From an uncultured Flavobacteriales bacterium (lineage in GTDB: Bacteria; Bacteroidota; Bacteroidia; Flavobacteriales_G; Salibacteraceae), in assembly GCA_913057875.1 (NCBI GenBank), contig CAJXPI010000004.1, forward strand, positions 1 to 37,109: a stretch of DNA of 37,109 nucleotides. Direction: 5' to 3'. Positions 1 to 37,109 of this stretch are shown piece after piece. Below the pieces are notes generated by a model. That model did not search any database, was not told where the DNA came from, and was given only the letters and a program-made list of their open reading frames with translations. The number at the start of each line of letters is the position of its first letter. Within the stretch, counting starts at the first letter, position 1. The translations under genes and the position numbers were made by a program.

Positions 1-94
1 TAACAATAAATTTAAGAGTGATTCACAACGCTTGGTGTTATAACTTTCATAGTCTTTATCAATGATTTATCGGCTTAATATTGAAAAATTAGAT

Positions 95-415
95 TTATGT
101 TATTGGATTTACAATCCACTTAACTCTGTTAACCCACAAAATCCAACCTCCGAAACCATAAATTACCGCAACAATTAAGAAACCAAAAGAAATATGATTA
201 AATAGCTCACCAATAAATTGTGCCAAAGCCAAACTAGAAAAGAAGATTACCATAAATCCCGTAAAACCTAGAATAGCATTAGAAATTGACTTAGTTAGTA
301 GAAAGACCAATTTATCAAATGCCACAATCTGATAATAGTCCAAATGGGCATTAAGGACTTCAATTAATTTGTTAGCCGATTCACGAACTGAATCAGCAAT
401 ATTTGCAAAACTCAT
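95..415 (-). CDS. phage-holin-family / YqjE-like inner membrane protein
   Basis: A 106-residue protein with two hydrophobic segments (about residues 42-70 and 75-97) separated by a short polar turn, after an amphipathic N-terminus. This is the layout of the small 'holin superfamily III / DUF1469 (YqjE)' membrane proteins, which in Bacteroidota are chromosomal envelope proteins rather than phage lysis proteins. It starts 20 bases after the YtxH-like gene and shares its promoter, which supports a joint envelope or stress role. The start is ATG at 415. The family assignment rests on topology and context rather than a diagnostic motif, and the molecular function is unknown. Confidence 0.75.
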   Translation of the reverse strand: MSFANIADSVRESANKLIEVLNAHLDYYQIVAFDKLVFLLTKSISNAILGFTGFMVIFFSSLALAQFIGELFNHISFGFLIVAVIYGFGGWILWVNRVKWIVNPIT

Positions 416-435
416 ATGGAAGGTTTAGTTTTTCA

Positions 436-756
436 CTATGCCGTTGCAGATTTCACTTTACTTTTAATTTCTTGGGCGGTTTCAGCTACTTTAGACTTCA
501 ACTCTTCGGCTGTTTCAGGCATATCAGACTCTGCCACTTTTGAACGAAGCTCATCCGTTAAATTCGAGATTTTTACTTTAAGCTTATCAATTTCCACTTG
601 GTATTGTTTATCAATCTCGTCTCCTAAATCAGCTGCCTTATTTTTAATATTCTCCCTTGTTTTCTCACCCATTTCTGGAGCAAAAAGAACTCCTGCTACT
701 ACTCCTGCAGCAAAACCCGCAGTTAAGGTTACCAATAATTTACTCATATCATTCAT
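436..756 (-). CDS. YtxH domain-containing protein
   Basis: A 106-residue protein. An N-terminal hydrophobic, Gly/Ala-rich segment (residues 6-27, ending in LFAPEMGEKTR) is followed by a long charged helix with coiled-coil character and Lys/Glu repeats (KSKVAET, KSKVKSA). The glycine-rich anchor followed by 'LFAPxxGxxTR' is the hallmark of YtxH family proteins, which are general-stress and envelope-associated and of unknown biochemical role. It is the first gene of a two-gene operon with the holin-like protein. An exact -7 box lies about 26 bases upstream (782-789, minus strand). Confidence 0.88.
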   Translation of the reverse strand: MNDMSKLLVTLTAGFAAGVVAGVLFAPEMGEKTRENIKNKAADLGDEIDKQYQVEIDKLKVKISNLTDELRSKVAESDMPETAEELKSKVAETAQEIKSKVKSATA

Positions 757-781
757 AGCATAAAATTTTAACGTTGTTACA

Positions 782-789
782 CAAATTTA
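782..789 (-). promoter_or_regulatory. Bacteroidota -7 element for the YtxH operon
   Basis: On the minus strand this reads TAAATTTG, an exact match to the Bacteroidota -7 consensus TAnnTTTG, 26 bases before the YtxH start. No TTG lies at the expected -33 distance, so the promoter is only half supported. Confidence 0.55.
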
Positions 790-883
790 CGATTTTAATG
801 TGAGGTAAGTTTCAGAAAACACCACAACCTTTTAATCGTGTAAAAAAACTTTTAGACCTAACTAAAACGCAATGAAAATAGAA

Positions 884-891
884 TAAATTTG
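884..891 (+). promoter_or_regulatory. Bacteroidota -7 element for dtxR-smpB
   Basis: TAAATTTG, an exact TAnnTTTG match 20 bases before the DtxR-family start, implying a leader of roughly 10-15 bases. No clear -33 TTG is present. Confidence 0.55.
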
Positions 892-911
892 CATTCAATA
901 AAATTGAATCC

Positions 912-1577
912 ATGCTGTCATTTACGGAAGAAAATTACCTAAAAACCATCTTTTCGCTTATTGAAGATAATAAGGGAACTGCTTCAACCAACGAGATAGC
1001 AGAAAAAATAAACACCAAAGCTCCTACCGTTACAGATATGCTTAAAAGGCTATCTACAAAAAAGCTGATCATTTACAAACCTTACCAAGGGGTTCATTTT
1101 ACGGATGATGGACTAAGCATTGCCTTGAGTTTGGTACGTAAACACCGCATTTGGGAGACCTTTCTAGTAAAAAAACTCGGATTTGGTTGGGGAGAGGTTC
1201 ATGATATTGCAGAGGAGTTAGAACATGTAAAAAGTGAAGACCTAATTGATAAATTGGATGAATTTTTAGGGTATCCTAAATTTGACCCTCATGGAGATCC
1301 AATACCAGATAGCGAGGGTCGTTTAGAATTTCATAAAGATATTACCATTGCTAATTTAGGCTTGAATCACTTTGGTTTAATTGTGGGATTAAAAGACACT
1401 TCTTCAGATTTTCTAAATTATTTGGTCAAATCTGGATTAACCCTTGGACAATCCGTAGGTATCAAAGATATTAATGACTTTGATGGTTCAATTGATATTA
1501 TTATTGGGTCTACCAGCCCTTTAACTGTTTCGAGCGAAGTAGCTAAAAATATTTTCATTAAAAAGCTTTCTAGATAG
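912..1577 (+). CDS. DtxR/MntR-family metal-dependent transcriptional regulator
   Basis: A 221-residue regulator with three parts. An N-terminal winged helix (residues 1-65, recognition region TKAPTVTDMLKRL) comes first. A dimerisation/metal domain follows, with the RKH (about 76-78) and ExxEH (EELEH, about 97-101) metal-ligand signature, and the family's DPHGDPIP motif. The C-terminus is an SH3-like FeoA domain (about 145-220). Members repress manganese or iron transport genes when metal-bound. The first MntR metal site near Asp8/Glu11 is not obviously conserved (EENYLK), so the metal preference is open. It is transcribed with smpB 4 bases downstream; no metal transporter is adjacent, so its targets lie elsewhere. 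Confidence 0.93.
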   Translation: MLSFTEENYLKTIFSLIEDNKGTASTNEIAEKINTKAPTVTDMLKRLSTKKLIIYKPYQGVHFTDDGLSIALSLVRKHRIWETFLVKKLGFGWGEVHDIAEELEHVKSEDLIDKLDEFLGYPKFDPHGDPIPDSEGRLEFHKDITIANLGLNHFGLIVGLKDTSSDFLNYLVKSGLTLGQSVGIKDINDFDGSIDIIIGSTSPLTVSSEVAKNIFIKKLSR

Positions 1578-1581
1578 AACC

Positions 1582-2028
1582 ATGTCAGACATTGTAATAA
1601 AAAATAAAAAGGCTTCGCATGAGTATGAGTTCTTAGAGAAGTTTACTACAGGAATTGTGCTGAAGGGAACGGAGATAAAATCTATTCGACAAGGTAAAGC
1701 CAGTATAATGGAAGCCTACTGTGCCATATTGGATGGGGAGCTTTATGTGTATAATATGCATATTACGGAATATGACAAAGGTGGTTTTGTAAACCATGAA
1801 CCTACGCGAGTGCGTAAACTTCTTGTCAATAAAGGAGAACTCTCTAGATTAGAAAAAAAGCTTAAAGACCAAGGATTAACCATTGTGCCTACTCGGTTAT
1901 TTATTTCGGAAAGTGGATATGCAAAAATGAATATTGCCCTCTCCAGAGGTAAAAAGCTATTTGATAAAAGGGAGGCTCTTAAAAAAAGTGATAGCAAGAG
2001 AGATATTGATCGAGCTATGACAAGGTAA
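1582..2028 (+). CDS. smpB: SsrA-binding protein SmpB
   Basis: A 148-residue protein, the usual length for SmpB, which carries tmRNA to stalled ribosomes during trans-translation. Recognisable motifs are NKKASHEYEF at the N-terminus, GTEIKSIRQGKAS (about 29-41), the EYDKGGFVNHEP region and the basic C-terminal tail (KREALKKSDSKRDIDRAM) that folds in the mRNA channel. It follows the DtxR-family gene by 4 bases and is therefore probably co-transcribed. The tmRNA gene ssrA is not in the window. Confidence 0.98.
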   Translation: MSDIVIKNKKASHEYEFLEKFTTGIVLKGTEIKSIRQGKASIMEAYCAILDGELYVYNMHITEYDKGGFVNHEPTRVRKLLVNKGELSRLEKKLKDQGLTIVPTRLFISESGYAKMNIALSRGKKLFDKREALKKSDSKRDIDRAMTR

Positions 2029-2130
2029 GCCTCTTTAAATGAGAAAGTTTAATTCTTTTCATAACTTATCCAAATAAAGTCTAAATAAACCCTTAACCGT
2101 ACTATATTGCGCCATCTTAAAAAAAAATAG

Positions 2131-3249
2131 ATGAGTAGACCAGTTGTTAAGTTTAATACACAAGATAACCCAGAATTTTTTTCGGTATTAAGAAAACGTG
2201 TGAATCAGCACTTTAAGGATAATAACATATCCAAACATGCCAATAATGAAATGAGGTTTAAAACAGCTTTTATGCTGAGTCTATACTTTATTCCAATGGG
2301 TTTAATGTATTTTCAAGTGTTTACAGGTTCAGCTGCCATATTGGGGTTATGGGCTATCATGGGATTTGGCATGGCTGGAATTGGGTTATCTATTATGCAT
2401 GATGCCAATCATGGAGCCTACTCAAAATCGAAAAAAGTAAATCAGATTCTAGGCTTTTTAATCAATTTTTTAGGCGCTTATCACAGTAACTGGATAATTC
2501 AACATAATGTATTGCATCATTCATATACCAACATTGAAGACCATGATGAAGATATCAATAATCCTGTAATGCGATTTTCTCCTGGGCAAAAACGAAAAAA
2601 AGGGTACAAATACCAGGTGTTTTATGCTCCATTTTTATATGCCATAATGACCTTATATTGGTTTATTAGCAAAGATTTTGAGCGTGTTTTTACCTATGAT
2701 GACAAAAAACTATTGGGAACGCAAAATTTGACAAAAAATAAAGCCTTAGCCATTATTGCTGCTCACAAAATATGGTACATATTATTAACTTTAATTATTC
2801 CTATGTTAATTGTTCCAATTCCTTGGTGGCATATGGTTTTAGGTTTTTTAATGATGCACGCTATTACAGGAATTTCTTTGGCTTTAATTTTTCAACCGGC
2901 TCATGTAATTTGTGAAACCAATTTTTATGAAATTGATTCCAAAAATTCAGTGGAAAATAATTGGGCAATTCACCAACTTAATACCACCTCAAATTTTGCC
3001 AATAATGCACGTATCTTTTCTTGGTTTGTAGGTGGGTTAAACAATCAAGTGGAACATCACTTGTTTCCCAAAATTTGTCATGTACATTACCGCGATTTAT
3101 CACCGATCGTAAAAAAGACCGCGTTAGAATTTGGTATTCCTTACCATCAACACAAAACGTTTTGGGGAGCAGTTTACAGTCACTTTTCTATGCTAAATCA
3201 ATTAGGTACAGGAAGTTACGATTTAAACGCAGCTAGAAAAGCTGCCTAA
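2131..3249 (+). CDS. membrane fatty acid desaturase (acyl-lipid / acyl-CoA, delta-6-like)
   Basis: A 372-residue integral membrane di-iron desaturase. All three histidine boxes are present: HDANH (residues 90-94), HNVLHH (125-130) and QVEHH (306-310). The Q-x-x-H-H form of the third box is typical of front-end (delta-5/delta-6) and linoleoyl-CoA-type desaturases, which in Bacteroidota lack the fused cytochrome b5 domain, as here. Hydrophobic pairs flank the boxes (about 46-88, 103-122, 161-180, 212-256). It probably introduces double bonds into membrane acyl chains, possibly as cold adaptation; regiospecificity cannot be read from sequence. It stands alone, converging with the subtilase gene 9 bases downstream. 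Confidence 0.93.
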   Translation: MSRPVVKFNTQDNPEFFSVLRKRVNQHFKDNNISKHANNEMRFKTAFMLSLYFIPMGLMYFQVFTGSAAILGLWAIMGFGMAGIGLSIMHDANHGAYSKSKKVNQILGFLINFLGAYHSNWIIQHNVLHHSYTNIEDHDEDINNPVMRFSPGQKRKKGYKYQVFYAPFLYAIMTLYWFISKDFERVFTYDDKKLLGTQNLTKNKALAIIAAHKIWYILLTLIIPMLIVPIPWWHMVLGFLMMHAITGISLALIFQPAHVICETNFYEIDSKNSVENNWAIHQLNTTSNFANNARIFSWFVGGLNNQVEHHLFPKICHVHYRDLSPIVKKTALEFGIPYHQHKTFWGAVYSHFSMLNQLGTGSYDLNAARKAA

Positions 3250-3258
3250 TCGTTCAAT

Positions 3259-4935
3259 CTATTGTTTAATGATACGGTAGGTTAAAACCCCTTCAAGGGA
3301 TATTTGATTCAGGAAATATATTCCAGGATTTAAATGCGATAGATCGATTCTAGCAACTTCACTATTCATTGATTCCAGATCCATTTGCATTACCAATTTA
3401 CCAGATAAATCTGTTAAGGAAACTAATTTCACTGCTTTCTTGTCAAGTTGAAACTCAATCCAATCATTTGCCGGGTTTGGGTACACATGTAGTTCATTAG
3501 AATTATTATTTAAAGTGGTCATTCCATTAATTAAATTATAAGCCAATTCAAAGTCAGGAATACCATGTCCATAATCATCATTAGGGGCTACATACAAATG
3601 ACAACTTTGTTCAATTTTTTCTGATATTTCCATATTAGAAAAACCCGAACGAGACTGCCAGAGGCATGCCGCTGCACCTGCTAGAATAGGTCCTGAAAAA
3701 GAAGTGCCATTAATATACCTCACACTGTCTGTGCCAATAGCCATAGGTACCCAGCCTCCCATTGCCATAACATTTGGTTTCACCCTTCCATCACTGGAAG
3801 GGCCCCTAGAACTAAATGACGTTACGGTTGAATCACCCCAAACGGCTCCAATGGCCAAAACACTGTCGCCATCTGCAGGAGCTCCTATATAATACCAATC
3901 ATCATTTCCGGAATTACCCGCACTATTCACCACCAATATTCCTTTCGAAGCAGCAATATCAGCTCCCTTTGTAATTACCGTAGTATTTCCGTCCATATCC
4001 GAATAGGTATGATTTTGAGTCGAGTCATCAAATGTGGTATAACCCAAAGAAGAATTTATAATATCAGCACCTACACTATCCGCAAATTCAGCTCCCACCA
4101 CCCAATTGTATTCTTCAATAACATATTCTGTTGGAGCATCCTCCGTACGTATCAACCAGTAATTTGCATCAGGAGCAGTACCAATGTATAAACCCGCAAC
4201 ATTGGCACCCATACAATTCAAAACATAAGTCCCATGATTTGAATGCTGGTTATAATCTACGGGTTGGCCTGTCACAAAGTCCCAAGTACCTAAGATTTGA
4301 TTATTGTTAAATAAAGGTTGAATAATCGTGGTCGTATCAGCCCCAATAAAACCGGCATCTAAGACCGCAATAACCATCCCTGAACCAGTATAACCTAAAT
4401 CATGCAAGTAATTAATTTTTAGCATTTTGTTTTGTAACTCTGATAAGCCATAATCTAAACCTCGTTCAGGAAACGAGGTAGCCTGATATTTTTCCGTACG
4501 TTCCACAAGAACATCCATTTTATTCGAATGTGTCCTTTTATTACTACGCTCCACCCTTCTAGAATTTACCGAATCGACAAAAGGTAATTTCATAATTTGA
4601 TCCAAGCCCGCAGTATCGGTTGTTTCAATTAGTAATCCATTCATCCATTTAGAAGAAGTCAGCACTTGTATATTTCCAGATATTTTAACGCCTGTAACAT
4701 AAACTGGGTTAACCGGAAGATCTTGAACAGTAATAGAGATATTCTGGGCTGCTCGTCTATCAATAGCTCTCTGACTCAAAAACACATTGGGACTATCAAT
4801 AGAAAAGGGGGAGTTATTTTTATCGGTAAATTGAATCCAATATTTGTCAGGAGCAATTTGGGCGGTAATATTAGACCCCAGGATTATAAAAAAAATGACG
4901 CATAAAACATTAATTCTTCTTAAATCCCAATTCAT
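3259..4935 (-). CDS. secreted subtilisin-like serine peptidase (S8) with T9SS type A sorting domain
   Basis: The preferred start (ATG at 4935) gives 558 residues with an immediate signal peptide (MNWDLRRINVLCVIFFIILG...TAQ). An upstream in-frame ATG at 4989 would put 18 polar residues before it and lengthen the overlap with the preceding gene from 26 to 80 bases. The S8 catalytic triad is visible: Asp193 (VLDAG), His234 (NHGTY) and Ser412 (GTSFSGP), with the oxyanion Asn341 in NSAGN. Residues 26 to about 135 resemble a pro-region. The C-terminal about 75 residues (YPNPANDWIEF ... GIYFL) are a type A T9SS sorting domain, so the enzyme is likely exported and placed on the cell surface or released. 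It is last in the 8107-3259 operon. Confidence 0.93.
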   Translation of the reverse strand: MNWDLRRINVLCVIFFIILGSNITAQIAPDKYWIQFTDKNNSPFSIDSPNVFLSQRAIDRRAAQNISITVQDLPVNPVYVTGVKISGNIQVLTSSKWMNGLLIETTDTAGLDQIMKLPFVDSVNSRRVERSNKRTHSNKMDVLVERTEKYQATSFPERGLDYGLSELQNKMLKINYLHDLGYTGSGMVIAVLDAGFIGADTTTIIQPLFNNNQILGTWDFVTGQPVDYNQHSNHGTYVLNCMGANVAGLYIGTAPDANYWLIRTEDAPTEYVIEEYNWVVGAEFADSVGADIINSSLGYTTFDDSTQNHTYSDMDGNTTVITKGADIAASKGILVVNSAGNSGNDDWYYIGAPADGDSVLAIGAVWGDSTVTSFSSRGPSSDGRVKPNVMAMGGWVPMAIGTDSVRYINGTSFSGPILAGAAACLWQSRSGFSNMEISEKIEQSCHLYVAPNDDYGHGIPDFELAYNLINGMTTLNNNSNELHVYPNPANDWIEFQLDKKAVKLVSLTDLSGKLVMQMDLESMNSEVARIDLSHLNPGIYFLNQISLEGVLTYRIIKQ

Positions 4936-5599
4936 ATAGTTCTCTTTTATAAATAATTCCTTCTTCGTTAAAATAAATCCACTCGCCATCTTTTACCGCA
5001 TGTTTGTAGGTTCCTTCCACACTAATTTCGCCCCCCTTATACACCTTTTGAAGTCCGTTCATTTGGCCATCTTTAATAGGCCCTTCTGTAAGAATCATTC
5101 CCTTACCATCATACGTTTTTCGGTACCCATTCTCTATACCATTTACAAAAAAAGTCTCTCTTGAAATACTTCCATCTAAGTTATAGACTAAGTATTCTCC
5201 ATCTTTAACCCCTTCTTTAAAGGTTTCCTTACTTGATAGGATACCAGTACGATCATAAAATCGCCAAACACCTTCTTTCTTTTGGTTTACATAATAACCG
5301 TAAGCCGCTTTTTTTGAATTAGAATGATAGTGGGTAGCAATAGCAGAGTCATAACTAACATATTCTAATACCGTTACAATAACCGCCTTATCATTATAGT
5401 ACTTAAAAATACCATAGGGTTGATCGTCTTTAAATTGACCTTTATACTTCGTGTTACCATTACTATGCTCCTTTTTCCACACCCCTTGCTTCAAACCATT
5501 TTCGTCAACCTGATTGTAAGTTTGAGATTTTAAATTAATGCTTGCAAAAAACATCAACACAAAATAGATAATTTGCAAGTTGATAAATTGTAGTTTCAT
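4910..5599 (-). CDS. secreted YwqK-like (MORN-variant repeat) protein
   Basis: 229 residues from ATG at 5599; a TTG two codons upstream (5605) is less likely. A signal peptide (about residues 1-25, ending NLKSQ) is followed by at least six imperfect repeats of about 22 residues with the pattern G-x-x-x-G-x-W/Y-x-x-Y-x-x-x-G (KQGVWKKEHSNG, KEGVWRFYDRTG, KDGEYLVYNLDG, ENGYRKTYDGKG, KDGEWIYFNEEG). These are the MORN-variant repeats of the 'YwqK antitoxin' family, but no toxin partner is present, and the label is not evidence of a toxin-antitoxin system. In Bacteroidota such proteins are usually surface or periplasmic with no proven role. The 3' end overlaps the subtilase start by 26 bases, suggesting coupling. 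Confidence 0.85.
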   Translation of the reverse strand: MKLQFINLQIIYFVLMFFASINLKSQTYNQVDENGLKQGVWKKEHSNGNTKYKGQFKDDQPYGIFKYYNDKAVIVTVLEYVSYDSAIATHYHSNSKKAAYGYYVNQKKEGVWRFYDRTGILSSKETFKEGVKDGEYLVYNLDGSISRETFFVNGIENGYRKTYDGKGMILTEGPIKDGQMNGLQKVYKGGEISVEGTYKHAVKDGEWIYFNEEGIIYKRELYELGFKKN

Positions 5600-5605
5600 T
5601 GACAA

Positions 5606-6577
5606 TTAGCCTTTTAATATTTTTGTTTTCAATTCGGTAAAAAATCCAATTCCATACGCATACAATTGCACAAAGGAGGTGAAAATACTTATTAACCCAA
5701 TTTTAGCCGATTTATTCTGTATGGAAGAATCTAAAAATATAGCCGTATAGTAAATAGCGAAGAAAACAGCTCCCGCTATAAACAGCGGATTAAACAAAAA
5801 GTAGCTCAATAACCATCCCCACACTCCTAAAACAAAAAAAGCAGGAAGCATATGTACCGGTTTTAATTCAGAAGCGTAAAATCTCCAAATATTAATTCTA
5901 GCTCGACCAAAAAAATGAAGCTGTTTGTAAAACTGACTTAAGCTTGTTCTACGCTTGTGGTATATAAAGGCATTTGGAATTAAAGTCGTTTTAAATCCAT
6001 TATTTATTATTCGGATAGAAAATTCAATATCTTCTCCCATTCGGGTAATAGCAAAACCTCCTACTTTTTCGTATACCTTACGTGAAAGTCCCATATTGAA
6101 ACTTCTAGGATGAAATTGACCTACATGTTTTTCTCTTCCCCTAATTCCTCCAGTAGTAAATAGGGAAGTCATGGAATAACTTATGGCCTTTTGCATAGAC
6201 GTAAAAGAACTATGGGCAGCATCTGGTCCGCCAAAAGCGTCTACATACCTATTATTCAAATAATCTTCTACCGCTTGGAAATAGTGTACAGGAATAATAG
6301 CGTCAGAATCAAAAATGACAAAGTAATCGCCCTTGGCCAACTCAAAACCAACGTTTCTGGCGAAACCCTGACCTCCATTTTCTTTCACATGATATTGAAT
6401 TCTAAGTTTATCCGAAAACTTCGATACAATTTCCCTTGCGTCTTTGGTCGAACCATCTTCAATAATGACAACTTCAAAATGGGTATAACTCTGTTGAGTA
6501 AGTGATTCTAAAAGTTCCTCTATTTCATCCGGTCGATTGTAAAGGGGAATAATTGCAGAATAAAATCTACTCATCAT
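5606..6577 (-). CDS. family 2 glycosyltransferase with C-terminal membrane segments
   Basis: 323 residues; it may start at the first or second Met. The GT-A fold is marked by SAIIPLYNRP at the N-terminus, IIEDGST (Asp41, nucleotide binding) and a DxD-type metal site FDSDA (Asp90/Asp92). MGEDIEF (about 185) fits the ED acceptor-site motif. The C-terminus has hydrophobic spans at about 245-285 and 290-315, so the enzyme is membrane-tethered with its catalytic domain in the cytoplasm. It likely transfers a sugar to a lipid-linked or surface polysaccharide; donor and acceptor are not predictable. It lies 2 bases after the other GT2 gene. Confidence 0.88.
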   Translation of the reverse strand: MMSRFYSAIIPLYNRPDEIEELLESLTQQSYTHFEVVIIEDGSTKDAREIVSKFSDKLRIQYHVKENGGQGFARNVGFELAKGDYFVIFDSDAIIPVHYFQAVEDYLNNRYVDAFGGPDAAHSSFTSMQKAISYSMTSLFTTGGIRGREKHVGQFHPRSFNMGLSRKVYEKVGGFAITRMGEDIEFSIRIINNGFKTTLIPNAFIYHKRRTSLSQFYKQLHFFGRARINIWRFYASELKPVHMLPAFFVLGVWGWLLSYFLFNPLFIAGAVFFAIYYTAIFLDSSIQNKSAKIGLISIFTSFVQLYAYGIGFFTELKTKILKG

Positions 6578-6579
6578 TG

Positions 6580-7554
6580 TTAATCCAAGTTTGTTTCAGA
6601 CTCTATTTGATACTTGTTTCTGTCTGCCGATGATCTCGAAATAATTTCACCTAAGAAACCTGCCAAGAACATCTGGGTGCCCAAAATCATCAATACTAAA
6701 GCCATGTAAAAAACAGGACTATCTGTCACCAGTCTCAAGGGCTCATTGTTCATTAAATATACCGCCTTTTGAATACCTAAATATCCGGCAATAGAAAAAC
6801 CAACAAAAAACATCATAGTACCAATTAACCCAAAAAAATGCATGGGTTTCTTACTGTACTTTGTAACAAAAGTGATAGATAATAAATCAAGAAAACCATT
6901 AATGAATCGTTCTAAACCAAATTTCGTTACACCATATTTTCTGGGATAGTGTTTAACCACCTTCTCTCCAATTTTTGTAAACCCACTACGTTTTGCTATC
7001 ACCGGAATATAACGATGCATTTCACCATACACTTCAATACTTCTAACCACCGTTCCCCTATATGCCTTTAATCCGCAATTGAAGTCATTTAATTCAATAC
7101 CCGATAATTTTCGAGTAGCCCAATTAAACAATTTCGTAGGAATAGTTTTCGTGATGGGGTCAAAACGTTCTTTTTTCCAACCTGAAATTAAATCAAATCC
7201 TTCTTGGGTGATTAAATTAAATAATTCAGGAATTTCATCTGGACTATCTTGCAAATCGGCATCCATGGTAATGACTACCTTACCTAAGGTTGCCTGAAAC
7301 CCTACTTGAAGAGCTCCGGACTTTCCGTAATTACGTCTAAACTTCATTCCCTTCATATGAGGGTTTAAGTTCCCTATTCTTTCTACAATTGACCACGAAG
7401 TATCCGTACTTCCGTCATCAATAAATAAAACCTCGTAAGTGTAATTATTAGACTGCATTACTTGCGCAATCCAATCTGCTAATTCTTGTAAAGACTCCTC
7501 TTCGTTAAAAAGAGGAATTACTACTGATATATCTAAAGAATTTATTTTACTCAT
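6580..7554 (-). CDS. DPM1/ArnC-like polyprenyl-phosphate glycosyltransferase (GT2)
   Basis: 324 residues. The N-terminal GT2 domain has VVIPLFNEEESL, FIDDGSTD and the DADLQDSP motif (98-103) typical of dolichyl- or undecaprenyl-phosphate sugar transferases. Two C-terminal transmembrane helices (about 237-260 and 282-308) match bacterial members such as ArnC, GtrB and PgdT-like proteins. It probably charges undecaprenyl phosphate with a sugar for envelope glycan modification. It overlaps the DUF4199 gene by 8 bases. The order DUF4199-GT2 is a recurrent arrangement in Flavobacteriales, as far as I recall. Confidence 0.92.
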   Translation of the reverse strand: MSKINSLDISVVIPLFNEEESLQELADWIAQVMQSNNYTYEVLFIDDGSTDTSWSIVERIGNLNPHMKGMKFRRNYGKSGALQVGFQATLGKVVITMDADLQDSPDEIPELFNLITQEGFDLISGWKKERFDPITKTIPTKLFNWATRKLSGIELNDFNCGLKAYRGTVVRSIEVYGEMHRYIPVIAKRSGFTKIGEKVVKHYPRKYGVTKFGLERFINGFLDLLSITFVTKYSKKPMHFFGLIGTMMFFVGFSIAGYLGIQKAVYLMNNEPLRLVTDSPVFYMALVLMILGTQMFLAGFLGEIISRSSADRNKYQIESETNLD

Positions 7555-8107
7555 CTACATCTTCGGCAAACGGATTTGGGTTTACCTTTTTTAATATTGC
7601 TGCAATAATAACAGAACCAATAGCACCCATTGCAAGAGTTTGCAGGAAGAGTTTAATAAAACCCGTTATCGTATACATGCCATAGGTTTGTTTTCTAACT
7701 TCCGCTTCCATAGTATCATAGATTTGATCCATTTGCTCCTCGCCAGCACCAACCATTTCCATGACACCCATTGCTTTTTCTATAGAGGCATCAGCCATTT
7801 TACCAGGAAGATCTGGGTCAATTACTGTACCTAACAAATGATTAACTAACAAATACAAAAACGTAGCAATTGCATAAATAACTATTAGAGATTTAAATCC
7901 TTCACCAACAGTTATATACCCGCCCTTTTCTTTCCGAACTTGCATCCCAAAATACACCATAAGACCTAAGCCTAAGACCATAGAAATGGCCATATTTCCG
8001 TAACTAGTCATGGTTTCTACCCCCATCACGTAGGTAATCATTAAATATACTACGTTGATTGATCCGTAAATTAAGCCGTTTTTAATGTAAAAGTTTTTGT
8101 CTAACAT
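7547..8107 (-). CDS. DUF4199 domain-containing membrane protein
   Basis: 186 residues with four hydrophobic helices (about 10-28, 38-55, 72-92, 147-172), a conserved 'G-y-I-T-v-G-E-G-F-K' stretch after helix 2 (GGYITVGEGFKSL) and a charged loop between helices 3 and 4. These are features of the Bacteroidota-specific DUF4199 family. No biochemical function is known. It is the first gene of the glycosyltransferase operon and overlaps the next gene by 8 bases, so a role in envelope glycan synthesis is a context inference only. Confidence 0.88.
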   Translation of the reverse strand: MLDKNFYIKNGLIYGSINVVYLMITYVMGVETMTSYGNMAISMVLGLGLMVYFGMQVRKEKGGYITVGEGFKSLIVIYAIATFLYLLVNHLLGTVIDPDLPGKMADASIEKAMGVMEMVGAGEEQMDQIYDTMEAEVRKQTYGMYTITGFIKLFLQTLAMGAIGSVIIAAILKKVNPNPFAEDVDE

Positions 8108-8141
8108 CGTTTTCTTTTTCAGGAGTGAATAATAAGGGTAG

Positions 8142-8172
8142 CAAATATATTCAAACGCTTAAATAAGCTCAA
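8142..8172 (-). promoter_or_regulatory. complete -33/-7 promoter of the DUF4199-glycosyltransferase operon
   Basis: On the minus strand the -33 TTG (8172-8170), a 20-base spacer and an exact -7 TATATTTG (8149-8142) lie 34 bases before the DUF4199 start. The spacing fits the Bacteroidota promoter range of about 17-23 bases, making this one of the best-formed promoters in the window. Confidence 0.75.
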
Positions 8173-8238
8173 CAATAAATAGGTTAAAACATTTTCTTGT
8201 TGTCAACTAAAATTTTCTCCCTTTGGCAAAAATAGGGG

Positions 8239-9276
8239 CTATGGTGTGAAACTGACAATTTTATCATCAAACACCCCTCCAATATATAGTTTTCCCTGCG
8301 CAAAAAGAGCAACACTTGAGCCTGAGATCAAGGCTCCATCACTTTCAAAGGTTTTTTTTACCTGATATCCATTTTGAGAAGGAGTTAATTTATACACCTG
8401 CGAAGGTGAATGATTTGAAGAATCATTGGCATGAGAAGAAAATTTCAACAGTTGAGGATGAGCTGCTACCCACAAATTATTCTCATGATCTACATTTATA
8501 TTATCTACTCCAGCAAGCATATTGATTCGCTCCACCTCAAATAACTCGCCTGTTATCCTATTTCTATCCAATACAATTATTTCTCTACCAATGGTATGAG
8601 AAACAAATAGCGATGAATCATCATTAGAAATTTGAACTCCGTTTGCATATACCAGTCCTTCAAGGGCTTTGATGTATTTAGTTCCATCATAATACACTAA
8701 GTATGAGTAGGGCATTCTCAAATAATTTTCAACCTGAACCCCTAACCTACTCGTATTACCATGATCATTTGTAGCATAAAACTGATCTACCCCAACGCCC
8801 ACCACATCGTTTGGGCTATGCAATAAGGCATGAGCATATGATTTAATATGGATTAAAGAATCTGCTCTAATGCAGAACAATTCAATACTGTTTTCCGTTT
8901 TAAAATGATTTACAGTATATAAATATTTTTGCCCTGATTCCTGAAAATAAGAAATACCATGAGGATGGAACTCTTTATCCCAATTAGTATGCATTTTATG
9001 GAATTCTCCAGATAATGGATTCAATTGATAAACCCCATCACTGGATTTCCAAATTCCCTTATAAGTACTTCTTCGGTCTGACGAAGAAACATAAATCACA
9101 TTATTCTCATTATCCCATTCCATATCTTCGGGGCCATAAATGCCGCGAATGATTTCATTAGATTCTAGCTTTGTGTTGGTAATCTGCTTAAAATATCCTG
9201 CTTTAAAAAGGGTATCAGAAAAAAAATAAACCACCGTAATAGTCAACATTAAAATTAGTTTACGCCTTGAAATCAT
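8239..9276 (-). CDS. paraoxonase (PON)-family lactonase/arylesterase homologue
   Basis: 345 residues from ATG at 9276; an in-frame TTG at 9297 is less likely. An N-terminal hydrophobic segment (6-20) resembles the uncleaved signal/anchor of PON1. The six-bladed-propeller calcium hydrolase signature of serum paraoxonases is well kept: GPEDMEW (Glu50, Asp51), HPHGIS (His106), VNH (His124), SPND (Asn156, Asp157), YANGV (Asn212), GVDNINVD (Asp258, Asn259) and AAHP (His273). By alignment from memory these match PON1 E53/D54, H115, H134, N168/D169, N224 and D269/N270. Lactone hydrolysis is the ancestral PON activity, so quorum-signal lactones or other lactones are possible substrates. It is translationally coupled (TAATG) to the MORN-repeat gene. 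Confidence 0.87.
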   Translation of the reverse strand: MISRRKLILMLTITVVYFFSDTLFKAGYFKQITNTKLESNEIIRGIYGPEDMEWDNENNVIYVSSSDRRSTYKGIWKSSDGVYQLNPLSGEFHKMHTNWDKEFHPHGISYFQESGQKYLYTVNHFKTENSIELFCIRADSLIHIKSYAHALLHSPNDVVGVGVDQFYATNDHGNTSRLGVQVENYLRMPYSYLVYYDGTKYIKALEGLVYANGVQISNDDSSLFVSHTIGREIIVLDRNRITGELFEVERINMLAGVDNINVDHENNLWVAAHPQLLKFSSHANDSSNHSPSQVYKLTPSQNGYQVKKTFESDGALISGSSVALFAQGKLYIGGVFDDKIVSFTP

Positions 9277-10166
9277 TATTCTACCACAAATAAGCAATCA
9301 CCAATTATTATTTCTGAACTGTTCTCAGGACTTAAACTTCCTTCAAAAATGTCTCCAGAAAATTTAATAATAGTTCCATTTTCAGGATCTCCCTTCTTAG
9401 AAAGGAAAAACATTTGTTGCTGGTTATCTAAGATGAAGATTCTATGCCGCTCCGTTTTCTCATCCTCCTGTACATATATTTTTTCACCTTCAGTATCGGA
9501 TACTACATCGTAGCTATATTTACCTATAGAATAATCCTCTACACCAAACATTCCCTGTTTCGGGTAATCCAATAAAATTCCATTCTCGTATAATTTTTTC
9601 TTTTTATACTCTCCAGCCTCGGCCATACCGTCCTCCTTAAAAAAATAATATCCAAACCCAGAGTAATTTCCATCTTCGTAATGGCCCAAATAAATATCGC
9701 CATTCGTACTAATCGCACAACCATATCCATGAAGAACATCATTATCAAACTCACCTATTTGTGTTTCAATGATCTCATCATCTTTGTCTTTTACATACTG
9801 GATTCCTAAACCAGAAAAGATACCTTGGACAAATTCGCCAATATATTTCTGACCATCGGAAAAATAATAAATTCCATATCCCTCGGGGTAATTTTCTACA
9901 AAGTCTCCTTTGAACCAAGAACCATCTTTATACTGAATTAAACCTTTACCATGAGCAACATCATGTTTAAACTCACCGGTATACACCAGGTCATCTTTAG
10001 TCAGTTTTCCATTTACCTTTTCCCCCTTAACAAAATCTCCTTCATAAACATATCCGCATTCGCAAGAAAATTTACCAAACCCATTGTAACAATCGCCATC
10101 TAAACATTGCGCTTGAAGGGTTTGATTCAAACAGAAAATAAAAAATGTTAAGATTACCTTGTTCAT
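9276..10166 (-). CDS. secreted MORN-repeat protein
   Basis: 296 residues. A signal peptide (about 1-19, ending TLQAQ) precedes a Cys-containing segment (CLDGDCYNGFGKFSCECG). About six classical MORN repeats follow (YxGxFxxGxxxGxGxxxxxxG: YEGDF, YTGEF, FKGDF, YIGEF, YLGHY) to about residue 190. The last about 100 residues lack repeats and are not recognised. MORN repeats form elongated beta-sheets that act as protein- or lipid-contacting scaffolds. Its TAA stop overlaps the ATG of the paraoxonase-like gene by one base, which suggests coupled expression of the two exported proteins. Confidence 0.86.
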   Translation of the reverse strand: MNKVILTFFIFCLNQTLQAQCLDGDCYNGFGKFSCECGYVYEGDFVKGEKVNGKLTKDDLVYTGEFKHDVAHGKGLIQYKDGSWFKGDFVENYPEGYGIYYFSDGQKYIGEFVQGIFSGLGIQYVKDKDDEIIETQIGEFDNDVLHGYGCAISTNGDIYLGHYEDGNYSGFGYYFFKEDGMAEAGEYKKKKLYENGILLDYPKQGMFGVEDYSIGKYSYDVVSDTEGEKIYVQEDEKTERHRIFILDNQQQMFFLSKKGDPENGTIIKFSGDIFEGSLSPENSSEIIIGDCLFVVE

Positions 10167-10199
10167 TGGATACGGTTTAATGCGGCACTAAATTAAAAT

Positions 10200-10207
10200 T
10201 ATGTTTG
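10200..10207 (+). promoter_or_regulatory. Bacteroidota -7 element upstream of the HEPN-like gene
   Basis: TATGTTTG, an exact TAnnTTTG match 26 bases before the ATG at 10234. It lies in the 67-base divergent gap, where no matching minus-strand box was found for the MORN gene. No -33 TTG is visible. Confidence 0.5.
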
Positions 10208-10233
10208 TAATATCGTAAAGTAATTAAAGGGTT

Positions 10234-11013
10234 ATGGATATTAGACAAACTTTATTGGATACTGAAATGATCATGAAAGATTTTATCTCTATGATTATTT
10301 CTGAAAACTGGGGCAAGAACTGGATGACCGAAAGTGGTTTGAGTCCTGAACGCTTAAAGGAATTAAATCAAATTAGATTACAATATGAAAATGAATTCAA
10401 CCCTTTAACAACGGAAGGAAGGTTACTCAATTATTGCAATTTTTTGGATTTAGTAACCATCATTAGTAGCCATTGGAACAACCAATTTGAAGTAGCTTTT
10501 GGTGAATTTGACAGTTTGAGTGCCTATTTAAAAACCCTTCAAAAATTTCAAAATCCAGATGCATTTAATCGGCCATTAATGAGTTTTGAAAAACATTTCA
10601 TACTGGGTGTTACCGGAACTATTCGTAATAACATTGCGGTATATAGAACCTGGAAAGAAGTTGGTAAGGATGGGTATCCAATAATTGACTCGGTACAGGA
10701 CAATTTTGCCAATCTTTGGACCATGGGCTCTCCTAAAAAACTACGAACTCAGCTATCGCTATCAGTAGGAGACACACTTGAATTTATAGTTTTGGCCTCT
10801 CACCCAACCGATGAGGAATTAGAATACCGTTTGTTTAGACAAAAATGGCAAACGGGAAATGTTATTCAGTACCAAATAAAAAATAGTGATTTGGGTAAAG
10901 ATATTTCTTTTCATATTGGAATTCGTGGCAAACAAAAAGCTCATGCTTATCCCTTAGGATACGATGACAAGGTAACTTTTGAGTATACCATTTTGCCTGC
11001 GGCAACCGATTAA
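10234..11013 (+). CDS. probable Swt1-like HEPN protein with degenerate active site and C-terminal Ig-like domain
   Basis: 259 residues, no signal peptide, hence cytoplasmic. Residues 1-140 are all-helical, and their ending QNPDAFNRPL (106-115) resembles the 'RNPVAHNRPL' motif of Swt1-type HEPN domains. The catalytic Arg and His are replaced by Gln106 and Phe111, so RNase activity is not expected. Residues about 165-257 are strand-rich (SVGDTLEFIVLAS, ISFHIGIRG, VTFEYTILPA) and read like an Ig-like beta-sandwich. HEPN domains are common in RNA-targeting conflict systems, but no nuclease, NTPase or toxin partner adjoins this gene. The assignment is by motif recall and is moderately secure; the alternative is an uncharacterised lineage-specific protein. 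Confidence 0.5.
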   Translation: MDIRQTLLDTEMIMKDFISMIISENWGKNWMTESGLSPERLKELNQIRLQYENEFNPLTTEGRLLNYCNFLDLVTIISSHWNNQFEVAFGEFDSLSAYLKTLQKFQNPDAFNRPLMSFEKHFILGVTGTIRNNIAVYRTWKEVGKDGYPIIDSVQDNFANLWTMGSPKKLRTQLSLSVGDTLEFIVLASHPTDEELEYRLFRQKWQTGNVIQYQIKNSDLGKDISFHIGIRGKQKAHAYPLGYDDKVTFEYTILPAATD

Positions 11014-11017
11014 AACT

Positions 11018-12079
11018 TTATTTTTTAGTATAAATCGTTTGGGTTGGAAAAGCCATTTCTAAGTTGTTCTTTTTAAACTCTGCCAAAATCTTTAAGTTAA
11101 GTTCTGATTTAACTCCTAAAACGTCTGCACCTCTTTTAATAAAATAGATATAAGTAATTCCTAAAGAAAAATCTCCGAAATCAGTAAACCCAATACTCTT
11201 ACTTCCTTCCAATCCTTCTACTGTAGCATGAATGCTTGAAAGCGTATTCATTGCTAATTCCATTTGTTCAGGTGTCGAATCATAAATTAATCCCAATTTC
11301 ATTACCACCTTTCGATGGGGTTCCTGTGAAATATTCTCTACTAGCCCAGCAGTGAAAGTAGAGTTAGGAATGGTTACAATTCTGTTTTCTAAAGTTCTTA
11401 ATCTGGTACTTCTTAATCCTATCTCCACAATAGTGCCATCAAACCCATTAATTTTGATCCGGTCATTCATTTTAAAGGGTTTATCTGTAAAAATAGTAAA
11501 GCCTCCAAAAATATTGGATATCGTGTCCTTTGCAGCCATAGCAAATGCAAAACCACCAATTCCCATACCGGCAATAATGGCACTTACATTATATCCTGCA
11601 TTGTTTAACGCTACAATAATTCCAAGCACCCACAAAACCGACTTTGTTCCCTTTTGCACTACTGGTAAAAGTTGATTATCAAAATCGCTATCCGTTTTTT
11701 TCGTAATTGGCACCAGAAAGAATGATATCGCAGCATCTACAGTCCTCACCAATAACCACGTAGCTCCTACGCTAATTAAAAAATGATAAACAGCTCTGAA
11801 TAAACCATCCACCTCCTCATTAAATTGAAGGCGCTCAAATCCATACCAGCTAGACAGAATTGCAACAATAAAAACCAAAGGTTCTTTTGAGGTACCTAAT
11901 AGAACGTCATCTAACCGCGATTCAGTTTTTTGAGTTACCCTGTGAACAATTCTATTTAAAAACCAATAAACCATTCGGGCCAGCATTACTGCTCCTAAAA
12001 CAATAACCAAACTTATAGACCAATCAGCAATAGTATTGCCATAAAAAGTTTGATGTAAAAAATTTTGAATTGAATTCAT
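11018..12079 (-). CDS. MscS-family mechanosensitive channel
   Basis: 353 residues. Transmembrane helices lie at about 20-45, 60-80, 95-120 and 140-160. The pore helix follows as a glycine/alanine-rich stretch (IAGMGIGGFAFAMAAKDTISNIFGG, about 168-192), the TM3 signature of small-conductance channels. The MscS beta domain comes next (DRIKINGFDGTIVEIGLRSTRLRT, then IPNSTF). It opens under membrane tension to release osmolytes during hypo-osmotic shock. It lies 2 bases downstream of the PabA-like gene, so the two are probably co-transcribed without an obvious functional link. It converges with the HEPN-like gene 4 bases away. Confidence 0.94.
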   Translation of the reverse strand: MNSIQNFLHQTFYGNTIADWSISLVIVLGAVMLARMVYWFLNRIVHRVTQKTESRLDDVLLGTSKEPLVFIVAILSSWYGFERLQFNEEVDGLFRAVYHFLISVGATWLLVRTVDAAISFFLVPITKKTDSDFDNQLLPVVQKGTKSVLWVLGIIVALNNAGYNVSAIIAGMGIGGFAFAMAAKDTISNIFGGFTIFTDKPFKMNDRIKINGFDGTIVEIGLRSTRLRTLENRIVTIPNSTFTAGLVENISQEPHRKVVMKLGLIYDSTPEQMELAMNTLSSIHATVEGLEGSKSIGFTDFGDFSLGITYIYFIKRGADVLGVKSELNLKILAEFKKNNLEMAFPTQTIYTKK

Positions 12080-12081
12080 CT

Positions 12082-12648
12082 TTAATAATCTTTATTAATC
12101 CACTTTTTTAACATTTCGGCTCCCTGCGGGGTCATAACCGACTCTGGATGAAATTGCACTCCTGCAAATTTATTATTCTGATCCTCTATCGCCATCACAA
12201 TTTGATCAAAATCTACTGCAAGTACCTTAATTTGAGTTGGAAGATCCTCTTGAGTCACTGCCCAAGAATGATAAAGCCCCACTTTTTCATTAAAATTTAA
12301 CCCAGAGAAAAAAGACTCGTTCTTGGTAATGATTTCTCTCTGAATCCCATGACGTACAGGTTCTAAGTTAACAAGTTCTCCACCAAAATGTTCAATTAAG
12401 GCCTGAAAACCCAAGCAAACCCCAAACATGGGTATTTGGCCCACATAATTTTGAATTACCTTCATCATTAAACCCGCATCTTTGGGCAAAGATGGTCCTG
12501 GAGATAAAAATATTTTATCAAAGGATGCAACACTACTTAACTCAAACTCGTCATTACGCCAAACAACAAGATCATCAACCAATGGTTCGATTAAATGAAC
12601 CAAGTTGTAAGTAAACGAATCGTAATTATCAATGAGTAAAACACGCAT
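12082..12648 (-). CDS. pabA: aminodeoxychorismate/anthranilate synthase glutaminase subunit (PabA/TrpG)
   Basis: 188 residues, a class I glutamine amidotransferase that supplies ammonia to chorismate for p-aminobenzoate or anthranilate. The catalytic triad is Cys78 (GVCLGFQ), His167 and Glu169 (QFHPES). LLIDNYDSFTYN at the N-terminus and LSPGP at about 48-52 are the family signature. No trpE or pabB is adjacent, so the choice of pabA over trpG is inferred from the isolated position; a dual-use subunit is equally possible. It is co-directional with, and 2 bases upstream of, the MscS gene. Confidence 0.9.
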   Translation of the reverse strand: MRVLLIDNYDSFTYNLVHLIEPLVDDLVVWRNDEFELSSVASFDKIFLSPGPSLPKDAGLMMKVIQNYVGQIPMFGVCLGFQALIEHFGGELVNLEPVRHGIQREIITKNESFFSGLNFNEKVGLYHSWAVTQEDLPTQIKVLAVDFDQIVMAIEDQNNKFAGVQFHPESVMTPQGAEMLKKWINKDY

Positions 12649-12794
12649 GAATGCAAAAGAATAAAAAACATTTGCTTACGGCTTATGGTAAGCGAACTAG
12701 TTTAAAAAATGTTAACGAACATTATTTTTTTTAACACAAAGCAAAAAAGGTGTAATTTCACATCGCCTAAACAAAAAAATCAAACTTCTAGACT

Positions 12795-13145
12795 ATGAAA
12801 TCAATATTCACTCTCCTCTTTTCAGTTTTGGCAATAGGGCTGTATGCATCCGCTGACGAACCGTCCAATTCAAATGAATATTTCATTTGTACCTTTAACA
12901 ATGCCATTACCCCTTCAGAAATTTCAGATTTAACAGAACAAGGTTACAAGGTAATTGAAAAAGATAGCACCACCTCGGTTATTGTTAAAACAAAAGCCAT
13001 GACAGAAACCTTTACGCCTGAGCTCAAAACCAAAATGCAACGTATTATAAAGGTGGATGAATTTGGTAACAGAACCAACTTAAGTACTCGATGTACTCAA
13101 AGTAGCAACCCTGACTTTTTTAAACTTCTTTTTAATTTTATCTGA
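12795..13145 (+). CDS. small secreted protein, family A (paralogue of 13416-13721)
   Basis: 116 residues. A signal peptide (about 1-20, IGLYASADE) is followed by a short mixed alpha/beta domain (YFICTFNNAITPSEISDLTEQGYKVIEKD) and a polar stretch. The C-terminal tail NPDFFKLLFNFI is nearly the same as that of the next gene. I do not recognise the family. The two genes align over most of their length (F-x-x-x-F-N-x-x-(I/V)-x-x-x-E-I then G-(Y/F)-x-x-(I/V)-E-K), so they are diverged duplicates. A strong terminator follows directly, so this gene is a separate unit from the operon that holds its paralogue. Confidence 0.72.
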   Translation: MKSIFTLLFSVLAIGLYASADEPSNSNEYFICTFNNAITPSEISDLTEQGYKVIEKDSTTSVIVKTKAMTETFTPELKTKMQRIIKVDEFGNRTNLSTRCTQSSNPDFFKLLFNFI

Positions 13146-13176
13146 TCTATTACTTTAGTTATTCAAAATAGATGAG

Positions 13177-13200
13177 AAGCGGCTGTTAGCCGCTTTTTTT
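13177..13200 (+). terminator. rho-independent terminator
   Basis: A 7-bp GC-rich stem (AAGCGGC / GCCGCTT) with a 5-base loop and a run of eight T lies 32 bases after the stop of the first small secreted protein gene. It isolates that gene from the downstream operon. Confidence 0.9.
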
Positions 13201-13311
13201 ATGCCCTGTACTCTTATCACCACCTAAAAAACAAGCAGATTACATGCTGCTAGTCTTAATACCGTTTGTCATTTTTTTTTACCATTCAAACAAAAAAAAT
13301 AAAAAATACAC

Positions 13312-13330
13312 TACTATGTTTTGCATAGTA
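13312..13330 (+). promoter_or_regulatory. palindromic operator candidate on the small secreted protein-PadR-PspC promoter
   Basis: TACTATG-TTTTG-CATAGTA is a perfect 7-bp inverted repeat with a 5-base centre. The centre contains the putative -33 TTTG (13320-13323). PadR proteins bind dyads with ATG/CAT-type half-sites, and a padR gene lies in this operon, so autoregulation is the simplest reading (inference). Confidence 0.6.
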
Positions 13331-13352
13331 CCTTCTTTTAGACATATATTTG
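13320..13352 (+). promoter_or_regulatory. -33/-7 promoter of the small secreted protein-PadR-PspC operon
   Basis: A -33 TTTG (13320-13323), a 21-base spacer and an exact -7 TATATTTG (13345-13352). The start codon at 13416 is 63 bases further on, giving a leader of about 55 bases. The -33 box lies at the centre of the palindrome at 13312-13330. Confidence 0.75.
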
Positions 13353-13415
13353 CATAACCAAATAATAGACAATACATATTACTATATAATATAAAACATT
13401 CCTAAACAAATCAAA

Positions 13416-13721
13416 ATGAAAACAATTATTACTTTAATCATGAGTCTGGGTCTGCTGACTAGCACTCTTCATACTCAAGGAAAAGGAACTCCGGAATTCT
13501 TGCAAATTGAGTTTAACGATTCCGTTTCTACGCTAGAAATACAAAACTTATTTACATTAGGTTTCGCAACAGTGGAAAAAGGAATATCCTTAAGAAATGA
13601 CTCTTGCAAAACAGTCATAGAATTAAAAATGGAAAAATCAACACTTACCGAGAAGGAAATGGAAAATGAAACGGCAGATCAATCACCAGACTTTTCAAAA
13701 TTGATTTTCAATTTTATATAA
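13416..13721 (+). CDS. small secreted protein, family A (operon leader gene)
   Basis: 101 residues. A signal peptide (about 1-20, LLTSTLHTQG) precedes a short domain (EFLQIEFNDSVSTLEIQNLFTLGFATVEKG), a charged Lys/Glu-rich segment and the tail SPDFSKLIFNFI. It is a paralogue of 12795-13145 with the same organisation and tail. Unlike that gene it is the first gene of an operon: PadR follows by 40 bases and the PspC protein after that. Expression under the same palindrome-controlled promoter suggests it takes part in the same envelope response, perhaps as a signal or effector. Family not recognised. Confidence 0.72.
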   Translation: MKTIITLIMSLGLLTSTLHTQGKGTPEFLQIEFNDSVSTLEIQNLFTLGFATVEKGISLRNDSCKTVIELKMEKSTLTEKEMENETADQSPDFSKLIFNFI

Positions 13722-13761
13722 TCAAAATGAAAAACTATATTAATCACATAAATCCAATCGC

Positions 13762-14094
13762 ATGAAGATAGAAAACACAAAAGCGCAAATGCGAAAAGGG
13801 GTTTTAGAATATTGCATCTTATTATTCATAAAAGATAACGAGTTGTACCCTTCAGAAATCATCTCTAAGCTGAAAGAGTCTAAGCTGATGGTGGTAGAAG
13901 GAACTTTATACCCCCTATTAACGCGATTAAAAAATGCGGGAATACTAACATATAGATGGGAAGAATCTACATCAGGTCCTCCTAGAAAGTATTACAGTTT
14001 AACTCCCATAGGAGAAACTTTCACAAATGAATTATCAGGTACATGGAAAGCTTTAGAGCAAGCCGTTACCTTCGCACAAAAACAAAGTAAATAA
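13762..14094 (+). CDS. PadR-family transcriptional regulator
   Basis: 110 residues, a single-domain (subgroup s2) PadR repressor. The sequence MRKGVLEYCILLFIK, EGTLYPLLTRLKNAGIL (winged-helix recognition region, about 47-63), SGPPRKYYSLTPIGE (wing, about 74-88) and the C-terminal dimerisation helix are all present. The combination of small PadR with a downstream PspC/DUF4097-type membrane protein is widespread in Bacteroidota and Firmicutes and is linked to envelope-stress or antimicrobial responses. A palindrome over the operon promoter (13312-13330) is its likely binding site. The PspC gene starts 20 bases downstream. Confidence 0.93.
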   Translation: MKIENTKAQMRKGVLEYCILLFIKDNELYPSEIISKLKESKLMVVEGTLYPLLTRLKNAGILTYRWEESTSGPPRKYYSLTPIGETFTNELSGTWKALEQAVTFAQKQSK

Positions 14095-14114
14095 CCTGCC
14101 AATAATATTATACG

Positions 14115-15824
14115 ATGAAAAAAACATTAACAATCAATTTAGGTGGACTTGTCTTTAATATAGACGATGATGCTTTTGTAGTCTTAAAAAACTACTTAGA
14201 TACTATCAAAGGTTATTTTGATACCTCTGAAGGCCGTGATGAAATCATGACGGATATTGAATCCAGGATCGCAGAAATGCTTACCGAAAAAATGAATGGT
14301 GGTAAAGAAGTCATCAATTCTAATGACATTTCAGAAATCATATCAGTGATGGGACAACCCGAAGATTACATTGCGGATGATCTAGATGAGGAACCGAAAC
14401 GTCAACAATCATATTCGCAACAAAGTAATACCAACAACTCCTATTCGCAACAATCAAGTAAGCGTTTGTTTAGAGATACCGAAGCGGGAAATATTGGAGG
14501 AGTATGTGCCGGAATTGGTCATTATTTTGGTATTGATCCAATCTGGTTTAGAATGGCCTTTGTTTTATCTGTGCTATTTCTAGGTACTGGAGTTTTCCTT
14601 TACATTATTTTATGGATTATTATGCCAGAAGCAAGAACTTCGGCAGAAAAGCTTTCGATGCGTGGTGAGCCCGTAAATTTCGAAAATATCGGTAAAACGG
14701 TAGAAGAGGAAATGAAAAACGTAAAAAAAAAGTTCAGCAACTATGACTCAGAAGGCGTAAACCAAACTACAGAAACGATTAAATCAGGGGTTCATCAAGT
14801 AGGAAACTTCCTTTTAAGCCTATTTAAATTCGCTTTTCAAGCTATAGGAAAAATATTAGGCTTCTTGTTCTTAATATTCGGAGGACTGATATTGTTTGCT
14901 TTGGTCATCGGCATATTCACTCCCGTAGATCAAATATTTTTTGAGGCGGGTGGTAGCGAATATGGATATAGTTTAATCGAAATTTCTAATTTATTCTTTC
15001 CATCTGGCCTTGATTTTTGGTTAACAATTGCGGGGGTGATACTTCTTATTGCTATTCCGTTAATCGCTTTAATTTTTGCTGGAGCAACCATGCTTTTTGG
15101 CGTAAAACCTCCAAAATATACTGGAATAGCCCTCGCTGGCGTTTGGATTTTAGGAATCATTATTACTGCCATTGGAGGAATACGAACATCGGTAGAATTT
15201 AAAAAAGATTCTTCTATTTCGGAAGTGGTTACACTAAATGAATTCCCTTCAGATACCATATATCTGGATATTTACAACGAAAAAGAGTTAAACTCTGGTA
15301 ATAAATACCGACATAATGAACGGGAACCATTTATGATTAAAGATGGAATTCTTACCATCGAAGATGTAGAAGTAAATGTATTGGAAACCAATTCCGATTA
15401 CCCCCAACTAGAAATTATTAAAGAGTCTAACGGTCGTAATTACGAAGAGGCGGATGAAAGAGCCGAGAACATTGATTTCATTACCAATATTGACAGTAAT
15501 ACAATTTACATTTCTCCGAACTTCAAAGTTTCGTCAAAAGATAAATGGCGTAATCAAAGTGTTCAAGTAAACTTATATCTTCCAAATGGAAAAACGGTTT
15601 TCTTGCCAAAATCATATAAACACATAATTTACGACATCAAAAATTATCATGATACTTACGATAGGAACATGGTTAACATGTTTTGGACCATGACTGACTC
15701 TGGACTAATATCTCCAGAAATTATGAAAAGAGAAAATAGTGAATTTGAAGTGGACCAAGAATTTGAAAAAGTTGAAATCAATATTAAAGCCGATAACGAA
15801 GAGCATTCTATTGTGATTCAATAA
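14115..15824 (+). CDS. PspC-domain envelope-stress membrane protein
   Basis: 569 residues in four parts. An N-terminal cytoplasmic domain (1 to about 92, with LGGLVFNIDDDAF and a D-x-E-S-R-I-A-E-M segment) is typical of Bacteroidota PspC proteins. A Gln/Ser/Asn-rich linker follows. A PspC domain (about 117-175, RLFRDTEAGNIGGVCAGIGHYF, then a hydrophobic helix) comes next. Then there are further hydrophobic spans (about 228-272, 300-330, 337-355) and a C-terminal extracytoplasmic domain of about 200 residues rich in beta-strands. PspC proteins sense inner-membrane damage in enterobacteria, but no PspA or PspF is near. Co-transcription with PadR suggests induction when the repressor is released by an envelope stress. 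Confidence 0.9.
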   Translation: MKKTLTINLGGLVFNIDDDAFVVLKNYLDTIKGYFDTSEGRDEIMTDIESRIAEMLTEKMNGGKEVINSNDISEIISVMGQPEDYIADDLDEEPKRQQSYSQQSNTNNSYSQQSSKRLFRDTEAGNIGGVCAGIGHYFGIDPIWFRMAFVLSVLFLGTGVFLYIILWIIMPEARTSAEKLSMRGEPVNFENIGKTVEEEMKNVKKKFSNYDSEGVNQTTETIKSGVHQVGNFLLSLFKFAFQAIGKILGFLFLIFGGLILFALVIGIFTPVDQIFFEAGGSEYGYSLIEISNLFFPSGLDFWLTIAGVILLIAIPLIALIFAGATMLFGVKPPKYTGIALAGVWILGIIITAIGGIRTSVEFKKDSSISEVVTLNEFPSDTIYLDIYNEKELNSGNKYRHNEREPFMIKDGILTIEDVEVNVLETNSDYPQLEIIKESNGRNYEEADERAENIDFITNIDSNTIYISPNFKVSSKDKWRNQSVQVNLYLPNGKTVFLPKSYKHIIYDIKNYHDTYDRNMVNMFWTMTDSGLISPEIMKRENSEFEVDQEFEKVEINIKADNEEHSIVIQ

Positions 15825-15853
15825 GCTCAAAATATATCCTAAACCAAACCAAG

Positions 15854-15883
15854 AAGGGAAGCAAAAATTTGCTTCCCTTTTTT
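15854..15883 (+). terminator. rho-independent terminator of the PadR-PspC operon
   Basis: Stem AAGGGAAGCAAA / TTTGCTTCCCTT with a two-base loop, followed by a T-run, starting 30 bases after the PspC stop. Confidence 0.9.
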
Positions 15884-16001
15884 CGTTTTTTACCCTCCCC
15901 TTACAAACTCCACAAAATCACCATTTATAGCACTTGCAAGCCGTTAATAAAAAATAGCAACAAGGTCATTTTCAGCTAACTAAAAATCATTAAAAATGCA
16001 T

Positions 16002-16009
16002 TACTTTTG
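16002..16009 (+). promoter_or_regulatory. Bacteroidota -7 element for the E1 dehydrogenase gene
   Basis: TACTTTTG, an exact TAnnTTTG match 30 bases before the ATG at 16040. Its own TTG (16007) is in frame with the gene and can be mistaken for a start codon. Confidence 0.65.
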
Positions 16010-16039
16010 CAGCCTGTAAAACCTAAAATTTTCGCGTAT

Positions 16040-18472
16040 ATGGCAAAGGATAAAGACATTCCAAAAGAAGTAGATGTGATGACTCAACAAGATTTAAAAA
16101 ACGAGATCTTAAACGATTACAAAATCGCAAATGAAAGTCGTCAAGCCAGTTTATTAGGACGTAGAGAAGTTTTAACTGGGAAAGCAAAATTTGGAATCTT
16201 TGGAGATGGAAAAGAAATTCCTCAAATTGCCTTAGCAAAACAATTTCAAAACGGAGACTTCCGCTCCGGTTACTACCGTGACCAAACATGGATGATGGCC
16301 TCTGGCAATTTATCTTTGGAAGAATTTTTCTCTCAATTATATGCCAATCCAGATCCAGCTGCTGACCCAAATTCTTCTGGACGCCAAATGAACTGTCATT
16401 TTGCTACCCATAGTTTAGATGAAAACGGAGAGTGGAAAAACTTAATGGAACAAAAAAACAGTTCTTCTGACATTTCTCCTACCGCTGGCCAAATGCCTCG
16501 TTTATTAGGTTTAGGACTTGCTTCAAAGTTTTACAGAAACTTACCTGATTTACAAAAAGGAGAATTTGAAAAGTTCTCTAACAAAGGAAATGAAATAGCT
16601 TATGGTTCTATAGGCGATGCCTCTACTTCGGAAGGTCCTTTCTGGGAGGCAATGAACGCCATTTCAGTTTTGGAGGTTCCAGTTGTTATGTCTGTATGGG
16701 ATGATGGCTATGGAATTTCGGTAGAGAAAAAATACCAAACCACAAAGGCTAGCATTTCGGAAGCTCTAAAAGGCTTCCAAAAAGAATCAGGGACTAACGG
16801 AATGGAGATTTTTAGGACTAAAGGATGGGATTATGCTCACCTCTGTTTGACCTACGAAAAAGCAGCTGAAGTTGCCCGAAAAAATCATACTCCCGTGCTT
16901 GTTCACGTAGAGGAAGTTACACAACCGCAAGGACATTCAACCTCCGGGTCACATGAAAGATATAAATCTAAGGATCGATTAAGTTGGGAAAAAGAATACG
17001 ATGGTATTGTTAAATTTAAAGAGTGGATTTTAAGTAAAGAAATCGCTACAGAAGAAGAGTTAACAACCATTGAAAAGACTGCATCCAAAGCAGTACGAAC
17101 CGCAAAAACAGCAGCTTGGTCTAAATTCTTCACCCCATTAAAAGAAAGTAAAACGCAAGTTTTAGCTATTCTTAAAAATATTGCCTCTGCTAGTTCTAAA
17201 AAAGTATTTATCGAAAAAGTAATTACTAAATTAGAAAATGAAGACGAAGCATTGCAAAGAGAAATTACCCAAGCAGTTCGAAAAGTAATTCGCCTATCTG
17301 TAGGTGAAAACACTGATGCAAGAGCTCAATTATTGCATTGGTATCAAACCAATTCAGCAAAAATGGATCGTGTTTTCCATTCCTATACATTCTCCGAATC
17401 TGCAAGTTCACCATTGAAAATAGCCACTAATCCAGCAAAATACGATGCAGACGCTCCTTTGGTTGATGGTAGAGAAATTTTACGTGATAACTTTGATTAC
17501 ATTTTTGAGCACCACCCAGAAACAATGATTTTTGGAGAAGATGCAGGTAAAATTGGAGGGGTGAACCAAGGTTTAGAAGGACTTCAAGAAAAGTATGGTA
17601 ATTTAAGGGTTTCTGATACTGGAATTCGTGAAACTACCATTGTCGGGCAGGGAATTGGTATGGCTATGCGTGGATTACGTCCAATTGCAGAAATCCAGTA
17701 CCTAGATTACATTATGTATGCTATACAAGTAATATCTGATGATTTAGCTACAGTACAATACCGTTCTGGAGGAAAACAAAAAGCTCCGTTAGTGATTCGT
17801 ACACGTGGTCACCGTTTAGAAGGAATTTGGCATTCAGGTTCTCCACTTGGAACTATTGTTAACTCTGTAAGAGGAGTTCACGTTTGTGTTCCTCGAAATA
17901 TGACTCAAGCTGCTGGTTTCTATAACACCTTATTAGAAGGAGATGACCCTGCTATTGTGATTGAATCATTAAACGGCTACCGACTAAAAGAAAAGAAACC
18001 GTCTAACATTGGAACCTTTAAAATTCCTTTGGGTAAAGTTGAAGTCTTAAAGCAAGGTACCGATATGACTGTGGTTACTTATGGGTCCATGGTTAGAATG
18101 GTTGAAGATGCGGCAAAACAATTACTGGAGTTAGGTATTTCTATTGAAGTAGTGGATGTACAGACTTTATTACCATTCGACTTAGAACATGATATTGCGA
18201 AATCCGTTGAGAAAACCAATAGACTTCTAATTGTAGATGAAGACGTTCCCAGTGGAGGTTCTGCGTATATCATGCAAAAAATAATGGAAGAGCAAAATGC
18301 ATATTATCACTTAGATGCTAAACCCTCTACGCTGGCTGCATTTGAGCATCGACCTCCTTATGGAACAGATGGTGATTATTTTTCAAAACCATCCATTGAA
18401 GACATTGTAGAAAGAGTTTATACCATTATGCGAGAAAGTAATCCTTCAAAATTCCCAGAGTTTTTCGTCTAA
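16040..18472 (+). CDS. fused alpha/beta E1 component of a branched-chain or related 2-oxoacid dehydrogenase
   Basis: 810 residues from ATG at 16040 (MAKDKDIP). The N-terminal half is the E1-alpha domain, with the ThDP motif opening GDASTSEG (192-199) and closing as WDDGYGIS rather than the more usual NN. The C-terminal half (from about residue 468, DGREILRDNFDYIF) is the E1-beta domain with FGEDAG, GQGIGMAMRGLRPIAEIQY and a transketolase C-terminal region. It decarboxylates a 2-oxoacid with thiamine diphosphate and passes the acyl group to E2 lipoate. A single-chain alpha-beta E1 is common in Bacteroidota. The substrate (branched-chain 2-oxoacids or pyruvate) is not settled by sequence. E2 and E3 genes are not adjacent. 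It has its own promoter and terminator. Confidence 0.93.
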   Translation: MAKDKDIPKEVDVMTQQDLKNEILNDYKIANESRQASLLGRREVLTGKAKFGIFGDGKEIPQIALAKQFQNGDFRSGYYRDQTWMMASGNLSLEEFFSQLYANPDPAADPNSSGRQMNCHFATHSLDENGEWKNLMEQKNSSSDISPTAGQMPRLLGLGLASKFYRNLPDLQKGEFEKFSNKGNEIAYGSIGDASTSEGPFWEAMNAISVLEVPVVMSVWDDGYGISVEKKYQTTKASISEALKGFQKESGTNGMEIFRTKGWDYAHLCLTYEKAAEVARKNHTPVLVHVEEVTQPQGHSTSGSHERYKSKDRLSWEKEYDGIVKFKEWILSKEIATEEELTTIEKTASKAVRTAKTAAWSKFFTPLKESKTQVLAILKNIASASSKKVFIEKVITKLENEDEALQREITQAVRKVIRLSVGENTDARAQLLHWYQTNSAKMDRVFHSYTFSESASSPLKIATNPAKYDADAPLVDGREILRDNFDYIFEHHPETMIFGEDAGKIGGVNQGLEGLQEKYGNLRVSDTGIRETTIVGQGIGMAMRGLRPIAEIQYLDYIMYAIQVISDDLATVQYRSGGKQKAPLVIRTRGHRLEGIWHSGSPLGTIVNSVRGVHVCVPRNMTQAAGFYNTLLEGDDPAIVIESLNGYRLKEKKPSNIGTFKIPLGKVEVLKQGTDMTVVTYGSMVRMVEDAAKQLLELGISIEVVDVQTLLPFDLEHDIAKSVEKTNRLLIVDEDVPSGGSAYIMQKIMEEQNAYYHLDAKPSTLAAFEHRPPYGTDGDYFSKPSIEDIVERVYTIMRESNPSKFPEFFV

Positions 18473-18490
18473 TAATGGAAAAAAAAATGA

Positions 18491-18521
18491 AAAGCGCGCT
18501 TGATAAAAAGCGCGCTTTTTT
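18491..18521 (+). terminator. rho-independent terminator of the E1 gene
   Basis: Stem AAGCGCGC / GCGCGCTT with a 10-base loop and a run of seven T, 18 bases after the stop. Confidence 0.92.
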
Positions 18522-18614
18522 TGTTAAAATGAAATCCACTTAACCTATATAATAGCCCCCAACCCTTGCACAAACCATTCATGTAAAATAGCCACTTTAA
18601 CCCTTAAAATATCC

Positions 18615-18622
18615 TACATTTG
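18615..18622 (+). promoter_or_regulatory. Bacteroidota -7 element for the M16 peptidase pair
   Basis: TACATTTG, an exact TAnnTTTG match 24 bases before the ATG at 18647. No correctly spaced -33 TTG was seen. Confidence 0.6.
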
Positions 18623-18646
18623 GAGCAAAATTAAAACAACGTAATA

Positions 18647-19957
18647 ATGAAAAAATTACTCACCGGGTTATCTCTGCTCCTGGCAGGTATGAGCACTTCC
18701 CAAGCTCAACAAAAAATCAAGTACGTAGAGTACGACTTACCTAATGGCCTGCATGTTATTTTACACGAAGACCACTCCACTCCCATTGTTGCCGTTTCGG
18801 TAATGTATCATGTAGGATCAAAAAATGAGGATTCATCTCGTACAGGATTTGCTCACTTTTTTGAACACTTAATGTTTGAAGGGTCAGAAAACATTCCAAG
18901 AGGAGAATTTTCTAACTACGTTGAAAAAGCCGGTGGTGCATTAAATGCCAACACTTCACAAGACCGTACATTTTATTATGACCTATTACCATCTAACCAA
19001 TTAGAGTTAGGTATCTGGTTAGAGTCAGAAAGAATGATGCATGCCAAAGTTGATTCTACTGGAATTGCTACCCAAAGAGAAGTGGTAAAAGAAGAAAAAA
19101 GACAACGTGTTGATAACCAACCTTACGGGTCTTTCCAAGCAGAAATCATGAAGAGAGCATATACTGTTCACCCTTACCAATGGACTCCTATTGGGTCTAT
19201 GGCTGATTTAGATGCTGCAGAGGAATCCGATTATGTTAACTTTTACAAGAAGTTTTATGTTCCCAATAATGCTTGTCTTTCCATTGCGGGTGATTTAGAC
19301 ATTAAAACAACTAAAAAGTTGATAGAATCTTACTTTTCTGATATTCCAAAAGGAGAGGAAATTGTACGACCAAGTATTGTGGAACCTGCAAAAACTGCTC
19401 AAGTAAGAGATACTGTTTTTGATAATATTCAATTACCTGGTGTTATGATGGCATTCCACTCCCCTGCCCTAGGTACGGATGATGCCTACGCAATGGATAT
19501 GTTAAGTATGATCTTATCTCAAGGTTCTAGTTCTCGTTTAAACAAGAGAATTGTAGAAGATGAGCAAAAAGCAGTTTATGTAGGTGCATTTCCTTTTCCT
19601 TTAGAAGATCCAGGAATCTTTATTGCTTTATCCATTGCCAACCAAGGAGTTCAACCTGATGAAGTAGAAAGTTCAATTATGGATGAAGTAAACAAACTTC
19701 AAAATGAATTGATTTCTGAAAATGAATTTCAAAAACTTCAAAACCAAATAGAAAATGATGTCGTGGGTGGTTATTCTTCTCAAGCAGGAATTGCTGAAAA
19801 TTTAGCACAATATTATATGTACTATGGAAGTACGAAACTTATCAATACTGAAATCAAGAAATACAGAGCTGTTACTCGTGAAGATATCATGGCGGTAGCT
19901 AAAAAATACTTAACTGTAAATAACAGTGTAGTTCTTTATTATTTACCAAAACAATAG
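18647..19957 (+). CDS. secreted M16-family zinc metallopeptidase (catalytic subunit)
   Basis: 436 residues. A signal peptide (about 1-20, STSQAQ) is followed by two M16 domains. The inverted zinc motif HxxEH is intact (HFFEH, His70-Glu73-His74), with the distal Glu provided by REVVKEEKRQR (about 145-155). This places it with pitrilysin/insulinase-type processing peptidases. It is followed 16 bases later by a non-catalytic homologue, the usual arrangement in which two M16 chains assemble into one clam-shell peptidase. It is likely periplasmic and acts on unfolded peptides or signal peptides; the substrate is unknown. Confidence 0.94.
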   Translation: MKKLLTGLSLLLAGMSTSQAQQKIKYVEYDLPNGLHVILHEDHSTPIVAVSVMYHVGSKNEDSSRTGFAHFFEHLMFEGSENIPRGEFSNYVEKAGGALNANTSQDRTFYYDLLPSNQLELGIWLESERMMHAKVDSTGIATQREVVKEEKRQRVDNQPYGSFQAEIMKRAYTVHPYQWTPIGSMADLDAAEESDYVNFYKKFYVPNNACLSIAGDLDIKTTKKLIESYFSDIPKGEEIVRPSIVEPAKTAQVRDTVFDNIQLPGVMMAFHSPALGTDDAYAMDMLSMILSQGSSSRLNKRIVEDEQKAVYVGAFPFPLEDPGIFIALSIANQGVQPDEVESSIMDEVNKLQNELISENEFQKLQNQIENDVVGGYSSQAGIAENLAQYYMYYGSTKLINTEIKKYRAVTREDIMAVAKKYLTVNNSVVLYYLPKQ

Positions 19958-19973
19958 CTAAATATTAGGAACG

Positions 19974-22055
19974 ATGAAAAAGAAAATGACAATGAAAAAT
20001 TTAGTTTTAGTAATGTTTACGCTATTGTTGACCTCGGTTGGAATGGCGCAAGTTGACAGAACAAAGGCTCCAGCACCTGGACCTGCTCCTAAAATTCAAT
20101 TAGGAAACTATGAAACCTTTACCTTAGAAAATGGGTTACAGGTATTTCTTGTAGAAAATCATAAAACGCCAAAAGTATCATGGCAATTATTTGTTAATCG
20201 TGGTGTAGTTTCCGAAGGTGAAAACGCAGGCCTACAAAACATGATGGGTAGTGCATTAATGTCGGGAACTTCATCAAAAACAAAAGCTCAAATTGACGAA
20301 GAAGTTGATTTTATTGGTGCTCGAGTTTCTACTTCTTCTTACGGGGGATTTGCTAGTTCTTTATCCAAACATAAGGAAACAACGCTTAGTTTATTAAGTG
20401 ATGTTATTTTAAATCCAACATTCCCAGCGGCAGAGTTGGAAAAAATGAAGAAACAAACACTTTCAGGTTTAATGGCAAACGCATCTGACCCTGGAGCTAT
20501 GTCATCAAACGTAAGTTCAGTAGTTACTTTTGGAAAATCTCATCCGTACGGGGAGGTAGAAACTAGCGAAACTGTTGAAAGTCTTACGCCCGAAATGTGT
20601 AAGTCATTTTACAATACTTATTTCAAGCCAAACGTATCTTACTTAATTATTGTAGGAGATATCACCAAAAAAGAAGCTTTACCTTTAGTTGAGGAGAACT
20701 TTGGGGTTTGGACAAAAGGAGATGTTCCAACCGTGAAATTTGACACTCCAGTTGAACCAGCTACAACCCAGGTTGATTTTGTAAACAAACCTGGCGCTGT
20801 GCAATCAACAGTTAGTGTGGTTTACCCAGTAAACTTGAAACCAGGTTCTGATGATGCAATTAAAGCTAGCGTAATGAATGCTATTTTAGGTAGTTCTGGA
20901 TTTATGGCACGCTTAATCCAAAACATACGTGAAGACAAAGCTTATACGTATGGAGCCTACTCTAGACTTTCGAAAGATGAATTAGTAGGCGACTTCTACG
21001 CAGGAGCAGAAGTTCGTAACGAAGTAACTGATAGTGCCGTTACTGAGTTTATTTTCGAAATGAAGCGTTTAATGAACGAGCCCGTTGGAGCGGAAGAATT
21101 ACAAAACGTAAAGAACTATATGAATGGAGGTTTTGCCCGTTCTTTAGAGAGCTCACAAACTGTTGCTCGTTTTGCACTAAATACAGCGCGTTATAATTTA
21201 CCAGCAGATTACTACGCCACATATTTAGAGAAACTTCAAGCGGTGACCTCTGAGGACGTCATGGAAATGGCTAAGAAATATCTGCGTCCAGAGAATGCTC
21301 ATATCGTTGTTGTTGGAAACAAAGAAGAAGTAGCATCCACTTTGAAAAAATTCAACAAGGATGGTAAAATAAATTATTACGATGCTTTTGGAAATCCAGT
21401 TGCTGATGTAAAGGCAATTCCTGAAGGTGTAACTTCCATATCGGTTACGGAAGCCTATATTAATGCAGTTGGTGGAGCTGAGAAGTTAAAGTCAGTTCAG
21501 GCTAAAGATGTTACCATGCTAAGCTCCATGCAAGGTATGCCAATCGAATTAAGAATGGCAATGAAAGGATCTGATAAATTCTTGATGACTGTAAAAAGTG
21601 GAGCAATGAACTTACAAACAGTAAAAATTAATGGCGCCACAGGTTCAGCTTCTGGAATGATGGGTGAAAAGGAACTGACGGCTGAAGAAGTGGCGACCTA
21701 TTTAGCAGATGCTTCTTATTTTGAAGAGTTGAATTTTACAGTTGAAAACACAAGTTTACTGCATATTGAAGAAGTAAATGGTGTTATGGCATACAAAATG
21801 GAAATACTTGATTATGAAGGTAATAAATCATATAACTTTTATGACATTAGTACCGGATTTAAAGTTTCCTCCGTAGCTACTCAAGATACTCCACAAGGTC
21901 CGATGACAAGCACGAGTTCATATAGTGACTACAAAGAACAAGATGGAATTATGTACCCTTCAACGATAATTGAAGATAATGCAGGACAAGTTTTAGAAAT
22001 GAAAGTTGAAACCATTCAAATGGGAGGAACGGTTTCTGATTCTTTATTTGAATAA
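19974..22055 (+). CDS. secreted M16-family peptidase homologue lacking the zinc motif, with C-terminal LolA/VioE-like domain
   Basis: 693 residues; ATG at 19974, with a further Met at residue 7. The signal peptide ends VGMAQ. Residues 40-480 form the M16 fold, but the HxxEH site is replaced (AGLQNMMGSALMSG, about 85-98), so it should be non-catalytic and act as partner of 18647-19957. Residues about 485-690 (AVGGAEKLKSVQ ... GPMTSTSSYSDYKEQDGIMYP) read as an outer-membrane lipoprotein-sorting-like beta domain that often follows M16 chains in Bacteroidota and may bind lipid. The pair is expressed from one promoter and ends at a strong terminator. Confidence 0.9.
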   Translation: MKKKMTMKNLVLVMFTLLLTSVGMAQVDRTKAPAPGPAPKIQLGNYETFTLENGLQVFLVENHKTPKVSWQLFVNRGVVSEGENAGLQNMMGSALMSGTSSKTKAQIDEEVDFIGARVSTSSYGGFASSLSKHKETTLSLLSDVILNPTFPAAELEKMKKQTLSGLMANASDPGAMSSNVSSVVTFGKSHPYGEVETSETVESLTPEMCKSFYNTYFKPNVSYLIIVGDITKKEALPLVEENFGVWTKGDVPTVKFDTPVEPATTQVDFVNKPGAVQSTVSVVYPVNLKPGSDDAIKASVMNAILGSSGFMARLIQNIREDKAYTYGAYSRLSKDELVGDFYAGAEVRNEVTDSAVTEFIFEMKRLMNEPVGAEELQNVKNYMNGGFARSLESSQTVARFALNTARYNLPADYYATYLEKLQAVTSEDVMEMAKKYLRPENAHIVVVGNKEEVASTLKKFNKDGKINYYDAFGNPVADVKAIPEGVTSISVTEAYINAVGGAEKLKSVQAKDVTMLSSMQGMPIELRMAMKGSDKFLMTVKSGAMNLQTVKINGATGSASGMMGEKELTAEEVATYLADASYFEELNFTVENTSLLHIEEVNGVMAYKMEILDYEGNKSYNFYDISTGFKVSSVATQDTPQGPMTSTSSYSDYKEQDGIMYPSTIIEDNAGQVLEMKVETIQMGGTVSDSLFE

Positions 22056-22073
22056 CAGCAAACAATAAAAAAG

Positions 22074-22109
22074 AAAGGCCGGAAAGAAAATTCTTTCCGG
22101 CCTTTTTTT
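22074..22109. terminator. bidirectional terminator between the M16 pair and the anti-sigma-like gene
   Basis: A 15-bp stem (AAAGGCCGGAAAGAA / TTCTTTCCGGCCTTT) with a two-base loop and a T-run on the plus strand; A-rich bases before the stem give T residues on the minus strand. It sits between convergent genes. Confidence 0.92.
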
Positions 22110-22159
22110 GTACCCATACATTTTTTTGAAAAATGTATTTTCTCACCGAGTAATACTAT

Positions 22160-23287
22160 TTAAAACCCTCCGGTAACGGTTAAATAACCTTTTGGAGAAT
22201 ATACTTTTTGATCCTCCCCAATGGCATTAATCATGTAGTAATAGGTGCCATCCATTACTCTATTCCCCGATAAATCGTTGCCATTCCAGCCTTTATTGGG
22301 ATCGTTACTCGTATAGACTAGTTGACCATTAACAGCATATATTGAAATCGAATAAGACTGTACGCCTTGAACATTCACTATGAACTCATCGTGCTCACCA
22401 TCTCCATTTGGAGTGAAGTAATTACCTATTGTACCTATGGATGAAGATTCCGATTCTAGTTCATCCTTCAGTATCGCAGCTTCTTTAACCTCAACTACCG
22501 CTTTATCCATTACTACCGTTCCATCTTTCAATTTTGCGAGCATTGTAACAAAATAAACTCCTGGGTTTTCAAATTCATGATCAGGGTTTAACTCTGAACT
22601 TTCCGTTCCATCGTCAAATTTCCATTTTATCTCCTCTACTTCCCCTATCGAACTAAAGGAAACATTTAATGGTGCTACTCCACCGGCAGGATAAGCCTGA
22701 GCTCTTGACTGCTCCGAAATATCAATTGTAGCAGGAGCTTGACTAACTACTTCCGTTGAAATGGGATTACGTAACTGCTCATCTTCCTGTAAAACTGCAG
22801 CACTTTCACGCTCCAAAATTTTTCCTTGGGTAATCTCATTTTCCTCTATTTCAACCTTAGTAGCCTTTTCTTCTTTCTTACCTGATGACTGAGATAAATT
22901 AGAGATTTCTGACTTTTTTACAACCGCAGGTACAGAAACTGTTTCCTTGATCATCGGAGCTGTTGAAATTTCATTCACACTTTCCTCTTGTTTCGGAAAA
23001 AGTTCCTTGGTCACTAACTCTTTATTATTTACAGAAGAAACTACCTCTGTGATATTTTCCATGGGATCAGCAGTATTAAAAAGTGAAACAGCACCAATAC
23101 TTGCTACAACGGTGGCTCCCACAACTAATCCAATAACGGCTTTTGTAGAAAGCGAAGAAACACCCGTTGAAGGCGCTACATTACCTAAAGAGGACTCAAT
23201 ACCACTCCACACTTTTGGATCCACAGGGACTTCAAAAGACTCAAATCGCTCTTTAAAAAGCTCTTTTATTATATCGTTTTCTTTCAC
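22160..23287 (-). CDS. anti-sigma-like inner membrane protein with PKD and T9SS type B-like (gliding-motility) C-terminal domain
   Basis: 375 residues, starting with GTG one base after the sigma factor's stop. Residues 1-35 (EVPVDPKVWSGIESSL) are a cytoplasmic segment of the kind seen in Bacteroidota anti-sigma-like proteins. One transmembrane helix spans 50-70 with no cleavable signal peptide. A long Ser/Glu/Lys-rich extracytoplasmic linker follows (about 71-195). A PKD domain (about 197-268, WKFDDGTES, NPGVYFVTM) and a gliding motility-associated C-terminal domain (289-375, FTPNGDGEHDEF, GWNGND, DGTYYY) complete it. The last domain is otherwise the export tag of type IX cargo. Here it hangs on a membrane-anchored partner of an ECF sigma factor, so it is probably a sensor domain rather than an export tag (inference). 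Confidence 0.85.
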   Translation of the reverse strand: MKENDIIKELFKERFESFEVPVDPKVWSGIESSLGNVAPSTGVSSLSTKAVIGLVVGATVVASIGAVSLFNTADPMENITEVVSSVNNKELVTKELFPKQEESVNEISTAPMIKETVSVPAVVKKSEISNLSQSSGKKEEKATKVEIEENEITQGKILERESAAVLQEDEQLRNPISTEVVSQAPATIDISEQSRAQAYPAGGVAPLNVSFSSIGEVEEIKWKFDDGTESSELNPDHEFENPGVYFVTMLAKLKDGTVVMDKAVVEVKEAAILKDELESESSSIGTIGNYFTPNGDGEHDEFIVNVQGVQSYSISIYAVNGQLVYTSNDPNKGWNGNDLSGNRVMDGTYYYMINAIGEDQKVYSPKGYLTVTGGF

Positions 23288-23288
23288 C

Positions 23289-23828
23289 TTATGATTGTAT
23301 TTTATCTAATTCTATTAATTCTTTCTGTAGCCATAACCGCGCCTTTCTATATTGCGATTTAGATGTGTTCTCAGTAATGTCAAGTTGATCTGCAATTTCC
23401 TTGTGGCCATAACCTTCTATAGCAAACATGTTGAATACTACACGGTATCCATCAGGCAACTTTTGTATCAAATTTAGTAACTCCTTAGTTCGAATTTCCG
23501 AAAATGCACTCTCATTTTCGTGAACTTCACCCTCGGCTTTTTCCAAATCCACCCCAAACTTATATTTCTTGTTTTTACGAATGACGTCTAAACAGGTATT
23601 TGACATGGTACGATGAACCCAGCCTCCAAAGGAACCTGAACTACTATATGACTCTAACTTTTGAAAGATCTTTATGAATCCATCTTGGAGCATATCATTT
23701 GCTTCATCCCTATTCTCAGCATATCTCAAACAAACTCCCATTAAACGGGGTGAATAGGTTTCAAACAACAGCTTCTGAGCACGAGCATTTTTTTCTAAGC
23801 ACGCTTTTATTAATTCTTCCTCTGTCAT
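23289..23828 (-). CDS. ECF (sigma-70 family) RNA polymerase sigma factor
   Basis: 179 residues with sigma region 2 (EANDMLQDGFIKIF, about 37-50, and the -10-binding segment SYSSSGSFGGWVHRTMSN) and region 4 (LIQKLPDGYRVVFNMFAIEGYGHKEIADQLDITENTSKSQYRKARLWL, about 115-165) with a canonical helix-turn-helix. It directs RNA polymerase to a small regulon under an extracytoplasmic cue. The gene is coupled to the downstream membrane protein (TAAG then GTG), the standard sigma/anti-sigma arrangement. It has its own upstream -7 box (23936-23943), about 108 bases from the ATG. Confidence 0.96.
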   Translation of the reverse strand: MTEEELIKACLEKNARAQKLLFETYSPRLMGVCLRYAENRDEANDMLQDGFIKIFQKLESYSSSGSFGGWVHRTMSNTCLDVIRKNKKYKFGVDLEKAEGEVHENESAFSEIRTKELLNLIQKLPDGYRVVFNMFAIEGYGHKEIADQLDITENTSKSQYRKARLWLQKELIELDKIQS

Positions 23829-24127
23829 TCTAATTTTCAGATTCTCTAGTACGATGTAAATTCATAAATAAAGGTTGCCTCAGGAATCATTTTTTTCCGA
23901 TTTATCACAATTAGTTAAATTGAAGACTAATCATTCAAATATAAGATCTGTTATCTCAAATGCCCTGTGAAAAAACATCCCTTTTTCTATCATACAAAGC
24001 ATTAAATTTCAACCAACTATAGTAACACAAACACACCTTGACCAAATAATTAAAATAATTGTGTCATAATTGCAATGCTTGGGATGAAATTCTTTTGGGA
24101 TTTCCTACTGTAACCTAACATTGCATC
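23829..24127. other. 299-base divergent intergenic region between the sigma factor and the first tandem lipoprotein
   Basis: No open reading frame with coding character was seen. It contains a minus-strand -7 box for the sigma gene (23936-23943). Before the plus-strand lipoprotein there is TAACATTG (one mismatch to TAnnTTTG) at about 24116-24123. No terminator or RNA gene is evident. Confidence 0.6.
23936..23943 (-). promoter_or_regulatory. Bacteroidota -7 element for the ECF sigma operon
   Basis: On the minus strand this reads TATATTTG, an exact TAnnTTTG match 108 bases before the sigma factor start, implying an unusually long leader of about 100 bases. The candidate -33 TTG is only 13 bases away, so support is partial. 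Confidence 0.45.
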
Positions 24128-24943
24128 ATGAAAACTGGGGTACTATTCAAACTACTATTTCTCGCTGCAATTTCTACTTTGCTAACGTTTTCTTCATGTT
24201 CTAAAAAAGAAGAACTTGTCGCTTTTAAAGGTGCGGTCGTAAACGCGTCTAATAGGAGTGTCGCAGGAGCAAGAGTTCAAATCTTCAACTCGGCTGAAGA
24301 CTGGTTAACCGGTCATAACGTTGTGGCCACCATGACCACCGATGTATTTGGCCAATTTGAAACGCAACCTATTTACGATGCGGGTGAATATTATATTTTT
24401 ATAGAAAAGTACGATACCAGCAATTGGGAAATTAGAAAAGTGGAACAAGGTATTTACCCAAAGCTAACCATGCCTGAAGAAGCAGGAAGCACCCATATGG
24501 TGGATTATAATAATATGTCAACAATGGCTAACACTTCTTGGAAACTCACAAATATTCATCGGGAGTTTACAAAACCTGGAGCAACTGCTAAAGAATGGCA
24601 GTCGATTTGGGGCGGTGCCAATAATTGCAAAAGAGACAATGCAATTTATTTTAATAAAGACCTATCAATGCGTATTTCAGAAGGTGATTTTGTATGTTCA
24701 GGAGAAGAAAGAAATATTATCGGAACATTTATCCCGCCTTTAATTTTCAATTCGTCTAGTTGTCAAAATTTACCGTTAACCGCAATTGCGGTTAAAGAAT
24801 TTGAGTTTTCGGGTTGGCCAAAAATGGAAGCACGTAATGCAAATATGTATTTGACCTGTTCAAATTCAAATCCTGAAGTTTACGTACATTACGTAAATGA
24901 CAACAATTTGCAAGTTCTTGAAGTCTATTCCAGAACACGATAG
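24128..24943 (+). CDS. lipoprotein with carboxypeptidase-regulatory-like domain, tandem copy 1
   Basis: 271 residues. A lipoprotein signal peptide has the lipobox FSSC (Cys24). A carboxypeptidase regulatory-like beta-sandwich follows (about 30-110, FKGAVVNASNRSVAGARVQIF ... GQFETQPIYDAGEYYIFIEK). The C-terminal domain (about 130-270) carries conserved NTSWKLTN, NNCK, RISEGDFVC, SCQNL and LTC segments. The second domain is not recognised; its four conserved Cys residues suggest two disulfides. The protein is probably outer-membrane anchored. It is a tandem duplicate of the next gene, with 143 bases between them. Confidence 0.82.
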   Translation: MKTGVLFKLLFLAAISTLLTFSSCSKKEELVAFKGAVVNASNRSVAGARVQIFNSAEDWLTGHNVVATMTTDVFGQFETQPIYDAGEYYIFIEKYDTSNWEIRKVEQGIYPKLTMPEEAGSTHMVDYNNMSTMANTSWKLTNIHREFTKPGATAKEWQSIWGGANNCKRDNAIYFNKDLSMRISEGDFVCSGEERNIIGTFIPPLIFNSSSCQNLPLTAIAVKEFEFSGWPKMEARNANMYLTCSNSNPEVYVHYVNDNNLQVLEVYSRTR

Positions 24944-25086
24944 TTTTACTTGAACGTTTAGTTAAAGCATTTACCCTTTATACGTAACACCTTGATTACT
25001 TGAACTTATAGTAATACATTATGCATTTCTGTTAAAATCTTTTACTTTAATTATCCTGTAAAATTGTTGGTACTAAACACACCACC

Positions 25087-25905
25087 ATGCGAATAGCAAG
25101 AAAAACATCACTAGGTTTCTTAACCTATGCCATTGTTTTTGGATCCATTTTTATTCAAGGATGTTCAAAAACCGAGAAACACGAAGTTCAAGGTACGGTT
25201 TTAGATATAAACAAAAATCCTGTAGCCAGTGCAAAAATTGAAATATTTGAAAGTCCTGAAGATTGGCTGACAGGTCACAATGTTTTAGCTACTATGAGTT
25301 CCGATTTAATCGGTGAATTTGAAAGCCCTCAAATATTTGAAGAAGGAACTTATTATATTTTTGTTCAAAAGCATGACACCAGTAATTGGAATATAAGGGA
25401 TGTAGAAGATGGTAAATACCCTACCATAACTCTTCCAATGGAGGGCAGAACGATTCAATCTGTAGAAGCGAATAATATGGGATTGCTTGCCAATACCTCA
25501 TGGAAACTGACCAATTCCTTAGAAGAATACGAGATGTCTGGAACTAAAACCAAGCAATGGAGATCAATATGGGTAAATACCAACAATTGCAAAAAAGACA
25601 ATACGCTTCATTTTGGTAAAGATTTAAGTCTACGAATCAGTGAAGGAGATGTTATTTGTAAAGACACGGAAAGGAATCTTTTAGGTTCTTTTGTACCGCC
25701 CATGATTTTTACTAGTTACAGCTGTGAAAACCTATTGTATACCTCGCAAAAAGTTAAACCGTTTACCTTTGAGGGTTGGGAAAGCATGAAGAATAAGCAA
25801 GCTGAAATGTTTCTAGCCTGCGACCAAGGCCTAGGCCAAATGTATATCGTTTACCAGATTAATAATAACACAAAAGGCCTTATGGTCTATACAAGAAGAG
25901 AGTAG
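25087..25905 (+). CDS. lipoprotein with carboxypeptidase-regulatory-like domain, tandem copy 2
   Basis: 272 residues, lipobox IQGC (Cys26), with the same two-domain plan as 24128-24943. The shared segments include EDWLTGHNV, EYYIF/TYYIF, DTSNW, ANTSWKLTN, NNCK, RISEGD, PP(L/M)IF and SC(Q/E)NL. I estimate roughly half of positions identical, evenly along the length, so the duplication is old and both copies look intact. The function is unknown. Each copy has its own upstream gap. A terminator follows the second. Confidence 0.82.
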   Translation: MRIARKTSLGFLTYAIVFGSIFIQGCSKTEKHEVQGTVLDINKNPVASAKIEIFESPEDWLTGHNVLATMSSDLIGEFESPQIFEEGTYYIFVQKHDTSNWNIRDVEDGKYPTITLPMEGRTIQSVEANNMGLLANTSWKLTNSLEEYEMSGTKTKQWRSIWVNTNNCKKDNTLHFGKDLSLRISEGDVICKDTERNLLGSFVPPMIFTSYSCENLLYTSQKVKPFTFEGWESMKNKQAEMFLACDQGLGQMYIVYQINNNTKGLMVYTRRE

Positions 25906-25922
25906 AAAATTGTACAAAAAAA

Positions 25923-25955
25923 AAATCCGATGAAGGTCTTCATCGGATTTCTTTT
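25923..25955. terminator. bidirectional terminator between the lipoproteins and typA
   Basis: A 13-bp stem (AAATCCGATGAAG / CTTCATCGGATTT) with a two-base loop. The flanking A-run and T-rich tail allow termination of both convergent genes. Confidence 0.9.
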
Positions 25956-25970
25956 GAGTAATAAATATAT

Positions 25971-27737
25971 CTAGTATTTAATTTTTCGCATTCTAAGGTT
26001 CATTGGAGTAATTTCTAAATACTCATCATCCTTAATGTATTCCATAGCTTCCTCTAAAGAGAACTGAATTTTTGGTGCAATTTTCATTGCATCGTCCGTA
26101 CCTGATTTACGCATATTGGTTAATTGTTTTCCTTTAACCAAGTTAATTTCTAAATCATTATCTCTTGAGTGTTCACCTACTACTTGTCCTTTATAAATAA
26201 CATCACCGGATTCAACAAAGAATGTACCTCTATCTTGTAATTTGTTAAGCGCAAATGCAGTAGATGCTCCCTGTTCCATAGAAATGAAAGCTCCCTTACT
26301 ACGAGCTACAATATCACCTTTATGCGGAGCAAACTCCTTAAACCTATGGGTCATAATAGCCTGACCTGCGGTTGCTGTCAGCATCAAGTTTCTAAGCCCA
26401 ATAATACCTCTAGAAGGAATATAGAATTCTAGGTGCTGTAAATCACCTTTAGGCTCCATAATCATTAGGTCACCCTTGCGTTGAGTTACCAAGTTAATTG
26501 CTTTACTTGCTGACTCCTCAGGAACATCAATTACCATGATTTCATACGGCTCACATTTAACACCGTCAATTTCTTTAACGATTACTTGTGGTTTACCTAC
26601 TTGAAGCTCATACCCTTCTCTTCTCATGGTTTCAATAAGAACAGATAAATGAAGTACTCCTCTACCAAAAACGTTGAACTTATCCTCCGTGTCTGTTTCC
26701 TCAACTCTTAAAGCTAAATTTTTCTCAGTTTCCTTAAATAAACGATCTCTTAAGTGACGAGAAGTAACAAACTTTCCTTCTTTACCAAAGAACGGTGAAT
26801 TGTTAATGGTGAACAACATACTCATAGTTGGTTCATCAATAGCAATTCGTTTCATCTCTTCCGGCTCGTTGGCATCTGCAATAGTATCACCAATTTCAAA
26901 ACCATCAATACCTACAACGGCACAAATATCACCTGAACGTACTTTTGAGATCTTTGCTTTTCCTAGACCAACAAATTCGTGCAGTTCTTTAATTCTAACC
27001 TTTTTCTTTGTTCCGTCACGTTTACAAAGAATGTAATCCTTACCTTCTTCTAAATCACCTCTAAATACACGACCAATTGCAATACGACCAACAAATGAAG
27101 AGAAATCCAAAGAAGTAATTTGCATTTGAGGAGTTCCTTCTCTGTAAGGAGATTCTGGAATCACATCAATAATCGCATCTAATAACGGACGAATATTATC
27201 AGTCTTATTATTATGATCAGTACTCATCCAACCCATTTTTGAAGAACCGTAAAGCGTAGTAAAATCTAATTGATCTTCTGTAGCTTCAAGGTTAAACATC
27301 AAATCAAAAACTTGTTCGTGAACCACATCAGGAGTACAGTTTTCCTTATCTACTTTGTTTACTACAACGATAGGTTTAAGTCCAAGCTCTAAGGCTTTAC
27401 TTAAAACAAAACGTGTTTGAGGCATTGCCCCTTCAAATGCATCTACCAAAAGTAATACACCATCGGCCATTTTTAATACACGCTCAACCTCTCCTCCGAA
27501 ATCCGCGTGACCAGGAGTATCAATTAGGTTAATTTTTACGTCTTTATAATTTACCGATACGTTTTTAGAAACGATTGTAATTCCTCGCTCTCGCTCAAGG
27601 TCATTGTTATCTAAAATTAAATCACCAGTTTCCTTGTGATCACCCATTGCCTCACACTCATGGATAATTTTATCCATCAATGTAGTTTTCCCGTGATCTA
27701 CGTGAGCAATAATTGCTATGTTTCTTATTGATTGCAT
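25971..27737 (-). CDS. typA: translational GTPase TypA/BipA
   Basis: 588 residues, slightly short of the roughly 600-610 usual for the family but complete. The translational GTPase motifs are G1 AHVDHGKTT (11-19), the switch I RERGITI, G3 DTPGH and G4 NKVDK. The TypA-specific C-terminal part contains the conserved YIPSRGIIGLRNLMLTATAGQAIM and FALNKLQDRGTFFVESGD stretches. It binds the 70S ribosome and supports large-subunit assembly, and is needed mainly in cold or other stress. It stands alone in a monocistronic unit. Confidence 0.98.
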   Translation of the reverse strand: MQSIRNIAIIAHVDHGKTTLMDKIIHECEAMGDHKETGDLILDNNDLERERGITIVSKNVSVNYKDVKINLIDTPGHADFGGEVERVLKMADGVLLLVDAFEGAMPQTRFVLSKALELGLKPIVVVNKVDKENCTPDVVHEQVFDLMFNLEATEDQLDFTTLYGSSKMGWMSTDHNNKTDNIRPLLDAIIDVIPESPYREGTPQMQITSLDFSSFVGRIAIGRVFRGDLEEGKDYILCKRDGTKKKVRIKELHEFVGLGKAKISKVRSGDICAVVGIDGFEIGDTIADANEPEEMKRIAIDEPTMSMLFTINNSPFFGKEGKFVTSRHLRDRLFKETEKNLALRVEETDTEDKFNVFGRGVLHLSVLIETMRREGYELQVGKPQVIVKEIDGVKCEPYEIMVIDVPEESASKAINLVTQRKGDLMIMEPKGDLQHLEFYIPSRGIIGLRNLMLTATAGQAIMTHRFKEFAPHKGDIVARSKGAFISMEQGASTAFALNKLQDRGTFFVESGDVIYKGQVVGEHSRDNDLEINLVKGKQLTNMRKSGTDDAMKIAPKIQFSLEEAMEYIKDDEYLEITPMNLRMRKIKY

Positions 27738-27755
27738 TCTTTAAATTTTGAGCGG

Positions 27756-27763
27756 CAAAAGTA
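27756..27763 (-). promoter_or_regulatory. Bacteroidota -7 element for typA
   Basis: On the minus strand this reads TACTTTTG, an exact TAnnTTTG match 18 bases before the typA ATG. No -33 TTG is visible at the expected distance. Confidence 0.6.
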
Positions 27764-27901
27764 CTATTAAAAACGGATAATACAGATTAATTTAAGGTTA
27801 TTCATTCATGAACTAATTCACGGCTAAATGTTTGTAAATCAAACATCACAATAACAGCTCAATAAACACCCTTTTTCCTGACCAATTATTATCGAATACC
27901 C

Positions 27902-27909
27902 TAAATTTG
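27902..27909 (+). promoter_or_regulatory. Bacteroidota -7 element for the threonine aldolase gene
   Basis: TAAATTTG, an exact TAnnTTTG match 18 bases before the ATG at 27928. The TTG inside the box (27907) is in frame with the gene and is a false start. Confidence 0.62.
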
Positions 27910-27927
27910 AAACCCAATATTATAGAG

Positions 27928-28959
27928 ATGAAAAAGCAATTTATAGACCTAAGAAGTGATACGGTCACTGAACCCACATCCGCAATGAAGAAAGCCATGT
28001 TTGAAGCACCTTTAGGTGATGATGTCTTTGGAGAAGACCCCACTATCAATCTGTTAGAAAAAAAGGCTGCTGAAATGTTTGCTATGGAATCCGCTCTTTT
28101 TGTTCCATCAGGAACCATGTCTAATCAAATTGCCATTAAAGTCCATACCCAGCCTGGTGAGGATATAATATGTGATAATCTCTCACATATTTACCAGTAT
28201 GAAGGTGGTGGTATTGGATTAAACGCAGGGTGCTCCACCAGTTTGATTACAACTCCATCGGGTCAGTTTTCTGCACATAACGTAGAACAATTAATATATC
28301 CTGATGACATCCATAAGCCAATTTCTAGATTAGTATCCGTTGAAAATACGTGTAATAAGGGTGGTGGATCTACATGGGATATTAAACCATTAAAAGAAAT
28401 TAAGACGGTGTGCGACCAACATGATTTAAAATTTCACCTTGATGGTGCTAGATTATTTAATGCGCTGATAGCCAATGATCAATCGCCCAAACAATACGGA
28501 GAGTTGTTCGATACTATTTCCATTTGTTTATCAAAAGGTCTAGGAGCACCGGTGGGTTCTATACTTCTTGGATCAATAGCAGACATTCATAGGGCGAAGC
28601 GCTACCGAAAAGTTTTTGGCGGAGGAATGCGTCAAGCAGGAATTTTAGCAGCGGCAGGAATTTACGCGCTTGACCATCATATAGAAAGATTACATGAGGA
28701 CCATAAAAATGCGAAGGAAATTGAAAATACCTTGCTTGATTTGCCATGGATTAAATCTGTCACGCCAGTAGAAACCAACATTGTCATTTTTGAACCTCAA
28801 AAAGAATTTAATGATTCCCAAATAACTCAAGCTCTGAAAGAAAAAGGAATCTTAATCTCCAGTATGGGACCACGCAAGTTGCGAATTGTGACCCACCTAG
28901 ATATTTCGGATTCGGAATATTATTTCCTGAAAAAAACACTTACAACCCTTTATGTTTAA
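27928..28959 (+). CDS. ltaE: low-specificity L-threonine aldolase
   Basis: 343 residues from ATG at 27928 (MKKQFIDLRSDTVTEPT). It is a PLP-dependent fold-type I enzyme that splits L-threonine/L-allo-threonine into glycine and acetaldehyde. Diagnostic stretches are IDLRSDTVTEPT, GDDVFGEDPT (about 30-39), the FHLDGARLFNA motif (169-179) with the cofactor-contacting Asp172, and the Schiff-base lysine K203 in SICLSKGLGAPVG. A 7-codon upstream extension using TTG at 27907 is rejected because that codon lies in the -7 box. Its gene neighbours are unrelated, so it is a stand-alone metabolic gene. Confidence 0.95.
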   Translation: MKKQFIDLRSDTVTEPTSAMKKAMFEAPLGDDVFGEDPTINLLEKKAAEMFAMESALFVPSGTMSNQIAIKVHTQPGEDIICDNLSHIYQYEGGGIGLNAGCSTSLITTPSGQFSAHNVEQLIYPDDIHKPISRLVSVENTCNKGGGSTWDIKPLKEIKTVCDQHDLKFHLDGARLFNALIANDQSPKQYGELFDTISICLSKGLGAPVGSILLGSIADIHRAKRYRKVFGGGMRQAGILAAAGIYALDHHIERLHEDHKNAKEIENTLLDLPWIKSVTPVETNIVIFEPQKEFNDSQITQALKEKGILISSMGPRKLRIVTHLDISDSEYYFLKKTLTTLYV

Positions 28960-29106
28960 GCTGGAATCAATTACCGGAATATAATTTCATGGTAATCAAG
29001 TTGGTAAAAATTAAATTGACATTTTCACCAACTTATACTTTTTTAAAAGGCTAAATATTCTATAATTGCTGCAATTAATTTTTTATATAACTAAAAACAA
29101 CTCGAA

Positions 29107-29316
29107 ATGAAAAAATTGTTGACCTTATCAGCAGTGGCTGTTTTTGCCATTGGTCTAACTACATCATGTAAAAAAGATTATACATGTACTTGCACTAGCA
29201 CATCAATAGGAAATGAAACTTATTCAATTCCTAAAGCTAAAAAGGATGATGCAGAAGCGGCTTGTGAAGTATTTAACACAACCTATTCTCAGGCTGGAGG
29301 ATCTTGTTCTCTATAG
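29107..29316 (+). CDS. small Cys-rich lipoprotein
   Basis: 69 residues. The lipobox ends TTSC (Cys21), and the mature part after lipidation is about 48 residues with four further Cys (27, 29, 53, 67). These occur as CTC near the N-terminus and single Cys at the end, enough for two disulfides. Short lipoproteins beginning CKKDYTCTCT are a recognised type in Bacteroidota, with no known function. The terminator stem just after the stop (29336-29367) separates it only partly from the MauE-thioredoxin gene. Confidence 0.82.
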   Translation: MKKLLTLSAVAVFAIGLTTSCKKDYTCTCTSTSIGNETYSIPKAKKDDAEAACEVFNTTYSQAGGSCSL

Positions 29317-29335
29317 TCTGAATTAAATTATTTAG

Positions 29336-29367
29336 ATGCCAAAGTCATACTTTGGCATTTTTTTTTT
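29336..29367 (+). terminator. rho-independent terminator overlapping the apparent 5' end of the MauE-thioredoxin gene
   Basis: A perfect 10-bp stem (ATGCCAAAGT / ACTTTGGCAT) with a 3-base loop, followed by ten T and, after one G, nine more T up to the ATG at 29378. The ATG at 29336 is part of the stem, so it is not a good start codon. Confidence 0.9.
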
Positions 29368-29377
29368 GTTTTTTTTT

Positions 29378-30280
29378 ATGATTTCCGCATTGCGTTTTAC
29401 TCTTGGATTAATCTTTTTAGTATTTGGAATAGCTAAACTTTTCCCCATAGAAACCTTTGAGAACCTTTTAGTGAATCAGGACCTATCAAATTGGTATAGT
29501 GCTCCTATATTTGCTCGATTAATTGTTTTTTCAGAGGTATTACTAGGAACTTTAATCCTTTTAAAATTCAATTCAAAAAAAACACTTTTAATCTCCTTGG
29601 TAGTTTTGGTTGCACTAACCGTTTATTTAATTGTTTACTTAATTCTTCATGGTAATCAAAATGATTGTGGCTGTACGGGACAATTAATTGAACTTAATAG
29701 TTATTGGTCCATTTTGAAAAACCTTGTTTTAATTGGAATTACTTTATTTCTAATAAAAACACAGACTCCTAAAACTTACACTAAGCCAAGGCAAATTCTT
29801 GCAGGTTCTATTATTTTTTCAACCGCTGTAGTTCTAATTTTCGCTCCATTTTATATTCAACCAGATCCATCTGAAAGACTTAATGTCAAAATTGATTTAG
29901 ATGTAATTCCTAACCTAGAATTAACTGGCAACCCTATTGATTTTCAAAATGAAAATCTGTTAGTGTTTTTTGTGAGTCCTAAATGTCCTCATTGTCATTT
30001 AGCCATACAAAAACTAAAAGTGATTCAAAACACCAATGATATTTTACCAACCTATTTAGTCTTTTATGGGTACGAAGAAAATGTAAAGAAATATGTTAAG
30101 GATAACAACTTGGACTTTCCTTACGTAGTTTTCCCAGATCAAGAGTTTATGCGAATAGTGTCTGGAAGCTTCCCTACTATTTTTCATGTAAATAAAGGTG
30201 TATTAGAACACCAATGGACCGGGGATAAATTTAACCCCGAGGAAATTATCACCTTACCAAGGGCACTTTCATTCCAATAA
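29378..30280 (+). CDS. MauE/DoxX-like membrane protein fused to a thioredoxin-like domain
   Basis: 300 residues from ATG at 29378; an in-frame ATG at 29336 lies inside the terminator stem and is rejected. N-terminal half: four transmembrane helices (about 2-20, 45-60, 68-88, 110-130) with the MauE-type DCGC motif in the loop before helix 4. After a fifth hydrophobic segment (about 140-160) comes a periplasmic thioredoxin-like domain with a CPHC redox motif (about 206-209, SPKCPHCHL) and the cis-Pro segment SFPTIF. MauE proteins serve disulfide chemistry of exported proteins, so this is probably a self-contained dithiol oxidase or reductase. The Cys-rich lipoprotein upstream is a plausible client. 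Confidence 0.87.
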   Translation: MISALRFTLGLIFLVFGIAKLFPIETFENLLVNQDLSNWYSAPIFARLIVFSEVLLGTLILLKFNSKKTLLISLVVLVALTVYLIVYLILHGNQNDCGCTGQLIELNSYWSILKNLVLIGITLFLIKTQTPKTYTKPRQILAGSIIFSTAVVLIFAPFYIQPDPSERLNVKIDLDVIPNLELTGNPIDFQNENLLVFFVSPKCPHCHLAIQKLKVIQNTNDILPTYLVFYGYEENVKKYVKDNNLDFPYVVFPDQEFMRIVSGSFPTIFHVNKGVLEHQWTGDKFNPEEIITLPRALSFQ

Positions 30281-30306
30281 AAAAGCGGAGAAGTTACCCT
30301 CTCCGC
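30278..30306 (-). terminator. rho-independent terminator of lon
   Basis: Stem GCGGAG / CTCCGC with a 10-base loop. On the minus strand it is followed by a T-run (A-run at 30278-30284 on the plus strand). It overlaps the 3' end of the convergent MauE-thioredoxin gene region. Confidence 0.75.
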
Positions 30307-30331
30307 CTTAAGTATATCCAAACCTATCGAT

Positions 30332-32782
30332 TTATTTTTTCTCTTCCTTTTTCATTAATTGAATTGGATTTTTCACTTTAGTTGATAATAAGGCAAAGTC
30401 CATTACTTGACTCATATCTTCTACAAAGTGAAAGCTTAAGCCTTTCAAATATCTATCATCAATATCTTCAATATCCTGACGGTTATCTTCACACAAAACG
30501 ATGGTATTAATATTCGCTCTTTTTGCGGCTAATATCTTTTCTTTTATTCCTCCTACTGGAAGTACTTTTCCTCTTAAGGTAATCTCACCCGTCATCGCCA
30601 TTTTATTCTTCACCTTACGCTGAGTGAATAAGGACGCTAAGGCGGTGAATATTGTGATACCTGCCGATGGCCCATCTTTAGGAATTGCTCCTGCTGGTAC
30701 GTGCAAATGCACATTCCATCTATCAAAAACCCCAGGTTCTAGACCTAAATCAGCAGCATGTGCTTTTAAATATTGCATGGCTACAGTAGCTGATTCTTTC
30801 ATCACACTACCTAACTGACCGGTTAAGGTAATTTGACCTTTACCTGGCGTTAAAGAGGTTTCAATAAATAGAATATCACCACCTACAGAAGTCCAAGCCA
30901 ATCCAGTAACTACACCGGCAATATCATTACCTTCATATTTGTTTCTTGCATGTCCCGGACCAATGATTCCCTTTAAATCTTCTGGTTTGATTTCCGTATC
31001 ATACTCCTCTTCTAAAGCAATATGCTTAGCCGTTTGACGAATCAACTTAGTGATACGTTTCTCTAGGTTACGCACACCTGACTCTCTAGTATACTCTTCT
31101 ACCAATTTCACCACTGTCTTATTTGGTGCTTGAAATTGATCTTTAGAAATACCGTGCTCTTTTAATTGCTTTGGAATTAAATGTTTTTTAGCGATTTGAG
31201 ATTTTTCCTCAACCGTATAACCGTTCACTTCAATGATTTCTAAACGATCACGTAGAGCAGGTTGAATAGCTGCCAAATTATTAGCAGTAGCTACAAACAT
31301 TACTTTTGACAAATCGTAATCCATCTCCACGAAATTATCGTAGAAAGTAGCGTTTTGTTCTGGATCTAGTACTTCTAATAAAGCAGATGATGGATCTCCA
31401 TGAGCTCCATGTCCTACCTTATCAATTTCATCCAAAATGAATACTGGATTAGATGATCCTGCTTTTTTCAAACTTTGAATTACACGTCCGGGCATTGCTC
31501 CGATATAGGTTTTACGATGACCTCTAATCTCCGCTTCATCACGTAAACCACCCAAAGACATTCGAACGTATTTTCTATCTAAAGCCTTGGCTATACTTTT
31601 ACCCAAAGAAGTTTTACCAACTCCTGGAGGGCCTGCCAAACAAAGAATAGGCGCTTTCATGTCTTTTTTGATTTTTAAAACAGCCAAATGCTCTAATATT
31701 CTCTCCTTTACTTTTTCTAAGCCAAAGTGATCTTGATCCAATACCTTAGTGGCACGTTTTAAATCAAAATTGTCTTTAGTGTATTCTTCCCACGGCAATT
31801 CTAAAATAGTATCAATGTAATTAGATTGAACAGAATATTCAACTCCAGATGGATTTAACCGTTCCAATTTAGCCAATTCCTTGTCGAAAGTTTCTTGAAC
31901 CTTTTTAGGGAATTTCTTGCTTTTCGCGCGTTTTTTATAATCCTGTAATTCTTGATCAACTGGATTACCTCCTAACTCTTCTTGAATCTGACGCATTTGT
32001 TGATTCAAGAAATACTCTCGCTGTTGTTTATCAATATCAACCTTAACTTTACTTTGAATATCATTCTTTAATTCTAAAATTTGATGTTCTTCTGTTAAGA
32101 TTTCCAGCAATTTCTCCGCACGGACCATCAAATCCAAGGTGCTTAATAGGTCTTGTTTAATATCAACTGTACGGTCTAAATTACTCGCAATAAAATTTAC
32201 TAAAAAGGAAGGACTCTCAATATTCTTAATAGCCACCGAAGCTTCAGACGGAATATTTGGAGATTCACTAATGATGCGATTAGCTAATTCTTTTATTGAA
32301 TCAATAAGGGCATCAAATCGTTTATCCTCGGTAATTGTTTCCGCGGGTAATGCATTAACGTTTGCTATAAAATACGGTTCTGTTTGAACCATATCCATAA
32401 TTTGAAATCTGCGTTGACCTTGAATAATAACCGTCTTACTACCATCCGGCATTTTAAGCATTTTAATAATGCGCGCCACAGTTCCTACTTCATTTAAATC
32501 ATCTGAAGTTGGGTTTTCGGTTTTCGGATCTTTCTGAGCTACCACACCAATAGTTTTGGTGCTATTCATGACATCCTCAATTAATTTTAAAGACATGTCT
32601 CTACCCACCGTAATTGGAATAACTACTCCAGGGAATAAAACATTATTTCTTAATGGTAAAACGGGAAGCGATTCTGGAACCTTCTCATTATTCATTCTAT
32701 TCTCATCATCTTTCGAAAACAAAGGAATGAATTCTGTGTCCTGATCTATAACGCCACTTAATCCTAATATATCTAAATTCAT
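30332..32782 (-). CDS. lon: ATP-dependent endopeptidase La (Lon)
   Basis: 816 residues, the usual size of LonA. It has an N-terminal substrate-recognition domain (about 38-240, LPVLPLRNNVLFPGVVIP), an AAA+ module with Walker A GPPGVGKTS (about 385-393) and Walker B FILDEIDKVG, and a C-terminal serine-lysine protease domain with the catalytic Ser in KDGPSAGIT (about 708). The N-terminal 36 residues are an extension seen in Bacteroidota. Lon degrades misfolded and regulatory proteins in the cytoplasm. It is a single-gene unit; I found no exact -7 box upstream. Confidence 0.98.
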   Translation of the reverse strand: MNLDILGLSGVIDQDTEFIPLFSKDDENRMNNEKVPESLPVLPLRNNVLFPGVVIPITVGRDMSLKLIEDVMNSTKTIGVVAQKDPKTENPTSDDLNEVGTVARIIKMLKMPDGSKTVIIQGQRRFQIMDMVQTEPYFIANVNALPAETITEDKRFDALIDSIKELANRIISESPNIPSEASVAIKNIESPSFLVNFIASNLDRTVDIKQDLLSTLDLMVRAEKLLEILTEEHQILELKNDIQSKVKVDIDKQQREYFLNQQMRQIQEELGGNPVDQELQDYKKRAKSKKFPKKVQETFDKELAKLERLNPSGVEYSVQSNYIDTILELPWEEYTKDNFDLKRATKVLDQDHFGLEKVKERILEHLAVLKIKKDMKAPILCLAGPPGVGKTSLGKSIAKALDRKYVRMSLGGLRDEAEIRGHRKTYIGAMPGRVIQSLKKAGSSNPVFILDEIDKVGHGAHGDPSSALLEVLDPEQNATFYDNFVEMDYDLSKVMFVATANNLAAIQPALRDRLEIIEVNGYTVEEKSQIAKKHLIPKQLKEHGISKDQFQAPNKTVVKLVEEYTRESGVRNLEKRITKLIRQTAKHIALEEEYDTEIKPEDLKGIIGPGHARNKYEGNDIAGVVTGLAWTSVGGDILFIETSLTPGKGQITLTGQLGSVMKESATVAMQYLKAHAADLGLEPGVFDRWNVHLHVPAGAIPKDGPSAGITIFTALASLFTQRKVKNKMAMTGEITLRGKVLPVGGIKEKILAAKRANINTIVLCEDNRQDIEDIDDRYLKGLSFHFVEDMSQVMDFALLSTKVKNPIQLMKKEEKK

Positions 32783-32900
32783 GTGTGTCTACTTTTTGTT
32801 AGCAATTCCTATAAAAAAAAAGCTATTTGCGGAAAGTCAATAGTGATGCCAAATGAATTTAGCTATCAATACGTCACCCTCTTCGGTAATTCTGTCCGAA

Positions 32901-34091
32901 TTATTTTAGGTTCTTACGATAAATGGCAGTATTGTCAAAAATGGTTTTGATAATATTTTCTTCTACCTCATCATAAGCTAATCCTCTGCGCCCCATCATT
33001 GCCACCGCTACCTCAGCGGCTTTATTGTATCTAAACTCAATCATTCCAGCTGCCCCACCCCATGCAAATGAAGGAATGAAGTTACGTGGAAATCCTCCGC
33101 CAAAAACATTGGCACTTACGCCTACCACTGTTCCCGTATTAAACATCGTATTAATACCTGATTTTGAATGATCACCCATTATTAAACCGCAAAATTGTAA
33201 TCCTGTATTGGCAAATCTTCCGGTATCATAATTCCATAAACGTACCTTGGCGTAGTTGTTCTTAAGATTAGAGGTATTGGTATCCGCACCTAAATTACAC
33301 CACTCTCCAATTACCGTGTTTCCAATAAAACCATCATGTCCTTTATTAGAATATCCGTATATAATAGAATTACTAATTTCTCCCCCTGCTTTACTATGTG
33401 GTCCAATGGTGGTTGCTCCATACACTTTTGCGCCCATTTTTAATCCTGCATGTTCACAGAGGGCTAATCCACCTCTAACCAAAGAGCCTTCCATCACCTC
33501 GGCATTTTTACCAATATAAATAGGTCCAGTTTTAGAGTTTAAGGTAGCCCCTTCCACAACGGCTCCTTTTTCTAAAAATATTTGATCTCCAATTAAGATA
33601 TTGGATGAGGATATAGGTTGTGATTCTCTCCCTTCGGTAACCAAATCAAAATCAATTTGCATGGCCTTGGCATTTTTGGAAAACAAATCCCATGGATGCT
33701 CAATAAGCAAAACATCATTGGTATATTCTTCATCTCTTTCAAATGCATAAGTGGAATCCAAAAATTCAAAGATTCCCTCTTCTTTTACCCTGGCAGCCAA
33801 AGTTTGCCCCGCCTTAACTAAACGCTCTCCTATTTGAAGCTTAGAAATAGCATCACACAACTTCTTTTCTGGGCATAAACCACCATGAATCATTAAGTTA
33901 TCGCCACTTACGTTCATTGGGAATTTGGTAGCCAAATAATCTTCAGTAGCGTATGAAACTTTTGCACTCAGCGTTTTCTCCCACTTTTCATTTATGGTCA
34001 GTATTCCAACCCTTAAATTTCCTACTGGACGTGTGTATGTAAGGGGTAATAATTGAGATCTAACATCTCCATCAAATAATATAATGTTCAT
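32901..34091 (-). CDS. GlmU-like protein (putative sugar nucleotidyltransferase, left-handed beta-helix)
   Basis: 396 residues. Residues 1-170 form a nucleotidyltransferase-like domain (LFDGDVRSQLLPLTYTRPVGNLRVGI), followed by a left-handed beta-helix with hexapeptide repeats (about 175-330, ILIGDQIFLEKGAVVEGATL, GPIYIGKNAEVMEGSLVRG). This is the layout of the Bacteroidota GlmU family that replaces or parallels canonical GlmU, with UDP-sugar pyrophosphorylase and possible acyltransferase activity. It is probably linked to amino-sugar or lipid A/peptidoglycan precursor supply; the exact reaction is not established by sequence. It lies 18 bases downstream of a well-formed promoter. Confidence 0.9.
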   Translation of the reverse strand: MNIILFDGDVRSQLLPLTYTRPVGNLRVGILTINEKWEKTLSAKVSYATEDYLATKFPMNVSGDNLMIHGGLCPEKKLCDAISKLQIGERLVKAGQTLAARVKEEGIFEFLDSTYAFERDEEYTNDVLLIEHPWDLFSKNAKAMQIDFDLVTEGRESQPISSSNILIGDQIFLEKGAVVEGATLNSKTGPIYIGKNAEVMEGSLVRGGLALCEHAGLKMGAKVYGATTIGPHSKAGGEISNSIIYGYSNKGHDGFIGNTVIGEWCNLGADTNTSNLKNNYAKVRLWNYDTGRFANTGLQFCGLIMGDHSKSGINTMFNTGTVVGVSANVFGGGFPRNFIPSFAWGGAAGMIEFRYNKAAEVAVAMMGRRGLAYDEVEENIIKTIFDNTAIYRKNLK

Positions 34092-34108
34092 GCGTATTTC
34101 ATTTTTTT

Positions 34109-34137
34109 CAAATGTAGTAAACCCAAGAGCTATGCAA
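34109..34137 (-). promoter_or_regulatory. complete -33/-7 promoter of the GlmU-like gene
   Basis: On the minus strand a -33 TTG (34137-34135), an 18-base spacer and an exact -7 TACATTTG (34116-34109), 17 bases before the ATG at 34091. The implied leader is very short (about 10 bases). Confidence 0.75.
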
Positions 34138-34173
34138 GCTAAACCGAGGTCAATTACTTAAATTTTTTATGCA

Positions 34174-34205
34174 CAAAAAAAGCCCCATTCAAATGAATGG
34201 GGCTT
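34174..34205 (-). terminator. rho-independent terminator of rpmE2
   Basis: An 11-bp GC-rich stem (minus strand AAGCCCCATTC / GAATGGGGCTT) with a 4-base loop, then a run of T on the minus strand. Confidence 0.92.
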
Positions 34206-34227
34206 CTCAATATAGTCTTGCGAATTC

Positions 34228-34485
34228 TTATTTCTTGTTGAATTTCGCGTATTTGTTCTTGAACTTGTCAATTCTACCAGCCGTATCAACGAATTGAATT
34301 TTACCAGTGTAGAATGGATGAGATTTGTCAGAGATATCTAATTTAATTAGAGGATACTCATTTCCATCTTCCCAAACAATAGTATCTTTAGTATTTGCAG
34401 TGGTTTTACCTAAAAAAGTATCTTCAGTGGTCATGTCTTTAAACACTGCTAATCTGTACTCACTTGGATGAATGTCTTTTTTCAT
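34228..34485 (-). CDS. rpmE2: 50S ribosomal protein L31, type B
   Basis: 85 residues from ATG at 34485 ([18 protein letters not shown]). The type B (C-minus) form of L31 has the [27 protein letters not shown]-like motif and lacks the zinc-binding CxxC pairs of type A, as here (no Cys). The longer reading frame up to 34563 starts with a TTG inside the -7 box and is rejected. The gene is monocistronic, with a leader of about 70 bases that contains an inverted repeat (34531-34547). Confidence 0.97.
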
Positions 34486-34530
34486 CTTATATAATTTTTT
34501 TGTTCTATTCTTAATTTTACCCCTTGAGCT

Positions 34531-34547
34531 AGTTGGTAAGGCCAACT
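34531..34547 (-). promoter_or_regulatory. inverted repeat in the rpmE2 leader
   Basis: A 6-bp perfect inverted repeat (AGTTGG / CCAACT, 5-base loop) in the transcribed leader, 46 bases before the ATG. It may form a regulatory hairpin; no T-run follows, so it is not a terminator. Confidence 0.4.
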
Positions 34548-34560
34548 CAATTTCGGGCTG

Positions 34561-34568
34561 CAAATATA
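34561..34568 (-). promoter_or_regulatory. Bacteroidota -7 element for rpmE2
   Basis: On the minus strand this reads TATATTTG, an exact TAnnTTTG match 76 bases before the L31 ATG. Its TTG (34563-34561) is in frame with the gene and explains the over-long reading frame. Confidence 0.62.
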
Positions 34569-34697
34569 CTCAATTCCAATAGATATCCGAATTTTATTAA
34601 AAATCTTTCTTGCAGTTATTTACACTCCATTGTGAACAACAGAAAAGTTAGGGAGTAAAACAATATTTTTAAACCTTTACCGTATGGAATCCCTGAT

Positions 34698-34705
34698 TAC
34701 ATTTG
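34698..34705 (+). promoter_or_regulatory. Bacteroidota -7 element for the beta-helix lipoprotein gene
   Basis: TACATTTG, an exact TAnnTTTG match 14 bases before the ATG at 34720. If used, transcription would start around 34712, so the upstream ATG at 34684 could not be in the message. Confidence 0.6.
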
Positions 34706-34719
34706 CAGCAACACAATTG

Positions 34720-36219
34720 ATGAAAAAAATACTATCCATACTTCTATTGGGATTCCTAATTATCACGGTTTCTTGTAAAAAGGAGAAATTCTCGAATAAC
34801 CCTAGTGATAAGCTAGCCTTTAGTGTAGACACGCTTAAATTTGATACCGTTTTTAGCACTTTAGGTTCAACCACCAAAAGAATTTTAATCTATAATAATA
34901 ATCCTGGAACAGTTACTATTTCTAAGATTTCTTTAAGAGGAGGAAATAGTTCCATATTTAGAATGAACGTTAACGGGCAGCCAGGCACCCAATTCAACAA
35001 TATCGAAATATTAGCAAACGACAGCATGTTTGTTTTTGTGGAGGTCACCGTGGATCCTAGTAATGAAAATAATCCTTTTGAAATTATTGAAGAAATGCAG
35101 TTCACCACCAACGGCAATGCGCAAAGTGTCATTTTAACTGCTTGGGGGCAAAATGCGTATTATTATAAACCCAACCTTTACATTAATGGCTTACCTCCTA
35201 TTTCTCACATTAGCGACTATCCTGATTATTTCCCTGTGGGTTCAGTGATAGATTTGCCCAACGATAAACCCCATGTCATTTTTGGTTTTTTAATGATTGA
35301 TTCAGCAATAACTCTTAATATTAAAGCTGGAACGCAGCTACACTTTTATGATCAATCCGGATTATGGGCCTACCGAGGTTCCACCTTGAATGTCAACGGA
35401 GAGTTGGGTAATGAAGTCGTTTTTCAGGGGACGCGTTTAGAAGCTGGTTTTGATGATATTCCAGGTCAATGGGATCGTATTATTTTAAATGAAGGACCCG
35501 CTGATCACACCTTTAATAACGCGATTATTAAAAATCCATTTATTGGCATTCAAGCAGAGGAATTTTACTTAGACGGGGTACCTCAATTGGCAAACAATAA
35601 GGTGAAAATGTTTAATACGGTTATTAAAAACAGCGGTGGATTGGGCATGTTAGTTAGAAACCATAATATTCAAGCCGATAATGTTTTAGTAACCAATTCG
35701 GGAAATATTTTAGTGGGACTTCAAGGTGCAGGAACCCATTCTTTTAGACATTCTACCATAGCCAATTACTGGCCTAGCAGCAGGTCAGATGAATCTGTTT
35801 TAATGACAAATTATTTTTATTTACCTACTTCAGGAGGAGGTCAGTTAGAAGTAGCTGGAGATTTAAATGTAGAATTTCTAAATACTATTATTTATGGTAC
35901 TTCTGATGAAGAGTTAAGTACAGATTCAAACAGTACTGCGCAGTTCAATTACATTTTTGATCACTGTGTTCTTCGAACTAAAAAAGATACGCTACATCCT
36001 GGATTAACTGGTAAGTTTTCGAATATGGTTTTGAACCCTTCCACCCCGTTTGGGTATAACAATCCACTTTTTGAGGACCCATATAACAATGATTTTCTAC
36101 TACACGATTCTTCCAGAGCTTTAAATAAGGGGAACATTTCGATAACCGACACCCTATTACTTGACTTAAAAGGGGACGCTCGAGGAACCCCTCCTGATTT
36201 AGGTAGTTACGAAAAGTAG
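34720..36219 (+). CDS. right-handed beta-helix lipoprotein
   Basis: 499 residues from ATG at 34720 (MKKILSILLLGFL). A lipoprotein signal peptide has the lipobox TVSC (Cys19). Residues about 30-140 are a strand-rich domain (FDTVFSTLGSTTKRILIYNNN). The rest (about 175-460) has irregular beta-helix character (TLNVNGELGNEVVFQG, FNNAIIKNPFIGIQ, NTVIKNSGGLGMLVRN). It ends with DLKGDARGTPPDLGSYE, a tail common in parallel beta-helix/'choice-of-anchor Q' proteins of Bacteroidota. It is probably surface exposed. An upstream ATG (34684) would add 12 polar residues and precede the -7 box. No enzymatic residues are assignable. Confidence 0.8.
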   Translation: MKKILSILLLGFLIITVSCKKEKFSNNPSDKLAFSVDTLKFDTVFSTLGSTTKRILIYNNNPGTVTISKISLRGGNSSIFRMNVNGQPGTQFNNIEILANDSMFVFVEVTVDPSNENNPFEIIEEMQFTTNGNAQSVILTAWGQNAYYYKPNLYINGLPPISHISDYPDYFPVGSVIDLPNDKPHVIFGFLMIDSAITLNIKAGTQLHFYDQSGLWAYRGSTLNVNGELGNEVVFQGTRLEAGFDDIPGQWDRIILNEGPADHTFNNAIIKNPFIGIQAEEFYLDGVPQLANNKVKMFNTVIKNSGGLGMLVRNHNIQADNVLVTNSGNILVGLQGAGTHSFRHSTIANYWPSSRSDESVLMTNYFYLPTSGGGQLEVAGDLNVEFLNTIIYGTSDEELSTDSNSTAQFNYIFDHCVLRTKKDTLHPGLTGKFSNMVLNPSTPFGYNNPLFEDPYNNDFLLHDSSRALNKGNISITDTLLLDLKGDARGTPPDLGSYEK

Positions 36220-36221
36220 GA

Positions 36222-36229
36222 TACCTTTG
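36222..36229 (+). promoter_or_regulatory. Bacteroidota -7 element for the YciO/Sua5-type gene
   Basis: TACCTTTG, an exact TAnnTTTG match that begins two bases after the stop of the beta-helix gene and 20 bases before the ATG at 36249. It suggests a separate promoter although the genes lie only 29 bases apart. Confidence 0.5.
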
Positions 36230-36248
36230 TAGTCATAGAAATGGTACT

Positions 36249-36869
36249 ATGGCAAAATACATCAGATTGCATCCAGATAAACCAGACCCAAAGGTTGTTG
36301 GCGAAATTGTAAAGGAACTAAAAAATGGGGCGGTAATAATATACCCAACGGATACTGTGTATGGGGTGGGCTGCGATATCACTCAGCCGAAAGCCATAGA
36401 ACGCGTAGCCAGAATAAAAGGTACTGCAGCAAAAAAGGCCAATCTAGCTATTGTTTGCCATAACTTAAGCCATCTTTCCTCCTTTGTGCGTCCCATTTCA
36501 AATACGGTATTTAGAGTTTTAAAAAAATCTCTACCTGGAGCGTTTACATTCATTTTACCAGCTAACACCAATGTTCCGAAGGTGTTTAATACCAAAAAGA
36601 AAGAAGTAGGAATTCGTGTACCTGATCATCAAATTCCACAGGCCATAGTAGAAGAACTGGGAAACCCAATTGTAACCACCTCAGTTATAGATTTGGATGA
36701 ATTGTTAGAATATACGATGGATCCAGAAATGATTTTTGACCGATTCAAAGATCAAGTAGATATTGTAATTGACGGAGGTTATGGAAACAACATAGCTTCA
36801 ACAGTTGTACTAGTAGAGGATGACTCCTTTGAAGTGTTGCGGCAAGGATTAGGTGAGCTACAAGTATAA
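36249..36869 (+). CDS. L-threonylcarbamoyladenylate synthase-type YrdC-fold protein (YciO/TsaC/Sua5 family)
   Basis: 206 residues with the YrdC-fold signature: GAVIIYPTDTVYGVGCDI (28-45), KGTAAKKAN (about 57-65), PGAFTFILPA (about 95-104) and VGIRVPDH. The N-terminal RLHPDKPDPK fits the YciO subgroup better than TsaC, and no Sua5 C-terminal domain is present. TsaC/Sua5 make threonylcarbamoyl-AMP for the t6A37 tRNA modification; YciO proteins keep the fold and may share the reaction only weakly, so the specific role is open. The gene is short and complete, and faces the partial gene at the contig end. Confidence 0.9.
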   Translation: MAKYIRLHPDKPDPKVVGEIVKELKNGAVIIYPTDTVYGVGCDITQPKAIERVARIKGTAAKKANLAIVCHNLSHLSSFVRPISNTVFRVLKKSLPGAFTFILPANTNVPKVFNTKKKEVGIRVPDHQIPQAIVEELGNPIVTTSVIDLDELLEYTMDPEMIFDRFKDQVDIVIDGGYGNNIASTVVLVEDDSFEVLRQGLGELQV

Positions 36870-36874
36870 AAATT

Positions 36875-37061
36875 CTATCTAATCGGAATATTTTTTAGGA
36901 CTCCCTGGGTTACGTGAATGGTATCTAAAATAGTTGCGTTTGCAGCTTTGTAAGAAAATGATCCCTGAACCTGCGTTCTTAGTGTATTAATACTTGTAAT
37001 TTTCACTTCACCTTCATAAGCAATGTAACTATTCGAAACACTATCTATATTGGGAGTATAC
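36875..37061 (-). CDS. C-terminal fragment of a secreted/lipoprotein of the DUF6252-like type (partial)
   Basis: About 62 residues of genomic sequence, stop TAG at 36875-36877. Strand-rich pattern (YEGEVKITSINTLRTQVQGSFSYKA ... DTIHVTQGVLKNIPI) resembles the C-terminal end of the Bacteroidota DUF6252 lipoproteins (G-x-F-x-F, then 'I-x-V-T-x-G-x-F/L'). The N-terminus is missing because the assembly ends in adapter sequence. The first 15 residues of the open frame (LVGSEMCIRDR) are adapter-encoded and must not be counted. Confidence 0.6.
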
Positions 37062-37109
37062 CTGTCTCTTATACACATCTCCGAGCCCACGAGACTCCTG
37101 AGCATCTCG
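37062..37109. other. Illumina Nextera adapter and index (non-genomic)
   Basis: The 19-base Tn5 mosaic end CTGTCTCTTATACACATCT (37062-37080) is followed by CCGAGCCCACGAGAC (37081-37095), the 8-base index TCCTGAGC (37096-37103, the published N704 i7 index as I recall it) and ATCTCG (37104-37109), the beginning of the P7 region. This is sequencing-library sequence, not organism DNA. Confidence 0.98.

Follow-up and report, generated by a model that had tools for sequence, protein, structure and literature searches.

The window analysed here, a stretch of 37,109 nucleotides, carries on its minus strand (to which all features described below belong unless otherwise stated) a gene for an ECF sigma factor of 179 amino acids with regions 2 and 4 (23289..23828, from the ORF and HMM profile matches). 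One base after its stop codon comes the GTG start of a gene for a 375-residue protein (22160..23287), which we propose, on the basis of its ORF, HMM matches, orthologs and AlphaFold models, to be a transmembrane anti-sigma factor ending in a PKD domain followed by a type B C-terminal domain (CTD) of the type IX secretion system (T9SS). The initial annotation of this DNA had already noted the one-base gap and the GTG start, and the coding sequences bear it out. In an HMM scan the sigma factor matches Sigma70_r2 and Sigma70_r4_2 far above cut-off and TIGR02937 at 98.2 bits; it scores under the cut-offs of the NCBIfam models for Bacteroidota sigma factors. A profile search of the whole genome yields 13 sigma-70-family matches. 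Divergent from the sigma operon lie two tandem paralogous lipoprotein genes (24128-24943 and 25087-25905 of the window), and two further species of the genus (L002, L003) keep a lipoprotein gene at the same place beside the sigma operon.

The partner protein is divided into a short inner and a long outer part. Residues 1-35 (23183..23287) constitute, by homology and predicted structure, a cytoplasmic anti-sigma domain of two helices (5-16 and 24-35) with near-invariant V22 and W27. The transmembrane segment (residues 49-71; 23075..23143) is assigned by hydropathy only and oriented N-in/C-out by charge, with +1 before it and -3 after it; the top 19-residue window (51-69) has a KD value of 2.30, the next stretch 0.86. 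A long, unconserved, disordered periplasmic linker (residues 72-195; 22703..23074, from hydropathy, conservation and the AlphaFold model) leads to the PKD domain (residues 198-267; 22487..22696, from HMM, AlphaFold model and fold search; PKD_4 at 40.5 bits) and to the type B CTD (TIGR04131/CHU_C) with the motif FTPNGDG (residues 287-372; 22172..22429, from HMM, conservation and AlphaFold model). The CTD scores 59.7 bits with CHU_C, and residues 287-358 match TIGR04131 at 42.6 bits, over the curated cut-off of 35 bits, as the assignment of this C-terminus in the initial annotation would lead one to expect. The full-length AlphaFold2 (AF2) model has the same two N-terminal helices, disorder from about residue 35 to 182, and an ordered PKD domain and CTD; it draws no transmembrane helix at 49-71, where its confidence is very low. 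Among solved structures, Ig-like and PKD modules come closest to the folded half. There is no lipobox cysteine and, judged by hydropathy and charge, no apparent cleavable Sec signal peptide, 50 hydrophilic residues preceding the transmembrane segment. One transmembrane segment and a long tether are seen by hydropathy across 35 proteins of this kind. Thus, the order of parts first read from this DNA (cytoplasmic segment, one transmembrane helix, linker, PKD domain, FTPNGDG-containing CTD) stands on HMM matches, hydropathy and AlphaFold disorder, and the reading of a membrane anchor in place of a cleavable signal peptide agrees with hydropathy and charge.

A CTD above cut-off, a PKD domain typical of cargo and the company of many other tagged proteins (26 TIGR04131 matches in the genome, 25 of them besides the partner) are what one would expect of ordinary T9SS cargo with an unusual N-terminus, lying behind a sigma gene by coincidence. 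That explanation, which we regard as highly improbable, is opposed by the long hydrophilic stretch that stands where a signal peptide should be, by the kinship of the N-terminus with barrel-type anti-sigma factors that is described below, and by conservation of the pair. At all loci examined the two genes are adjacent: this holds for 34 of 34 distinct orthologous pairs and for one paralogous pair besides, with -20 to +48 bases between the genes; four further full-length matches stand outside this count. Chance adjacency is rejected on the same conservation, and ordinary cargo can be considered largely refuted. Seven further genomes, from the genus and the family, have full-length relatives, in every case following a sigma gene, and a class-wide search of 395 Bacteroidia genomes places members (full-length or locus-confirmed) in at least 34 of them (9%), in about 10 families. 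(A single-protein scan of genome contigs found no relative; the relatives came from the genome-collection search.) Co-occurrence of sigma genes with TM-PKD-CTD proteins, a check suggested in the initial annotation, extends over 34 orthologous pairs and about 10 families. Positional entropy is 1.64 for the N-terminal 31 residues, 2.92 for the linker and 2.00 for the CTD; residues 5-35 and the CTD are highly conserved, the linker not at all. In one family (L064 at 2728-3309, L065, L066 and L070) a second, diverged sigma-like gene lies behind the pair.

Comparison with known anti-sigma families, a check suggested in the initial annotation, found nothing: no zinc-finger/FecR-type or other Pfam/NCBIfam anti-sigma domain matches the partner up to E = 1. 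The relatives of its N-terminus are found among the other ECF partners of the same genomes. On two contigs of its own genome (C22 and C37) the sigma partners have the same N-terminal pattern, a transmembrane segment and a linker, and end in an outer-membrane barrel (OMP_b-brl_2 in these barrel-type partners). When about 70 ECF loci from seven genomes are surveyed, these partners separate from FecR-like and other ones: a profile of the CTD-type N-terminus run over all of the roughly 70 partners ranks CTD- or barrel-type proteins in all of the top 17 places, and hhalign of the CTD-type N-termini against those of ten barrel-type partners (taken from the genomes analysed here, and not the Dma1/Dma2 sequences) gives 97.3%. 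By these profile comparisons the two-helix N-terminus of the partner and that of the Dma-like beta-barrel anti-sigma factors encoded in these genomes are homologous. A second ECF sigma factor of the genome (contig C13, 4461-6205, with L048 and L037) has a paralogous CTD-tailed, anti-sigma-like partner with two PKD domains. The sigma tree, several of whose branches are long, requires at least three switches between barrel and CTD partners, so that the cytoplasmic anti-sigma module has apparently acquired a different outer end on more than one occasion. Elsewhere in the genome (contig C57, with L058, L250 and L251) an ECF sigma gene is followed by one for a transmembrane protein in which two FGE-sulfatase stretches are similar to GldK (172 bits against a portion of the GldK model); this protein is possibly another T9SS- or gliding-related anti-sigma factor.

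Dma1 and Dma2 (Dma: dual membrane-spanning anti-sigma) of Bacteroides thetaiotaomicron are described in PMC13088901 as sigma inhibitors paired with Das1/Das2, and their architecture is outlined there as an N-terminal sigma-binding segment, a transmembrane segment, a disordered tether and an outer-membrane barrel. The family is the closest precedent for the window partner, which shares with it adjacency to an ECF sigma gene, a Dma-type N-terminus, a transmembrane segment, a long disordered tether and a C-terminal envelope domain. In place of the C-terminal beta-barrel, however, the window partner has its PKD domain and T9SS type B CTD. Further hallmarks of the Dma family are a cognate sigma factor of group ECF21 and a sigma regulon that is switched on when the anti-sigma gene is deleted. 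Since it would work like a Dma protein but lacks the barrel, we consider it a variant with a T9SS tag and not a member of the Dma family. Our literature search turned up no paper in which 'anti-sigma' occurs together with either CHU_C or the gliding-motility C-terminal domain, but the original description of Dma1 may mention CTD-tailed variants.

How the N-terminus might meet the sigma factor was modelled on an ortholog (L072) whose genes lie in one frame, by reading through the stop codon into the partner's first 45 residues. AF2 returns this fusion with both anti-sigma helices ordered, a mean pLDDT of 83.8 and a pTM of 0.80, values that refer to an ortholog's chain and its cognate pair only, were obtained with mostly unpaired alignment rows and may owe something to a tether that itself favours contact. 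With these provisos the partner's N-terminus is predicted to fold together with the sigma factor, which is the outcome that the suggestion of a sigma-binding segment at residues 1-45 called for. Foldseek places the model near SigW/RsiW (rmsd 5.7-6.1 Å), CnrH/CnrY (7.4 Å) and RpoE/NepR (8.4-8.6 Å). In CnrH/CnrY and SigW/RsiW (PDB 4cxf and 5wuq), likewise, a short cytoplasmic anti-sigma segment lies on both sigma domains; unlike the window partner, these proteins come from other phyla and have no T9SS or PKD domain. Inhibition is read here from sequence and fold prediction, and a partner that activates the sigma factor or escorts it to the membrane would share that much. We nevertheless judge both of these roles to be very unlikely, because Dma1 and Dma2, of the same architecture, inhibit in B. 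thetaiotaomicron (as stated in PMC13088901) and because the modelled sigma factor fits inhibitor-bound conformations, differing by 6-9 Å from inhibitor-bound sigmas and by about 26 Å from most RNA-polymerase-bound ones.

Upstream of the sigma genes, a search for dyads identifies the element GCAAC-N17-CATC, which is present in 24 regions, against 8 or fewer in shuffled sequences. It is found exactly before 26 of 34 ortholog sigma genes and near-exactly before seven more (one of them doubtful), and in the window (23853..23878) it ends 24 bases upstream of the sigma ATG; it is the predicted autoregulatory promoter. Most of the sites inspected in genomes G000-G002 of the genus are intragenic, and among those inspected only the sigma gene's own is convincing as a promoter. 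A longer form of the motif was sought in the public genome collection. Among the 80 matches listed, 12 lie before sigma genes of the clade (seven of these listed loci with a CTD-type partner), and others lie upstream of genes for secreted proteins. One such gene encodes type B cargo (L315; TIGR04131 at 47.3 bits) and starts 38 bases downstream of an exact sigma motif; two homologs of it, both cut off, also have the exact motif (L304 and L268), and at L284 the motif precedes a gene whose product, a PKD protein, has a sorting domain of type A. One and the same metagenome bin is the source of L268, L284 and L310. The long motif also stands upstream of DUF2807 head-GIN genes in Cytophagales-type genomes (L266, L271 and L306 and, by sequence, L269, L317 and L329), a recurrence that suggests that it may also be used by further sigma factors of the clade, and it precedes homologous genes in distant Bacteroidota (L263, with an LVIVD repeat, and L289). 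The paralogous C13 sigma factor has a promoter of its own, GCAAC-N15-CGTT, within the GCAAC-N15/16-CGTC/CGTT pattern of C13-type sigmas. We are highly confident that the locus comprises a conserved ECF sigma factor, whose upstream motif suggests autoregulation, and an anti-sigma factor that is anchored in the membrane and carries a T9SS type B tag at its outer end.

The genome does encode a T9SS (SprA at 2234.6 bits, PorV at 359.6 and GldK at 566.7). In the window's family a related element, [AG]CAAC-N15-17-CGTC, is found upstream of 11 cargo genes with a type B CTD out of 34-36. Of the 17 type B cargo genes of the genome itself, 5 have the N16/17 form upstream, against 0 in a set of 98 other upstream regions (p = 4e-5, an optimistic value since the pattern was picked after viewing those regions); the N15-17 form, tested afterwards in other genera of the family, precedes 6 of 19, against a shuffle mean of 0.03. 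Outside the family it precedes 2 of 56 and enrichment is weak or absent. No such element was seen before porV or gldK, and the sprA start coincides with a contig end. The initial annotation suggested looking for the sigma factor's motif before T9SS genes; an element of its class stands before type B cargo genes within the family, and none was seen at porV or gldK. The -10 sequence of the cargo element is CGTC, as against CATC in the window sigma's own promoter; CGTC is also the -10 of the promoters of three orthologs (L078, L105 and L107), and it resembles that of C13-type sigma promoters. The C13 paralog or another ECF sigma factor may accordingly be what reads it, to go by the sequence of the elements.

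Is the tag a tag? A genuine anti-sigma factor could have borrowed the CTD fold for a plain periplasmic Ig-like sensor of the state of the outer membrane, peptidoglycan or polysaccharide that never engages the T9SS. There is also a likeness between CTD folds and Ig domains of the FlgD type, some relatives (L156 and L195, for example) have weak or shortened CTDs, and the sigma motif was not found upstream of the CTD cargo genes sampled in other families. On the other hand, P293, D296, W334, G336 and Y349 of the CTD are almost unchanged in about 10 families, its TIGR04131 score is above cut-off, and the family's cargo genes carry a promoter of the same class. We consider a borrowed fold unlikely, although it is the rival to be taken most seriously.

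Two other systems connect ECF sigma factors with the T9SS. In Porphyromonas gingivalis, PorA (PGN_0123), which is located at the surface and is made with a signal sequence, acts upstream of PorXY-SigP (PMC7712824). Like the window partner it is a CTD-bearing protein upstream of an ECF sigma factor that controls T9SS genes (PMC7712824), but it has a signal sequence and no anti-sigma domain and acts via PorY and PorX. PorA had initially been cited as a type B CTD precedent, which is incorrect: the sole type B CTD protein of P. gingivalis is named as PGN_1317 (PMC7712824). In Flavobacterium psychrophilum, gldN, porU and an ECF sigma/anti-sigma pair of the SM6 regulon are preceded by ECF-type promoters whose -10 box is CGT (PMC9723704). 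The promoters are of a similar kind and stand before T9SS genes, but these are genes of the machinery rather than of cargo, and the anti-sigma factor is described without mention of a CTD (PMC9723704).

We think it rather probable that the window partner is an inner-membrane anti-sigma factor built like Dma, with a T9SS tag in place of the barrel, and that the tag engages the T9SS and frees the sigma factor as traffic changes. Its first ~35 residues would hold the ECF sigma factor at the inner membrane by their two helices, while the transmembrane segment and a disordered tether of ~125 residues would carry the PKD domain and type B CTD into the periplasm. There the CTD would most probably engage the outer-membrane machinery (PorV, translocon or attachment complex), directly or in competition with cargo. 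A change of T9SS traffic would alter the tension on the tether, or its proteolysis, and so release the sigma factor, T9SS engagement, the direction of the signal and the manner of release all being inferred. The freed sigma factor would transcribe its own operon and, in the family, some of the type B cargo genes would be expressed from promoters of this class. That sigma-binding part, anchor and T9SS CTD share one chain, as had been surmised at the outset, accords with the homology to Dma-like factors and with the predicted co-fold. What is sensed is probably T9SS cargo traffic. More tentatively, and with doubts of our own, we entertain a closed loop contained in one operon: a cargo-tagged, anchored anti-sigma factor, pulled on or loaded by the T9SS machinery, would read cargo flux, the freed sigma factor would transcribe cargo genes from GCAAC/C[AG]TC promoters, and barrel and T9SS tag would be interchangeable outer ends.

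Little has been established about the way in which Bacteroidota keep the synthesis of T9SS cargo in step with their capacity to export it, PorA/SigP covering one genus. A widespread anti-sigma factor ending in a cargo tag, together with promoters of the sigma factor's class before cargo genes, offers a concrete and testable sensor, by which a cell could set its production of secreted proteins according to how busy its secretion machine is.
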